Assembly: GCA_944324365.1 (NCBI GenBank)
Contig: CALUWA010000009.1
Location: 1-52,352, forward strand
Direction: 5' to 3'
From: Candidatus Gastranaerophilales bacterium
Lineage (GTDB): Bacteria; Cyanobacteriota; Vampirovibrionia; Gastranaerophilales; Gastranaerophilaceae
DNA: 52,352 bases
Under the pieces are notes generated by a model that saw only the letters and a program-made list of their open reading frames with translations, did not search any database and was not told the origin of the DNA. A program made the position numbers and the translations under genes. How positions within the stretch are numbered: the stretch's first letter is position 1; each line of letters begins with the position of its first letter. Of the stretch, positions 1 to 52,352 are shown piece after piece.

Positions 1-249
1 CTTCGTCGCGTTGCTCCTCGCAATGACGTCTGGTGGAATTGTGTCAGGCGAACGTGCACGAAGTGCAATAGTGAGCCTTGAAAAAATTTGAGCTGAAAGC
101 TCAAATAATATTTTGGCATTGAGCGCTAGCGAAATGCAGGGAACGTTTGTGTGTTTTCTTTTCTTTTGCCTCGCAAACAAAAGAAAAGAAATAGACATAA
201 ACGAAACCTTTGTATATCAAAAGAGATACTGATAACATGAATTATGTAA
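1..249 (+). repeat. Dispersed hairpin repeat, copy 1 (left end outside window)
   Basis: This segment matches 44145-44406 over about 230 bases: a CGCAATGACGTC start, the shared CAGGCGAACGTGCACGAAGT, AGCTGAAAGCTCAAAT, GAAATGCAGGGAACGTTTG, and a closing TAACATGAATTATGTAA. In the middle, 155-168 (TTTCTTTTCTTTTG) and 178-191 (CAAAAGAAAAGAAA) form a perfect 14-bp stem. The stem sequence differs from the other copy although the flanks are conserved. No convincing protein is encoded. It is probably a non-autonomous mobile element or a structured intergenic repeat; the function is unknown. Confidence 0.8.
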
Positions 250-331
250 CTTGACATATACAGCAATAACGGAAATAACATTTATTAAGATTTATTTTTA
301 TTCTTGAGTGCAGCGGTTAACTCTTGTAAAA

Positions 332-337
332 TATAAT
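332..337 (+). promoter_or_regulatory. Putative -10 box for the 363-475 microprotein
   Basis: TATAAT lies 25 bases upstream of an ATG that has a good AAGGAG ribosome binding site at 352-357. No convincing -35 box is seen at the usual distance. Confidence 0.4.
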
Positions 338-362
338 TCAGTTACTTAAAAAAGGAGAACAT

Positions 363-475
363 ATGTACAGACTCATAGTCGTTGGGATGATCCGTTTGAT
401 TATGCAATTTTGGCGATATTACTACTCTGGTTGTTGTTTAATTATATCAGGGACAGAAGAAATCTAAAAAAATAA
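363..475 (+). CDS. Possible single-pass membrane microprotein, frame uncertain
   Basis: An AAGGAG ribosome binding site precedes ATG at 363. That frame gives 34 residues ending at 467. The overlapping frame that ends at 475 looks more protein-like: WDDPFDYAILAILLLWLLF followed by NYIRDRRNLKK, i.e. an acidic start, one hydrophobic helix and a basic tail. It has no ATG in this frame, so either a one-base frameshift separates the start from the helix or the start is non-standard. I do not recognise a family. The ribosome binding site and -10 box support some expressed small gene here. Confidence 0.3.
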
Positions 476-561
476 ATCTTTTCGGTATAAATACTTATTA
501 TTTATAAACTTGCTTAATATTTTTTTATAATGTAATATATCTGTATTAATATGAGGAAATT

Positions 562-810
562 ATGGCTAAAGTAGAAGTTACAGTATGTATGGGAAGTTCT
601 TGTTTTGCAAGAGGAAACGCGCAAAATCTAGAATTTATAGAAAATTATATTAAGGAAAACGGCCTTGAGGCTCAGATTGACTTGTCAGGAACAAGATGCT
701 CCGGCAAATGTGCTGTCGGGCCAAACATTGTTATTAACGGAGTTGAATATAACGAAGTTGATGAAAATAAATTAAAAGAAATTCTGGACAGCATTAAATC
801 TTCTGTTTAG
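562..810 (+). CDS. Thioredoxin-fold [2Fe-2S] ferredoxin-like protein (hydrogenase accessory)
   Basis: This 82-residue protein resembles the NuoE/HydC-type thioredoxin-like [2Fe-2S] domain. CMGSSC at residues 9-14 and CSGKC near 46-50 give the four expected cysteines. The family carries electrons to or from hydrogenase and NADH-dehydrogenase modules in the cytoplasm. The ATG is preceded by GAGGAAAT and by a TATAAT at 526-531. It is the first gene of a five-gene hydrogen locus and has a close relative at 3802. Whether it serves the sensory or the second hydrogenase is not visible from sequence. Confidence 0.8.
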   Translation: MAKVEVTVCMGSSCFARGNAQNLEFIENYIKENGLEAQIDLSGTRCSGKCAVGPNIVINGVEYNEVDENKLKEILDSIKSSV

Positions 811-866
811 TATATTTTTCGGTTATTATAAAAATAAAGTTCTGCTAGTTATGAAGGAGTTAAGAA

Positions 867-2600
867 ATGGATTCTCAGTATCCTGTTTATACATTAGTTA
901 ATGAATGCCACGATTGTTATAAATGTATCCGCGAATGTCCTGTTAAGGCAATTAAGATAGAGGACGGACATGCAAGTGTCATTCCGTCAAAATGCGTTGC
1001 ATGCGGGAATTGTGTAAAAGCTTGTCCTTCAAATGCAAAGAGGGTCAGAACAGATATTGATAAAGTTAAAAATCTTCTTCTTGCACAAAAAAGAGTTTTT
1101 GTATCTCTGGCACCTTCGTGGAGCGGGGTGTTTGATTACTCGCCATATAAAATGATTTCAATCCTTAAGCGGCTCGGATTTGCCGAAGTGTCGGAAACTG
1201 CGCTTGGAGCACAGGAAGTTTCCATTGAAACGGCAAAAATGCTCAACAATGCCGAAAAAGGGCTGTTTATTTCAAGTGCCTGCCCGGTTATCGTAGATTA
1301 TATAAGGCTTTATCATCCGGAATTTATTGATTGTATTACTCCTATCGGTTCTCCGGCAATGACACATGCCAAAATTCTTAAGGAGAAATACGGCGATGAT
1401 ATTTCGATTGTGTTTATAGGTCCTTGCATAGGTAAGAAAAACGAGGTTAAATACGCCGGGTTATTTGATGTGGCGTTAACTTTTGAAGAATTAAAGATGT
1501 GGATTAACGATGAAATTGTTGATATTGCATCCGTAAATTTCGACAAAAACAATGCGTTTGTTCCGTATGATGCGAATGAAGGTGCTTTGTACCCGATAGA
1601 CGGCGGTATGAACGAAACTTTGCGCCGAATAGGTATCAGACGCGATATTCAGCTTATGGATGTGTGCGGATTAAATAATTTTGGCAGAGCTTTAAATAAT
1701 CTTAATCCTGAAAAAATTGACAGCGTAATTTTTGTCGAAGCGCTTGCATGCGAGGGCGGTTGTGTCGGCGGGCCTTGTATTTCTACGGATAAAGCAGGTA
1801 TCAGTGTTGTTTCAACTATTATGACCCATGTAAAAGACAGGGATAATATTCCGAAAGAGCCTGAAACAGTTGTTCCTTATCAAATTCAAAAAGGAAAAAT
1901 TGTTCATTCGGAATATTCTCTGGAAGAGATACTGAAAGCTTTAAAACGTATCGGGAAACATACTGTGGATGATGAACTTAACTGCGGCGGATGCGGTTAT
2001 GCAACCTGCAGAGATTTGGCAAAGGCGCTTCTTGACGGAGATGCCGAAACTTCTATGTGCGTTTCCTATATGAGAAAAATTGCGATGAGAAAAGCTGCAG
2101 CCCTTGTAAGATGTATGCCTGCTGCAGTTGTTATGGTAGACAGAAACCTGAATATTTTGGAAGCTAACGACAGCTTTATGAAAATGTTTTCCGGCGATAT
2201 GTATGAGATTTTCAAAGCTCGTCCGGACGGTATGAACGGAGCCGCCATCGACAGAATTTTAAGTTTTTCGGAATTGTTTAAAACCTGTATGAATTCCGGC
2301 AAGGATCTGCATAAAGAACGCTATGCCGTAAAAGACAGATTGTACGATATTAGTATATTTACGATTGAAGAAAACGAGATTGTCGGGGCTGTAATTACAG
2401 ATGTTACCCAGTCCGAAACAAACAGGGAAAAAATTGCCCAAAAAGCACACGAAGTTATTTCAAAAAATATTTCTATTGTTCAGGAAATTGCCTGTCTTTT
2501 GGGCGAACATATGGTTGAAACCGAAACCCTGTTAAGTTCAATCGCTAACGATTACGATGACAAAGACAGTGAAAACGACAGTTCTGCAAATAAAGGATAG
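867..2600 (+). CDS. Sensory-type [FeFe] hydrogenase with ferredoxin, 4Fe-4S and PAS domains
   Basis: The order of domains is: two 4Fe-4S motifs (C14, C17, C20, C24 and C43, C46, C49, C53), an [FeFe]-hydrogenase H-cluster domain (SSACP at 136-140, GPCIGKKNE near 185, ALACEGGCVGGPC near 295), a CGGCGYATC 4Fe-4S segment near 375, and a PAS-like domain from about 425. A catalytic-type L1 motif would read TSCCP; here it is SSACP. Together with the PAS domain and the PP2C phosphatase gene directly downstream, this matches what is known of group C (HydS) putative sensory hydrogenases. A role as a hydrogen or redox sensor passing its signal to that phosphatase is inference. The start follows a strong GAAGGAG. 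No HydE/F/G maturases are in the window. Confidence 0.85.
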   Translation: MDSQYPVYTLVNECHDCYKCIRECPVKAIKIEDGHASVIPSKCVACGNCVKACPSNAKRVRTDIDKVKNLLLAQKRVFVSLAPSWSGVFDYSPYKMISILKRLGFAEVSETALGAQEVSIETAKMLNNAEKGLFISSACPVIVDYIRLYHPEFIDCITPIGSPAMTHAKILKEKYGDDISIVFIGPCIGKKNEVKYAGLFDVALTFEELKMWINDEIVDIASVNFDKNNAFVPYDANEGALYPIDGGMNETLRRIGIRRDIQLMDVCGLNNFGRALNNLNPEKIDSVIFVEALACEGGCVGGPCISTDKAGISVVSTIMTHVKDRDNIPKEPETVVPYQIQKGKIVHSEYSLEEILKALKRIGKHTVDDELNCGGCGYATCRDLAKALLDGDAETSMCVSYMRKIAMRKAAALVRCMPAAVVMVDRNLNILEANDSFMKMFSGDMYEIFKARPDGMNGAAIDRILSFSELFKTCMNSGKDLHKERYAVKDRLYDISIFTIEENEIVGAVITDVTQSETNREKIAQKAHEVISKNISIVQEIACLLGEHMVETETLLSSIANDYDDKDSENDSSANKG

Positions 2601-2605
2601 ATTAA

Positions 2606-3769
2606 ATGTTTATAGACATCGATTGCAGCCAAATGAAAAAATATAACCAGAATGCTTACGGAGATTATTTCGTTTCCAAAAGATATCCCGATGAAGCAAG
2701 GCTTGTTGCTGTATTATCCGATGGTTTGGGAAGCGGAATTAAGGCAAATATTCTATCCTGTATGACTGCTACTATGCTTTTGCAGTTTATTTCAAATGAC
2801 CAGATTCCGATAAGGCAAGCTGCTGAAATTGTTATGAACTCTCTTCCTGTATGTAAAGTCCGGCATATTAGTTATTCAACATTTTCCGCAATTGATTGTG
2901 ACGATGACGGAAATGCTAAGATTGTAGAAGAGGGCAACCCTGAATTTGTTTGGATTCGTGACGGAGAGGTTATGGAGCCGCCTTATGAAACAATTCAGTC
3001 AAAAACTTTTAAAAACAGAAGGATGAAAGTTTATAAAATTAAGCTTAAACTTGGCGACAGGCTTATTTTTTGTTCTGATGGAGTGACTCAGTCTGGACTT
3101 GGAGGCGGACGGCTGAAACTCGGATTGCGCAGGGAAGGCTTGATTGTACTTCTAAAAGATAAATTAAACGAGCATCCTGATATTTCAAGTTCCGAGCTTG
3201 CAAATTATATAGTTAATCAGGCGCGCAATATTGAAACAGACAGAAAACCGAAAGATGATATTTCGGCTTGTGTTTTGTATTTCAGAGAGCCGCGTGAAGC
3301 TTTAATATTTACAGGCCCGCCTTATCATCAGCAGAAAGACAAAGAGTATGCACAGATGTTTCAAAATTTCAAAGGAAAGAAAGCGATTTGCGGAGGAACT
3401 ACGGCAAACTTGATTTCCAGAGAGTTGAATATTCCAATCAGAATGGATTCAACAATAAGTGTTGGCAAGCTTCCGGCAATTTCTTATATGGACGGGGTTG
3501 ACCTTGTAACAGAGGGAATTTTAACGTTAACAAAAACTTTAGAATACTTAGAAAACGGCACCTCGGATATTGACAATGCCGCCGGGAAGTTGGTAAAATT
3601 TTTATTAGATAGTGATTGTATTCACTTTATGGTAGGTGCAAAGCTCAACCAAGCACATTACGATCCGGCATTGCCGATTGAGATTGAAATTCGTAAAAAT
3701 ATCATAAAAAATATGGCAAATGTCTTACAGGACAAATATTTCAAAAAAGTTAATGTACAGTATATGTGA
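2606..3769 (+). CDS. SpoIIE/PP2C-type serine/threonine phosphatase
   Basis: This 387-residue protein has the PP2C metal-binding motifs in SpoIIE style: SDGLGSG near residue 38, FCSDGVTQSG near 155 and PKDDISACVLYF near 220. A further 160-residue C-terminal domain with GGTTAN is not assigned. It starts five bases after the sensory hydrogenase stop, so the two are probably translated together. In this family phosphatases commonly act on anti-sigma antagonists or other phosphoproteins. The target here is unknown, and a link to hydrogen sensing rests on gene order alone. Confidence 0.85.
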   Translation: MFIDIDCSQMKKYNQNAYGDYFVSKRYPDEARLVAVLSDGLGSGIKANILSCMTATMLLQFISNDQIPIRQAAEIVMNSLPVCKVRHISYSTFSAIDCDDDGNAKIVEEGNPEFVWIRDGEVMEPPYETIQSKTFKNRRMKVYKIKLKLGDRLIFCSDGVTQSGLGGGRLKLGLRREGLIVLLKDKLNEHPDISSSELANYIVNQARNIETDRKPKDDISACVLYFREPREALIFTGPPYHQQKDKEYAQMFQNFKGKKAICGGTTANLISRELNIPIRMDSTISVGKLPAISYMDGVDLVTEGILTLTKTLEYLENGTSDIDNAAGKLVKFLLDSDCIHFMVGAKLNQAHYDPALPIEIEIRKNIIKNMANVLQDKYFKKVNVQYM

Positions 3770-3801
3770 GGAAATTCCTCGTCAAAGAAAGGTAAATGAC
3801 A

Positions 3802-4059
3802 ATGGACAAAAAAATTAGTGTTAAGGTATGTTTGGGAACAACTTGCTTCGTTATGGGGTCTGCTAATTTACAGGAGCTTATTGATACTGTTCCTGCAAAG
3901 TACGGCGATAAAGTAGATGTATCAGGTGTTCCTTGTTTGGGCTTGTGCTCCATAGACTGGGAATTTTCAAAAGCACCTTATGTAAAAGTTGATGATGAAG
4001 TCATTAAAGAAGCAACTGTAGAAAAAGTTTTAAAAGCAATAGATGAAAAATTAAAGTAG
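3802..4059 (+). CDS. Second thioredoxin-fold [2Fe-2S] ferredoxin-like protein
   Basis: About 85 residues, related to the protein at 562. It has CLGTTC near the N-terminus and CLGLC near residue 48, the four-cysteine pattern of thioredoxin-like [2Fe-2S] proteins. An upstream ATG at 3796 is only three bases from the AAAGG ribosome binding site. ATG 3802 has better spacing and is chosen. It directly precedes the second [FeFe] hydrogenase and is its likely electron-transfer partner; that partnership is inferred from adjacency. Confidence 0.8.
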   Translation: MDKKISVKVCLGTTCFVMGSANLQELIDTVPAKYGDKVDVSGVPCLGLCSIDWEFSKAPYVKVDDEVIKEATVEKVLKAIDEKLK

Positions 4060-4108
4060 TTAGGCAGAAGGTTTCATACCTTTGCCGGAAGTAGAAAAGG
4101 AAAAAACA

Positions 4109-5587
4109 ATGGTAATGAATGCCCCTAGACAAACTTCTCATTTAAAAAGGGAAATATTGATAAGATTAATTAAAGCATTTTATACTGATGATTTTGGTGA
4201 AAATGCAAGATTAATTCCGTATCAGATGCGTCCAAAGGATTACGAAGCTGCATACAGATGCTGCGTTTATAAAGAACGTGCAATTTTGCGTGACAGAACA
4301 ATCGCGGGATTGGGTTTATCAATAGAAGAAACCGACGACAGTATACATATGGCAGAGCTTGCAAGACAAGTACTTGACAGAAAACAGCCTGAGGAACATC
4401 CTTTGACAGTTCTTCAAACAGCTTGCAAAGGCTGTGTGCCTTCAAGAATTTATGTAACTGATTTATGCCAAGGCTGCGTTGCAAGACCTTGCGTAAATAC
4501 ATGTAAGTTCGGCGCAATAAGCATTAAAAACGGTAAATCAGTTATTGACCCTGATAAATGTAAAAATTGCGGAATGTGCGTGCAGGTTTGTCCTTACCAG
4601 GCAATTACCAAAATTATCGTACCTTGCGAGAGTGCCTGCCCTGTAGGTGCTATTGCAAAAGATGAAAACGGGCATGCAAGAATTGATTTTGAAAAATGCA
4701 TATCCTGCGGAAAGTGTGTAAGTGCTTGTCCTTTCGGGGCTGTGCACGAAAAAAGTCAGATTATTGATGTGCTGAAAAATATCAAAGCAGGTAAAAAAGT
4801 TATTGCAATGGTTGCTCCGGCAATGTTCGGGCAGCTGCCTTGCTCTCCTAAACAGCTTAAAGCAGCCATTGAAAAGCTTGGATTTGCTGATGTATACGAA
4901 GTTGCACAGGGTGCCGATGTTACAACAAAAACAGAAGCCAAAGAATTTGAAGAAAGACTTATCAACGGTGCGGAATTTATGACGACATCATGCTGTGCCG
5001 GATATAACGAACTTGTTGAAAAACATGTTCCGGAGCTTAAGCCTTTCAGATCAGATACAAAGACACCTTTGTATTACACAGCGGAAATTGTAAAAAAAGA
5101 ACATCCGGATGCAGTGACTGTGTTCTTCAGCCCTTGTGTTGCAAAGCGCCGCGAAGCATTACAGAACCCTAACGTAGATTATGTTTTGAACTACGAGGAA
5201 ATAGGTGCGTGGTTTATCGCAATGAATATTAAAGTAGAAGATTGCGGAGAAGAAGAATTTAAAACAGAAGCTTCTGCAGAAGGCAGAAACTACGCTGTAA
5301 CAGGCGGAGTAGCAAAAGCTGTTAAAACTCTTGTTCCGGAAGAAATTCCTGTATATCCTGTAGTGATAGACGGATTGGATAAGCAGTCTATTCGCGATTT
5401 GAAAAAATATGCGAAAAACGGAGTTTGTGATCTTGGCAACCTGATTGAGGTTATGGCTTGTAAAGGCGGCTGTCTTGGCGGTAACGCTACGGTTAACTCT
5501 TATAAACCTGCACTTAAGCAGCTTACAAATTACGTTAACGAAAGTAAACCGCTTCAAAAACCCGAAGAGGTTCACGAAAGTAAATAA
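4109..5587 (+). CDS. hydA: [FeFe] hydrogenase, group B-like, with 4Fe-4S ferredoxin domains
   Basis: The protein has about 492 residues. Cysteine-rich ferredoxin motifs (CVPSRIYVTDLCQGC, then CKNCGMCVQVCP and CISCGKCVSACP) lead into the H-cluster domain with TSCCAGY, FSPCVAKRREA and VMACKGGCLGGN. The L1 motif TSCCAGY in place of TSCCPxW suggests the group B branch, whose reaction is reversible proton reduction/H2 oxidation in the cytoplasm. A TTG start at 4082 is possible, but ATG 4109 has AAAAGGA seven bases upstream and is preferred. It is the last gene of the hydrogen locus and is followed by a strong terminator. Confidence 0.85.
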   Translation: MVMNAPRQTSHLKREILIRLIKAFYTDDFGENARLIPYQMRPKDYEAAYRCCVYKERAILRDRTIAGLGLSIEETDDSIHMAELARQVLDRKQPEEHPLTVLQTACKGCVPSRIYVTDLCQGCVARPCVNTCKFGAISIKNGKSVIDPDKCKNCGMCVQVCPYQAITKIIVPCESACPVGAIAKDENGHARIDFEKCISCGKCVSACPFGAVHEKSQIIDVLKNIKAGKKVIAMVAPAMFGQLPCSPKQLKAAIEKLGFADVYEVAQGADVTTKTEAKEFEERLINGAEFMTTSCCAGYNELVEKHVPELKPFRSDTKTPLYYTAEIVKKEHPDAVTVFFSPCVAKRREALQNPNVDYVLNYEEIGAWFIAMNIKVEDCGEEEFKTEASAEGRNYAVTGGVAKAVKTLVPEEIPVYPVVIDGLDKQSIRDLKKYAKNGVCDLGNLIEVMACKGGCLGGNATVNSYKPALKQLTNYVNESKPLQKPEEVHESK

Positions 5588-5589
5588 TT

Positions 5590-5616
5590 AAAAAAGCGGG
5601 GGAACCCGCTTTTTTA
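5590..5616 (+). terminator. Rho-independent terminator of the hydrogenase locus
   Basis: AAAAAGCGGG pairs with CCCGCTTTTT around a GGAA loop and is followed by T residues, just after the hydrogenase stop codon. Confidence 0.9.
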
Positions 5617-5791
5617 ATGCCATATATAATGCACGGCATTTTTGCTTGCAAAGCAAACTAGGAAGAAGTAATTAAATTTTACAGATAATAATTGCGTTAT
5701 AAGTTACAAAATTTACTGTAATAACTTAATAACCTAATAACGAAGTATGAATAAAGCTCAAATAATATAGTTTATACAGATTACATTTTTA
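5617..5791. other. Intergenic spacer with a small palindrome and a repeat relic
   Basis: TTTGCTTGCAAAGCAAA near 5642 is a palindrome. AAAGCTCAAATAATAT near 5753 matches part of the repeat at 98-113, so this may be a decayed copy. Nothing else is supported. Confidence 0.4.
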
Positions 5792-5807
5792 TGCTATAAT
5801 ATTTGTT
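5792..5807 (+). promoter_or_regulatory. Extended -10 promoter directly before lptC (leaderless layout)
   Basis: TGCTATAAT ends seven bases before ATG 5808, so the expected transcription start falls at or next to the A of the start codon. Confidence 0.65.
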
Positions 5808-6398
5808 ATGAAATGGAAGGATATGAGTAGAAAGAAAAAAGCTTATATTGCCGCTGCTCTTGCGTTAGTGGGAATTTTGGCATGGGCGTTTATTTCTGCC
5901 GGAATAATTACTCATAACTTTAACCGCAGCCAGTTAGCCAACAGCGAAGACCGCCAGGAAGCACAGATTAACGGTATAATACTTACGGAAACAAAAGACG
6001 ACCATAAATATTGGGAAATCTATGGCGAAACAGGATCTTATGACAGCGATAATGGAGTTGCACTTCTTAACAATTGTATAGGCAACTTTTTTGATGAAAA
6101 TAATGATGTTTCTATGAGCTTTGAATCAACAAAAGGCTCTTACAGTGCCGAAAGAAAACAAATAATTTTATATCAGGATACTCATATTGTGGTTAAAGAC
6201 GGAACTTCGCTTGAAGCAGACAGAGTAATATGGTCAGGCAGCGACAATCCTGTCATAGCATATGGAAATGTAAGAATTACAAGGAATGCGGAACTTCTTG
6301 CAACCGCAGAATCCGTTGAAATAAGTCCGGATTATGATAAATTTAAAATCTCAGGGCACGCTGTTTCAAAATTGTACGACACCAAGGAGAAAAAATGA
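5808..6398 (+). CDS. lptC: LptC-like lipopolysaccharide export protein
   Basis: This 196-residue protein has an N-terminal membrane anchor (about residues 12-33) and a beta-rich OstA/LptC-like periplasmic domain (KYWEIYGETGSYD, GVALLNNCIG, TSLEADRVIWSG, AELLATAESVEI). LptC links the inner-membrane LptBFG transporter to LptA in lipopolysaccharide transport. Its stop overlaps the next start in an ATGA, which supports an lptC-lptA pair. ATG 5808 fits a leaderless message. An internal ATG at 5823 with GGAAGG three bases before it is an alternative start. Confidence 0.75.
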   Translation: MKWKDMSRKKKAYIAAALALVGILAWAFISAGIITHNFNRSQLANSEDRQEAQINGIILTETKDDHKYWEIYGETGSYDSDNGVALLNNCIGNFFDENNDVSMSFESTKGSYSAERKQIILYQDTHIVVKDGTSLEADRVIWSGSDNPVIAYGNVRITRNAELLATAESVEISPDYDKFKISGHAVSKLYDTKEKK

Positions 6399-7384
6399 AG
6401 AAATTATTGATAACAATTGCGATATTAATGTTTTCATTAGGGATAATTGCGCAAGCATCTGATTTGGTTATTGAATCAAAAACACAAACATTCTCCGAAG
6501 AAGATAACAAAATCAAATTCAAAGGGGATGTAAAAGTTTCTGTTGATGACTTAAAAGTTGTCGGCAACAGTGCTGATGTAAATATGAATGAACAGCAGAA
6601 CCTTGATACTGCAACATTTTATGACAAACCTTACGCTTATGAAGTTAAGAAAAACAAAAAACGTGAGGTTAAAGCAAATATCCTGAAAGTTTCTCTGATT
6701 ACCAAAATAGTAAGAGCCGAAGGGGATACTCAGTCTGTTGTGTTCGACGGCAAAGTTCCTATTGTTGTAATAAATTCCGACGTTCAGGAATACGATACAA
6801 AAACCGGGATTATGACAGCAACCGGTAATGTAACCATGAAATATAAAGAACTGGAAACTTTTTCGAACAAAGCTATCATAAAAACCGACAAGAACGGAGA
6901 TTTAAAAACACTTGAGCTTATCGGCAACGGACGAATTAAACAACAGGCAAATGATTCTTTTGCCGACAGATTTTTCTATAATTCTGCAACAAAAATTTTA
7001 ATCGCTACCGGAAACACGACTTCAAATTATATAAACGATGACGGTAAAAAACTAACATTAAAATCTCATGTTCAGGAATTTACACAGGATAAAAACACAT
7101 TCTCGGCGAGCGGTGATGTAAGAGTTTGGTACGAAGATTATTACGCCGTAGGCCCGAAAATTAACGTATATCCTAACAAAGAAGGCAAACCTAATGATGT
7201 ATATTTCATAGGACGTTCAAGCATAACTCAAGGGGTCAGAACAATTTTTGCCGATAAAATTAATATGAAATTAAATCCAAAAGATTTTAAAGCCGAAGGA
7301 AATACAAGAACAGTTATTAAAAATATCGGTTCAAATGACGGAGGGGACAATAACGGAAGCTCCGGTATGACATTAGGATTGTAA
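6395..7384 (+). CDS. lptA: LptA/OstA-family periplasmic lipopolysaccharide transport protein
   Basis: The protein has 329 residues, with a signal peptide (cleavage likely after AQAS near residue 22) and repeated OstA beta-strand units (LVIESKTQTF, IKFKGDVKVSVDD, IVVINSDVQEYDTKTGIMTATGNV, KLTLKSHVQEFTQ, TFSASGDVRVWYEDYYAVG). It is about twice the length of E. coli LptA, so it probably contains two OstA-like domains in tandem. The C-terminus is Gly/Asn/Asp-rich. A four-base overlap with lptC suggests coupling. It would bridge the periplasm for lipopolysaccharide or a similar lipid. Confidence 0.75.
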   Translation: MKKLLITIAILMFSLGIIAQASDLVIESKTQTFSEEDNKIKFKGDVKVSVDDLKVVGNSADVNMNEQQNLDTATFYDKPYAYEVKKNKKREVKANILKVSLITKIVRAEGDTQSVVFDGKVPIVVINSDVQEYDTKTGIMTATGNVTMKYKELETFSNKAIIKTDKNGDLKTLELIGNGRIKQQANDSFADRFFYNSATKILIATGNTTSNYINDDGKKLTLKSHVQEFTQDKNTFSASGDVRVWYEDYYAVGPKINVYPNKEGKPNDVYFIGRSSITQGVRTIFADKINMKLNPKDFKAEGNTRTVIKNIGSNDGGDNNGSSGMTLGL

Positions 7385-7393
7385 GAGGAATTT

Positions 7394-8170
7394 ATGAACG
7401 AAAAAATTGAAAAAGCACTTGATTTTTATAAACAAGGTGAATACGAAAAAGCAATTGATGCATTTAGTTCAGTAATAGAAACTGAAAATCCGACCGCAGA
7501 AATTTATAACAATATCGGACAGTGTTACGCAAGTATATCAAACGACGAAAAAGCGGAAGATAATTTTTTAAAAGCACTTGAACTGGATCCTAAACTTCCG
7601 CAGGCGTATATAAATCTTGCAGATCTTTATTACAGAAATAAAGATTATGAAAACGGCATACAACTTCTTTCGCAAGGAGTATACGAAATGCCGGATAATA
7701 TGGTTATTGCGCATTTTCTGGCAAGATTTTATATGGAGGATTGCAGACTGGATTTGGCGATAGATGAGCTGGAAAAAATTCTTGAAGCGCAGCCGGAAAA
7801 CTATGATGCGTATTATGATTTAGGCAAAGTTCATTTTGAACTCGGCAACTATGCTTTGGCTATCGAAAATTTTGAAAATATTCTGGAATTTAAAGAAGAT
7901 AATCCTTATATATATTTCAGCCTTGCACAGGCTTATGAAGCTAATAATGAAGTCGATAAAGCAATTTCAAATTATCTAAAAACAATTGCGCGTGATGCGG
8001 GTTTCAGGCAGGCATATAAGAAAGTTGCAATTCTTTTCCTGGCACGCGGGGATTATGATGATGCAATAGAATATCTGGAAGATTATATAGAAATGGAACT
8101 TCCGGAAGAAGAAGTTAAAAACGTAAAAGAACTTATAGAAAGAATTAAAAAGAAAAAAACTAATGGATAA
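7394..8170 (+). CDS. Tetratricopeptide repeat protein
   Basis: This 258-residue protein is made of consecutive TPR units from residue 5 onward (e.g. GEYEKAIDAFSSVIE, AEIYNNIGQCYASISNDEKA, LPQAYINLADLYYRNKDYENG, YDAYYDLGKVHFELGNYALA). There is no signal peptide. The start follows AGAGGAA, nine bases after lptA, and the 3' end overlaps dprA by eight bases, so it is part of the lptC-lptA-TPR-dprA run. TPR proteins are scaffolds; the partner is unknown. Confidence 0.8.
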   Translation: MNEKIEKALDFYKQGEYEKAIDAFSSVIETENPTAEIYNNIGQCYASISNDEKAEDNFLKALELDPKLPQAYINLADLYYRNKDYENGIQLLSQGVYEMPDNMVIAHFLARFYMEDCRLDLAIDELEKILEAQPENYDAYYDLGKVHFELGNYALAIENFENILEFKEDNPYIYFSLAQAYEANNEVDKAISNYLKTIARDAGFRQAYKKVAILFLARGDYDDAIEYLEDYIEMELPEEEVKNVKELIERIKKKKTNG

Positions 8171-9245
8171 ATATTGGATAGCGTTATCGTCAATAGAACA
8201 AATTGACAGTACTTTTATTCAAAGAATTTACAATTATTTTGGAGATGTCGAAACAGCTTATAATGCTTCGCTGTCGGATTTGTCGCAAATTGACGGCCTA
8301 AGTGTTAAAAAGGCCGAAAAATTTATAGAAAAAAGAAAAAATCTTGATCTTGAAAAAACATATAATACTGTTTTGGAAAAAGGGATAAAATATTTTACAT
8401 TTGAAGATATGAATTATCCCAAAATGCTGAAAGAAATTTCCGATCCTCCGGCGGTATTGTATTACAAAGGGAACCCTGAACTTTGCAACTTTGAAAAAAC
8501 AGTTGCAGTAGTCGGCTCGCGCAAAGCCAGCTTCCACGCAAAAGAAGCCGTTGAAAAAATAGTGTCGGAACTTGAAGGAACAGATATATGCATAGTTTCA
8601 GGTCTGGCCTCCGGTATTGATACAAGTGCTCACACAAGCGCACTTAAGCATAATCTGAAAACAATCGGAGTAATTGCAAGCGGCTTTGACTTCACATATC
8701 CGGCAAGTAATAAGCATTTATATGAACAGATTGAACAAGGCGGAGGCTTGGTTGTAAGCGAATATTATCCGACATTTGAGCCTTTAAAGTTCAGATTTCC
8801 GCAGAGAAACAGAATAGTATCGGGTCTTTCTTACGGCACGCTTGTTGCGGAAGCTTCGATGAAAAGCGGGGCGCTTATTACGGCAAATCTCACTCTTGAA
8901 CAGGGAAGAGAGTTAATGTGTATCCCGGGGCTTATTTCCAATCCGAACACGGAAGGAATATATAAACTTCTCAAAAACGGAGCCACACTTGTAACTTGTG
9001 CAAATGATATTCTTGAAGCATTAAATTGGGAAATTAAACCCGCCAAACAGCTTCAGATGCCGCTTTCTGATTTAACTGATGATGAACAGAAAATTTACAA
9101 CGCGCTTGAAGTGGAAGAAAAGGGGTTTGATGAGTTAAGTACAATTACAAAAATTAACACAAATGATTTATTGATAAACTTGACAACCATGGAGCTTAAA
9201 GGGATAATAAAACAGGTAGCCGGCGACAGGTATAAAAGAGTTTAA
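8163..9245 (+). CDS. dprA: DNA processing protein DprA
   Basis: The protein has 360 residues. There is a helix-hairpin-helix-like N-terminus (LSDLSQIDGLSVKKAEKF), a Rossmann-like DprA core (VAVVGSRKAS near 116, IVSGLASGIDTSAH near 142, FRFPQRNRIVSGLS near 207, GALITANLTLEQGRELMCIPG) and a winged-helix-like C-terminus. DprA loads RecA onto incoming single-stranded DNA during natural transformation. It overlaps the TPR gene and lies upstream of topA, a common pairing. It suggests competence, together with the type IV-like prepilins in the window. Confidence 0.93.
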   Translation: MDKYWIALSSIEQIDSTFIQRIYNYFGDVETAYNASLSDLSQIDGLSVKKAEKFIEKRKNLDLEKTYNTVLEKGIKYFTFEDMNYPKMLKEISDPPAVLYYKGNPELCNFEKTVAVVGSRKASFHAKEAVEKIVSELEGTDICIVSGLASGIDTSAHTSALKHNLKTIGVIASGFDFTYPASNKHLYEQIEQGGGLVVSEYYPTFEPLKFRFPQRNRIVSGLSYGTLVAEASMKSGALITANLTLEQGRELMCIPGLISNPNTEGIYKLLKNGATLVTCANDILEALNWEIKPAKQLQMPLSDLTDDEQKIYNALEVEEKGFDELSTITKINTNDLLINLTTMELKGIIKQVAGDRYKRV

Positions 9246-9248
9246 ACC

Positions 9249-9373
9249 ATCCGTCATTGCGAGGTCGGATTTTCGGTAGGGTGCCGTGGCACGAAGTGCC
9301 CCAGCCCGTAAGTTGGAGCCAGACGTTACTCCGGCGACAACCCGAATAATCCGATAGCAAGCAAAGCAATCCA
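9249..9373. repeat. Dispersed palindromic repeat, copy 1 (dprA-topA spacer)
   Basis: About 120 bases matching 43997-44118: CGTCATTGC, TCGGATTTTCGG, a GGCAC-gaa-GTGCC hairpin, GTTGGAGCCAGACGTTACTC, CGGCGACAACC, GAATAATCCGATA and AGCAATCC. The outer parts are imperfect inverted repeats (TCGGATTTTCGG against CCGAATAATCCGA). It is noncoding and fills the dprA-topA gap. Confidence 0.85.
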
Positions 9374-9412
9374 GAGAAAACAACAATCCGGGAGAAAGAA
9401 TAAGGAAAATAA

Positions 9413-11716
9413 ATGGCAGCAAAAACTACAAATAAAAAAGAAAAAGCATTAGTTATAGTCGAGTCTCCGGCAAAATCTAAAACCATTAAAAAAATTTTGG
9501 GAGATGGATACCAGATTGAAGCAAGTTTCGGACACGTGAGAAATCTTCCGACAAAAGATCCTTCAACCGAAAACTTGGGATTTGATATCCAAAACCACTT
9601 CCAGCCGAAGTTTGAAATAATCCCCGGCAAACAAGCCGTCGTAAAAAAATTAAATGATTTAGCCAAAAAAGCAGACAAAATTTATCTTGCATCCGACCCC
9701 GACCGTGAAGGAGAAGCAATTGCCTGGCATGTAAGACAAATTCTGAATGTTCCGGATGATAAAATTTCAAGAATTGTATTTAACGAAATTACCCCGAAAG
9801 CCGTAAAACATTCAGTTGAAAATCCTCGCGGAATTGATATGGATATGGTTCAGGCACAGCAGACAAGACAAATTCTTGATAAACTCGTAGGCTACAAGTT
9901 AAGCCCTGTTTTATGGAAACAAATAGGAAACCGTAATCTTTCGGCAGGACGTGTACAGTCAGTTGCTCTCCGAATGATTTGCGAAAGAGAAGAAGAAATT
10001 GAAGCTTTTGTACCGCAGGAATACTGGTCAATTCACGCAAATCTTGACAAAGACGGCAAAACTTTTGAAGCGGAACTTTCAAAGATTAAAGGAAAAGCCG
10101 TAGAAAAAAATATTAAAAATAAAGACGAAGCACAAAAAATTGTAGATTTCCTGACAAATTACCCGTCGGAATTTGATGTAACAAAAGTTACCAAAAAATC
10201 AACCAAACGTAAGCCTACGGCACCTTTTATAACATCAACCATGCAAAGAGCCGCAAGTTCAAAACTCGGTTTTGGCGTGCAAAAAACAATGCAGGTTGCC
10301 CAAAGACTCTACGAAGGTATTGAAATTGACGGCACTCCTGTCGGTTTGATTACCTACATGAGAACAGACAGTGTGAGAGTTTCGGATGATGCGCAGGATA
10401 TGGCAAAAAACTTTATCCTCCAAAATTACGGCGAAAAATATTATCCTGCCAAGCCGAATATTTACGTCAAGGGCAAACAAAATGTTCAGGATGCGCACGA
10501 AGCAATCAGACCGTCTTACCCTGAAAGAACACCTGACAGTATTAAAAAATATCTCGATAATGACCAGTACAAATTGTACAAACTTATCTGGGAAAAATTT
10601 ATGTCATCGCAAATGTCGCCTGCAGATATTGCAAACAAAACCGTAGAGATAACCGCAGGTGATTATACTCTAAAAGCGGGAACAAGCAAAATTACGTTTG
10701 ACGGATTTTTGAGAGTTTATAACGATTCCGAAGAAGAAGCTCCGGAAGCAGATGCAAAAATTCCTGATTTGAATGAGGGTGATAAGGTAAAATGTGTTAA
10801 AGTTGAACCAAAGCAGCACTTCACCCAGCCGCCTCCAAGATATAACGAAGCTTCTCTTGTTAAAGCACTGGAAGAGTACGGTATCGGCCGTCCGTCTACT
10901 TATGCAACCATAATTACGGTTATTCAAACCCGTAAATATGTTGAAAAGAAAGATAAAGCGCTTCATCCGACACTTTTGGGCAGAACTGTTTCCAAGCAGC
11001 TTGTAAACCAGTTTGCGGATATTATGGATTACAAATTTACGGCAGGCATGGAAACAAAACTTGATGAAATTGCCGAGAAAAAAGCTGTCTGGAATGATGT
11101 TTTGCAGGAATTTTACACCCCGTTTATAGATGAAGTAAACAAAGCGCTTCAAACAGGGGAACGTGTAAGAATTGAAACCAAAGTTAAATGCCCGAACTGC
11201 GGGCGTCCTATGCTTGTAAGAACTAGCCGCAAGGGAACACAATTCTTAGGCTGCTCCGGCTATCCGGAATGCAAAACTGCAATGTCGCTTAATGCAATGA
11301 ATGAAGGCGCTGAATCCCAAAATTCCGAACAGGAAATTTGCGAAGAAAAATGTGACAAATGCGGTTCTGATATGGTTTATAAGACAGGCCCTTACGGGAA
11401 ATATATGGAATGTATAAATCCGGAATGCGGAAGCCGCAAAGCAGTAATAAAAACAACAGGTGTTACATGTCCTAAATGCGGTCAGGGCCAAATAGTTGAG
11501 AGAAAATCAAAACGCGGCACAATATTCTACGGCTGCAACAAGTATCCTGACTGCGATTTCGTTATGTGGAACGAACCTACGGGAGAAACCTGTCCTGATT
11601 GCGGTTCGCTTCTTGGGAAAGTAGTAACCAAAAAAGGAACATCCCTTAAATGCTCGAATGCAAAGTGCGGATTTAAAAAAGAAGTTCCTGTTGACTCCGA
11701 AACAGAAGAAATGTAA
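9413..11716 (+). CDS. topA: DNA topoisomerase I
   Basis: This 767-residue type IA topoisomerase relaxes negative supercoils. A Toprim domain (ALVIVESPAKSKTIKKI, then LASDPDREGEAIAWH) is followed by the catalytic core with the active tyrosine in YMRTDS near residue 315, PPPRYNEASLVKALEE and GRPSTYATII. Four CxxC zinc ribbons close the protein (CPNCGRPMLV, CDKCGSDMVY, CPKCGQGQIV, CPDCGSLLGK), a full-length architecture. The start follows AAGGAAAATAA. A repeat separates it from dprA, so it may have its own promoter. Confidence 0.96.
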   Translation: MAAKTTNKKEKALVIVESPAKSKTIKKILGDGYQIEASFGHVRNLPTKDPSTENLGFDIQNHFQPKFEIIPGKQAVVKKLNDLAKKADKIYLASDPDREGEAIAWHVRQILNVPDDKISRIVFNEITPKAVKHSVENPRGIDMDMVQAQQTRQILDKLVGYKLSPVLWKQIGNRNLSAGRVQSVALRMICEREEEIEAFVPQEYWSIHANLDKDGKTFEAELSKIKGKAVEKNIKNKDEAQKIVDFLTNYPSEFDVTKVTKKSTKRKPTAPFITSTMQRAASSKLGFGVQKTMQVAQRLYEGIEIDGTPVGLITYMRTDSVRVSDDAQDMAKNFILQNYGEKYYPAKPNIYVKGKQNVQDAHEAIRPSYPERTPDSIKKYLDNDQYKLYKLIWEKFMSSQMSPADIANKTVEITAGDYTLKAGTSKITFDGFLRVYNDSEEEAPEADAKIPDLNEGDKVKCVKVEPKQHFTQPPPRYNEASLVKALEEYGIGRPSTYATIITVIQTRKYVEKKDKALHPTLLGRTVSKQLVNQFADIMDYKFTAGMETKLDEIAEKKAVWNDVLQEFYTPFIDEVNKALQTGERVRIETKVKCPNCGRPMLVRTSRKGTQFLGCSGYPECKTAMSLNAMNEGAESQNSEQEICEEKCDKCGSDMVYKTGPYGKYMECINPECGSRKAVIKTTGVTCPKCGQGQIVERKSKRGTIFYGCNKYPDCDFVMWNEPTGETCPDCGSLLGKVVTKKGTSLKCSNAKCGFKKEVPVDSETEEM

Positions 11717-11738
11717 AATAAACCAAAAGGAGAGATAT

Positions 11739-12578
11739 ATGGAAAAATTCGGACTTATCGGCTATCCTCTGGGGCATTCAATGTCAGCGGTTATCCACCG
11801 TGCCGGATTTAAAAGTATCGGGATTAATGCATCTTACGAAATACTTGAAACCAGTCCGGAAAATCTTATTGAAAGAATAAAATCATTTAAACGCGACGGT
11901 TATTCGGGGTTTAATGTAACTATTCCGCATAAAGTTCCGCTTGCTCTTTTTGTGGATGATGTAGACAGATATGCAGATATAACAGGGGCAATCAATACTG
12001 TAAAAATTAATCCTGACAAAACAATGAAGGGTTATAATACAGATGTAGCGGGATTTAAAAAAGCAATCCCGGAAACTATTGATTTAACGGGAAAAACCGC
12101 CGCAATTCTCGGCACCGGCGGAGCAAGCCGCGCTGCTGTCATGGGACTTGCCGACAAAGGAATAAAAGAAATCGGTATTTACACAAGAAGTATCCCGAAT
12201 GCCATGGACTATATGGCTTATGTAAGAAGAAAATTTCCTGCGATTACATTCAACTCATACCAGATTGACAGAGTTCGGGACTTATCTAAATATGATATTC
12301 TGGTAAATACCACCCCGATAGGAATGCTCGGCAAATCAGCCGATATGACACCTGTTGAAAAACCGGCTTTATCAACTCTGCCTAACAATGCAATTGTTTA
12401 CGATATAATTTATAACCCAAAGAAAACTGTTCTCTTAAAAAATGCGGAAGAACTTGGCTACCAAACAATTAACGGAGTTGATATGCTTGTATATCAGGCT
12501 GTATCGGCACAAGAAATATGGTTTGGCAAAACTCCGAGTTTTTCTGATATGAAAATTGCCTTGCTGGAAAATTTATAA
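11739..12578 (+). CDS. aroE: Shikimate dehydrogenase
   Basis: The protein has 279 residues from ATG 11739, which follows AAAGGAGAG. A longer in-frame extension reaches back into topA and is not used. Motifs: GYPLGHSMS substrate loop, NVTIPHK with the catalytic lysine, TGAINTVK, GYNTDVAGF, the NADP-binding LGTGGASRAAVMG and NTTPIGM. It reduces 3-dehydroshikimate to shikimate. aroK and aroB lie together at 42156-43723, so the pathway is scattered. Confidence 0.95.
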   Translation: MEKFGLIGYPLGHSMSAVIHRAGFKSIGINASYEILETSPENLIERIKSFKRDGYSGFNVTIPHKVPLALFVDDVDRYADITGAINTVKINPDKTMKGYNTDVAGFKKAIPETIDLTGKTAAILGTGGASRAAVMGLADKGIKEIGIYTRSIPNAMDYMAYVRRKFPAITFNSYQIDRVRDLSKYDILVNTTPIGMLGKSADMTPVEKPALSTLPNNAIVYDIIYNPKKTVLLKNAEELGYQTINGVDMLVYQAVSAQEIWFGKTPSFSDMKIALLENL

Positions 12579-12590
12579 AATGTTGGGTAG

Positions 12591-12612
12591 TTACATAACC
12601 AATGTTATGTAA
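12591..12612. repeat. Paired TTACATAAC element end
   Basis: TTACATAAC and GTTATGTAA flank a four-base CAAT centre, giving a perfect inverted repeat. The sequence after it (GACATATACAGCAATA) matches that after the repeat end at 233-256, so it belongs to the same dispersed family. Confidence 0.7.
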
Positions 12613-12645
12613 GGACATATACAGCAATAGCGAAAAAGGTATTAT

Positions 12646-12732
12646 TATAAGTTCCCTCCACAGCTCGGGCAGGGTCAGGGCGGGGAACAACTCCCAATCC
12701 CAGCCTTCCCAAAGTAGGGGAAGGTGTTTATA
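12646..12732. repeat. GC-rich dispersed repeat
   Basis: CTCCCAATCCCAGCCTTCCC and AAGTAGGGGAAGG match, in reverse complement, the sequence near 52296-52340 (CCTTCCCCTACTTGGGGAAGG). This is a different repeat class from the others. No gene is seen in the aroE-fabF gap. Confidence 0.6.
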
Positions 12733-12802
12733 ATAACTCACTTGCTTAATGACTTAGTCACTTTTTAATAAATTCTTTCTCAATCAAGAACAAAAATATC
12801 AA

Positions 12803-12837
12803 ATAAAAAACCCGCCTGAAACTCAGACGGGTTTTAA
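12803..12837 (-). terminator. Terminator after fabF
   Basis: On the minus strand, AAAACCCGTCTGA pairs with TCAGGCGGGTTTT with one G-U pair and runs into T residues, 20 bases after the fabF stop. Confidence 0.85.
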
Positions 12838-12856
12838 AATCATATTTACTATTAAT

Positions 12857-14110
12857 TTATTTAACTTCTTTTAAAATAATAGTCGCATTTTGTCCGCCAA
12901 AACCAAATGAATTTGACAGAGCTGCGTGAACTTCCGCTTTTCTTGCCTTATGCGGAACGTAATCCAAATCAGCAACAGCTTCATCCTGGTTATCGAGATT
13001 TATCGTAGGCGGAACAACACCTTCTGTAATAACTTTGGCACAAGCTATACATTCAACAGCACCTGTTGCACCAAGAAGGTGTCCGTGCATACTCTTTGTT
13101 GAACTTACAAGCAAATTCGGGTTCTGCTTTCTGTCGCCGAATACTCTTGCAACAGCGTGAGATTCAGCAATATCACCCAAACCGGTACTTGTACCGTGCG
13201 TATTAATATACTGTACATCTTCAGGTTTCATATGAGCATCTTCCAATGCAAGCTCCATAGATTTTGTAGCACCTTTACCTTCAGGACAAGGAGCAACAAC
13301 ATCATACGCATCAGCCGTCTGACCGTAGCCGACAACTTCCGCGTAAATCTTGGCACCGCGTTTCTTAGCGTGTTCATATTCTTCCAAAATTACAACACCG
13401 GCACCCTCAGACATAACAAAACCATCTCTGTCTTTGTCATATGGACGTGATGCTTTAGTCGGTTCGTCATTACGTTTTGACAAAGTTCTTGCGCTGGAAA
13501 AAGCACCGATACCTACATCGCAAATAGTTGCTTCGCAGCCGCCCGCAACCATAATATCCGCATCTCCGTATTGAATAGAGCGCATAGCATCACCAATAGA
13601 GTGGGTTCCTGTCGCACAAGCTGATACAACAACTTTATTAACGCCCTTGAAACCGTATTTCATAGAAATTCTGCCTGATGCCATATTTACAATCATCATA
13701 GGGATTGTGAACGGAGAACATTTATTAGGACCTTTTTCCAAAATTCTGATATGGTTATCTTCAAATGTTCTGAAACCGCCGGCAGCAGCACTAACTACAA
13801 CACCAATTTTATAAGGGTCAACATCTTTCACTTCTTCCAATTTTGCATCTTTTACAGCCTCATCAGCCGCAACCATAGCAAACTGGATAAATCTGTCCAT
13901 TTTTTTAGCTTCTTTCGGGTCAAGATAATCTTCCGGGTTAAAATTCTTAACTTCACCGGAAATCTTAACTACGTGTTTAGAAACATCTATCAATTCGGAA
14001 ATACTAATTCCGCTTTTACCTTCCACTAGGCTGTTCCAAAATTTATCAACGCCGACACCAAAAGGGGTAACGGCACCCATGCCTGTGATTACTACTCTTC
14101 TTTTAGTCAT
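12857..14110 (-). CDS. fabF: 3-oxoacyl-[ACP] synthase II
   Basis: This 417-residue condensing enzyme elongates acyl-ACP with malonyl-ACP. The active-site cysteine lies in VVSACATGTHSIG, the two histidines in THGTSTGLGD and KSMHGHLLGATG, and the C-terminal NSFGFGGQN loop is intact. It is last in the fatty acid synthesis operon, about 150 bases after acpP, and is followed by a terminator. Its length is normal for FabF. Confidence 0.96.
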   Translation of the reverse strand: MTKRRVVITGMGAVTPFGVGVDKFWNSLVEGKSGISISELIDVSKHVVKISGEVKNFNPEDYLDPKEAKKMDRFIQFAMVAADEAVKDAKLEEVKDVDPYKIGVVVSAAAGGFRTFEDNHIRILEKGPNKCSPFTIPMMIVNMASGRISMKYGFKGVNKVVVSACATGTHSIGDAMRSIQYGDADIMVAGGCEATICDVGIGAFSSARTLSKRNDEPTKASRPYDKDRDGFVMSEGAGVVILEEYEHAKKRGAKIYAEVVGYGQTADAYDVVAPCPEGKGATKSMELALEDAHMKPEDVQYINTHGTSTGLGDIAESHAVARVFGDRKQNPNLLVSSTKSMHGHLLGATGAVECIACAKVITEGVVPPTINLDNQDEAVADLDYVPHKARKAEVHAALSNSFGFGGQNATIILKEVK

Positions 14111-14259
14111 CTCTTTACCTTTTTTGTTCGCTTTAATAAATGTACGAGGGGAAAATCACTATTCAATTTTCACCCTCGCAACACCATATATCTTGTTTCT
14201 TAATATTTCTGACGGATTATACAGAACAGTAAAAGAAACAATTTTCAATCGACACAAGA

Positions 14260-14490
14260 CTACTTGTGAGAATCGATATAATTAACAGCGTCTTGAACTG
14301 TTTGAATTTTTTCAGCTTCTTCATCAGGAATTTCGCAACCGAATTCTTCTTCGAAAGCCATAACTAATTCAACTGTATCTAAAGAATCAGCACCCAAGTC
14401 AGCAGTGAAGCTAGCTTCCGGAGTAACTAAAGCTTCATCAACGCTCAATTGATCTACTACAACTTTTTTAACTTTTTCAAATGTACTCAT
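14260..14490 (-). CDS. acpP: Acyl carrier protein
   Basis: A 76-residue acidic four-helix protein with the phosphopantetheine attachment serine in [19 protein letters not shown]. The N-terminus [17 protein letters not shown] is typical. It carries fatty acyl chains as thioesters and sits between fabG and fabF as in many bacteria. The ATG follows GAGGAAAAGAAG. Confidence 0.97.
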
Positions 14491-14613
14491 CTTCTTTTCC
14501 TCATTTTTATTGTATTACGAATTTTATTTTTCTACTTTATTATATCTGGCACAAAATTATTTTGCAACACATTTACAAAATCAGCCGGTTTTTGTTAAAA
14601 ATCTTTACTTAGC

Positions 14614-15345
14614 TTAAATCATCAAGCCGCCAGCAACTTCGATAGCCTGGCCGGTAACATATTCTGTATCAAGTGCAAGAAATTTAACAACTTTTGCAAT
14701 ATCTTCCGGTGTACCAAGTCTTTTCATCGGAATAGCTTTCAAGTATTCATCAATATTAGCCAAATCCTGAGTCATTGCAGTTTGGATAAATCCAGGGCAT
14801 ACCGCGTTTACTCTGATACCTCTTGAACCGAATTCTTTTGCAAGTGTCTGAGTCAAACCAATCAAACCTGCCTTAGAAGCAGAATAGTTTGCCTGCCCTG
14901 CATTACCGTGACGGCCTACAATACTTGACATATTAATAATTGAACCCTGGCGGGCTTTCATCATATACTTAATTACGGCATGTGTAACGCAGTATGCACT
15001 TGTAAGGTTGATTTTAATAACTCTTTCCCACTGTTCCATATCCATTCTGACAAACAAACCGTCTTTTGTAATACCAGCATTATTAAGCAAAATATCAATT
15101 TTGCCGTGTTCAGCAATCATTTTATCAACATTAGCCTGAACTTCTTCATCATTAGAAACATCAAATCTGTAAAAATAAGCATTTACACCGCAAGCTTTAA
15201 TTTCATCAAGCGCCGGTTGAGCTTTTTCAGCTTCACAAATATCATTAATAATAATATCGCAGCCTGCTTTTGCAAGTTCTAACGCACAAGCCAAACCGAT
15301 ACCGCGTGAACCACCGGTTACTAAAGCAATCTTTCTTTCTGTCAT
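14614..15345 (-). CDS. fabG: 3-oxoacyl-[ACP] reductase
   Basis: A short-chain dehydrogenase of about 243 residues: ALVTGGSRGIGLA cofactor loop, NNAG, the catalytic Ser in NMSSIVG, YSASK, and PGFIQTAMT. It reduces 3-oxoacyl-ACP with NADPH. A TTG one codon earlier could be read as the start, but ATG 15345 lies right after AAGGAGAAAATTG and is chosen. Gene order fabD-fabG-acpP-fabF supports the fatty acid role over a general SDR. Confidence 0.95.
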   Translation of the reverse strand: MTERKIALVTGGSRGIGLACALELAKAGCDIIINDICEAEKAQPALDEIKACGVNAYFYRFDVSNDEEVQANVDKMIAEHGKIDILLNNAGITKDGLFVRMDMEQWERVIKINLTSAYCVTHAVIKYMMKARQGSIINMSSIVGRHGNAGQANYSASKAGLIGLTQTLAKEFGSRGIRVNAVCPGFIQTAMTQDLANIDEYLKAIPMKRLGTPEDIAKVVKFLALDTEYVTGQAIEVAGGLMI

Positions 15346-15364
15346 CAATTTTCTCCTTATTTCT

Positions 15365-15383
15365 GTTGGGTTAAAAACCCAAC
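15365..15383. repeat. Small inverted repeat between fabD and fabG
   Basis: GTTGGGTT and AACCCAAC enclose three A residues. The adjoining CCAACCTAC recurs at 16401, suggesting a small dispersed repeat. It could form an attenuating hairpin in the operon mRNA. Confidence 0.5.
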
Positions 15384-15419
15384 CTACATTTTTTACACTA
15401 TTTTCTAAAAACTTATTTT

Positions 15420-16367
15420 TTATACCAGAGCCAGTTCTTCTTTCAAAGCCGCTATTGTATTGTCAAGGCTTGCCTTGTCAAACACATTGAACACTTTAGC
15501 TTCCGGAGCTATTTTCTTATTCAATCCCGCAAGAACTTTACCCGGCCCAATTTCAATGAAGATTTCGACACCGTCTTCTGTCATTTTCTGGATAGTCTGA
15601 GTCCAATGTACTGATGAATAAATTTGTTTTGGCATTTTTGCCCTGAAATCAGAAGCACTTTTTGTCGGCTGTGCATCAACATTGGTAACAACCGGAAGCA
15701 ATGCATCATTTAACTCTAAATCCGCAGCAAAATTTTCAAATTCCTTCCCGGCTTTTTCCATAAATTTAGAATGGAATGCACCTGATACCGCAAGAGGAAC
15801 AACTCTTCTCGCACCTTTTGCAAGCAGGATTTCGCCGGCTTTTGATACTGCAGCTTCATCACCTGTTATAACAACCTGAACAGGAGAATTATAGTTTGCA
15901 ACATCAACATACCCCACAGAGGATGCTTCTTTCAAAGCTTCTTCTACAGAACCTTCCGGCGCATTAAGAACTGCAGCCATAGCACCGCCTTTGGTACTGC
16001 CCATCAAATCAGCTCTTTTTTGAATAGCTTTCAATGTTGTTTCCAAATTCATAACACCTGCCGCATACATCGCGCAATATTCACCCAAGCTGTGACCTGC
16101 AGCATAATCAGGTATTATATTAAGCTCTGATTTTAAAGCTTCTAACGCTGCAATTGATGTTGTGACAATACAAGGCTGGGTATTAACAGTTTGTTTTAAA
16201 TCTTCCTCCGGTCCTTCAAAACACAACGTTGTGATACTTTTGCCTAAGATTTTATCAGCAGTATCGTAAACATTCTTTGCAATACCGTAAGTTTCATACA
16301 AATCTTTTCCCATTCCAACAGCCTGAGCCCCTTGACCCGGAAATAAAAACGCGATTTTTTTTGCCAT
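15420..16367 (-). CDS. fabD: Malonyl-CoA:ACP transacylase
   Basis: The protein has 315 residues with the FLFPGQGAQAVGMGKDL N-terminus, the nucleophile serine in AGHSLGEYCAM near residue 92, the catalytic histidine in SGAFHSKFM near 200, and the C-terminal IEIGPGKVLAGL. It charges ACP with malonyl groups. In the canonical cluster it follows fabH directly. Here about 3.2 kb of other genes intervene, and it has its own promoter-like sequence at 16432-16460. Confidence 0.96.
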   Translation of the reverse strand: MAKKIAFLFPGQGAQAVGMGKDLYETYGIAKNVYDTADKILGKSITTLCFEGPEEDLKQTVNTQPCIVTTSIAALEALKSELNIIPDYAAGHSLGEYCAMYAAGVMNLETTLKAIQKRADLMGSTKGGAMAAVLNAPEGSVEEALKEASSVGYVDVANYNSPVQVVITGDEAAVSKAGEILLAKGARRVVPLAVSGAFHSKFMEKAGKEFENFAADLELNDALLPVVTNVDAQPTKSASDFRAKMPKQIYSSVHWTQTIQKMTEDGVEIFIEIGPGKVLAGLNKKIAPEAKVFNVFDKASLDNTIAALKEELALV

Positions 16368-16431
16368 ATGTTATCCCTTCTCAAATGCCGGGCAAGTGCG
16401 CCCAACCTACTCTCTTAATAACCCTAATGCA

Positions 16432-16460
16432 ATTATACAATAAACACACGAAAAGTAAAC
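16432..16460 (-). promoter_or_regulatory. Putative promoter of fabD-fabG-acpP-fabF
   Basis: On the minus strand GTTTAC, a 17-base spacer and a perfect TATAAT (16432-16437) lie about 65 bases upstream of fabD. A separate promoter is what one expects if the accessory segment cut the operon. Confidence 0.55.
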
Positions 16461-16530
16461 CGTAATAACAAATTAGTACTAAAAAATGTAAAAATTTATA
16501 TTACAACAGATATGGATATTTCTTAGAATA

Positions 16531-16995
16531 TTATGCATCATATCGCTTAAATGTTTTCTCAATATTCTTTGAGATAACTGATTTCACTGTATCATATTCC
16601 GTTGTTAAAGCAGATATTTCAGTATCAAGATTTTTCATCTTCATATCTATAATGTTTTCTTTTGCATTGATTTTATCTTTTTCGCGGTTGTATTTTGCTT
16701 CGGCAATTGCTATACCCTCTTCATCAGTAATTTCTTTTATATAAGAATTGGTCGCATAATTACCCTGGTAATAATAGTTATCATCTCCTATTGTAGATAT
16801 ATACATTGAACCGTTTTGAAGCATTGTCTGAAGATATTCGTTATCCGTTACCTGGTCATTCTGTACCCAGCCCTTTGTTGCTATCTGGTTGAACAACATA
16901 TCATAGAAACTTGCTATCAAAAGATTATCACCTGAAACATTAGCATCTTGAACAACATTAAAAACAAAAATTTCGTTACATTTGGGCGTTTTACA
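16531..16995 (-). pseudogene. 5'-truncated coiled-coil protein gene
   Basis: The reading frame is open from 16995 but has no normal start. Clearly protein-like sequence (FVFNVVQDANVSGDNLLIAS) precedes the nominal TTG at 16920, so the true N-terminus is missing. A repeat end (17009-17038) sits just where the gene should continue. The C-terminal 75 residues are Lys/Glu-rich and coiled-coil-like (AEAKYNREKDKINAKENIID, then LTTEYDTVKSVISKNIEKTF). I do not recognise the family. It may be a remnant cut by the repeat. Confidence 0.55.
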
Positions 16996-17008
16996 CTATT
17001 TCCTGTAT

Positions 17009-17038
17009 TTACATAACCCATGTTAGTGCCTCAGGCAC
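17009..17038. repeat. Solo end of the TTACATAAC element
   Basis: TTACATAACCCATGTTA followed by GTGCCTCAGGCAC matches 40235-40264 with one mismatch; GTGCCTSAGGCAC is itself a small palindrome. The matching right end is not visible nearby. Confidence 0.75.
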
Positions 17039-17045
17039 AAAATCC

Positions 17046-17351
17046 CTAATTTATTTTATACAAATCGTCCTTTATTACCGAATAAAACTTTTCATCCAGA
17101 CTATTCAAATCCACAACATCAACTTCATACGGAAAAGTGGAATTTTCAAAATCTGATTTTATTTTAAAAATAATTGAATTATCAGCTTTTTTACCCGCAA
17201 AATCTATTGCAATATCAATATCGGAATACTCTTTAAAATCTCCTCTGGTTCTTGAGCCAAAAATGTAAAAAGACGCACCATTCCAGGCAATGTTTTTATT
17301 CAGAACCTCAAGTATAAAGTTTATATGCCGTTCTTCCAAGCCAAATCTCAT
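17046..17351 (-). CDS. mntA: MNT-type minimal nucleotidyltransferase
   Basis: The protein has 101 residues with the nucleotidyltransferase signature FGSRTRGDFKEYSDIDIAI (GSx10DxD) near residues 31-48 and a third acidic position in YEVDVVDL. It starts two bases after the HEPN gene. In HEPN-MNT pairs this enzyme is the antitoxin, shown in studied members to AMPylate the HEPN toxin. That activity here is inferred from family and pairing. It lies in the accessory segment that splits the fatty acid operon. Confidence 0.88.
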   Translation of the reverse strand: MRFGLEERHINFILEVLNKNIAWNGASFYIFGSRTRGDFKEYSDIDIAIDFAGKKADNSIIFKIKSDFENSTFPYEVDVVDLNSLDEKFYSVIKDDLYKIN

Positions 17352-17353
17352 AA

Positions 17354-17761
17354 TTACGACAAACTTCCTTTTAACTTATTCAATAAAAACTCAATTTCTT
17401 TGGTAAAATCTTCTATTACCGATACAACTTCAAACGCGGCTTTTTCATTATAAGTATGAGAAGTCGCATTGCGTTTTTGCCGGAAAACATCCCAGGTCTC
17501 GAGATTTGAACGTAAAAGCCCCATTTTATTTGCAGTTCTGACCATCTCGTTGAAAGTCATACCTTCTATATTTTCTGAGGCAAAAGCACTTAAAGCAAAA
17601 TAACGTTTTAACATTTTTAAGGCAAGAGAATAAGTATATTCAAATCTTTGTATCATTGAATCTCTGACTATAAGATTACTTTTATCAGAGTTATAAATAT
17701 TTATAACTTCGACTAAACTGTTATATGCTTTTTCTAACACGGTAAAATCAAAACTTTTCAT
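17354..17761 (-). CDS. hepT: HEPN-domain protein (HI0074-type nucleotidyltransferase partner), putative toxin
   Basis: A 135-residue helical protein with the HEPN Rx4H motif RNATSH inside FRQKRNATSHTYNEKAA near residue 98 and a helix-rich N-terminus (EKAYNSLVEVINIY, YTYSLALKMLKRYF). HEPN toxins cleave RNA through this motif. It is immediately upstream of the MNT gene, the usual order. The ATG is preceded at six bases by TAAAAT with no ribosome binding site, which suggests a leaderless message. Confidence 0.88.
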   Translation of the reverse strand: MKSFDFTVLEKAYNSLVEVINIYNSDKSNLIVRDSMIQRFEYTYSLALKMLKRYFALSAFASENIEGMTFNEMVRTANKMGLLRSNLETWDVFRQKRNATSHTYNEKAAFEVVSVIEDFTKEIEFLLNKLKGSLS

Positions 17762-17776
17762 AGGTAAATTTTACCA
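17762..17776 (-). promoter_or_regulatory. Leaderless-type -10 of the HEPN/MNT pair
   Basis: On the minus strand TGG-TAAAAT-TTACCT-ATG: an extended -10 six bases from the start codon. Confidence 0.6.
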
Positions 17777-17841
17777 TATTCCGCCAGGAATGACAATAAC
17801 ACTATTCTGCACTTTACACAAGCAGGATGTTAGGTTATATG

Positions 17842-19209
17842 CTAACAATTACCGCTGTATATAACTTTACCGTCCCGTATGATTTGAACCGCTGTGTTAT
17901 TTTGATTTAAAGCATATGTTCCGTCCGCATTAAGTTTTACAAGCGGATTTGCAGGGTTATATAATGATCGAAGTTCAGACTGTGTAGGTTCCATTCCATT
18001 TAAAATTATACCGCCCGCTATTCCTTTAACATTGTCACCATTATGAAAAGCCAGCTGACAGACTGTTGTTCTTCCGGCAGCACTCAAATAACAGCCATCC
18101 TGCCCAATTGTATATTCTTTACCGCCAATTTTTACAACATCACCTGATTTTATTTCAAAACCGCTTTTTTGCATTGGATGACGGATTGTAACATCTCCTG
18201 ATAAATTCTCCACAAGTCCCGGATAAGAACGCTCTATCCAGCCGCTTAAATCATTTTCAAGTTGTGAGTTATCCGTAAGATAATTTGTTACTTTGTATTT
18301 TGACAAATTTTCTCCCGGAGTTCTGAACTGTTCCGGCGGAGCATAAGGAGCATAGTTTTTCCCGCTTAAAACACCTTTATCAATAAGTTTTGCCGTTGTT
18401 AAAAGCGCAATTTTTTCACAAGCTTTTTCTTCTTCCACAGAATTTATTCTCGGAGAGTTAAGCGGCTGACCATTTGCATCACGATGTCTTGTATCGTTTA
18501 TATCACTTTCTTCGGGATGATTGAACAAATAATTTTCATCACAATGGTTTGCCTCATGCATAAGCAATTTTACCAAATCCTCGGGAGAAGAATACGTGCA
18601 GCTTGAGCTGACCCAAATACCATTTTCAATTGCCTGTGCAGACCCATAACCGTCGGCATTATAGTGAATATTCTTAATATAATTAAGCATTCTGTCACGC
18701 TTAGTTTCCGAAAGCCCAATATCAGCTAAATCCTCACTGCTCATCCCAGCCAACCCTTTTGTTAAAGTCGCTTGTGCAATATTAACATCTTTTTTTAAAT
18801 TCACAGGCGGTTCAACCTCTGTTGTTTTGACATCCTTCGTTAGATTCACCTGTTCAACATTATTAACCCGGCCGGCAGAACTTACACCGGTAACGTTATT
18901 TTCGGCCGGTTTGACCGTTTGTTTACCGGTTACAAGTGCAACAATTTTATTCCATAAATTTTGTGCAATCTCCAACGGACCCGCATGAACCACAAAGTTT
19001 TTATGCGTATCTCCTGACAAATCACTGCCGCCTTCATAGAGAGCTTCTTTGCCTTCTTGCAGATTTTTTGCATTTTCAGCTGAAACCTCCTGCATAACTT
19101 TTGTCCAGACACTGCCTGTAAGTTTTGAGGTATCATATCCCTGCTCATCAAGCTTTGCCCTTATTGCACTTGTTATGCCTTGATTTTTAACTATTTGGAT
19201 TTCGACCAT
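17842..19209 (-). CDS. Putative zinc metallopeptidase-like protein (HExxH), unknown family
   Basis: The protein has 455 residues and no signal peptide or membrane segment. A middle domain contains LLMHEANHCDENY near residue 227, an HExxH zinc-peptidase signature, with acidic EEEKACEK about 40 residues later that could supply the third ligand. The N-terminal 150 residues are Lys/Thr/Val-rich linker-like sequence, and the C-terminal 130 residues look like a beta-rich domain. The strong AGGAGAGAG ribosome binding site supports the ATG. It lies in the accessory segment next to HEPN/MNT. Peptidase activity and any role as an effector are inferences. Confidence 0.6.
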   Translation of the reverse strand: MVEIQIVKNQGITSAIRAKLDEQGYDTSKLTGSVWTKVMQEVSAENAKNLQEGKEALYEGGSDLSGDTHKNFVVHAGPLEIAQNLWNKIVALVTGKQTVKPAENNVTGVSSAGRVNNVEQVNLTKDVKTTEVEPPVNLKKDVNIAQATLTKGLAGMSSEDLADIGLSETKRDRMLNYIKNIHYNADGYGSAQAIENGIWVSSSCTYSSPEDLVKLLMHEANHCDENYLFNHPEESDINDTRHRDANGQPLNSPRINSVEEEKACEKIALLTTAKLIDKGVLSGKNYAPYAPPEQFRTPGENLSKYKVTNYLTDNSQLENDLSGWIERSYPGLVENLSGDVTIRHPMQKSGFEIKSGDVVKIGGKEYTIGQDGCYLSAAGRTTVCQLAFHNGDNVKGIAGGIILNGMEPTQSELRSLYNPANPLVKLNADGTYALNQNNTAVQIIRDGKVIYSGNC

Positions 19210-19265
19210 AGCTCTCTCCTTGTCTATATAAAAAAATTTCCGGAAAATTAATTGCTACGGGCGCA

Positions 19266-19290
19266 ATGTATCCTATCCTATCCTATCCTA
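19266..19290. repeat. Short tandem repeat of TATCC
   Basis: Four to five head-to-tail copies of TATCC lie in the 5' untranslated stretch of the HExxH gene, about 60 bases before its start. A five-base unit can change length by slippage. Being outside the coding frame, it could alter promoter spacing. Confidence 0.7.
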
Positions 19291-19375
19291 TGAGGCATTA
19301 TAATTGAATTTCAGCCGTTTTAAAGTTTATTTTTACATTTCGTTACATTATGGAAACAACAGTAAACTTATTAAT

Positions 19376-19406
19376 AAATAAGGTGCTGTGACAGCACCTT
19401 ATTTTG
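19376..19406 (-). terminator. Terminator after the plsX-fabH-small-protein run
   Basis: A perfect AAATAAGGTGCTG/CAGCACCTTATTT hairpin overlaps the stop codon of the 75-residue protein. It ends the upstream half of the fatty acid cluster, so fabD needs its own promoter. Confidence 0.8.
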
Positions 19407-19626
19407 TTTCTTGCTTTTCAAAAACATCATTCTCTAACGAATCAAGCTTATATCTTGCTAATTCTTCATCAAGTTTTATTTGTTCAGGAGTTTTAACAGT
19501 TTTTGAAGGATTTGTTTTAAGCTTCGCAATCCGTTTAGGATCGCCAAAATCAATTACCTGTGAAAATCCTGACAGCTTTGTTCCGCGGATTTTAAATCCG
19601 GAGACTTCACCCAAACGAAAACCCAT
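19399..19626 (-). CDS. Small unknown protein translationally coupled to fabH
   Basis: A 75-residue protein starting MGFRLGEVSGFKIRGTKLSG. Its ATG overlaps the fabH stop as TAATG, so it is probably translated by re-initiation. The second half is charged and helical (EQIKLDEELARYKLDSLEND). No family is recognised and no membrane segment is seen. Its coupling suggests a role linked to fabH or at least co-expression. Confidence 0.65.
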   Translation of the reverse strand: MGFRLGEVSGFKIRGTKLSGFSQVIDFGDPKRIAKLKTNPSKTVKTPEQIKLDEELARYKLDSLENDVFEKQETK

Positions 19627-20636
19627 TAGCAAATACCTTCTCTAAGTCTTACTATAGCACCGCCCCAGGTCATACCTGCGCCAAACCCGCAAAGAACCGC
19701 CGTAGTGCCTAGTTTTACATTACCTTTTTCAACACTTTCTGCCAGTGCAATCGGAATAGATGCAGCAGAAGTATTACCATAGTATTTGATATTTGTAACA
19801 ACTTTTTCGTCAGGATATCCTAAACGTTCTTGAACGGCTTGAATAATTCTGATATTTGCCTGATGCGGTATCAAATAATCAATATCTTCAGCCTTCATGC
19901 CTGCATTTGTGATAAGTTCTTCAACATAATGCGGAAGAATTTTTGCAACAAATGTATATACACCGCGCCCGTTCATCCTGATACCTTTAGGTTTTTCCTG
20001 ATATTGTTCAACAAGCGGACAATTTTTTCCGTCAAAAGAAAGTTCAATAAGGTTTCCGGAATTTCCGTCGGCCTTAATATCAATCGCTATAAGATCATCA
20101 ACGCCGTCTTCGGCTGCAGTAACAACCATTGCACCGGCACCGTCACCGAAAAGAATAGATGTAGCTCTGTCTGACCAGTCAACTAATCTTGAATTGTTAT
20201 CTGTTGCAACAATTAAAATCTTCTTATACATGCCGGATGCAATATATGCTCTTGCAATACTCAGACCATAAATTAATCCTGTACATGCCGCTGTAATATC
20301 AAAAGCCGGAATAGGTTTTGTAATCCCCAAGCGCTGATGAATATGGCAGGCAATCGCAGGATACAAATCCGGCGGAGCAGAAGATGCCGCCAATATCAAA
20401 TCAACTTCTTCAGGAGCCATTTTTGCTTTTTCCAATGCTTTTTGGGCAGCTTCAAAACCCAAATCTATAGCATTCTGCTCTCCTGAAACAACTCTTCTTT
20501 CCTTAATTCCCGTTCTTGTATAAATCCACTCATCGGAAGTTTCGTATAATTTAGTAAGATCATCATTTGTGATAACCGTTTCGGGTAAACTGTATCCAAC
20601 ACCCGCAATCCTGAGCGGAATTAATTTATCTGTCAT
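19626..20636 (-). CDS. fabH: 3-oxoacyl-[ACP] synthase III
   Basis: A 336-residue initiating condensing enzyme with the active cysteine in FDITAACTGLIYGL, histidine in LIPHQANIRII, asparagine in YYGNTSAASIPIAL and the C-terminal LCGFGAGMTWG. It joins acetyl-CoA and malonyl-ACP. It starts five bases after the plsX stop and ends in a TAATG overlap with a small gene. The cluster order up to here is canonical. Confidence 0.96.
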   Translation of the reverse strand: MTDKLIPLRIAGVGYSLPETVITNDDLTKLYETSDEWIYTRTGIKERRVVSGEQNAIDLGFEAAQKALEKAKMAPEEVDLILAASSAPPDLYPAIACHIHQRLGITKPIPAFDITAACTGLIYGLSIARAYIASGMYKKILIVATDNNSRLVDWSDRATSILFGDGAGAMVVTAAEDGVDDLIAIDIKADGNSGNLIELSFDGKNCPLVEQYQEKPKGIRMNGRGVYTFVAKILPHYVEELITNAGMKAEDIDYLIPHQANIRIIQAVQERLGYPDEKVVTNIKYYGNTSAASIPIALAESVEKGNVKLGTTAVLCGFGAGMTWGGAIVRLREGIC

Positions 20637-20641
20637 ATTGT

Positions 20642-21697
20642 TTATTCCTCATGAAATTTCGCAATTTTTTCATTTACGCCGGATTCAACCGCATTTTTTG
20701 CGACTCTAACTGCATTCTTTATAGCATAAGCCTTACTTCTGCCATGGGATATTACTGTTATCCCCTTAACCCCAAGAAGCAGAGCTCCGCCAAATTCTTC
20801 ATAATTGATTTTTGTATAAATCCTTTTCATAAACGGTTTGGCAAGCAAGCCAATAATCTTACCAAGCAAATCAACTTTGAATTCTTGTTTTAACATTCTA
20901 AATAACATTGAAGAAGTGCCTTCCGTAACTTTCAAAGCAACGTTACCTACAAAACCGTCACAGACCACAACGTCACAAACGCTCAGGAAAATTTCTTTAC
21001 CTTCGATATTTCCGACAAAGTTAATTTTGTCCTGATGTTCTTCCAGCAATTTATAAGTAGCCTGCGCAAGCTCATTTCCTTTGCCGGCTTCTTCTCCGAT
21101 GTTCAAAACTCCGACTCTCGGATGTTCAATTCCAAGCACATTCTTTGAGAAGGTTGCACCCATTATCGCAAACTGCATAAGCATTTCCGGGGTACAATTA
21201 CTGTTTGCACCGCCGTCTATTACAACGATAGGTCTTTTAATTGTCGGAAGAGTAACTGCAATTGCAGGTCTGTCAATTCCCTGCAATCTGCCAAGGCCAA
21301 ACAAACTTGATGCCATAGCTGCACCTGTAGAACCTGCGGCAACAACAGCATCCGAGCTTCCCTGCGCGACAGCATCGACTGCCAATACGATTGATGACTT
21401 TTTCTTTTTACGAATAGCCTGTCCCGGAGCTTCTCCCATTTCGATAACCTCGGAAGCATGGGTAATTTTTATATCAAGCTTGCTTGTATCAATCTTGATA
21501 CGATACTGCTTGCCGGCTTTTCCGCAATCGGAATAAAATCCTTCATGGGTAATTCTATCAAGTTCCTGCTCTATTCGGTCTTGTTTACCGACCAATTCTA
21601 TTGCAACACCATACTCTTGTGCTGCCCAAACAGCTCCTGCTACTATTTCATGAGGAGCGTGATCGCCGCCCATTGCATCTACTGCTATCCTAGTCAT
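20642..21697 (-). CDS. plsX: Phosphate acyltransferase PlsX
   Basis: About 351 residues beginning MTRIAVDAMGGDHAPHEIVAG, the standard PlsX N-terminus. A TTG five codons upstream is ignored because GAGAGGGA sits before ATG 21697. Other motifs: AAGSTGAAMASSLFGLGRL, GANSNCTPEML, GFVGNVALKVTEG, EEFGGALLLGVKG. PlsX makes acyl-phosphate from acyl-ACP for phospholipid synthesis. It lies between rpmF and fabH as expected. Confidence 0.95.
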   Translation of the reverse strand: MTRIAVDAMGGDHAPHEIVAGAVWAAQEYGVAIELVGKQDRIEQELDRITHEGFYSDCGKAGKQYRIKIDTSKLDIKITHASEVIEMGEAPGQAIRKKKKSSIVLAVDAVAQGSSDAVVAAGSTGAAMASSLFGLGRLQGIDRPAIAVTLPTIKRPIVVIDGGANSNCTPEMLMQFAIMGATFSKNVLGIEHPRVGVLNIGEEAGKGNELAQATYKLLEEHQDKINFVGNIEGKEIFLSVCDVVVCDGFVGNVALKVTEGTSSMLFRMLKQEFKVDLLGKIIGLLAKPFMKRIYTKINYEEFGGALLLGVKGITVISHGRSKAYAIKNAVRVAKNAVESGVNEKIAKFHEE

Positions 21698-21773
21698 GTT
21701 TCCCTCTCTCAAAGTCTATTTTAAACTTGATATCGAGGTTGAAAGTTTCCTTTCAACCCCGTTTATACATAAT

Positions 21774-22145
21774 TTATTTTTCTTCTTTTTCTTCAGATTC
21801 TTCAGCTTTAACTTCTTCTTCAGCTGCAGTTTCTTCGGCTTTTACTTCTTCAACTTTTTCAGCTTCTTTTGTTTCTTCTTTAGCTTCAACTTTTGTTTCT
21901 GCTTTTGGTTCAGCTGCTTTCTTAGTTGATTTTTTAGCCGGTTTTTCTTCTTTTACAACTTCTTCTTTTCTGTCTTTAAGGCTAACCGGTTTTCCTTTGT
22001 AATTGCCGCATTCTGTGCAAACTGTGTGTGTTAAAACTGTTGCTCCGCAAGTAGGGCATTTTGTAGTTTCCGGAGTTGTAGCCTTCCAATTGCTTCTTCT
22101 ATGTCCTTGAGCGGAATGTCCTGTTCTTTTCTTTGGTACTGCCAT
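21774..22145 (-). CDS. rpmF: 50S ribosomal protein L32 with a long charged C-terminal tail
   Basis: Residues 1-60 are standard L32 (MAVPKKRTGHSAQGHRRSNW, then CPTCGATVLTHTVCTECGNY with a four-cysteine zinc site). L32 is usually about 55-60 residues. This one has 123 because of a low-complexity Lys/Glu/Ala tail of roughly 60 residues from about position 61. The tail is predicted to be disordered and acidic. The order DUF177-rpmF-plsX is canonical, so this is the true L32 and not a paralogue. Confidence 0.93.
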   Translation of the reverse strand: MAVPKKRTGHSAQGHRRSNWKATTPETTKCPTCGATVLTHTVCTECGNYKGKPVSLKDRKEEVVKEEKPAKKSTKKAAEPKAETKVEAKEETKEAEKVEEVKAEETAAEEEVKAEESEEKEEK

Positions 22146-22176
22146 TTTCTTTTTTCCTTTTTATTTTTACTACTAT

Positions 22177-22668
22177 TTAATCTTTCGGTTGTATTTGAAT
22201 GTTTTTAAATACATCCATTCTCGGGTCTGATAATTCTTCTTCTTTCAAAAAATTATCTCCATTACAATTTATACCACAAACTTTTTTATTTGGTAAATTT
22301 AATATTACAGATTGATACAATAAGTCATAAATATCAATTTTATTTTCGCCGTTTAAGTCCGTAATAAACTGTCCGTCTTTGATTTCCGTTTCCTGTCCGT
22401 ACTCATCCAGCAGGGCGTGTTTTGCAAATATTTCATCTAAATTGAAATCCAGTTTATATTCAAATTCCTTTAAACACAAATCGCATTCTAATTTTAAAGT
22501 TCCCTTAACATTTCCGCAAACTTCAATAAATTCTCCGAGAGATTTTAAAGTAAGCCCGGCAGAAATCGGACCGATTGAATTTATTCCTTCAATTGTCTGG
22601 TTAAAATCATAATAGACGGTTTTTTCATCCGAATTTTCTATTTCATCTATGGTTACAATATTAGACAT
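22177..22668 (-). CDS. yceD: DUF177/YceD-family protein
   Basis: A 163-residue protein of the YceD family, linked in E. coli and plants to 23S rRNA accumulation. CDLCLKEFEYKLDFNLDEIF (near 82) and KVCGINCNGDNFLKEEELSDPRMDVFKNI near the end fit the family's conserved cysteines and the C-terminal D-P-R-hydrophobic segment. It precedes rpmF as in many bacteria. The spacing of 31 bases suggests one transcript. Confidence 0.85.
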   Translation of the reverse strand: MSNIVTIDEIENSDEKTVYYDFNQTIEGINSIGPISAGLTLKSLGEFIEVCGNVKGTLKLECDLCLKEFEYKLDFNLDEIFAKHALLDEYGQETEIKDGQFITDLNGENKIDIYDLLYQSVILNLPNKKVCGINCNGDNFLKEEELSDPRMDVFKNIQIQPKD

Positions 22669-22679
22669 TGATTTTGACT

Positions 22680-22928
22680 TTATACGTACTGTTCTTCCTG
22701 CATAGCTACTGCTGCAATTTGGTTAGCAGCAAAACAAACTTTTTTCAAAGGTCCCTGGGTTTCTTTTTCAACAACTGTGCTGCCCGGAGTTTTAATAAGC
22801 TGAGTTAATTCAGCATACAAATCCTGCGGATTTTCCACATACAGCACCATCGGAGCTGTTGTTCCCTTAATGAACACCAAAACGGATGTTCTTTTTTTGA
22901 TATTCTGCGGATTAAACTGCTGTGCCAT
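22680..22928 (-). CDS. Small conserved-looking protein upstream of yceD
   Basis: An 82-residue protein starting MAQQFNPQNIKKRTSVLVFI after a clear AAGGAGAAAATT. It looks like a small alpha/beta domain with a hydrophobic VLVFIKGTTAPMVLYV strand pair and a final CFAANQIAAVAM. I do not recognise it. Eleven bases separate it from yceD, so it probably heads the yceD-rpmF-plsX-fabH operon. Confidence 0.7.
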   Translation of the reverse strand: MAQQFNPQNIKKRTSVLVFIKGTTAPMVLYVENPQDLYAELTQLIKTPGSTVVEKETQGPLKKVCFAANQIAAVAMQEEQYV

Positions 22929-23061
22929 AATTTTCTCCTTATGATTTTAATCAAATTTTATTACAAACATATAAATATGTAAATAACTCCCCGGTAAGGT
23001 AATTGTATAACCCGGAAGGATGTTTCAAAATAACTTTGAAAAAGAAAGAGAGGATTTAATT

Positions 23062-23523
23062 ATGTATAAAAAATTTCACATAGCTGTAATTGTTGCATTA
23101 GCTTTTGGTTTGGGATATTCGGTTAATAACATTGCAATTTCTGACACCGCGCCGAAAGTCGCGGTAGTTGACGCAACAAAAATAGTTGCCAATTCATCTG
23201 CCGTAAAAACCTTAAAAGCAGATCAGGAGAAAAAAGTAAAAGCAATGCAGGCTACAATTGATAAAGCAAGAGCAGAAATTTCCAACGAAAAAGACCCGCA
23301 AAAAATCGCGCAATTAGAAGAAAAATACAGGAAAGAAATCAATCAGCAAAAAATTGCGCTTGATAACGATTACAATAAAAGATTAAATCAAATAGACACA
23401 GATATAAGAAATGCAGTTGTTGAAAAGGCGAAAGGCATGAATTACGACCTTGTGCTGCCAAAAACCATTGTTTTTTACGGCGGGGAAGATATAACCGATA
23501 TTATTGCCAAAGATATAAAATGA
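23062..23523 (+). CDS. Skp/OmpH-family periplasmic chaperone
   Basis: About 153 residues from ATG 23062, which follows AGAGAGAGGA; an upstream ATG at 23020 is not used. There is an N-terminal signal or anchor segment (FHIAVIVALAFGLGYSV), then KVAVVDATKIVANSSAVKTL, typical of OmpH, a long Lys/Gln coiled coil (60-120), and AKGMNYDLVLPKTIVFYGG near the end. Skp holds unfolded outer-membrane proteins, which agrees with the Lpt genes. It is convergent with the following gene. Confidence 0.85.
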   Translation: MYKKFHIAVIVALAFGLGYSVNNIAISDTAPKVAVVDATKIVANSSAVKTLKADQEKKVKAMQATIDKARAEISNEKDPQKIAQLEEKYRKEINQQKIALDNDYNKRLNQIDTDIRNAVVEKAKGMNYDLVLPKTIVFYGGEDITDIIAKDIK

Positions 23524-23527
23524 TTCC

Positions 23528-25408
23528 TTACAACGGTTTATTTTCAGTCCAATACAGCCTTATGAAAAAGCAGGCGACGTGCTGGATTGAATCTACCCTT
23601 ACCCATTGGCGCGTATTTTTAAACCTTATTGCATTAAGAGAGCGTTTCGGATTTTTGTGCGCAAAAGTATATTCTTCGCAGTTAAATAAAGAAAATTGGC
23701 TTTTGGCAGCAAGCTTGCAGGCTTTAAGAAAATTCTTTGCAAGAGCATCTTCGCCCATGTTGTGCGCAAGATAATACGCAGCAACCAAGCCTTCAGAACG
23801 CGCGCCGTCAGGATAATAGTGATCCCCGAAATTGTAATAATATCCGCCCTCATAATCAAGATACGGCGTTTCATCTTTTCTGTACATATGGCACATCATT
23901 GTCTGGGCATCAGTATAAACAAAATTCAAGTAATTTTCTTTTCTGAATTCTTCATCATGCGCAAATTCTTCAATTGCCTGCATAAGCCACGCATCAGAAG
24001 GTAACTCGGTAAATAATTCCGCATAAAGTTTCGGACGTTCATTCACAATCCAATCCAGTGCAATTTTTGATTTTTGGCGGACTTCTTCATTTAAATCCAT
24101 ATCATCCTTAAAATGGTTCATAAAAAGCCCGAGCCCCAAAAGTGCCTCTCCCGGATAATAGAATGAAAAAGTTTCTTTTCGTTCTTCATCAGTCATATCA
24201 ACAAGCGGCTCGCCGTTATGATACGCGGGATGAATATAGTATCCCATTAACTCTCCGCTCTCACACATTCTGCTCAAAAGATGCCTTGTAAACCCCTTAA
24301 TATATTCATCATACGACTTATCGCCGGTCGCAATTCTGTATAACATCGTCATAATCAAAGCAAGTCCGGTTCCGCCGAGTTTGCCTTTTTTATTGTAATA
24401 AGCAAAATAAGCCCTTTGTCCGTTATAATCATGTTCTTTTGATATAGAAGCCGTAAATTCTATGGCTTTTTTTGCAGCATTAATATATTTTTCGTTATGC
24501 GTCTGCAAATATGCCCTAATAAGCGTAATAGCACCGCCGCAGTGTCTTAAATCATTGTAATAAAGGTTTTCGGGTTTACGGTTAGGGTGTTCATGGTCTT
24601 TAAAGTTGTCCTGGGCGCAATCGTAATAATACAAAAACCTTCCGTCATCATACATATTCTCAACAAGCCAATCAGAAGTCTTAATAAACTGGGCAAGTAA
24701 AATGTTATAATCAAATTCGGGATATAAAATATTTCCGCGATAAATCGGAACACACTTATTATGGCAAGTCACAAATGCTCTTGTACGGAAAAGATAAATT
24801 TCGTATTCATCGGAATTTCGCAGCATATTTATTCTCTCAGTCTGCGTTTTTGCCGGTTTTTTCCCGAGTTCTGTCCGCTTTGTCAAAGTTGCAAGCGCCT
24901 GGTTTAAAGACAAATGACTGTTCACAATTGCATCTGTAGGCATATAAAACGCATTTGCACCTGTAAACACATTCTTAGCTTCCAGACCGTTTATACCAAT
25001 TTCAAACCTGTCGGCATCAAATTTTTCACTCTGTAAATGATTTAAATCCGTCATTTTTTTTTCTATAACAAATTCAAGCATAATACGGCATTTATCCGGG
25101 TTTTTAATATCAAATCCCGAAAACCGTTTATTTTCCCGTATTTTTGCCAAATTTCTGTTTATTGTGGAAGCTATATCTTCTTTTTTACATCCGTAACGAA
25201 GCGGCTGCAAACCTTCCTGAAAAAGAGTTACATACGCAAAAGACACACGCGGGTCAAAATCCCAAACTCCAGTAAAATCAAGATTGGTAAGCTTCACGGT
25301 AACTCCGTAAAATAAAGCATTACGAATACGCTTAAGCAATGCATCAATTGCCGAAAAATCCTGATTATAATATTCTTTCTCTTTTTCAATAAACAAATGA
25401 TAATCCAT
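23528..25408 (-). CDS. AMMECR1-like domain joined to a six-hairpin (alpha/alpha) glycosidase-like domain
   Basis: The protein has 626 residues. Residues 35-200 resemble a diverged AMMECR1 domain: VTLFQEGLQPLRYGC, INRNLAKIRENKRFSGF, FEIGINGLEAKNVFTG and YMPTDAIVNSHLSLNQALA follow its order. The AMMECR1 LRGCIG motif reads LRYGCK here. From about 230 to the end, repeated helix pairs (DGRFLYYYDCAQDNF, YNDLRHCGGAITLIRAYLQT, GEALLGLGLFMNHF, DGARSEGLVAAYYLAHN) suggest an (alpha/alpha)6 barrel. Substrate and activity are unknown. The ATG has TATTAT six bases before it. Confidence 0.5.
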   Translation of the reverse strand: MDYHLFIEKEKEYYNQDFSAIDALLKRIRNALFYGVTVKLTNLDFTGVWDFDPRVSFAYVTLFQEGLQPLRYGCKKEDIASTINRNLAKIRENKRFSGFDIKNPDKCRIMLEFVIEKKMTDLNHLQSEKFDADRFEIGINGLEAKNVFTGANAFYMPTDAIVNSHLSLNQALATLTKRTELGKKPAKTQTERINMLRNSDEYEIYLFRTRAFVTCHNKCVPIYRGNILYPEFDYNILLAQFIKTSDWLVENMYDDGRFLYYYDCAQDNFKDHEHPNRKPENLYYNDLRHCGGAITLIRAYLQTHNEKYINAAKKAIEFTASISKEHDYNGQRAYFAYYNKKGKLGGTGLALIMTMLYRIATGDKSYDEYIKGFTRHLLSRMCESGELMGYYIHPAYHNGEPLVDMTDEERKETFSFYYPGEALLGLGLFMNHFKDDMDLNEEVRQKSKIALDWIVNERPKLYAELFTELPSDAWLMQAIEEFAHDEEFRKENYLNFVYTDAQTMMCHMYRKDETPYLDYEGGYYYNFGDHYYPDGARSEGLVAAYYLAHNMGEDALAKNFLKACKLAAKSQFSLFNCEEYTFAHKNPKRSLNAIRFKNTRQWVRVDSIQHVACFFIRLYWTENKPL

Positions 25409-25423
25409 AAGCCAATAATATCA
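25409..25423 (-). promoter_or_regulatory. Leaderless-type -10 of the AMMECR1-like gene
   Basis: On the minus strand TGA-TATTAT-TGGCTT-ATG: an extended -10 six bases before the start codon. Confidence 0.55.
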
Positions 25424-25545
25424 TAGATTATACATATTGTAAACAAATATTAAGCAAATGAGATTTTTCATGCAATTTTCAATAAAAAAATATCTTTATA
25501 TAGATACGGGGATTAAAAAACACCGGGGAAATAAAGGAGTTAACA

Positions 25546-27075
25546 ATGTTTGGTTGTTATTTTTACAATCCAATATTATCTTTTATGAGATTAAGGTTTC
25601 CGCTTTTCAACTATTACGGAGGCGGATACACCGGTACCTTGGGAAGTCCTGCCCGCACATATGCATCCGAATGTACTGCCACAATGGCACATGCGGCTCT
25701 CGGACCTTACGGATGGACATCCAATTGGGGCGGGAATATTCAACTTAACAGCTATGATCCGACATTACCCCTTAGTACTGTTATGGCTTTACAGCGTATG
25801 ACTTATGATCCGACTTACATACCGGGTATGGATCCTGCATTAACACAAAGTAATCTTCCAAATGCTGTAACAATGCAGCAGCAAATTAATCAGGCAATGG
25901 AAAGAGGAGCAATGGAATCCGAAAAAATTTGTCTGAACATTCTTTATAACGGTACACTTCAAAAAATAAATTCATTTGCAACAGAATTAACCCAGCTTTT
26001 AAAGACAGAAGGACTTCCTGCCGCAGAAAAAGCTGAATTGGAAAAAATAAAAAAACAAACAGAAGAATTAAAGAAAAAAATGGAAGATTATGCAAAAACT
26101 TCTTCAAATAAAGAAGTATTAGCAGCAAGAGCAGAAGTTGAAGCAATGTCCGGAGAATATTTAGCATTAAAAGATGCTGCAACAAAAGTAGCTGAAAAAA
26201 TAGCTGCACAGCAACAACAGGAAAATCCGGAAGAAACCACGGATCCGGCAAATTCAACTGACCCGGCAGATCCAACAAATCCAACCGATCCTGCAGACCC
26301 TGCGGATCCAAACATACCGGCGGATCCGGATGACCCGGCAACTTCACCGGAAGCAGTTACCGCAGCGGCAGAAGAAGCTAAAAAGCAATACAATGAAACT
26401 ATAAGACCTTATATAAATGATACATTACTTAAAAATAAACACATAACAGCCGAAGACAAAAAAGCTGTTCTCGATAAAGCAAAAGAATTTACAAAAGCGA
26501 AACCGGAAGATAAACCGCGTATTTTACAGGAACTTGTAGATTTAATTGCAGAAGTTGAAAAGAGAATTCAGATTGCGGCTCAAAAAGCTGCAGAAAAAGC
26601 AAATGAAGAAGCTGTGACTATTTGTTCTGACCTATACACAGCCGCTAACGGAAGCGACTTCGGGTTTGGGGAAACAGATAATGAGAAAAAGATTAAAAAC
26701 ACAGTATTTAACAAGATAACAGCAGATAATGTCATAGCTGTACTTGATGCGTGGGCACAAGGCGATTATAACTCTTACACTGGTGACAGTTGTCTATTAG
26801 AAACTCTGTTTGGTGAATTTAAATTTAATACATCCGGCACAAAGACAAAAATAGCAGAACACTTCCTGAAATGTTTAGAACAAGCCGCGAAAGAAAAAGG
26901 ACTGCAAAAAGACATTATGCCTTATGTAAGTATAATCAGAGGTGAAATGAACTGCACATCCTGGAGCTACGAAAAAATATATAATGCATTCAACAGCATT
27001 CACGCAATATTATCTAATATAGAAGAAGAACCTGTACAAGCCGAACAAAAGGCTCAACAGGAACAAGCAGCATAA
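25546..27075 (+). CDS. Unknown coiled-coil protein with Asp-Pro repeat linker
   Basis: A 509-residue protein. Its N-terminus is Tyr/Gly-rich (FPLFNYYGGGYTGTLGS), then come a Lys/Glu coiled coil (about 155-225), a repeated DPAD/DPTN/DPAD linker (about 230-265), and a helical C-terminal region ending in a Gln/Glu-rich tail. No signal peptide is clear. An AAGGAGTTAAC ribosome binding site supports ATG 25546. I do not recognise a family. The Asp-Pro linker resembles spacers in surface or structural proteins, but location is unknown. Confidence 0.65.
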   Translation: MFGCYFYNPILSFMRLRFPLFNYYGGGYTGTLGSPARTYASECTATMAHAALGPYGWTSNWGGNIQLNSYDPTLPLSTVMALQRMTYDPTYIPGMDPALTQSNLPNAVTMQQQINQAMERGAMESEKICLNILYNGTLQKINSFATELTQLLKTEGLPAAEKAELEKIKKQTEELKKKMEDYAKTSSNKEVLAARAEVEAMSGEYLALKDAATKVAEKIAAQQQQENPEETTDPANSTDPADPTNPTDPADPADPNIPADPDDPATSPEAVTAAAEEAKKQYNETIRPYINDTLLKNKHITAEDKKAVLDKAKEFTKAKPEDKPRILQELVDLIAEVEKRIQIAAQKAAEKANEEAVTICSDLYTAANGSDFGFGETDNEKKIKNTVFNKITADNVIAVLDAWAQGDYNSYTGDSCLLETLFGEFKFNTSGTKTKIAEHFLKCLEQAAKEKGLQKDIMPYVSIIRGEMNCTSWSYEKIYNAFNSIHAILSNIEEEPVQAEQKAQQEQAA

Positions 27076-27093
27076 TAAAGCAGGAGAAAATAA

Positions 27094-27171
27094 ATGAAAA
27101 TTTGGTTAATTAAATTAATTAATAGTAGTGATTCCTCAAGAAAAGAGTTACGAAAATTCTCAGATGGTTAG
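27094..27171 (+). CDS. Possible 25-residue microprotein
   Basis: CAGGAGAAAATAA precedes an ATG giving MKIWLIKLINSSDSSRKELR and five more residues, 18 bases after the previous stop and just before a terminator. The hydrophobic/basic start is plausible, but the length is too small to be sure. Confidence 0.3.
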   Translation: MKIWLIKLINSSDSSRKELRKFSDG

Positions 27172-27189
27172 GTTAGTGTAGAAGATATG

Positions 27190-27224
27190 TAAGCCTCTTA
27201 AAAAAATTTAAGAGGCTTTTTCTT
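27190..27224 (+). terminator. Terminator after the 25546 gene
   Basis: AAGCCTCTTAAA and TTTAAGAGGCTT form a perfect hairpin followed by TTTTTCTT. Confidence 0.85.
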
Positions 27225-27245
27225 TGGAATTTCAATGTATGTATT

Positions 27246-27989
27246 TTATACCAAGCTTAAATAATTATTGTGCTTTTTAATTGATTTTAGTTTTTCAAGT
27301 CTTGTTTTGGCAAACTGAGCCTGAACATCAAGCGGTTTTTTCTGCAAAAATTTTCGGTAATATCTTTGAGCCTCTGCCGGACAGCCTGTTTTATCAAGGC
27401 AGGTTGCAATCCCCAAATACGCCGACGCGTAATCCGGCTGTAATTTTACAAGTTTTACCAAAACCCCTGAGGCTTCCCTAAACCTTTCCAATTTCATAAG
27501 AAGTGTAGATTTATGTTCATATGCTTTTATAAAATTAGGGGAATTTTCTATTAATTTCTGGTAAATCATTAATGCCATATCCGCCTCATCGCACAACTCA
27601 TGGGAAATACCCAGCTGCAAAATAGCATTCGGATTTTCAGGGTTAATCTGAATTGCCTGAACAAAATTCTTTATTGCCCCGCAAGGAATACCTTCAAGCA
27701 GATGGCAGATACCTAGTTCGTAATAGGCTTCGTAAAAGTCAGGTTTCAATTCGGCTGCATGCTCCAAATTTTTAATCGCTTTTGTATAATTTTTAAGATA
27801 TTTATAACAAAGTCCGAGCCCATAGTATGAATTTACATCATTTCTGTTAAGCAGAATTGCATTAAGATAAATTGCAGCAGCCTCTTTATAAAGATTTTTT
27901 TCACGCAAATCATTTGCACGTGACAGAAAACTTGCTGCTAAATTTGATTTCGACTTATTATATGATTGTTTGTCCGTTTTACTACTCAA
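27246..27989 (-). CDS. Tetratricopeptide repeat protein
   Basis: A 247-residue protein with about five to six TPR units (YKEAAAIYLNAILLNRNDVN, YTKAIKNLEHAAELKPDFYE, CGAIKNFVQAIQINPENPNA, FREASGVLVKLVKLQPDYAS, GCPAEAQRYYRKFLQKKPLD). The start codon is TTG at 27989, ten bases after AGAGG. No signal peptide is present. It is a different TPR protein from that at 7394, with no obvious operon partner. Confidence 0.75.
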   Translation of the reverse strand: MSSKTDKQSYNKSKSNLAASFLSRANDLREKNLYKEAAAIYLNAILLNRNDVNSYYGLGLCYKYLKNYTKAIKNLEHAAELKPDFYEAYYELGICHLLEGIPCGAIKNFVQAIQINPENPNAILQLGISHELCDEADMALMIYQKLIENSPNFIKAYEHKSTLLMKLERFREASGVLVKLVKLQPDYASAYLGIATCLDKTGCPAEAQRYYRKFLQKKPLDVQAQFAKTRLEKLKSIKKHNNYLSLV

Positions 27990-28092
27990 GGGAACCTCTT
28001 TTCCACATTTTTATTTTACTTTTTTATAGAGCAGTAAAGAACAATCTTAAGATTTATAAGCATATCAATCGTTGGATTTATTATTTTGCTTA

Positions 28093-28107
28093 TGCTATAA
28101 CTTTGTT
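28093..28107 (+). promoter_or_regulatory. Extended -10 directly before the 28108 gene
   Basis: TGCTATAAC ends six bases before ATG 28108. The block ATGCTATAA-n-TTTGTTATG is nearly identical to the one before lptC. Confidence 0.65.
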
Positions 28108-28926
28108 ATGAAAAAAATATTAGTTTTGTTGGTTATAATATGCGGGATATGTAATCAGGTTACAGCGGAAGAAATCACGCTTGACGGCGTAAAGCCTGAA
28201 CATATTGAAATTCCGAAAAATGAGGTTAACCTGAAAACTTCACTTGTGATAAATGACGATTCTGTCATGCAGGAAATTATCAGCAAACAAAAAGAAAAAG
28301 ATCTGGAGGATATAGAAGCCCTCTGGAAAGGAACTGTTGATAATAACCAGGTTATAGGCTTTGCCTTAAAAAAACTTGCAACACCGGAAAGCCAAAGACG
28401 TATCCATGCTTCCCTGATGTCAAAAACCCTATCGGCACTTGTTGCAGGTGCCTCGTTTGCGCCGATGATGATGGGAGGAGATTATCTTGTCCAAACCTCA
28501 GCTTTTGCAGCCGGCCGTCTTGCACAAAATTTAATTAACAAGAAAAATGTTCCGACAGAAGTTCCGCTGACAGATACGGAAATGATTGAACTTGCCGGAT
28601 TAATCGAAAATTTGCAGGACAGAATTATCAATGCATATTATAATTATAAAAGTTCTCTTACACAGCTTAAAGAAACACGCTCAAGACTTTTGCTGTATAA
28701 CAAGAATTACTCAAAAGCAATGGATGAAGATGACTTGCTGGAAATTACAATTTCATCTTCTTTATATGACAATATGAAGATGGAAGAAGAGTACTATCTT
28801 CAACAGGCAAAAAAATACCGGCTGGAACTTCAACGACTTGCCGGCAAAAAAGTTGTTGACAGTCTGAATATGTATCAATACAATCCAAACACGACATTAT
28901 ACAAGGGAAAGGAGGCTGCTAAATGA
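28108..28926 (+). CDS. Secreted unknown protein, first of a paralogous pair
   Basis: About 272 residues from ATG 28108, with a signal peptide (MKKILVLLVIICGICNQVTA). A longer frame from 28072 is not used. The mature part has LWKGTVDNNQVIGFALKKLATPE, a Gly/Ala/Met segment (near 110-135) and a long helical region (near 165-250) ending NPNTTLYKGKEAAK. It shares this layout with the next gene, so the two arose by duplication. The family is not recognised. Helical periplasmic or envelope proteins of this kind could be coiled-coil adaptors; that is a guess. Confidence 0.75.
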   Translation: MKKILVLLVIICGICNQVTAEEITLDGVKPEHIEIPKNEVNLKTSLVINDDSVMQEIISKQKEKDLEDIEALWKGTVDNNQVIGFALKKLATPESQRRIHASLMSKTLSALVAGASFAPMMMGGDYLVQTSAFAAGRLAQNLINKKNVPTEVPLTDTEMIELAGLIENLQDRIINAYYNYKSSLTQLKETRSRLLLYNKNYSKAMDEDDLLEITISSSLYDNMKMEEEYYLQQAKKYRLELQRLAGKKVVDSLNMYQYNPNTTLYKGKEAAK

Positions 28927-29822
28927 TAAAAAAAATGGTATCTTTTGCTTTAATATGCGCACTTTCTCTGCCGGCATTTTCCGCTGATGTAACTTTGGAC
29001 GATTTGAATGATGCAAACATAAAAGATCCGGCATTCAGAGTAGGATTAACCGATACTCCGGAAAAGAAATATGTAGAAGTTAAACAGAATATTGAGCAGG
29101 AAACTGTCAAGGCGGATTTGGATGAAATTGATACAAACGACTTAACTTACGCCGATTTAAGCATAAAAAGAATGTCAAAAGAAATTGCAAAAGAGCTTGA
29201 ATATGAAGAAGCAGATATGTATGAGGACTTAACTCTTCTCTGGCAGGGTGCCGCTGCAAAAAGCGATACAATAAGTTTTGCACTATACAAGCTTTCAAAT
29301 CCGGAAGAGGACAAACCAAACGACAAATCAATTAAAAAAGTTCTTTTAACAATTGCGAGTATGTCAACATTAGTCGGTGCAGGTGTCGGCAACCCGCTTA
29401 TTGCCACGGGTTCAATGCTCGGCAGTAATATTTTCGGGATTATGTCGCAGGACACGAAAGCGCTTAACTATAAATATACAAAAGTAACTGATGCCGATAT
29501 GATTATTCTTATTCGCAAAATTGAAGATCTCCAGCAGCAAACAGTAAATCTTTATAATGATTATATGACATCAAAAAAAATGCTTGATATGCTGACAAAA
29601 ACCACTGAACAACGCAAAAAATATTATGATGCGGCACAAAACCTCTCAAGAGAACTTGTATTAATTACTGATGCATACTATAGAACAGCTCTTGATGAGC
29701 AAAACAAGGCACGCACAACTTTTTATTCAAAACGTGCAGCGCTGGAACAGTTTGTAGGAAGTGATGTTTTTAAGCAGTTTGAAGAAAATCTAAAAAAACG
29801 AGAAGAAAAAGAAGATAACTAA
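28923..29822 (+). CDS. Secreted unknown protein, second of the paralogous pair
   Basis: A 299-residue protein with a signal peptide (MIKKMVSFALICALSLPAFS then ADVTLDDL), overlapping the upstream paralogue in ATGA after an AAGGAGG. It parallels its neighbour: LLWQGAAAKSDTISFALYKLSNPEE, a Gly-rich segment VGAGVGNPLIATGSMLGSN, the helical MIILIRKIEDLQQQTVNLYN region, and a charged coiled-coil end. Function unknown. Confidence 0.75.
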   Translation: MIKKMVSFALICALSLPAFSADVTLDDLNDANIKDPAFRVGLTDTPEKKYVEVKQNIEQETVKADLDEIDTNDLTYADLSIKRMSKEIAKELEYEEADMYEDLTLLWQGAAAKSDTISFALYKLSNPEEDKPNDKSIKKVLLTIASMSTLVGAGVGNPLIATGSMLGSNIFGIMSQDTKALNYKYTKVTDADMIILIRKIEDLQQQTVNLYNDYMTSKKMLDMLTKTTEQRKKYYDAAQNLSRELVLITDAYYRTALDEQNKARTTFYSKRAALEQFVGSDVFKQFEENLKKREEKEDN

Positions 29823-29824
29823 TA

Positions 29825-30478
29825 ATGATAAAATTTATACCCTATGAGGTAAAAACCGGACAGGAAAATATGCAAATCGACTCGGATTTGCTCGATTATG
29901 CAATTGAAAATAAGCTGGAATATCCGATATTCAGGCTCTACGGCTGGTCACCTGCATGCATATCTTTGGGACGCAACCAAAACGACAGTTTTATTGATAA
30001 ACAGTTTCTAAAAGATACCGGCATAGATTTGGTCAGACGCCTCACCGGCGGGCGAGCTTTGCTTCATGATAATGAAATAACGTACAGTTTTATATGTCCG
30101 CAAGTTTATCTTAAAAATGGTGAAAACGTCACAAAATCTTATATTGAAATTTCACAAATTCTAATAAACAAATTTAAGAAAATAGGGATACAGCTTGACT
30201 TTGGCGGCAAAACTAAAGTTAACACAAAATTTGACTACTGCATGCTTATCTCAACGGGTGCAGATTTGTGTTATGAAGGGAAAAAACTCATAGGTTCCGC
30301 ACAGTGCAGAAAAAACGGCTATATCCTGCAGCATGGCTCTATATTATACGATTACAACAGAATCCTGCTTGAAAAAATTTTTCACGAAGAAGTTGACACA
30401 AATTCAATCACATCAATCAGAGAAATTAATCCAACGCTAAGCAAAGAAGATATAATTAACTTATTTTCAGATTCTTAG
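29825..30478 (+). CDS. Lipoate-protein ligase/octanoyltransferase family protein
   Basis: A 217-residue BPL/LplA-fold protein: RLYGWSPACISLGRNQ, the RRLTGGRALLHDNEITYSF lipoyl-binding loop, and KKLIGSAQCRKNGYILQHGSIL with the conserved lysine. It is shorter than LplA with its accessory domain and closer to LipM-type enzymes or small ligases. It would attach lipoyl or octanoyl groups to protein lysines. It follows the paralogous secreted pair by two bases, probably in one transcript; a functional link is not evident. Confidence 0.8.
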   Translation: MIKFIPYEVKTGQENMQIDSDLLDYAIENKLEYPIFRLYGWSPACISLGRNQNDSFIDKQFLKDTGIDLVRRLTGGRALLHDNEITYSFICPQVYLKNGENVTKSYIEISQILINKFKKIGIQLDFGGKTKVNTKFDYCMLISTGADLCYEGKKLIGSAQCRKNGYILQHGSILYDYNRILLEKIFHEEVDTNSITSIREINPTLSKEDIINLFSDS

Positions 30479-30494
30479 CAGAGATTAAACAAAA

Positions 30495-31226
30495 CTAATT
30501 ACTATTAATTTCAGCCCCGATGACATAATCTTCTAACGGGATAGTAACACCATCAACCATAACCGTATCAAGTCCGCCTTCACTATCCGGAGAATGAACC
30601 TTATTTTGTAATACCCAGACTGCAAACACATCCGCCCCTATTTTATTTGGTTTTTTAATACCGTTTGTATCAAAAAATATTCTGCCGCATCGGCTTGATT
30701 CGAGCTCCCTGGTTTCTCCGGTAAAATTACCGTTTTCATCTTTTAATTGTTCAGTCCATTTATAATAACAATTTCCGTCTGCATTTGTTTCCCGCCGGGC
30801 AGCAACAAATGCACCGTCATTTAAAACTAATCGAACCTCAGCAAAAAAGTTTAAAGCTTGAAGATGCCCTGTTCCATCATTTGTCGGTTTAGAGTCTTGA
30901 ATACGATAACTGCCACCGCAGCCGCCTTTGTTAATACTTTGTGAATCGCACATCTCTATAACATTCAGGTATTTTCCTAATTCTTTTGTTACCTCTGTAT
31001 TTGTTTTCTTATAATCCATTAATGTTCTGTTATCACCAATAGATCCGTTATCTGCATTATACAAATTCACTGCATTTGTTATAACGGAATACATTTTCTT
31101 TGCCTGAGCAACATAAACTTTTTCCTTATATTGGTTAATTAACGTTGGTAGTGTCATAGCCGCAACTATTCCGATTATCCCAAGAGTTATAAGCACTTCT
31201 GCTAAAGTAAATGCAAATTTATTCAT
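30495..31226 (-). CDS. Type IV prepilin-like protein (short leader)
   Basis: About 243 residues beginning MNKFAFTLAEVLITLGIIGI, a textbook prepilin N-terminus with a short basic leader, the FTLAEV cleavage/N-methylation motif and a 20-residue hydrophobic helix. ATG 31226 follows GGAGATAATA; an ATG four codons upstream is not used. The C-terminal domain has paired cysteines and ends PLEDYVIGAEINSN. Such proteins are minor pilins or pseudopilins assembled at the inner membrane. Unlike two other prepilin genes here, it has no G tract. Confidence 0.85.
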   Translation of the reverse strand: MNKFAFTLAEVLITLGIIGIVAAMTLPTLINQYKEKVYVAQAKKMYSVITNAVNLYNADNGSIGDNRTLMDYKKTNTEVTKELGKYLNVIEMCDSQSINKGGCGGSYRIQDSKPTNDGTGHLQALNFFAEVRLVLNDGAFVAARRETNADGNCYYKWTEQLKDENGNFTGETRELESSRCGRIFFDTNGIKKPNKIGADVFAVWVLQNKVHSPDSEGGLDTVMVDGVTIPLEDYVIGAEINSN

Positions 31227-31372
31227 TATTATCTCCATTAAATTTTTGTTAATGATTTAACCCATGTAATAATATTATATATTATCTATAATAAAAAAGC
31301 AAGTATTATTTAGCTAATAGATTATTAAAATATCTAATAATTTCGGTACCATTAATTAAGAGGAATCTGTTA

Positions 31373-31687
31373 ATGGGTAATATAAAACATTTATTAGGAA
31401 AAAGAATAAAAGAAATCAGAAAAAGGCGAGGGTTTACGCAGGAAAAACTGGCAGAACTTGCAGGAATAGAAATTCCAAGTTTAAGTAATATCGAAAACGG
31501 CAAAAATTATCCAAACAATGACACATTGGAAAAACTTTCGGAAGCTCTTTCAATCCCGCCGTATGAACTTTATATGTTTGATTATTACAAACCCACAAAT
31601 GAGCTCATAGAAGAAATGACACAGGCTATGCAAAACAATGAACAACTTACACAAAATATGTATAAATATTTTATGTGTATCAGATAA
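31373..31687 (+). CDS. XRE-family helix-turn-helix regulator
   Basis: A 104-residue protein. Residues 6-66 form a Cro/CI-type HTH (LGKRIKEIRKRRGFTQEKLA, then IEIPSLSNIENGKNYPNNDTLEKLSEAL), followed by a short helical tail. AAGAGGAAT supports the start. It is divergent from the prepilin at 31226, which it could regulate; this is inferred from orientation only. Confidence 0.88.
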   Translation: MGNIKHLLGKRIKEIRKRRGFTQEKLAELAGIEIPSLSNIENGKNYPNNDTLEKLSEALSIPPYELYMFDYYKPTNELIEEMTQAMQNNEQLTQNMYKYFMCIR

Positions 31688-31712
31688 AAAATAGCGTAAT
31701 ACTTACAAAACC

Positions 31713-32093
31713 CTATTTTTTATCAACAACTTTAATCAAGTGCCATCCGAACTGGGTTCTTATAGGAGAAGAAACTTCCCCGACTTCCATTGAGAAAGCC
31801 TTTTTCTCAAATTCCGGAACCATCTGGCCATGTCCAAAATATCCAAGGTATCCGCCGTTTTTTGCAGAAGGGCAAATTGAATATCTCATCGCGTAATATT
31901 CAAAACTGCCGCCGTTATCAATTTCTTTTTTAATTTCCATAGCCTCAGCCGCAGTTTTTACCAAAATATGTTCGGCAGCAACCTGTGTAGGACCTTCCGG
32001 AACAGCTTCTTCTGTTGTTTTGGTTCCCCACGCAAAAGATGTACCCGTTAATAATACCAAAATTGCAAATAATCTGATTAATAAATTTTTCAT
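31713..32093 (-). CDS. Secreted parvulin-type peptidyl-prolyl isomerase
   Basis: A 126-residue protein: signal peptide (FAILVLLTGTSFA), then a single PpiC/parvulin domain (AAEHILVKTAAEAMEIKKEI, NGGYLGYFGHGQMVPEFEKK, VGEVSSPIRTQFGWHLIKV). These enzymes help fold exported proteins in the periplasm. There is no SurA-like or PrsA-like accessory domain. The start codon is preceded at six bases by TATTAT. Confidence 0.88.
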   Translation of the reverse strand: MKNLLIRLFAILVLLTGTSFAWGTKTTEEAVPEGPTQVAAEHILVKTAAEAMEIKKEIDNGGSFEYYAMRYSICPSAKNGGYLGYFGHGQMVPEFEKKAFSMEVGEVSSPIRTQFGWHLIKVVDKK

Positions 32094-32108
32094 ACCAGCA
32101 TAATACTA
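32094..32108 (-). promoter_or_regulatory. Leaderless-type -10 of the parvulin gene
   Basis: On the minus strand TAG-TATTAT-GCTGGT-ATG: the -10 lies six bases before the start codon. Confidence 0.55.
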
Positions 32109-32246
32109 TGGAAATTAAAAAAAGCAACTACCTATTATTCTAATCCCCCAAATATAAATTATTGTGGATTTATAGAAGCAATCCATAAAAGTACCATCAA
32201 ATGTGTTCAAGCAGGAACTCCAAAATGCAAAGGCAACATAATCTCC

Positions 32247-32352
32247 TGGATTGCTTCGCTATCGCTCGCAATGACGCAAAATGTCATTCTGAGGGCTTTA
32301 GCCCGAAGAATCTCTTATAAAAGGAGATCCTTCGCTACGCTCAGGATGACCT
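32247..32352. repeat. Two adjoining palindromic dispersed repeats
   Basis: 32247-32278 is the TGGATTGCTTCGC...CGCAATGACG type also seen at 44145-44170. 32283-32350 is the GTCATTC...CCGAAGAATCTC...GAGATCCTTCGC...CAGGATGAC type also at 43893-43959 and 51896-51960. Both fold on themselves. The rest of 32109-32403 shows no gene. Confidence 0.8.
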
Positions 32353-32403
32353 GTGGAATTTATATATAAGTCCTAATTATTGAATATTAATTTAAAAAAA
32401 CGA

Positions 32404-32431
32404 TTGAAAATTTTCAAAAATGATTTATAAT
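32404..32431 (+). promoter_or_regulatory. Promoter of the G10 leader/prepilin operon
   Basis: TTGAAA (32404-32409), a 16-base spacer and TATAAT (32426-32431). The same TTGAAA/TATACT layout precedes the other G10 prepilin gene. GGAAGGAT is the ribosome binding site for ATG 32466. Confidence 0.75.
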
Positions 32432-32465
32432 AATATATAAGAGTAGAAAAAGGAAGGATGGCACT

Positions 32466-32519
32466 ATGGAAAAGGCAATTATAGCAAGAATCTCAGAAGG
32501 GGGGGGGGCTTCTTTGTAA
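32466..32519 (+). CDS. 17-residue leader peptide ending in a G10-encoded GGG
   Basis: With the ten G residues shown (32499-32508) the ATG gives MEKAIIARISEGGGASL and a stop. The peptide at 52042-52095 has the same length and the same M-x-K-x-x-I-A-R, with GGG at residues 12-14. It has a good promoter and ribosome binding site. Either this is a real small peptide, or it is the truncated off-state of the prepilin gene that follows. Confidence 0.6.
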   Translation: MEKAIIARISEGGGASL

Positions 32520-34173
32520 GGAAACACAAACGTTTCGCCGGTTTCAGCCATTCCAAAATTTATATAAAAGCAACAAATTTTTAAATACGCAAAACGGATT
32601 TTCAGCAGCAGAAATGCTTGTTGTTCTTTTGGTTATATCCTTTTTAATCCTAGCAATGCCGCCTTTAGTACACAAAAAGGTTGTAAAACGAACAACACCA
32701 AATTCTCACGGACGTTATGAATGCTGGATTAGTCCTGACGACGGGCAAGTTTACGAATATTATGCAACATCAACCGAAGGAACAGTAAGCGGATATGAAG
32801 GAACACCAACACGACCGGGAAGACTAGCCCCTGGCGGAGTTTGCCATTTTGATGCGAAAAAAATGGCCGGAAATGCGGCATATTTTATTTTTCAAGCAAT
32901 AGGCGGAGGTGCCGGCGGTTCATATGCGCCGCATGAAAATGGTAATGCTAAATATCAGGGCGAAACAGGAGCTTCATATGATATTACATTAACCACAACT
33001 ACATCAGATCCTGAAGCATCGTATTATTTTAGTTATAAAGAATCATTAGCAAGTGCACCGGATTGGGTTAAAGATAAATGGGTGCCAATACCTGCCAATA
33101 CAGGTAATGCTACGCTTTGTACCGGAGCATGGGAACATACCTGGACAGATGAAGACACAACAGCAACAATACCAACCATTCAGCCAGACGGGACTATAAA
33201 ATATGAAACCGTAGTAATTCCCGGGGAAACTCATCATGAAGAAGGAAACGGAAAATGCGTAGATGCAGATCTTAGCAAAATTACAATTGGGGCAGATGAT
33301 TATTTAAAAATTACAACTGACAAAGGAACTTCATACAGTAAGGTTTCCGTAGGCAATGTTGCTCCATGCTCTATAGAAAGAGATACCGTTACAGATTGTG
33401 CGGCACCGATTTATTCTGCACCGTATCCGAATACAACGCCGACAAATGAGGCTCAGGTTGTTATTAACAGCACAAATGTATTTCCAGCAACGGTTACTTT
33501 AAAAAGAGTTAATGAATTTGATTCTCCTACATTTGGTTATGCGGGAAGCCCGGGAGCAGGTGTTTCAATGTTTCTCCCGTCAATTAAAGAAGATTTATCA
33601 TTTCAACTCGGAGCCGGCGGAAATGCCGGAACCGCAACTTCTTTTAAAGGAGAAGACGGCGAAGATACAATTATAAAATCAGGCAGTAACATTATTTTAA
33701 AAGCTGCCGGAGGAACAGGTATTCTTGGCGGAGCAGCAGGTTCAAGAGTAATTCTTCTTGGTGCAAACACCTGTACAGACACTGCTTTACAAATAGGGAA
33801 CTGCTTAGATGTCGGCGTAGATAATGCTAATCGCTATTCATTAAGCTCCAATTTCAACACAATTCCGGAATTAGATGTAAGCAGCGAAACAAGTTCTGCT
33901 ATCGAAAAATGGTATAGCGGCACAAATCTTTTACCAGGTTCCGGCGGGGATGGAGGATATTCATTTATCAGAGATGTAAGCGGCTATGAAAAAATTCTGG
34001 TATATACAGATGACACATTACGAAATGAACTTGGAACCGAGCAAATTATATCTTATCCATTATTAGTTGATAGTTACACCTGCAATAATAAGATAAGTGA
34101 AACTGTTAATGGTACAACAACAGTTTGCTCGCCTGCAAACGGTTATCCGGGAGCAATAATTATTGTCTGGTAA
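32466..34173 (+). CDS. Large glycine-rich prepilin-like protein 1, out of frame with its leader at a G10 tract
   Basis: The prepilin frame contains NGFSAAEMLVVLLVISFLIL, a prepilin cleavage motif plus hydrophobic helix, so the nominal ATG at 32614 lies inside the helix and cannot be the true start. The next useful start upstream, ATG 32466, is one base out of frame across ten G residues. With nine it reads through to a 44-residue leader and a protein of about 568 residues. The body has HGRYECW after the helix, AIGGGAGGS and other Gly-rich stretches, GEDGEDTIIKS, and ends GAIIIVW. It is first of three related genes. It may be phase-variable, a sequencing artefact or a slippage product. Confidence 0.7.
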
Positions 34174-34182
34174 AGGAGATAT

Positions 34183-35094
34183 ATGCTAAGTTATAAAAAT
34201 AAATTAGGATTTTCACTTTTTGAAGTTGTCGTAACTATGTCAATAGTTGCAATCTTCATTGCAGCCTGTACGAATGTATTTACTCAAAAATACAAAGGGA
34301 AATCCAGCACGCCTATGCATGGCAGATTCGAATGCTACTACAATTCTGCCGGAACCCTGATGCAAAAATATGATGCAGGTACTCCTACTGCAGTAACTAC
34401 CCCATATTGTGAATTTAGTCCTAACAGTGCGGTTGCATATTATATTATTAATGCTGTAGGCGGAGGCGGTGCAGGTGGAACTATACTTGGCGGAACAAAA
34501 GGAGAATATAACAGCGTTTTTATGACGACAATAAACTCCGATTTACAATTATACCCCGGGAAAGGAGCACTTGCGGGCAGCTCCGATGCCAGAGGCGAAC
34601 GTTCATATGTCATGGCTGAACAAATTACCGGAGAAAATCGTGAAATTCTCTCTGTTGAAGGCGGACTTAGTGCTGTCGGTAACAGTGTGAATTTAAATAA
34701 CTGTGATGTTGCATTTGCTGAATATGCTTGTACGCTTACACCAAAATGCACTTCCGATAATGAAACACGCACGGTAAAAGTTGAGTATTGTTCCGAAATT
34801 TGTGCAGATAATAGCTGCTGGGCAGATGAAACACTTAGTTTCAATACTATCTTAGCACAATACAGTGCAGGCCTGCCTTCTTCAAACAATCTTTATTACA
34901 CCAATGCAGCAGGTTATACCTTACATCTTGCAGTTGAAGGGAACAGTACCGAAAATGAAGACATATCAGGCATGATGAATTACTTTGAGGCTCTGAAAGA
35001 ACAAGAAACAACCGGGGCTTATACAGAACATGCAGGAAACGGCGGAGCAAAAGAACAAAACGGAAAAACCGGTGCAATCGTCATTGTATGGTAA
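34183..35094 (+). CDS. Glycine-rich prepilin-like protein 2
   Basis: The 303-residue protein starts after AAAGGAGATAT, nine bases downstream of gene 1. The N-terminus has LGFSLFEVVVTMSIVAIFIA, a prepilin motif and helix; HGRFECYYNSAG follows; then AVGGGGAGGTILGG, several Cys residues in the middle, and a C-terminus GKTGAIVIVW. These shared blocks mark it as a paralogue of its two neighbours. It is probably processed by a prepilin peptidase. The Gly-rich C-terminal part resembles tail-fibre/adhesin glycine-rich domains in style; adhesion is a hypothesis. Confidence 0.8.
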   Translation: MLSYKNKLGFSLFEVVVTMSIVAIFIAACTNVFTQKYKGKSSTPMHGRFECYYNSAGTLMQKYDAGTPTAVTTPYCEFSPNSAVAYYIINAVGGGGAGGTILGGTKGEYNSVFMTTINSDLQLYPGKGALAGSSDARGERSYVMAEQITGENREILSVEGGLSAVGNSVNLNNCDVAFAEYACTLTPKCTSDNETRTVKVEYCSEICADNSCWADETLSFNTILAQYSAGLPSSNNLYYTNAAGYTLHLAVEGNSTENEDISGMMNYFEALKEQETTGAYTEHAGNGGAKEQNGKTGAIVIVW

Positions 35095-35127
35095 TTTATT
35101 ACAATAAAAATTTTAAAGGAGCAATTA

Positions 35128-37557
35128 ATGTATAAAATATTAGATAAAATTAAGTCACAAAAAACCGGTTTTACTTTAATAGAAGTTATGCTTTTGCTGG
35201 TAGTAATATCGCTTATATTTGCAAGTTCCGCATCTATTATTACAAGAAAACATAAATTAAAACCTCATAGAAGTGCACACGGTATATATGTTTGTTATCG
35301 AAATAATGATGATACATTGCATGAAGTTCAATATTCAGGCAGTCAGAAAATATTAGAAAATGATCAAAGAACGAATGCCACATTTACAGAATGCAGTTTC
35401 ACACCGCCTACAAGTGCATTATATTTACATATACAATTAATAGGCGGAGGCGGTGCAGGCGGTAATGCAAACCAGTTAAGTGAAGCAAAAGAAATTATTG
35501 ATTCCGAGATGTCTATTCCGCTTATCAATCGTGACGGCAGCGGAATTTCCAACAGTACCGTCAATAACTTTACAAGTCCAGGCGGTAAAAATCGTTTTTC
35601 GTATACAGCATTTCAACAAATAATGCAAGATCACAATGTACGTATTTTTGGATATGATTTTGCAGGAAATGCAGCACCTGGCGGCAGAATTGAACAATTA
35701 AACACTGTACCGATCAGTACAACAACAAAACTGTTCCAAAGCGGAACATGTCGCCGCGATGACAATTCTGCCATTATGGAGAACGGAGATTTTGTTGAAG
35801 ATCCTACAGATTGCGCAAGAGTTTTAAACTTATTTGAACCGAAAAGTACATCCTGTATTCCAAGAGAACCTATAGGTGACAATTGCCCTATCGTAAAAAA
35901 GAACTGGCGGCCAGGATTTAATTATACGTCCAACATAAGAACTTGCGCCGGAGGCGAAGGCGGTATCGGAGGGATATTCACAACTCCGGTAATAGAGTAC
36001 AAAATCGGTTCACATTACAGACTTGGCACCAGAGAAATTGTAACGCATTTTGCAGATTGGGTAGAAGGTGCATATGATACCAGCCAAATTTTGGAAGGAT
36101 ACGGTATTGATGATAGATTTACAGATACAGACACAGGTGATTTAAGTGATACGGCGGATTTAGGCAACAAATACGGATGCCAAAGAGGTATAACCTACAA
36201 TTGGACTGCACTTGTTCCGGGAACCCATATTTGCAGCGGAGTTCCGCCAGCAGGAGTTAGTTTGGATTTAAACGGTTGCTGGGTAAATGATGTTACCATA
36301 GATGAAAAACTATATAATGGTACAAGATTTTTTGGAACAATGCCTCAAATGGAATATGTATTTGCAGATTCAAATACAACTTGTACACCAAGAGAAGGCT
36401 ACTCAAGCGGACTGCCAAAATGTCCGGATGGCAACCGCGGGATATATTTATGTCAAAACGGAAGTGCTTCTTCCTGCCAATGCTATGACTGGGAAGCCAT
36501 AGGAGTTAATGGACTTACTTTAGGCAGTCCTATTGCGACCGGCGGAAAAGGTGCCGTAGCAAACGGAACTCTTATAGACAGTATGGGGCATATATTATCC
36601 AATGCACAAGATTTTTGTACATCAGAAGACGGTTTAAATGCTGAAAGCAGCAACACTCTTGATTTTACACATTATCCTGGAGCACATGCCTGCGTAAGCG
36701 GAGGACAGTTTAAAGATAAACCATACGGTGCCGGTGTAATTTATGATGACAAAGGTTATTTATCACTTGACCCTGACGGGACACTGGCAGACTGTCCTAA
36801 TTATAACTATACCGGTACAACAACAATATCCTTACCGGTAGCATTTTTCCATAAGGAAGTTCCGTTATATTACGGAGAAGCCGGACAAGCCGGAGCATAC
36901 AAGACTGTATTTGCGAGATCAATAAGTGCAATGGGCACGTTAAAAATGATTCCTGGCAGAGGCGGACAGCCTGCGGCGCAAAGCACACTTGCAGACGAAA
37001 TATATAATCCTGGAGAAGACGGCGAAGACACTATAATAGCCTACAATTGTGAAACCGGCACTTGTGTCAACACAATTAAAGCGGAAGGAGGCAAAGGCGG
37101 CACAAGCCATATTTTAGACAAAATTGAATTTCGTGAACTTACGAATGAAGAAATCAAAAATTATTCTACAGGAGCTGCAACGATTAATTTAGAAGATACA
37201 CTTTCAACTCAATCGTTAAGTTCACAATCAGAATTTAGTTCGCTTGGATTTTTATCAAGTATATCTAATATATCAAATGATACAGGCGAATTACTTTCGG
37301 AAATCCTCGGCAAAAGCGGCGATGGCGGTTATGTGACCCACCATTGCTGGTTGCAGCCACAATATTTTGTATATTCGGCTGATCATGTAGAAATCCCGAA
37401 TTATCCGACATCTGATTATGAAGGTTATACAAACTTCTCTGAAGGTGTCATAACAGGGCTCCCGCAATGTACGGCAAAACCCGGCGGACTTGAAAATCAA
37501 TTCGATGAAGAACCGGGGAAACCGGGCAAATCAGGAGCTATAGTAATTATGTGGTAA
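35128..37557 (+). CDS. Large glycine-rich prepilin-like protein 3
   Basis: An 809-residue protein with a prepilin N-terminus (KTGFTLIEVMLLLVVISLIF), HGIYVCYRNNDD, LIGGGGAGGNAN, about 25 cysteines spread over the body (many likely disulphide-bonded outside the cell), GEDGEDTIIAY, GGKGG and a C-terminus GKSGAIVIMW. It is far longer than ordinary pilins (150-250 residues), so it is more likely a minor tip-type subunit or adhesin. AAAGGAGCAATTA gives a clear start, 33 bases after gene 2. Confidence 0.8.
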   Translation: MYKILDKIKSQKTGFTLIEVMLLLVVISLIFASSASIITRKHKLKPHRSAHGIYVCYRNNDDTLHEVQYSGSQKILENDQRTNATFTECSFTPPTSALYLHIQLIGGGGAGGNANQLSEAKEIIDSEMSIPLINRDGSGISNSTVNNFTSPGGKNRFSYTAFQQIMQDHNVRIFGYDFAGNAAPGGRIEQLNTVPISTTTKLFQSGTCRRDDNSAIMENGDFVEDPTDCARVLNLFEPKSTSCIPREPIGDNCPIVKKNWRPGFNYTSNIRTCAGGEGGIGGIFTTPVIEYKIGSHYRLGTREIVTHFADWVEGAYDTSQILEGYGIDDRFTDTDTGDLSDTADLGNKYGCQRGITYNWTALVPGTHICSGVPPAGVSLDLNGCWVNDVTIDEKLYNGTRFFGTMPQMEYVFADSNTTCTPREGYSSGLPKCPDGNRGIYLCQNGSASSCQCYDWEAIGVNGLTLGSPIATGGKGAVANGTLIDSMGHILSNAQDFCTSEDGLNAESSNTLDFTHYPGAHACVSGGQFKDKPYGAGVIYDDKGYLSLDPDGTLADCPNYNYTGTTTISLPVAFFHKEVPLYYGEAGQAGAYKTVFARSISAMGTLKMIPGRGGQPAAQSTLADEIYNPGEDGEDTIIAYNCETGTCVNTIKAEGGKGGTSHILDKIEFRELTNEEIKNYSTGAATINLEDTLSTQSLSSQSEFSSLGFLSSISNISNDTGELLSEILGKSGDGGYVTHHCWLQPQYFVYSADHVEIPNYPTSDYEGYTNFSEGVITGLPQCTAKPGGLENQFDEEPGKPGKSGAIVIMW

Positions 37558-37568
37558 AATCCTCCACG

Positions 37569-37603
37569 AAAAAAAAGCATTTTACGATTAATTCGTAAAA
37601 TGC
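37569..37603 (-). terminator. Terminator of rsmD
   Basis: GCATTTTACGA and TCGTAAAATGC form a perfect hairpin around the rsmD stop codon. On the minus strand it is followed by eight T residues. Confidence 0.75.
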
Positions 37604-38124
37604 AGCACTTCAACTCGTAGAAAGGTTATACATTTATCCCCGTATTTTTTTTGTTTTACCAATTCCCAACCATATAAATCAACCTCGCAGACATGTTCAA
37701 GAATTACAATCCCGGATGCCGTATTTTTTACGGCATTCAGGCTCTGTTCATATACTCCGGAAAAATACGGAGGATCAATATATATTATATCAAATTTTTC
37801 ATTCATTTTCGGAACAAGCTTCAAACTGTCACCAGTATAAAGCTTTGGAGGATTTTTGAATTTCTTAAAGTTACTCCTGATAATTCCTGCGGCTTTTGGG
37901 TGCTTTTCAATAGCGACAACCCTTTCAAACCCTCTTGATAAAGCTTCAAGAGCCATAATCCCCGAGCCCGAAAACATATCCAAAAAACTTGCTCCCTCAA
38001 AATCAATCATTGCTTGAAGAGTATTAAAAATACCCATCCTTACTTTTGAAAGAGTAGGTCTTGTAATACTTTCATCAGGAGCACTAACTTTTTGACCTTT
38101 AAATTTACCCGCGGTTATATTCAT
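37588..38124 (-). CDS. rsmD: 16S rRNA (guanine-966 N2)-methyltransferase
   Basis: A 178-residue RsmD-family enzyme: MNITAGKFKGQKVSAPDE, RPTLSKVRMGIFNTL, SAM-binding FLDMFSGSGIMALEALSRG and the catalytic IYIDPPYFSG. It methylates 16S rRNA in the small subunit. It is convergent with the prepilin operon. TAAAAT lies seven bases before the ATG, a leaderless layout. The C-terminus runs into its terminator hairpin. Confidence 0.94.
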   Translation of the reverse strand: MNITAGKFKGQKVSAPDESITRPTLSKVRMGIFNTLQAMIDFEGASFLDMFSGSGIMALEALSRGFERVVAIEKHPKAAGIIRSNFKKFKNPPKLYTGDSLKLVPKMNEKFDIIYIDPPYFSGVYEQSLNAVKNTASGIVILEHVCEVDLYGWELVKQKKYGDKCITFLRVEVLHFTN

Positions 38125-38140
38125 ATGAAGTATTTTACAA
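38125..38140 (-). promoter_or_regulatory. Leaderless-type -10 of rsmD
   Basis: On the minus strand TTG-TAAAAT-ACTTCAT-ATG: the -10 lies seven bases before the start codon. Confidence 0.55.
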
Positions 38141-38182
38141 TGAAAAAAATATGTTGTATAATATTAAGGCAAAGAGGAGTTT

Positions 38183-39496
38183 ATGACTGAACTACAGAGA
38201 GAAAACAAGACCGAAGTGATAGTTGTAGGCGCAGGCCCTGCAGGAATTTCTGCAGCAATAACCGTTGCCCGCGCCGGTCACGATGTTGTATTGATTGAAC
38301 GCGGAACATTTGCCGGAAGTAAAAATGTCTTTGGCGGTGCAATATATGCAAAAGCTGTTAAAGAAATTTTCCCTGACTTTGAAGAAAGTGCTCCGCTTGA
38401 AAGAAAACTTATTGAACATAAATTCTCAATTCTCGGAGAAGACGACAGCACTGTAGTATCATACAGAAAAAATCATGAAGAAGCTGTCAGCTACTCCGTT
38501 ATCCGCGGAAAATTCGACCGCTGGATGGCGGAAGAAGCCAAAAAAGAAGGGGTTATTCTTGTAGAAGAAACCGTTGTAAGAGAACTTATCGTAGAAGATG
38601 AAAAAGTCGTCGGTGTAAAAACTGAGCTAGAAGATTACTACGCGGATATTGTAATCCTTGCCGACGGCGTAAATTCTCTTTTGGCAAGACAAATCGGCTT
38701 AAGAGAGGATATTGAGCCGAAAGATGCTGCAATTTCTGTTAAAGAAGTTATTAAACTCGACAAAAACACAATCAATGACAGGTTCCTGGTTAATGACACA
38801 GAAGGCTGCGTATATGAGCTTTTCGGCGGTTCAATGCTCGGTAAATTAGGACTCGGGTTTATTTACACAAACAAAGACAGCATAAGTATCGGACTTGGAG
38901 TTACTTTGGATGAATTCACCAAAGAAAAAATAAAACCATATGAACTTCTCGATAAAATAAAAGCCCATCCTGCAATAGCACCTTTAATCAAGGGCGGCGA
39001 AACCATAGAATATTCAGCCCATTTAATTCCGGAAGGCGGATATAAAAAAGTGCCGACACTGAGCGGAGCCGGCGTTATGATTGTCGGAGATGCCGCAATG
39101 CTTGTAAACAATATGCATTGGGAAGGTACAAATCTTGCAATGATTAGCGGAAAGCTTGCCGGAGAAACCGCAGTAGTTGCGTTGAGCAAAAAAGACACAA
39201 GCGAGGATACTCTTGCAAGATATCAGGAAGCAATGGAAAAATCTTTTATTATGAAAGATTTATACACTTACAGAAATCTGATGGATATTGTGCATGACAA
39301 AAAAGAGATTTTCCTTGATATTTATTTGAAAAAAGTTAATGCATTCTTTGAAATGTTCACATCAGTTGACGGAACTCCGAAAAGAGAATTATACCGAAAA
39401 TTTATAATAAATTTCTTAAAAGAACGCAGTATAAAAGGATTGTGCAGTGATGCCTGGGCAATATTAAAACTAGTATGGAGTATTTTAGTAAAATGA
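38183..39496 (+). CDS. fixC: FixC-like electron-transfer flavoprotein:quinone oxidoreductase
   Basis: The protein has 437 residues. An FAD Rossmann motif (VIVVGAGPAGISAAITVARAG, residues 13-33) is followed by GTFAGSKNVFGGAIYAKAV, typical of FixC/ETF-QO, and by VMIVGDAAMLVNNMHWEGTN near 300. The family moves electrons from ETF-type flavoproteins to a quinone or, with FixABX, in bifurcation to ferredoxin. FixX follows in an ATGA overlap. No fixA or fixB is in the window, so partners must lie elsewhere. AAAGAGGAG supports the start. Confidence 0.88.
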   Translation: MTELQRENKTEVIVVGAGPAGISAAITVARAGHDVVLIERGTFAGSKNVFGGAIYAKAVKEIFPDFEESAPLERKLIEHKFSILGEDDSTVVSYRKNHEEAVSYSVIRGKFDRWMAEEAKKEGVILVEETVVRELIVEDEKVVGVKTELEDYYADIVILADGVNSLLARQIGLREDIEPKDAAISVKEVIKLDKNTINDRFLVNDTEGCVYELFGGSMLGKLGLGFIYTNKDSISIGLGVTLDEFTKEKIKPYELLDKIKAHPAIAPLIKGGETIEYSAHLIPEGGYKKVPTLSGAGVMIVGDAAMLVNNMHWEGTNLAMISGKLAGETAVVALSKKDTSEDTLARYQEAMEKSFIMKDLYTYRNLMDIVHDKKEIFLDIYLKKVNAFFEMFTSVDGTPKRELYRKFIINFLKERSIKGLCSDAWAILKLVWSILVK

Positions 39497-39768
39497 ATTT
39501 AGATGACAAACTGGCAACATTAAAATACACACCGGACAGCGTTTCACACCTGAAACCGAACAACGCGGACTGTAAAACGTGTAAATACAGACCATGCGAA
39601 AATGTTTGCCCGGCAGGAGTATACGAGTGGCTGGAAGATGAACAGAAACTTCTCGTAAAATACGAAAACTGCCTGGAATGCGGAGCCTGCAGGATTATAT
39701 GCGAAAAGCAGTCCCTTGATTGGGAATACCCGAAAGGCACAAAAGGAGTAATGTTTAAAAAAGGATAG
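39493..39768 (+). CDS. fixX: FixX-like ferredoxin
   Basis: About 91 residues from ATG 39493, which overlaps the fixC stop (ATGA). An ATG at 39475 inside fixC is possible but not needed. Cysteines are arranged as CKTCKYRPCENVCP and CLECGACRIIC, followed by LDWEYPKGTKGVMFKKG, the FixX-type C-terminus. It would receive electrons from FixC. The overlap and order make the fixC-fixX call firm. Confidence 0.88.
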   Translation: MNLDDKLATLKYTPDSVSHLKPNNADCKTCKYRPCENVCPAGVYEWLEDEQKLLVKYENCLECGACRIICEKQSLDWEYPKGTKGVMFKKG

Positions 39769-39789
39769 AAATAAAAAGGAGAAAGAGAC

Positions 39790-40158
39790 ATGAAAGAAGA
39801 ATACAGCAACAAACACAGACGCTGGTACGACAAGGATCCTGTATTATCACAGGCAATTGAAACACTTGAGCACAGCAGCGACGAAACGCAAATTAAAGTA
39901 GCGTTGAATTTAATTAAAATCATCATTGAACACAACATTGAGGATGAAAAATTTGAAACCGTTGATGATATTATCAATGCGGTAGGTTCAGGCCTGGAAG
40001 ATAATCGGAAAGGCCGCTGGTATGATATTGATTCTACGGTAAGAACCGCTATGAATATGCTTCAGAACTGTCCTGAAGCAACTCAGAGAATTATCGCAAA
40101 AGAAATGGCAAAAATGGTTGTTGATAAAATAAAAACCAACAAAGACGACGAAGAATAA
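39790..40158 (+). CDS. Unknown protein with a duplicated RWYDxD motif
   Basis: A 122-residue protein composed of two similar halves: RRWYDKDPVLSQAIETLEHS with ETQIKVALNLIKIIIEH, and GRWYDIDSTVRTAMNMLQNC with ATQRIIAKEMAKMVVDKI. It is fully helical and acidic at the end, with no signal or membrane segment. AAAAAGGAGAAAGAG gives a strong start. It is 21 bases after fixX, probably one transcript ending at the terminator. No family is recognised. Confidence 0.7.
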   Translation: MKEEYSNKHRRWYDKDPVLSQAIETLEHSSDETQIKVALNLIKIIIEHNIEDEKFETVDDIINAVGSGLEDNRKGRWYDIDSTVRTAMNMLQNCPEATQRIIAKEMAKMVVDKIKTNKDDEE

Positions 40159-40162
40159 TTTT

Positions 40163-40197
40163 TTAAAAGGAACTGTTTAAACAGTTCCTTTTTTAAT
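40163..40197 (+). terminator. Terminator after fixC-fixX-40158 run
   Basis: AAAAGGAACTGTTT pairs with AAACAGTTCCTTTT and runs into TTTT. Confidence 0.9.
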
Positions 40198-40234
40198 TTT
40201 TTATTATTTTATTCTGTACATGTCAAGTAATAAG

Positions 40235-40495
40235 TTACATAACCCATGTTAGTGCCTGAGGCACGACACCATAACGCGTCGCTTCGTGGAACGCACTATT
40301 AATCTTCCTGTTGCTCATTTCTTTCTCTGCTTGGTTGTTCGCGTATTACGAGTTACAGAGCATTGCCCTACGGCAACGCTCTTCACTCTACGCTCACAAT
40401 CCGCTTTTTTCTTCGCAATAAAAAAGAGAAAATGAACAATAATTTACATAACTTATGTATGTGGTCGATAGATGCACATAACATAGGTTATGTAA
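40235..40495. mobile_element. MITE-like element with 17-bp terminal inverted repeats
   Basis: TTACATAACCCATGTTA at 40235-40251 and TAACATAGGTTATGTAA at 40479-40495 are inverted repeats differing at one base. The 260-base interior has no credible protein but contains palindromes (GTGCCTGAGGCAC; CATTTCTTTCTCT against AAGAGAAAATG). Part of the left end recurs at 17009. No target duplication is evident. It has the look of a non-autonomous element; the transposase is not in the window. Confidence 0.65.
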
Positions 40496-40581
40496 AACCC
40501 CACATATTTCTGCTTATAACATATAATTTCATTATAAAGAAAGAAATTAGCAATATTAATTAATTTAAAGGAGTAAAAAAT

Positions 40582-40857
40582 TTATTTATCAATCAAAGAA
40601 AAATCTTTCGGCAGTCTTTTTTCAAGTTCCTTAAATAATTCGGAAGGTTTGATATCTAAAGCTTCACATATGGAAAGAATAGAAGCAAGTTTAGGTTCAT
40701 TAAGACCATGTTCAAGCCTGCTGAGCATTGATTTTTGCAAATCATATTCATCAGCCAGAACTCTTTGTGATTTGCCGCGCTTAAGTCTTTGCTCCGCAAT
40801 AATTTCTCCTAAAATTACATATGCGATTTTTGCTTTTTCTGTATTTATATGTTGCAT
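40582..40857 (-). CDS. XRE-family helix-turn-helix regulator
   Basis: A 91-residue protein with an HTH_3 domain (LGEIIAEQRLKRGKSQRVLA, DLQKSMLSRLEHGLNEPKLA, SILSICEALDIKPSELF). It is unlike the regulator at 31373. It is divergent from the HAD-like gene at 40925. TAAGAT lies seven bases before the ATG. Confidence 0.88.
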   Translation of the reverse strand: MQHINTEKAKIAYVILGEIIAEQRLKRGKSQRVLADEYDLQKSMLSRLEHGLNEPKLASILSICEALDIKPSELFKELEKRLPKDFSLIDK

Positions 40858-40870
40858 AAATAGAATCTTA
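40858..40870 (-). promoter_or_regulatory. Leaderless-type -10 of the 40857 regulator
   Basis: On the minus strand TAAGAT-TCTATTT-ATG: the -10 lies seven bases before the start codon. Confidence 0.45.
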
Positions 40871-40924
40871 TGTTATGATTAAGTAAAACGTTATCTATAA
40901 ATAGAACCAGACGGGATAATTATT

Positions 40925-41278
40925 ATGGAAAACAAAAGTTATAAAAAAACTATTTTGATAGACCTTGACGGAGTTTTGAACCAATATGAAGGTTCTTATT
41001 CCGAAAACTTTATTCCGCCTGTACGTGAAGGGGCAAAAGATTTCATAAAAACACTGGCACAAAAATTTGAAATAAAACTTTTCACTACAAGAAACAAACT
41101 CCTTGCCTCCAAATGGGTTATAGAAAACGAACTTGAGAATTTTATAACGGATATTACCAATATAAAAGAAGTTGCCTGGATTTATGTAGACGACAGATGC
41201 ATAAACTTCGACGGAAATTTTGAAACTTTAACCAATAATATTTTTAATTTCAAGCCTTGGTATAAGGCTGGTATTTAA
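40925..41278 (+). CDS. HAD-like hydrolase domain protein
   Basis: A 117-residue protein starting with a HAD motif I (ILIDLDGVLNQYEG near 10-23), FTTRNKLLASKW near 58 as motif II, and AWIYVDDRCINFDG as motif IV. The family removes phosphates from small molecules or phosphoproteins; the substrate is unknown. It is divergent from a small regulator. The size is minimal, without a large cap domain. Confidence 0.75.
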   Translation: MENKSYKKTILIDLDGVLNQYEGSYSENFIPPVREGAKDFIKTLAQKFEIKLFTTRNKLLASKWVIENELENFITDITNIKEVAWIYVDDRCINFDGNFETLTNNIFNFKPWYKAGI

Positions 41279-41305
41279 ACGTATCCTAGCTGTATTTCAA
41301 AAAGG

Positions 41306-41347
41306 TACGTTAAGACGGTTTTGTGTTATGCAGACCGTTTTTTGTTA
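41306..41347. terminator. Weak hairpin between convergent genes
   Basis: ACGGT and ACCGT pair around a long loop and are followed by TTTTTT. It could end the HAD-like gene. Confidence 0.35.
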
Positions 41348-42115
41348 TTTAAAATTAATAACAAGAATCTCAGGGAAACAATTAAATCTTGCAGGAATAG
41401 TACTTGAACCCAAACCCTTGGATATAAATATCAACTTGTCATTTTCTTTTTTAAATCCGTAGGCATATCTTGTGCCGTAAACAGAAGGAACCACTATAGG
41501 TTTTCCGTTCGGAGGAACAATCTGCCCGCCATGAGTATGTCCCGCAAGAGTCAGCACAACATTTTTTGGAACATCAGGAAACACATCCGGGCTGTGTGTA
41601 AGCAAAATTACGGGCTTTCTGGCTCCCGCAAGAGCTTTTTTTACATTAGGATGACCCGTCTGCATATCGTCTACTCCAGCAACCGTAAGTTTATCTAAAT
41701 TTCGATTTTCGTTTTCAAGCACGATAATTCCATGAGATGCAAATTCTTTCATAACAAGAAATTTGCACTGCCAGCAGTCATGATTTCCCAAAATCGCATA
41801 AGTCCCGTAATGAGATTTTAATTTAGTGAATTCATTCGCAATTTTATCGGGAGTAAGAGTAAATCCCGGTTTGTGTCCGTTCACATAATCTCCGCCTAAC
41901 AGAATAATATCGGGATTTTGCTTATTGATTGCATTTATAATTCTTCTGAGCCTGTAGGTTTCATAAGGTTTTATATGAAAATCCGATGCAAAAACAACTT
42001 TTAGTCCGCTCAGCTCTTTATTTTCCACCGTAATTTTTTTTATAACCAAAATATTAGGTTCAATAACAACCGCCCAGAATATTAAAATAAAGATAGCAAA
42101 CACAAAATATTTCAT
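41345..42115 (-). CDS. Membrane-anchored metallophosphoesterase
   Basis: The protein has 256 residues. An N-terminal helix (FAIFILIFWAVVIEPNI) precedes the calcineurin-like core: FASDFHIKPY, ILLGGDYVNG, AILGNHDCWQC and LAGHTHGGQIVPPNG supply the D-x-H, GD, GNHD and GHxH metal motifs. Members include YaeI-type phosphodiesterases and LpxG/LpxI-like enzymes of lipid A synthesis; I cannot tell which. It is divergent from aroK, sharing a perfectly palindromic promoter region. Confidence 0.88.
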   Translation of the reverse strand: MKYFVFAIFILIFWAVVIEPNILVIKKITVENKELSGLKVVFASDFHIKPYETYRLRRIINAINKQNPDIILLGGDYVNGHKPGFTLTPDKIANEFTKLKSHYGTYAILGNHDCWQCKFLVMKEFASHGIIVLENENRNLDKLTVAGVDDMQTGHPNVKKALAGARKPVILLTHSPDVFPDVPKNVVLTLAGHTHGGQIVPPNGKPIVVPSVYGTRYAYGFKKENDKLIFISKGLGSSTIPARFNCFPEILVINFK

Positions 42116-42155
42116 ACAGGTATTTTACAACAAATATTTGTTGTAAAATATTGGT
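42116..42155. promoter_or_regulatory. Symmetric divergent promoter (palindrome 42121-42150)
   Basis: 42121-42150 is a perfect 30-bp palindrome (left arm TATTTTACAACAAAT). Each arm ends in TTGTAAAAT, a -10 box placed exactly six bases before an ATG: aroK on the plus strand (42156) and the metallophosphoesterase on the minus strand (42115). Both messages would be leaderless. The core ACAACAAATATTTGTTGT could also be an operator. Confidence 0.7.
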
Positions 42156-42662
42156 ATGAAGAATAATATCGCATTAATCGGCATGATGGGTTCCGGCAAA
42201 ACCACTGTTGCGGAAGAGTTACATAAACTTCTTCCCGATTATGCATTAGTTGATATTGATAAAGAGATAGAAAAAGGTTCGGGCAGAAAAATACCGGAAT
42301 TATTTCTAAAATTCGGGGAAGCACATTTTCGCGCGTTAGAAAGCGAAAAAATAAAAAAATTCGCGGACAACAAAGAACAGATTATTGCACTTGGCGGAGG
42401 TGCTTTTGAAAATGATAATAACCGCAGAATCCTTTTGAAAAACTGCACCGTAATTTATCTGAAAGCTTCCGCACAAGAAATTTACAACCGGATTAAAAAT
42501 GAATTTCACAGACCGCTTCTACGCAAAAATTTTTCAGTAGAACGCATTGATGAAATCATGAAAAAACGTGAAGTAAATTACAAAAAAGCAGACATAACAA
42601 TTACAACCGACGGCAAAACTCCCAAAGAAGCAGCAGCAGAAATCACGGGAGTTATAAGATGA
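42156..42662 (+). CDS. aroK: Shikimate kinase
   Basis: A 168-residue kinase: Walker A GMMGSGKTT at residues 9-17, DIDKEIEKGSGRKIPELF, GEAHFRALESE and IALGGGAF, all typical. It phosphorylates shikimate. It overlaps aroB in ATGA, so the two are co-translated. No ribosome binding site precedes the ATG; the -10 box is six bases away. Confidence 0.95.
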   Translation: MKNNIALIGMMGSGKTTVAEELHKLLPDYALVDIDKEIEKGSGRKIPELFLKFGEAHFRALESEKIKKFADNKEQIIALGGGAFENDNNRRILLKNCTVIYLKASAQEIYNRIKNEFHRPLLRKNFSVERIDEIMKKREVNYKKADITITTDGKTPKEAAAEITGVIR

Positions 42663-43723
42663 CAACATTGAATATAAATATTCCGTCAAAAGAAAAAAGT
42701 TATCCTATATATATTGAAGATACAGATATTTCCGGATTAAAAGAAAAAATTTTATCATCTGTCAGAGGAACAAAATTTCTTATTGTCATTTCCGAAAAAG
42801 TTGACAAATTATACGGTAAAATTCTAGGCTTCAATAATGACGAAAAATTTATACTAAAAGACGGTGAAAAAGAAAAGAATTTTAAAAATTACAAAAAAAT
42901 TCTTGAACGTGCCCTTAAAATAGGTCTAACCAGACAGGATGCAATTATTGCTATAGGCGGCGGAGTCGTCGGGGATTTGGCAGGATTTGCCGCAGCGACT
43001 TATATGCGCGGAATAGATTTTATACAAGTTCCGACAACACTCCTTGCTTGTACAGACAGTTCTGTCGGCGGAAAAGTTGCCATTGATACGGATTTTGGCA
43101 AAAACCTCGTCGGAAGTTTTTATCAGCCGAAAGTCGTTTTTATCAATACAAATTTTCTCAAAACTCTGGATGAAAGACAATATAAATCCGGACTCGGCGA
43201 AGTCGTAAAATATATTTTTATTGAAAAAAGCTGCAAATGCAACGAAGATTTAAATCTTACAAACTTTATTACGGAAAATACAGATAAAATTCTTTCAAAA
43301 GATATAAAAATTCTCAACAAATTAATAGAAATCTGTATAAAATTAAAAACTTCCGTAGTAGAAAAAGATGAGCAGGAAGCAGGTTTGCGTAAAGTTTTAA
43401 ACTTCGGGCATACCTACGGGCACGCAGTTGAAAAAGTTACAAAGTACAAAAAATATACCCACGGGGAGGCCGTTGTTAAAGGAATAATTTTTGCGTTTAA
43501 TCTTGCTGAAAAACGCGGACTTATAGATAAGAACTACAAGTTTTTTGCAGAAGACATTTTAAGGAAATTTGATTTTAAGAAAATTCCGGATTTAAAAGAA
43601 GAAAAACTTCTCAAAGCAATGCAGGCTGACAAAAAAGCAACATCAGACAAAATTATTTTTATACTTCCAATTGACTATTCAACGGTAGAAGAATTTAAAT
43701 TAACTCAAGACGAAATATTTTAA
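42659..43723 (+). CDS. aroB: 3-dehydroquinate synthase
   Basis: A 354-residue enzyme with IAIGGGVVGDLAGFAAATYMRG near residue 100, VPTTLLACTDSSVGGKVAID, metal-binding GEVVKY and NFGHTYGHAVEK, all diagnostic for AroB. It makes 3-dehydroquinate using NAD and a divalent metal. Coupled to aroK. The length is normal. Confidence 0.96.
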   Translation: MTTLNINIPSKEKSYPIYIEDTDISGLKEKILSSVRGTKFLIVISEKVDKLYGKILGFNNDEKFILKDGEKEKNFKNYKKILERALKIGLTRQDAIIAIGGGVVGDLAGFAAATYMRGIDFIQVPTTLLACTDSSVGGKVAIDTDFGKNLVGSFYQPKVVFINTNFLKTLDERQYKSGLGEVVKYIFIEKSCKCNEDLNLTNFITENTDKILSKDIKILNKLIEICIKLKTSVVEKDEQEAGLRKVLNFGHTYGHAVEKVTKYKKYTHGEAVVKGIIFAFNLAEKRGLIDKNYKFFAEDILRKFDFKKIPDLKEEKLLKAMQADKKATSDKIIFILPIDYSTVEEFKLTQDEIF

Positions 43724-43782
43724 CTCCGCAAGATTTGGTAATTAAATCTTCAAGCGCTACTAAGGACAACACAGCGCATTTC

Positions 43783-43959
43783 ACGTCATTGCGAGGAGCA
43801 ACGCGACGAAGCAACCCAGAAAAAGAGTTACTATATATCCGTAAATTGCGAAGATAATAAGATCCTGAAACAAGTTCAGGATTACACCGTGCGTCATTCA
43901 AAGAGCGCAGCCCGAAGAATCTCATTAATAAGAGATCCTTCGCTTTCGCTCAGGATGAC
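43783..43959. repeat. Cluster of palindromic dispersed repeats
   Basis: 43783-43815 holds GTCATTGCGAGGAGCAACGC and the AAGCAACCC end of the TGGATTGCTTC-type repeat. 43861-43880 has the CCTGAAacaaGTTCAGG hairpin. 43893-43959 is the GTCATTC...CCGAAGAATCTC...GAGATCCTTCGC...GGATGAC repeat. 43724-44398 has no gene I can support. Confidence 0.8.
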
Positions 43960-43996
43960 GGAAAAAATAACATTCGACTTTGTAAAGATGACACGA

Positions 43997-44118
43997 GGCG
44001 TCATTGCAAGCTCGGATTTTCGGAAGGGCGCCGTGGTACAAAGTGCCCTAGCCAGTTAGTTGGAGCCAGACGTTACTCCGGCGACAACCTGAATAATCCG
44101 ATAAAAAGCGAAGCAATC
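43997..44118. repeat. Dispersed palindromic repeat, copy 2
   Basis: This copy matches 9249-9373 with scattered substitutions and the same inverted-repeat ends. It lies directly before the hairpin repeat copy at 44145. Confidence 0.85.
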
Positions 44119-44144
44119 CATAAACCCATAGAAAATTTTCTGGA

Positions 44145-44406
44145 TTGCTTCGCTAACGCTCGCAATGACGTCTCGTGTACATCAGGCGAACGTGCACGAA
44201 GTGCAATAGTGAGCCTTGAAAGAATTTGAGCTGAAAGCTCAAATATCATTTTGGCATTGAGCGTTAACGAAATGCAGGGAACGTTTGCGTGTTTTCTCTT
44301 TCTTCGGTTCACTTCTTTCTCTTTATTTGCGAAGCAAAGAGAAAGAAGTGAACATAAACGGTACATTTGCATATTAAAAAAGATACCGATAACATGGGTT
44401 ATGTAC
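44145..44406 (+). repeat. Dispersed hairpin repeat, copy 2
   Basis: The flanks match 1-249, but the central stem is different and longer: GTTCACTTCTTTCTCTTT (44307-44324) pairs perfectly with AAAGAGAAAGAAGTGAAC (44336-44353). A TTTGC-nnn-GCAAA sub-hairpin is kept in both copies. It ends in TAACATGGGTTATGTA, which supplies the last codon and stop of the convergent gene. Confidence 0.85.
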
Positions 44407-45166
44407 GCTGTTTCGGGTGTGCAACACCGTAGCCGAAAGTTGCAAAATCATATTTGACAGGATCATCTGCGTCAAACTGTTTCAACACGTCAGTAAGCTC
44501 CACAACAGCCTTAAAATCATTTGAATTTCTTTTCAAAAGTCCCATTTCTCTTGAAATTCTTGCAACATGAACATCCAACGGAATAAGAAGCTCTGACGCC
44601 GGCATAAAATTCCATATACCAAAATCAACAGGAGGCCTTCTTACCATCCAGCGCAAAAACATGTTCATACGTTTCATGGCACCGCCGTTTTCAGGGTTAG
44701 GAATCATAAAATAAAATCCCTGGCCGGCAGGTTCTTTTACACGTGAATAAAAATAATCCGTAACTATCTTAAAAAATCCGGTATCACGCAAAGTTTTGAT
44801 ATTATCATACGCATATTTAAACAATTCCTCAAGTCCGCCGTCTTTTGAATACAACTCTTTCATAATATAAAAAATCTGGGCAAAATCTTCGGTCTTTCCA
44901 AAGCGGTAATTGAAATCCCCCAATAGTTTCCCCTCAAAATTCAGGATAAAATTCAGAGGTTCATTCTGCGTAATTTCAAACAAAGATTCCAGCTTTTTTA
45001 TAAAAACTTTTCTTGAACCGTATGCGACAAGAGATGCCATAAATCCGGCAATTTCTATATCTTTTTTGGAAGAAAATCTGTGCGGCATACGCACCGGATC
45101 ATCTTTGATAAAGTCCGCATTCTCGTATGTTTCAACCAATTTATCTATTTCAGCTTTTGTAATCAT
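44399..45166 (-). CDS. TIGR02757/DUF2400 family protein
   Basis: About 255 residues from ATG 45166; a longer frame upstream is not used because an extended -10 sits just before this ATG. FSSKKDIEIAGFMASLVAYG, MNMFLRWMVRRPPVDFGIWN and IPLDVHVARISREMGLL are the family's conserved blocks. The family is uncharacterised. The C-terminus ends AHPKQRT with the stop inside the repeat end, so the last residues may have been changed by the repeat's insertion. Confidence 0.85.
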   Translation of the reverse strand: MITKAEIDKLVETYENADFIKDDPVRMPHRFSSKKDIEIAGFMASLVAYGSRKVFIKKLESLFEITQNEPLNFILNFEGKLLGDFNYRFGKTEDFAQIFYIMKELYSKDGGLEELFKYAYDNIKTLRDTGFFKIVTDYFYSRVKEPAGQGFYFMIPNPENGGAMKRMNMFLRWMVRRPPVDFGIWNFMPASELLIPLDVHVARISREMGLLKRNSNDFKAVVELTDVLKQFDADDPVKYDFATFGYGVAHPKQRT

Positions 45167-45181
45167 AAAGGTATTATAGCA
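45167..45181 (-). promoter_or_regulatory. Extended -10 of the TIGR02757 gene
   Basis: On the minus strand TGC-TATAAT-ACCTTT-ATG, with six bases between the -10 and the start codon. Confidence 0.65.
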
Positions 45182-45254
45182 TATTTGTAGAAATCTTTTA
45201 CAAAACTTAATACCCATTAAAACAACGCAAAAAGCATGCGTAGAGCATGATTTC

Positions 45255-45380
45255 ATGACTAAAAACATGGAAACCATGGCACAGAGCATGATTGAGAATA
45301 TCAATCAGGCGAAAAATATTCTTACACAAGGGTTTTTGACGACCGTTACAAATGTTAACAATGCCATGTGCCGGTATTGA
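45255..45380 (+). CDS. Possible 41-residue small protein
   Basis: ATG 45255 gives MTKNMETMAQSMIENINQAK and 21 more residues, ending NNAMCRY. It looks helical and amphipathic. No ribosome binding site or leaderless -10 is seen, so support rests on composition only. It overlaps the unused upstream extension of the opposite-strand gene. Confidence 0.25.
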   Translation: MTKNMETMAQSMIENINQAKNILTQGFLTTVTNVNNAMCRY

Positions 45381-45398
45381 AAAAATTTTCTGATTTTT

Positions 45399-45507
45399 TA
45401 TAATGGAGATATGCAAGGGGCATGAAAGCTCCGGGGGTGGAGATTACGGGCACTTGTCCGGTACTTTACTTTAAAAAGTAAGCAGTAAAAATTGGAGAGT
45501 ATATAAA
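45399..45507 (+). ncRNA. Structured 5' leader of the Cys-rich small protein gene
   Basis: TATAAT at 45399-45404 is followed by about 100 bases with three foldable units: GGAG..ATGC..GCAT..CTCC (45405-45431), CGGGC-ACTT-GTCCG (about 45447-45461) and TTACTT-TAAA-AAGTAA (about 45466-45482). A GGAGAG ribosome binding site and a TTG start follow. It may be a cis-regulatory RNA; I could not match it to a known riboswitch. Confidence 0.45.
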
Positions 45508-45729
45508 TTGTTTAGAAGTAGGGATATGGGTAGAGCAGTTGCAGTAAGAAGATGGACTACCACGGCTCTTGAGTGTTATAAAAGAGGATGTAACTGTGAA
45601 GGATGTTTTTACAGAGATTTCTTCAGCGGTTCATCACAAAAATGTCAGATGAAGGCTTCCGTTTTGGAACTTGTAAGAGTAATCGGAGCTCCTAACGTAG
45701 AATTACAGCAGTTTTTGATTGAAGATTAA
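45508..45729 (+). CDS. Small cysteine-rich protein
   Basis: A 73-residue protein starting at TTG after GGAGAG. CYKRGCNCEGCFY near residues 24-36 and a later KCQMK give five cysteines in a CxxxxCxCxxC arrangement that could bind a metal or Fe-S cluster. The C-terminus VLELVRVIGAPNVELQQFLI is helical. The family is not recognised. Its unusual start and long structured leader point to control at translation. Confidence 0.65.
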   Translation: MFRSRDMGRAVAVRRWTTTALECYKRGCNCEGCFYRDFFSGSSQKCQMKASVLELVRVIGAPNVELQQFLIED

Positions 45730-45796
45730 ATTTTCGAAAACCAAGATTTTGTATATCGTTTTTTTAAATCCTCTTTAAAAAAATTGTATATTGTGT

Positions 45797-45802
45797 TATA
45801 CT
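45797..45802 (+). promoter_or_regulatory. Putative -10 box of hpf
   Basis: TATACT, 31 bases before the hpf start, followed by ACGGAGG as ribosome binding site. Confidence 0.4.
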
Positions 45803-45833
45803 GTTTAAGCAGTATTTTAACACGGAGGTATAC

Positions 45834-46208
45834 ATGCACATTTACGTTAACGGAAGAAACATCGAAATTACTGAAGCTATCAAGGCTTATGTAAAAGAAA
45901 AAATCGGTAAAGTAGCAAATCACTACGACCAAATTCAAGGTATTGAAGTAGTTTTGTCAGTTATTAAAAATCCGGCAGCTTCAGGCAAACACGTTGCAGA
46001 AGTAACCTGCAAAATGAATACGGGTGTTGTACGTTGCGAAGAAGCAGCTGATTCAATGTATGAAAGTATCGATCTGTTAGCTGACAAATTAATGAGACAG
46101 GTTAAAAAATTCAAAGACAAAACTCTTAATGCTTCTGACAAATCATCTATCAGACTGGACAATATCCAGGGAGAATCTGTTGAGCCGGAAGCCATAACAG
46201 AAGAATAA
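45834..46208 (+). CDS. hpf: Ribosome hibernation-promoting factor
   Basis: A 124-residue S30AE-domain protein: MHIYVNGRNIEITEAIKAYV, KVANHYDQIQGIEVVLSVIK, and DSMYESIDLLADKLMRQVKKFKDK. Members bind the 30S subunit in stationary phase and silence ribosomes. It is a little longer than short HPF but lacks the dimerisation domain of long HPF. ACGGAGG precedes the ATG. The next gene follows at seven bases. Confidence 0.93.
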   Translation: MHIYVNGRNIEITEAIKAYVKEKIGKVANHYDQIQGIEVVLSVIKNPAASGKHVAEVTCKMNTGVVRCEEAADSMYESIDLLADKLMRQVKKFKDKTLNASDKSSIRLDNIQGESVEPEAITEE

Positions 46209-46215
46209 ATAAAAA

Positions 46216-47001
46216 ATGATTAACGGTAAAAAAGTCATCGTAATTATGCCGGCATATAATGCGGCAAAAACTTTAGAACAAACATATAATGAAATTTACA
46301 AGGATTTTGTTGATGAGGTAATTCTTGTGGATGACAATTCACAGGATGAAACAAGAGAAATCGCAAAACAATTAGGTATAAAAACGATTGTTCATAAAGA
46401 AAACAAAGGTTACGGCGGCAACCAGAAATCATGTTATAAAGCAGCATTGAAATCCGGAGCAGACATCGTTGTGATGCTGCATCCGGATTATCAATATACA
46501 CCAAAACTTATTCCTGCAATAGTTTCCATGATGGCGTTTGAAGAATACGATGCGGTATTTGCATCGCGAATGCTCGGGAACTCTGCACTTAAAGGCGGTA
46601 TGCCTCTTTATAAATTCATAGCAAACAAATTTTTAACAGCATTTGAAAATATTTTGACAAACCAAAAACTTTCAGAATACCATACCGGTTTCAGGGGGTT
46701 TACGGCAGAAGTATTGAAAACACTGCCATTGGAATCATGCAATGACGATTTTATTTTTGATAATGAAATTATCGCGCTGATGTTTTACAATAATTTTAAT
46801 ATCGGCGAAATATCCTGTCCGACAAAATATTTCAAGGAAGCTTCCTCAATAAATTTTGTCCGCTCCTGCAAATACGGGCTGGGAGTTTTGGCAGTGAGTA
46901 TAAAATACAGACTTGCAAAACTCGGCATAAAATCTAAAATATTTCGCTCTGATGCCAAAAAACTCGATTTGAATTCCGATTTGGAATATTATTTTAAATA
47001 G
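46216..47001 (+). CDS. Family 2 glycosyltransferase (dolichol-phosphate mannose synthase-like)
   Basis: A 261-residue GT-A enzyme: [72 protein letters not shown] and [15 protein letters not shown]. The DDNS and later HPD motifs supply nucleotide-sugar and metal binding. It lacks the C-terminal membrane helices of some relatives. The acceptor is unknown; a polyprenyl-phosphate is typical for this branch. It lies directly after hpf, probably co-transcribed. Confidence 0.85.
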
Positions 47002-47051
47002 AATACGCACAAACCCTCTAACAGAATGATAAAAAAGTTTTGTTTTCTGAG

Positions 47052-47063
47052 TAGAATTATATT
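47052..47063 (+). promoter_or_regulatory. Leaderless-type -10 of the 47064 regulator
   Basis: TAGAAT-TATATT-ATG: the -10 lies six bases before the start codon. Confidence 0.45.
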
Positions 47064-47387
47064 ATGTATGATTATGAGTTAGACAACGAAGATAAGGAAT
47101 TAAAAAAAGTCGGGCTGGAATTGATGTTTATGACACCTGAAAAATGCAGCAGCGAAAAGGGTATTACAGCCGTTGAACTTGCCAAACGTGTCGGGCTTCC
47201 TTTAGAAACAGTAAAGAAAAAACTTTCAATACTGAAAGATGCCGGACTTGTACGCGTTATCGGGATTAATCCCAAGTATTGGAAATTTGACGAATATAAT
47301 TTCCAAAGGATTGACGAAGATGATGATGTTTACAGGCTTCTTTGCAATTTTGAGGATGTAGATTTTGACAGATATTTCCAGTACTAA
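47064..47387 (+). CDS. Winged-helix DNA-binding protein
   Basis: A 107-residue protein with an ArsR/MarR-like wHTH (GITAVELAKRVGLPLETVKK, KLSILKDAGLVRVIGINPKYW). The ends are acidic and unique. No ligand-binding cysteines are seen. It may regulate prs or its upstream neighbours; there is no direct evidence. Confidence 0.7.
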   Translation: MYDYELDNEDKELKKVGLELMFMTPEKCSSEKGITAVELAKRVGLPLETVKKKLSILKDAGLVRVIGINPKYWKFDEYNFQRIDEDDDVYRLLCNFEDVDFDRYFQY

Positions 47388-47510
47388 AAAATATGCAAAA
47401 AATTTTTTGCCCGGATTTTATATCCATATGTAATATTACTTAAAGAAAAATTGAGTTTTCAAGTCAACAAGGTTATAATAATTCATGCATTTTAAGAAAT
47501 AGAAAGGATA

Positions 47511-48530
47511 ATGAAAATGGTTTTTGAAATGGCTCTCCCGCAACTGGAAAAAGCAATTAATCCTACGCACGATATAAAGCTTTTTGCAGGTCGTTCAAAT
47601 CCAAAACTTGCACAGGAAATCGCAGACTGCTTAGGCACCACAATCGGTCCTATGGTTGTTAAGAATTTTGCAGACGGCGAAATTTATGTTCAGGTAAAGG
47701 AAAGTGTCAGAGGGGATGACGTTTTCATTATTCAGCCGTTATGCAATCCTGTTAACGAAAATTTGATGGAACTTTTAATTATTATAGATGCATTCAAACG
47801 TGCGAGTGCAAAATCAATCACTGCAGTAATCCCATATTACGGATATGCAAGACAGGACAGAAAAACATCAGGCAGAGAAGCAATTACGGCAAAACTTGTA
47901 GCGGATTTGCTTACAACTGCAGGAGCCAACAGAGTGCTTGCAATGGATTTGCACACCGGACAAATTCAAGGTTTCTTTAATATTTTGGTAGACCATATTT
48001 TTGCAACACCTATTTTGGTTAATTATATAAAAAGTCTTGGCATAAATCCTGATGACATGGTTGCGGTAAGTCCTGACACAGGCGGAGTTCAGAGGACAAG
48101 ACATTTTTCAAAAAATATAGGATGCTCTCTTGCTATCATCGACAAACGCCGCGACAAGCATAACGAAGCTATTGCAAGCCACGTTATCGGAGATGTAAAA
48201 GATAAAGTTTGTGTTATGTTTGATGATATCATTGACACAGCGGGTACAATCTGCGAAGCTTCAAAACTTTTGAAAAAAGAAGGTGCAAGAGAAATTTATG
48301 TATGCGCAGTTCACCCGGTATTTTCAGGCCCTGCGGTGGAAAGACTTTCCAATGCGCCTATAAAAGAATGTATCGTTACAAACACAATCCCTCTTGATAT
48401 GGATAAAATGCCTCCTAATATTAAGCAGCTTTCCGTTGCACCACTTTTAGGCCAGGCAATATCAAGAATTCATGATGACGAATCCGTAAGTTCACTATTC
48501 GGATTTGAAAAAGAAATGCAGGTTTCATAA
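47511..48530 (+). CDS. prs: Ribose-phosphate pyrophosphokinase
   Basis: A 339-residue PRPP synthase: IKLFAGRSNPKLAQEIADCL, YYGYARQDRKTSGREAITAK, the metal-binding DLHTGQIQGFF and the PRPP loop FDDIIDTAGTICEAS. It supplies PRPP for nucleotide, His and Trp synthesis. AGAAAGGATA supports ATG 47511; ATG codons five and ten residues later would trim only the variable N-terminus. A terminator follows. Confidence 0.96.
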   Translation: MKMVFEMALPQLEKAINPTHDIKLFAGRSNPKLAQEIADCLGTTIGPMVVKNFADGEIYVQVKESVRGDDVFIIQPLCNPVNENLMELLIIIDAFKRASAKSITAVIPYYGYARQDRKTSGREAITAKLVADLLTTAGANRVLAMDLHTGQIQGFFNILVDHIFATPILVNYIKSLGINPDDMVAVSPDTGGVQRTRHFSKNIGCSLAIIDKRRDKHNEAIASHVIGDVKDKVCVMFDDIIDTAGTICEASKLLKKEGAREIYVCAVHPVFSGPAVERLSNAPIKECIVTNTIPLDMDKMPPNIKQLSVAPLLGQAISRIHDDESVSSLFGFEKEMQVS

Positions 48531-48558
48531 CAGACAAGTTGGAAGTATGAAAAGATGG

Positions 48559-48587
48559 AAGCCGGTTGAAAATTTCAGCCGGCTTTT
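48559..48587 (+). terminator. Terminator of prs
   Basis: AGCCGGTTGAAA and TTTCAGCCGGCT form a hairpin with one G-U pair, followed by TTTTC. Confidence 0.85.
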
Positions 48588-48641
48588 CTATGCTGAAAAC
48601 CGGCAGAACATAAGCTTATGTTATAAAGGCCAATATTATTA

Positions 48642-49310
48642 TTACCCTTTCCCCATTGAGCGGCTAATCTGGGAACGGATTTTGTTCGCTTTGTAAAGAT
48701 ATTCCGTGAGTCTTTCGTAGTTTTGTGCAGTTTCTCCATACGGGGTTTTCATTTTTATAAGCTCATCTACGTTCTTGTTAATTGTTGCAAGTGTATCCAA
48801 AGAATCACCCAAAACAACAAGCGACTTGAACCTTTTTGAAATACGTGCAAGAATTTGGCGTTTAATAAATCTTTTTATTGCGTTAATTACGGGCATTTTT
48901 CGTTTATTTGCAGTTTCGGCAATGTTATTTATGCCGTCTGAAATTTTTGAAGGCAAATCTTTTGATGCATATTCCTTATACAAATCCCTAAGTTCCCCTT
49001 CTATCCTCTGTTTTTTAATCCTTAAGCTGAACAAATCCTGCTGGTTTCCGACTTTATCCGCAATTGAGATTTTTTCATTCAATTCTTTTAAAACTTTTTC
49101 TTTATCCTCTATTCTATACTCAAGTTTTAAGGATTCATCTTCAACATTCATATAAGCTTTTTCTTCCAAAATATTCACGTCAAAATCATTCAATCTGCGC
49201 GGATTGGTTACAAGATTAGATATGGAAATACTTTGAGGAGTCAAAAACCAATGAGTTTCAGACCCTTTCAGCGTTGAAAATATATTCTTTTTATTCTCAT
49301 GCTCTGTCAT
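48642..49310 (-). CDS. Unknown coiled-coil protein
   Basis: A 222-residue protein, mostly helical: a Glu/Lys coiled coil (about 60-125; YRIEDKEKVLKELNEKISIA), a basic stretch (NAIKRFIKRQILARISKRFK) near 145-165, and a Tyr-containing helical end. No signal peptide or known motif. The ATG has TAAAAT six bases before it. It is convergent with prs. Function unknown. Confidence 0.65.
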   Translation of the reverse strand: MTEHENKKNIFSTLKGSETHWFLTPQSISISNLVTNPRRLNDFDVNILEEKAYMNVEDESLKLEYRIEDKEKVLKELNEKISIADKVGNQQDLFSLRIKKQRIEGELRDLYKEYASKDLPSKISDGINNIAETANKRKMPVINAIKRFIKRQILARISKRFKSLVVLGDSLDTLATINKNVDELIKMKTPYGETAQNYERLTEYLYKANKIRSQISRSMGKG

Positions 49311-49322
49311 ACGCCTATTTTA
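49311..49322 (-). promoter_or_regulatory. Leaderless-type -10 of the 49310 gene
   Basis: On the minus strand TAAAAT-AGGCGT-ATG: the -10 lies six bases before the start codon. Confidence 0.55.
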
Positions 49323-49439
49323 AAATACGAAAAAACTTTTTTTGACCTCCAAAAAGGGGAAAATGTTACAATTGTTTGTATTTTTTATGTTACAATATTA
49401 ATTGTAAAGGGTACAATTTAACAAAAAGGAAGAGAAAAT

Positions 49440-51122
49440 ATGAGAAAACTTTCACCGTTACAAATTGAAAGATTGAAATATCAGCCGAAACTCCCTTCCA
49501 GCCTTTCTCAGGGAATCAACTCTTTGGAAATGGTTGAAGGTGAAGCTACTCAATCAGTAAGAGATCAGGAACAAATTAAAGAATTATTCAAAAACACTTA
49601 CGGAAAACCTGTTGTAACTTTCAAAGTTTCAGGTTCCGCATCAACATCTTCCCAAAAGAATGTTGGTGTAATACTTTCAGGCGGCCAGGCTCCTGGCGGA
49701 CACAACGTTATCGCAGGTTTATATGACGCTTTGAAACAGGCAAATTCTTCAAATAAATTATACGGATTTTTGGGCGGTCCTTCCGGTATTATTGACGGCA
49801 AATACATTGAATTTACGGATGAATTTATGGATCAATACAGAAATACCGGCGGTTTCGATATTATCGGTTCAGGCAGAACTAAACTTGAAACAGAAGAACA
49901 ATTCCAAAAATCGCTTGAAGTTTGCAGAAAATTGAATATTTCTGCTGTTGTAATTATCGGCGGTGACGACTCAAACACAAACGCTGCACTTTTGGCAGAA
50001 TGGTTTGTTAAAAATAACACAGATATTCAGGTTATCGGCTGTCCGAAAACAATTGACGGTGACTTAAAGAACGAACAAATCGAAATTTCTTTCGGTTTCG
50101 ATACCGCAACAAAAACTTATGCTGAATTAATCGGCAACATCCAGCGTGATGCAAATTCTGCCAAGAAATACTGGCACTTTATCAAAATTATGGGAAGAAG
50201 TGCTTCTCACGTAGCATTGGAAGCAGCTTTGCAAACACAGCCAAATATAACTTTGATTTCCGAAGAAGTTGAAGCTAAGAAAATGTCTTTGGAAAGCATT
50301 GTTAACTACATGTCTGACATAATTGTAAAACGTGCAGATATGGGTAAAAACTTTGGTATTGCCGTAATCCCAGAAGGGTTAATTGAATTTATTCCTGAAA
50401 TGAAATCAATGATAGCAAACCTTAATGATATTATGGCATCTTTGGAAACAGATCCTGATTTTGTGAATGCTACAACTATCCGTGACAAGTTTGATATCGT
50501 AGAAAACAGACTTGACGAAGACAGTGCAAAAGTTTACAACTCATTGCCTGCAATCATTAAAGGCCAGCTGTTAGCTGACAGAGATCCGCACGGCAACGTT
50601 CAGGTTTCTAAAATCGAAACTGAAAAACTTTTAATTGAAATGATTTCTACAAGACTTGATGAATTGAAATCTCAAGGTGATTATATCGGCAAATTCTCTG
50701 CACAATCACACTTCTTCGGTTATGAAGGCAGATGTGCATTCCCGTCAAACTTTGATGCTGATTACTGCTATTCGCTTGGTTACAACGCATTTGCATTAAT
50801 CAACAACGGTTTGACAGGGTATTTGTCATCAGTAAGAAACCTTACACAACCTGCAAGTGAATGGGTTGCAGGCGGTGTTCCGCTTACTATGATGATGAAT
50901 ATGGAAAAACGCCACGGTGAAATGAAACCGGTTATTCAAAAAGCTCTTGTAAGATTAGACGGTCCTGTTTTCAAACAATTGGAAGAAAACAGAGAAGACT
51001 GGGCATTAAATGACAGATACTTATTCCCTGGAGCAATCCAATACTTCGGGCCTTCAAGTGTATGTGATTTAACAACTTGTACACTTCAACTTGAAAGAGC
51101 TAAAGAATTGGCTTCTGTATAA
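49440..51122 (+). CDS. pfp: PPi-dependent 6-phosphofructokinase (long form)
   Basis: A 560-residue enzyme of the long PPi-PFK type: [20 protein letters not shown] near residue 78, [12 protein letters not shown] near 178, [12 protein letters not shown] near 200 and [13 protein letters not shown] near 258. The GGDD and PKTIDGDL motifs are those of PPi-using rather than ATP-using enzymes. It reversibly makes fructose-1,6-bisphosphate with pyrophosphate, saving ATP in fermentative metabolism. AAAAAGGAAGAG precedes the ATG. Confidence 0.93.
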
Positions 51123-51140
51123 AGAAGTAAAAAATACAAT

Positions 51141-51176
51141 AAAACCGGTACTTATGAAAAGTATCGGTTTTTTGTT
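51141..51176 (+). terminator. Terminator of the PPi-PFK gene
   Basis: AAAACCGGTACTT and AAGTATCGGTTTT form a hairpin ending in a T run. Confidence 0.85.
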
Positions 51177-51191
51177 TGTTAATTTAATTAA

Positions 51192-52095
51192 TTACCACGG
51201 ATAACCATCTGGTATCTTCCAGCCGTTTATCTGTATTAATTTTGTACAATAACTGCAATTTTCACAACCCTTATAACATCCCCACTGTCCGGTCTTTAAG
51301 GATTCTCGATTTCCATTCCAATCTAAAACATAAGGCTCTATAAATTCAACACTATTATATGCTTTGCTGCCTTGCGTTTTCTTTTTAACCATCTGAAACG
51401 CAAATTTCTCTCGCGGATTGTATTCATATTTGGCATTTGGATGAAATACAATATCTCCGCCGTTATCGTCTATAGATAAGCGCATCATGGTACCGTTTAC
51501 AAAATATACACAGGCAAATATCTGCCCCCATTTATTATTACACTGTTTTATCTTTGTATATTTAACATAAGGAAGTAAATAGGTTTCCAAGAATGCCTTT
51601 ATTTCATTGTAGCTGTAATTTTTATCTTTTATAACCCAATCGTCAAAGGTACCGTCATAATCCGCGTGTGCACGCCTGAATGCATCGTTTATCTGCGCAT
51701 AAAATACCTGTAATTTCGTTTCTACAACAAGTTTTTGGTATTTGGCAATCAGCATCGGCATTGTCATTGCCGCAACCACGCCAATTATGCCAAGGGTAAT
51801 CAGCACTTCCGCTAGCGTAAACGCCGCTTTCTTTTTGTCATCCTTACAAAGCGAACCGCCGCAACGAAGTGAGGACGTGTGAGCCTGTATGCAGAGCTGA
51901 GCGGTAGCGAAGGATCTCTTATTAATGAGATACTTCGGTGTTGCGCACCTCTGAATGACCGCTTTATATATACTTCGGGCTAAACCCCTTAAAACCCCAG
52001 GCTCGCCATAATGGCAAATGGGCACAAACCCTTGTCCCGACTTAGATGTAGATACCCCCCCCCCGGTATTTCCGCGCTATACTTAACTTTTGCAT
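51192..52095 (-). CDS. Prepilin-like protein out of frame with its leader at a G10 tract
   Basis: The prepilin frame has KKKAAFTLAEVLITLGIIGV, then a body of about 190 residues with Cys pairs near the end (CYKGCENCSYC). No short, ribosome-binding-site-supported start exists next to the motif. The frame runs back through repeat-derived sequence to a GTG at 52025 without a ribosome binding site. The well-supported ATG 52095 (GGAGGAT before it) is out of frame across ten G residues (complement of 52055-52064). With nine it would join to give a leader of about 91 residues. That leader is much longer than the five-residue one at 31226. Confidence 0.7.
51896..51960. repeat. Palindromic dispersed repeat inside the prepilin leader
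   Basis: On the minus strand GTCATTC...CCGAAGTATCTCATTAATAA...GAGATCCTTCGC...GCTCAG, matching 43893-43959 and 32283-32350. It is read in frame as ...ATPKYLINKRSFATAQ... in the leader of the prepilin gene. Confidence 0.8.
52042..52095 (-). CDS. 17-residue leader peptide with G10-encoded GGG (second copy)
   Basis: ATG 52095 gives MQKLSIARKYRGGGIYI and a stop at ten G residues. It aligns without gaps with the peptide at 32466-32519 (M-x-K-x-x-I-A-R; GGG at 12-14; 17 residues). GGAGGAT lies seven to eight bases upstream. Confidence 0.6.
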   Translation of the reverse strand: MQKLSIARKYRGGGIYI

Positions 52096-52118
52096 ACTTC
52101 TATCCTCCATTTTCTATC

Positions 52119-52147
52119 AGTATAAACTATTTTCAATCATTTTTCAA
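52119..52147 (-). promoter_or_regulatory. Promoter of the second G10 leader/prepilin gene
   Basis: On the minus strand TTGAAA (52142-52147), a 17-base spacer and TATACT (52119-52124), the same arrangement as before 32466. Confidence 0.7.
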
Positions 52148-52352
52148 GGGGGGCGAAGCCCCCTTCTACATGACGCTTCTTGGATTATTGGCGGCTCGAC
52201 CGGCTCAACGCAGCTCTCGCCTGGACGAGTTTCGCTGCGCTCACTCTTGCCAAAATCCGCTTCGCTTCGTGGAATGCGACAAAAAGTTTATTATTTACTC
52301 CTTCCCCTACTTGGGGAAGGTTGGGATGGGGAGCAATCTTAACCGAGTATTA
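52148..52352. repeat. Repeat-rich end of the window
   Basis: A GGGGGCGAAGCCCCC hairpin lies at about 52149-52163. CCTTCCCCTACTTGGGGAAGG near 52300 is the GC-rich repeat also seen at 12646-12732. No gene is supported. Confidence 0.6.

Follow-up and report, generated by a model that had tools for sequence, protein, structure and literature searches.

Poly-G leader cassettes upstream of prepilin genes form a candidate phase-variable family in gut Gastranaerophilales

Results

We identified two copies of a short 5′ cassette, on opposite strands, in the 52,352-nt stretch of DNA analysed here (the window; Table 1). In each, a promoter-like element and a ribosome binding site precede a 17-codon leader frame with glycines 12 to 14 on a G10 run, and a prepilin frame lies one G away. 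A preliminary description of the window had pointed out these elements, together with the alignment of segments 32404-32519 (plus strand) and 52147-52042 (minus strand), and all of them were found again on re-reading. With the G run removed, the upstream halves of the two cassettes align with a score of 33.5, against 9.6 ± 2.6 (maximum 18.5) in 300 shuffles. As this score is far above the shuffles, we consider the two 5′ segments homologous. Two G10 runs were seen in the window, with 0.02 expected.

Table 1. Features of the two cassettes in the window and of the genes associated with them.
Feature	Position	Strand	Basis
Cassette 1, promoter-like element: -35 TTGAAA (32404-32409), 16 nt, -10 TATAAT (32426-32431)	32404-32431	+	Direct reading; alignment with cassette 2 above shuffles
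Cassette 1, Shine-Dalgarno-like AAGGAAGGA	32450-32458	+	Direct reading
Cassette 1, leader frame, 17 codons, present state OFF: MEKAIIARISEGGGASL-stop, ATG at 32466	32466-32519	+	
Cassette 1, G10 tract, putative switch; G9 would be ON	32499-32508	+	
Cassette 1, prepilin-like gene opened by loss of one G, 568 aa including leader; N_methyl at 32584-32658	32509-34173	+	In-silico frame; PF07963 above cut-off
Second prepilin-like gene, probable operon of cassette 1, own start	34183-35094	+	PF07963
Third prepilin-like gene, probable operon of cassette 1, 809 aa, glycine-rich, own start	35128-37557	+	PF07963
Cassette 2, promoter-like element: -35 TTGAAA (52147-52142), 17 nt, -10 TATACT (52124-52119)	52119-52147	-	Direct reading; alignment with cassette 1 above shuffles
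Cassette 2, Shine-Dalgarno GGAGG	52104-52108	-	Direct reading
Cassette 2, leader frame, 17 codons, present state OFF: MQKLSIARKYRGGGIYI-stop, ATG at 52095	52042-52095	-	
Cassette 2, G10 tract, putative switch; G9 would be ON	52055-52064	-	
Cassette 2, prepilin gene opened by loss of one G, 300 aa including leader; N_methyl at 51762-51836	51192-52054	-	In-silico frame; PF07963

Losing one G opens the 568-aa and the 300-aa frame, as had been predicted. Both prepilin genes pass the cut-off of PF07963, the N-terminal methylation motif ([GA]-F-T-x-x-E), and when the 568-aa reading was scanned alone, its score was 18.5, below the cut-off of 21.2. The mature part of the 300-aa prepilin has a DUF6613 match. 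Neither spacer between tract and motif contains an ATG, and that of cassette 2, 77 codons long, is open in the pilin frame only.

These cassettes belong to a much larger set. The window genome (G000; 2.05 Mb in 36 contigs) contains 38 G runs of at least eight. Of these, 32 are followed at a distance of 0-750 nt by a same-strand PF07963 prepilin motif, where 0.42 were expected. Both genes of the preliminary description are thus real members, and its count of two was too low by far, with about 32 in the genome; an upstream G tract equips 32 of the 60 G000 prepilins. Nearly all of the prepilin-linked runs sit in a module comprising a promoter, a ribosome binding site, a leader of 8-15 codons and the G run. 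In alignment profiles this module extends from ~80 nt before the tract to 40-60 nt after it, with background beyond. The earlier claim that the two genes are unrelated beyond the G tract holds for the window pair, whose cassettes come from different leader subfamilies, and fails within a subfamily, where similarity continues for 40-60 nt past the run.

Two leader families dominate in G000, namely family A (MQKSSIARKYRGGG), which is ON at G9 and mostly has G10, and family B (MLKSENTDYTYILQGGG), which is ON at G11 and mostly has G11 and G12, so that ON (G11) and OFF (G12) copies both occur. A third, mixed group includes the cassette at 32404 (MEKAIIARISEGGG, near MKKSIIARISEGGG). The genome has one gene for prepilin peptidase (PF01478). 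MutL is kept in these genomes, so that high slippage cannot be put down to a loss of mismatch repair, a point that counts against frequent switching. At L042 (G000:C3:122303) and at L320 (in genome G077), a substitution or short insertion interrupts the tract (G8AG; G10CA) while the locus is OFF, which may lock the switch.

Some G tracts in G000 lie outside the prepilin genes. Tracts of G11-G14 occur inside surface-glycan genes at L033 (G000:C1, 206675, 208421 and 209277) and L044 (G000:C4, 69191), where the tract-bearing genes comprise GT8- and GT2-type glycosyltransferases and polysaccharide pyruvyl transferase. Glycosyltransferase and polysaccharide pyruvyl transferase genes are classical contingency genes, and those found here are likely to be further phase-variable genes. 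At L039 (G000:C2, 201944), a G9 run lies where electron-transfer-flavoprotein-like beta and alpha (EtfB/EtfA-like) reading frames meet, and one additional G would join the two into 588 aa. The G tracts of L039 and L061 were judged unrelated to the pilin system.

To assign a state to each cassette, the tract was altered in silico by -1, 0 or +1 G and the open frame was picked as the longest of three; a locus was joinable if a frame of at least 120 codons reached the prepilin motif. There were 158 joinable loci, from 18 genomes. At the tract lengths of the assembly consensus, 25 (16%) are ON, 95 (60%) need one G fewer and 38 (24%) need one more, the ON fraction being uncertain because single assembled lengths may be off by one. 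The OFF prepilin genes retain intact frames, and 110 of 133 OFF loci meet an early stop no more than five codons past the tract.

Spacer sequences were compared at 120 loci (8854 codons), giving no stops in the pilin frame versus 1191 in the other two frames. An ATG with a Shine-Dalgarno-like sequence was present within the spacer at only 15 of these loci. Given the absence of spacer stops and the scarcity of spacer starts, the cassette provides the only usable start for most of these pilins. A codon-position test found no constraint in the first 54-60 nt past the tract, so the spacer does not appear to be a conserved domain. Translated pieces of interspersed REP-like repeats are present in 19 of 29 spacers of the window genome. 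One such repeat (CATTCTGAGGGC..GAAGAATCTC..GGATGAC), seen at 32270-32355 of the window and in pilin spacers, stays open in the pilin frame within spacers and is translated as RRISLNKRSFAIAQDD. Unconstrained, repeat-filled spacers would be the expected outcome if prepilin peptidase discards the entire leader part. ON products have about 20-220 residues ahead of the prepilin motif. Type IV prepilins usually have a short leader before the cleavage site, a feature that is not strictly defining, and we infer that prepilin peptidase cleaves such long leaders.

Although few allele pairs were available for comparison, tract length varies between assembled alleles. In an orthologous pair from assemblies G010 and G011, L274 (G10, ON) and L150 (G11, OFF) are 99% identical over 1.1 kb, and 10 of their 11 substitutions fall within 130 bp around the tract, leaving one in the remaining 1018 bp, a clustering that points to cassette conversion. 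Another G010/G011 pair, 97% identical, went from G10 to G11 through a substitution beside the tract, with the same kind of OFF state; two further pairs are unchanged and one has a 4-nt indel just past the tract. G077 has near-identical 5′ modules at L324 (G10, ON) and L332 (G11, OFF), and three cassettes of this genome combine near-identical 5′ modules with different gene bodies and different phases. In a few cases, the alignments indicate that the whole cassette has been copied from one pilin gene to another or swapped between them. In G031, the tracts span G14 to G20. The class 2 leaders of G011 (for example L149 and L150) and the MQNPIIA leaders (L166) contain similar DNA (AAAACNCAATCATAG) that each group reads in a different frame from the ATG, which suggests that the leader is conserved by descent at the DNA level and not as a peptide.

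Of 288 genomes sampled from the family, 94 carry the SD-ATG-leader-G8 pattern, and these come from 18 of 41 genera; a reversed-pattern control gave almost zero matches, and some scattered single matches may be chance or binning errors. Copy numbers are highest in G011 (88), G014 (70), G235 (68) and G254 (66), and may be under- or overestimated because many contigs of G014, G010 and G011 break at or just past a cassette, which is what dispersed repeats would be expected to cause. Outside the family, the genomes sampled from the same order and class had no match to the pattern, and in photosynthetic cyanobacteria it was at background only, comparable with the reversed control. Scanning genome_contigs with the leader motif as a pattern, and viral_contigs with three leaders, also gave no match. 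The leader sequence is lineage-specific and differs between genera. The M-x-K-x-x-I-A-R leader that the preliminary description proposed to seek does recur in relatives, strongly in part of the window's genus and in G021 and with few copies elsewhere; in most other genera it is absent or near chance level, and it was rejected as a universal leader. G291, which belongs to another genus, has one family-A-like cassette (G291:C38:5763) that may stem from transfer or from a mis-binned contig.

Two genomes depart from the general picture. In G033, all 12 loci are at G10 and in the same OFF frame, and it is the only genome with a large number of loci that is uniform. In G021, 18 of 20 loci are at G11, and 17 cassettes are separate small cistrons that are not fused to a pilin. 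All 17 keep the leader and a G11 or G12 run, followed ~145 nt past the tract by a pilin with its own Shine-Dalgarno sequence or start, and a pattern search found a terminator-like hairpin at +70 to +90 in 15 of them. L175-L194 of this genome share a conserved block with CCTCCG and a hairpin (GCCGTGCCAA..GACACGGTGATTTTT), then a separate pilin. Since these 17 pilins have their own start, frame switching cannot directly control them, and this layout is the main unexplained variant.

Discussion

We favor the interpretation that these loci are contingency (phase-variable) pilin genes of one family spread across the genome, switched by slipped-strand mispairing, with the switch placed in a cleaved leader. 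From the sequence comparisons, we put its probability at roughly 0.8. Each gene would be headed by a 5′ cassette with a promoter, a ribosome binding site, a leader of a few codons and 8-20 consecutive G's, and mispairing at replication, a well-established process, would add or remove one G. In silico, one of the three frames carries translation from the leader through the unconstrained spacer into the prepilin, which mostly has no other usable start, while the other frames are predicted to hit a stop, usually close behind the run. Prepilin peptidase would then cut off leader, polyglycine and spacer, leaving a mature pilin without any trace of the switch, and each cell may display a small, changing subset of its pilins. 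The loci share the sequence-level features of contingency loci, namely a coding-region tract beyond chance, a frame switch by one unit and allelic length differences. The preliminary description had raised both a contingency cassette and a conserved leader peptide controlling the pilins. The former gains from the recurrence of the cassette, the intact frames one G away, the natural one-G flips and the exchange of the cassette as a unit. Of the two outcomes that the preliminary description named as refuting it, neither was seen in these assemblies, since the leader turns up again in relatives and tract length is not fixed. The conserved leader peptide does not hold in general, as leader sequences differ between genera, and a role for the leader cistron is still a candidate in G021.

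Going further than phase variation alone, the cassette might be a mobile regulatory unit. Its G run, when transcribed, might stimulate gene conversion and so spread and swap the 5′ module among dozens of pilin genes, and in some species (G021) the cassette would act as a separate leader cistron and not as a frame switch. In the gonococcus, a G-quadruplex upstream of pilE promotes gene conversion. We regard this possibility as doubtful, although not negligible.

The distribution of phases departs from simple neutral slippage. The 25 ON, 95 lose-one and 38 gain-one loci are biased and not random, and neither this bias nor the uniformity of G033 is predicted by such slippage. Three factors could each contribute, namely shared ancestry of the cassettes, selection that favors a tight OFF state and a tendency of long G runs to contract, and binomial p-values on the bias overstate its certainty because the loci of one genome are not independent. 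The strong preference for one OFF frame, at its most extreme in G033 and G021, and the early stops behind the tract would also fit programmed slippage, in which polymerase or ribosome shifts on a run deliberately kept one G off, giving a low, fixed pilin output. This explanation is improbable, however, as ON and OFF lengths are both present within families, near-identical alleles are in different frames and the required shift has opposite signs in different genomes. Most genomes have mixed offsets where a constant one would be needed, and RNA folding downstream of the tract found no general structure that might stimulate a shift (mean z between +0.8 and -0.9).

The G021 cassettes, with their independently started pilins and their hairpins, are also what might be expected of a leader-peptide attenuator, in which a short leader ORF with polyglycine and an early stop regulates the downstream pilin and the G run tunes the effect. 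At all other loci examined, however, leader and pilin form one in-frame fusion and the pilin mostly has no start of its own, the leaders vary between genera and an Rfam search found no family, and we consider such an attenuator very unlikely as an account of the family. The least probable explanation is that homopolymer errors gave rise to the OFF calls and the real tracts keep the frame open. Sequencing of G runs is difficult, all genomes here are assemblies and annotated tract lengths can be wrong (PMC9187656). Against this, hundreds of loci from dozens of assemblies have such runs, leaders and early stops, some genomes are offset in one direction and others in the opposite one, and loci that are 99% identical are polymorphic. 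An assembly artefact cannot produce the cassettes, even if single lengths may be off by one.

The phase-variation reading places the cassette beside several known systems, and from its sequence it appears to work like poly-G phase variation in Campylobacter, Neisseria pilC/opa and the pili of Bifidobacterium. Campylobacter jejuni has many poly-G contingency genes (G8-G13) in a small genome, several of them in surface-glycan genes. The Gastranaerophilales genomes likewise carry many G tracts, some in surface-glycan genes, but in C. jejuni the tracts lie inside unrelated genes, whereas here a single cassette recurs ahead of a single class of protein. Neisseria pilC has a poly-G tract in its signal-peptide region and opa a repeat in its leader. 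Similar to these genes, the cassette has a slippage repeat in the cleaved leader of a surface protein, and opa is also a dispersed family with a common switch, with about 11 copies (PMC3745409). The product of pilC is accessory to the pilus and that of opa is an outer-membrane adhesin switched by a pentamer repeat, while here the switched proteins would be the pilin-like subunits themselves, with a homopolymer ahead of a long disposable spacer. In Bifidobacterium breve, sortase-dependent pili (bbr_0113, bbr_1889) are OFF at the annotated length and ON after losing one G by replication slippage, and the ON length is enriched in vivo (PMC9187656). That system shares with ours an intragenic G run (there G10/G11) in a pilus gene of a gut commensal and an OFF state that is one G too long. 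It differs in being an actinobacterial one with one or two sortase-pilus clusters per genome, in contrast to type IV-like prepilins, up to 88 cassettes per genome and a repeated 5′ module exchanged between genes. The novelty lies in the lineage and the copy number, in the restriction to a single class of proteins, and in a reusable cassette that sits within a long disposable leader. A literature search, which covered few subscription journals, found no paper on phase variation in Gastranaerophilales.

If the favored interpretation is correct, most such genes will be called truncated or given a wrong start codon by annotation pipelines. A reusable cassette sited in the portion of the protein that cleavage discards would also explain how new pilins can be recruited. 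Half or more of the pilin genes in these uncultured gut relatives of cyanobacteria would be under stochastic switching, one of the larger single-class phase-variable repertoires known to us. Such a repertoire would imply that pili are under strong selection, with host immunity, phage or adhesion as examples of its source, in an almost unstudied lineage.
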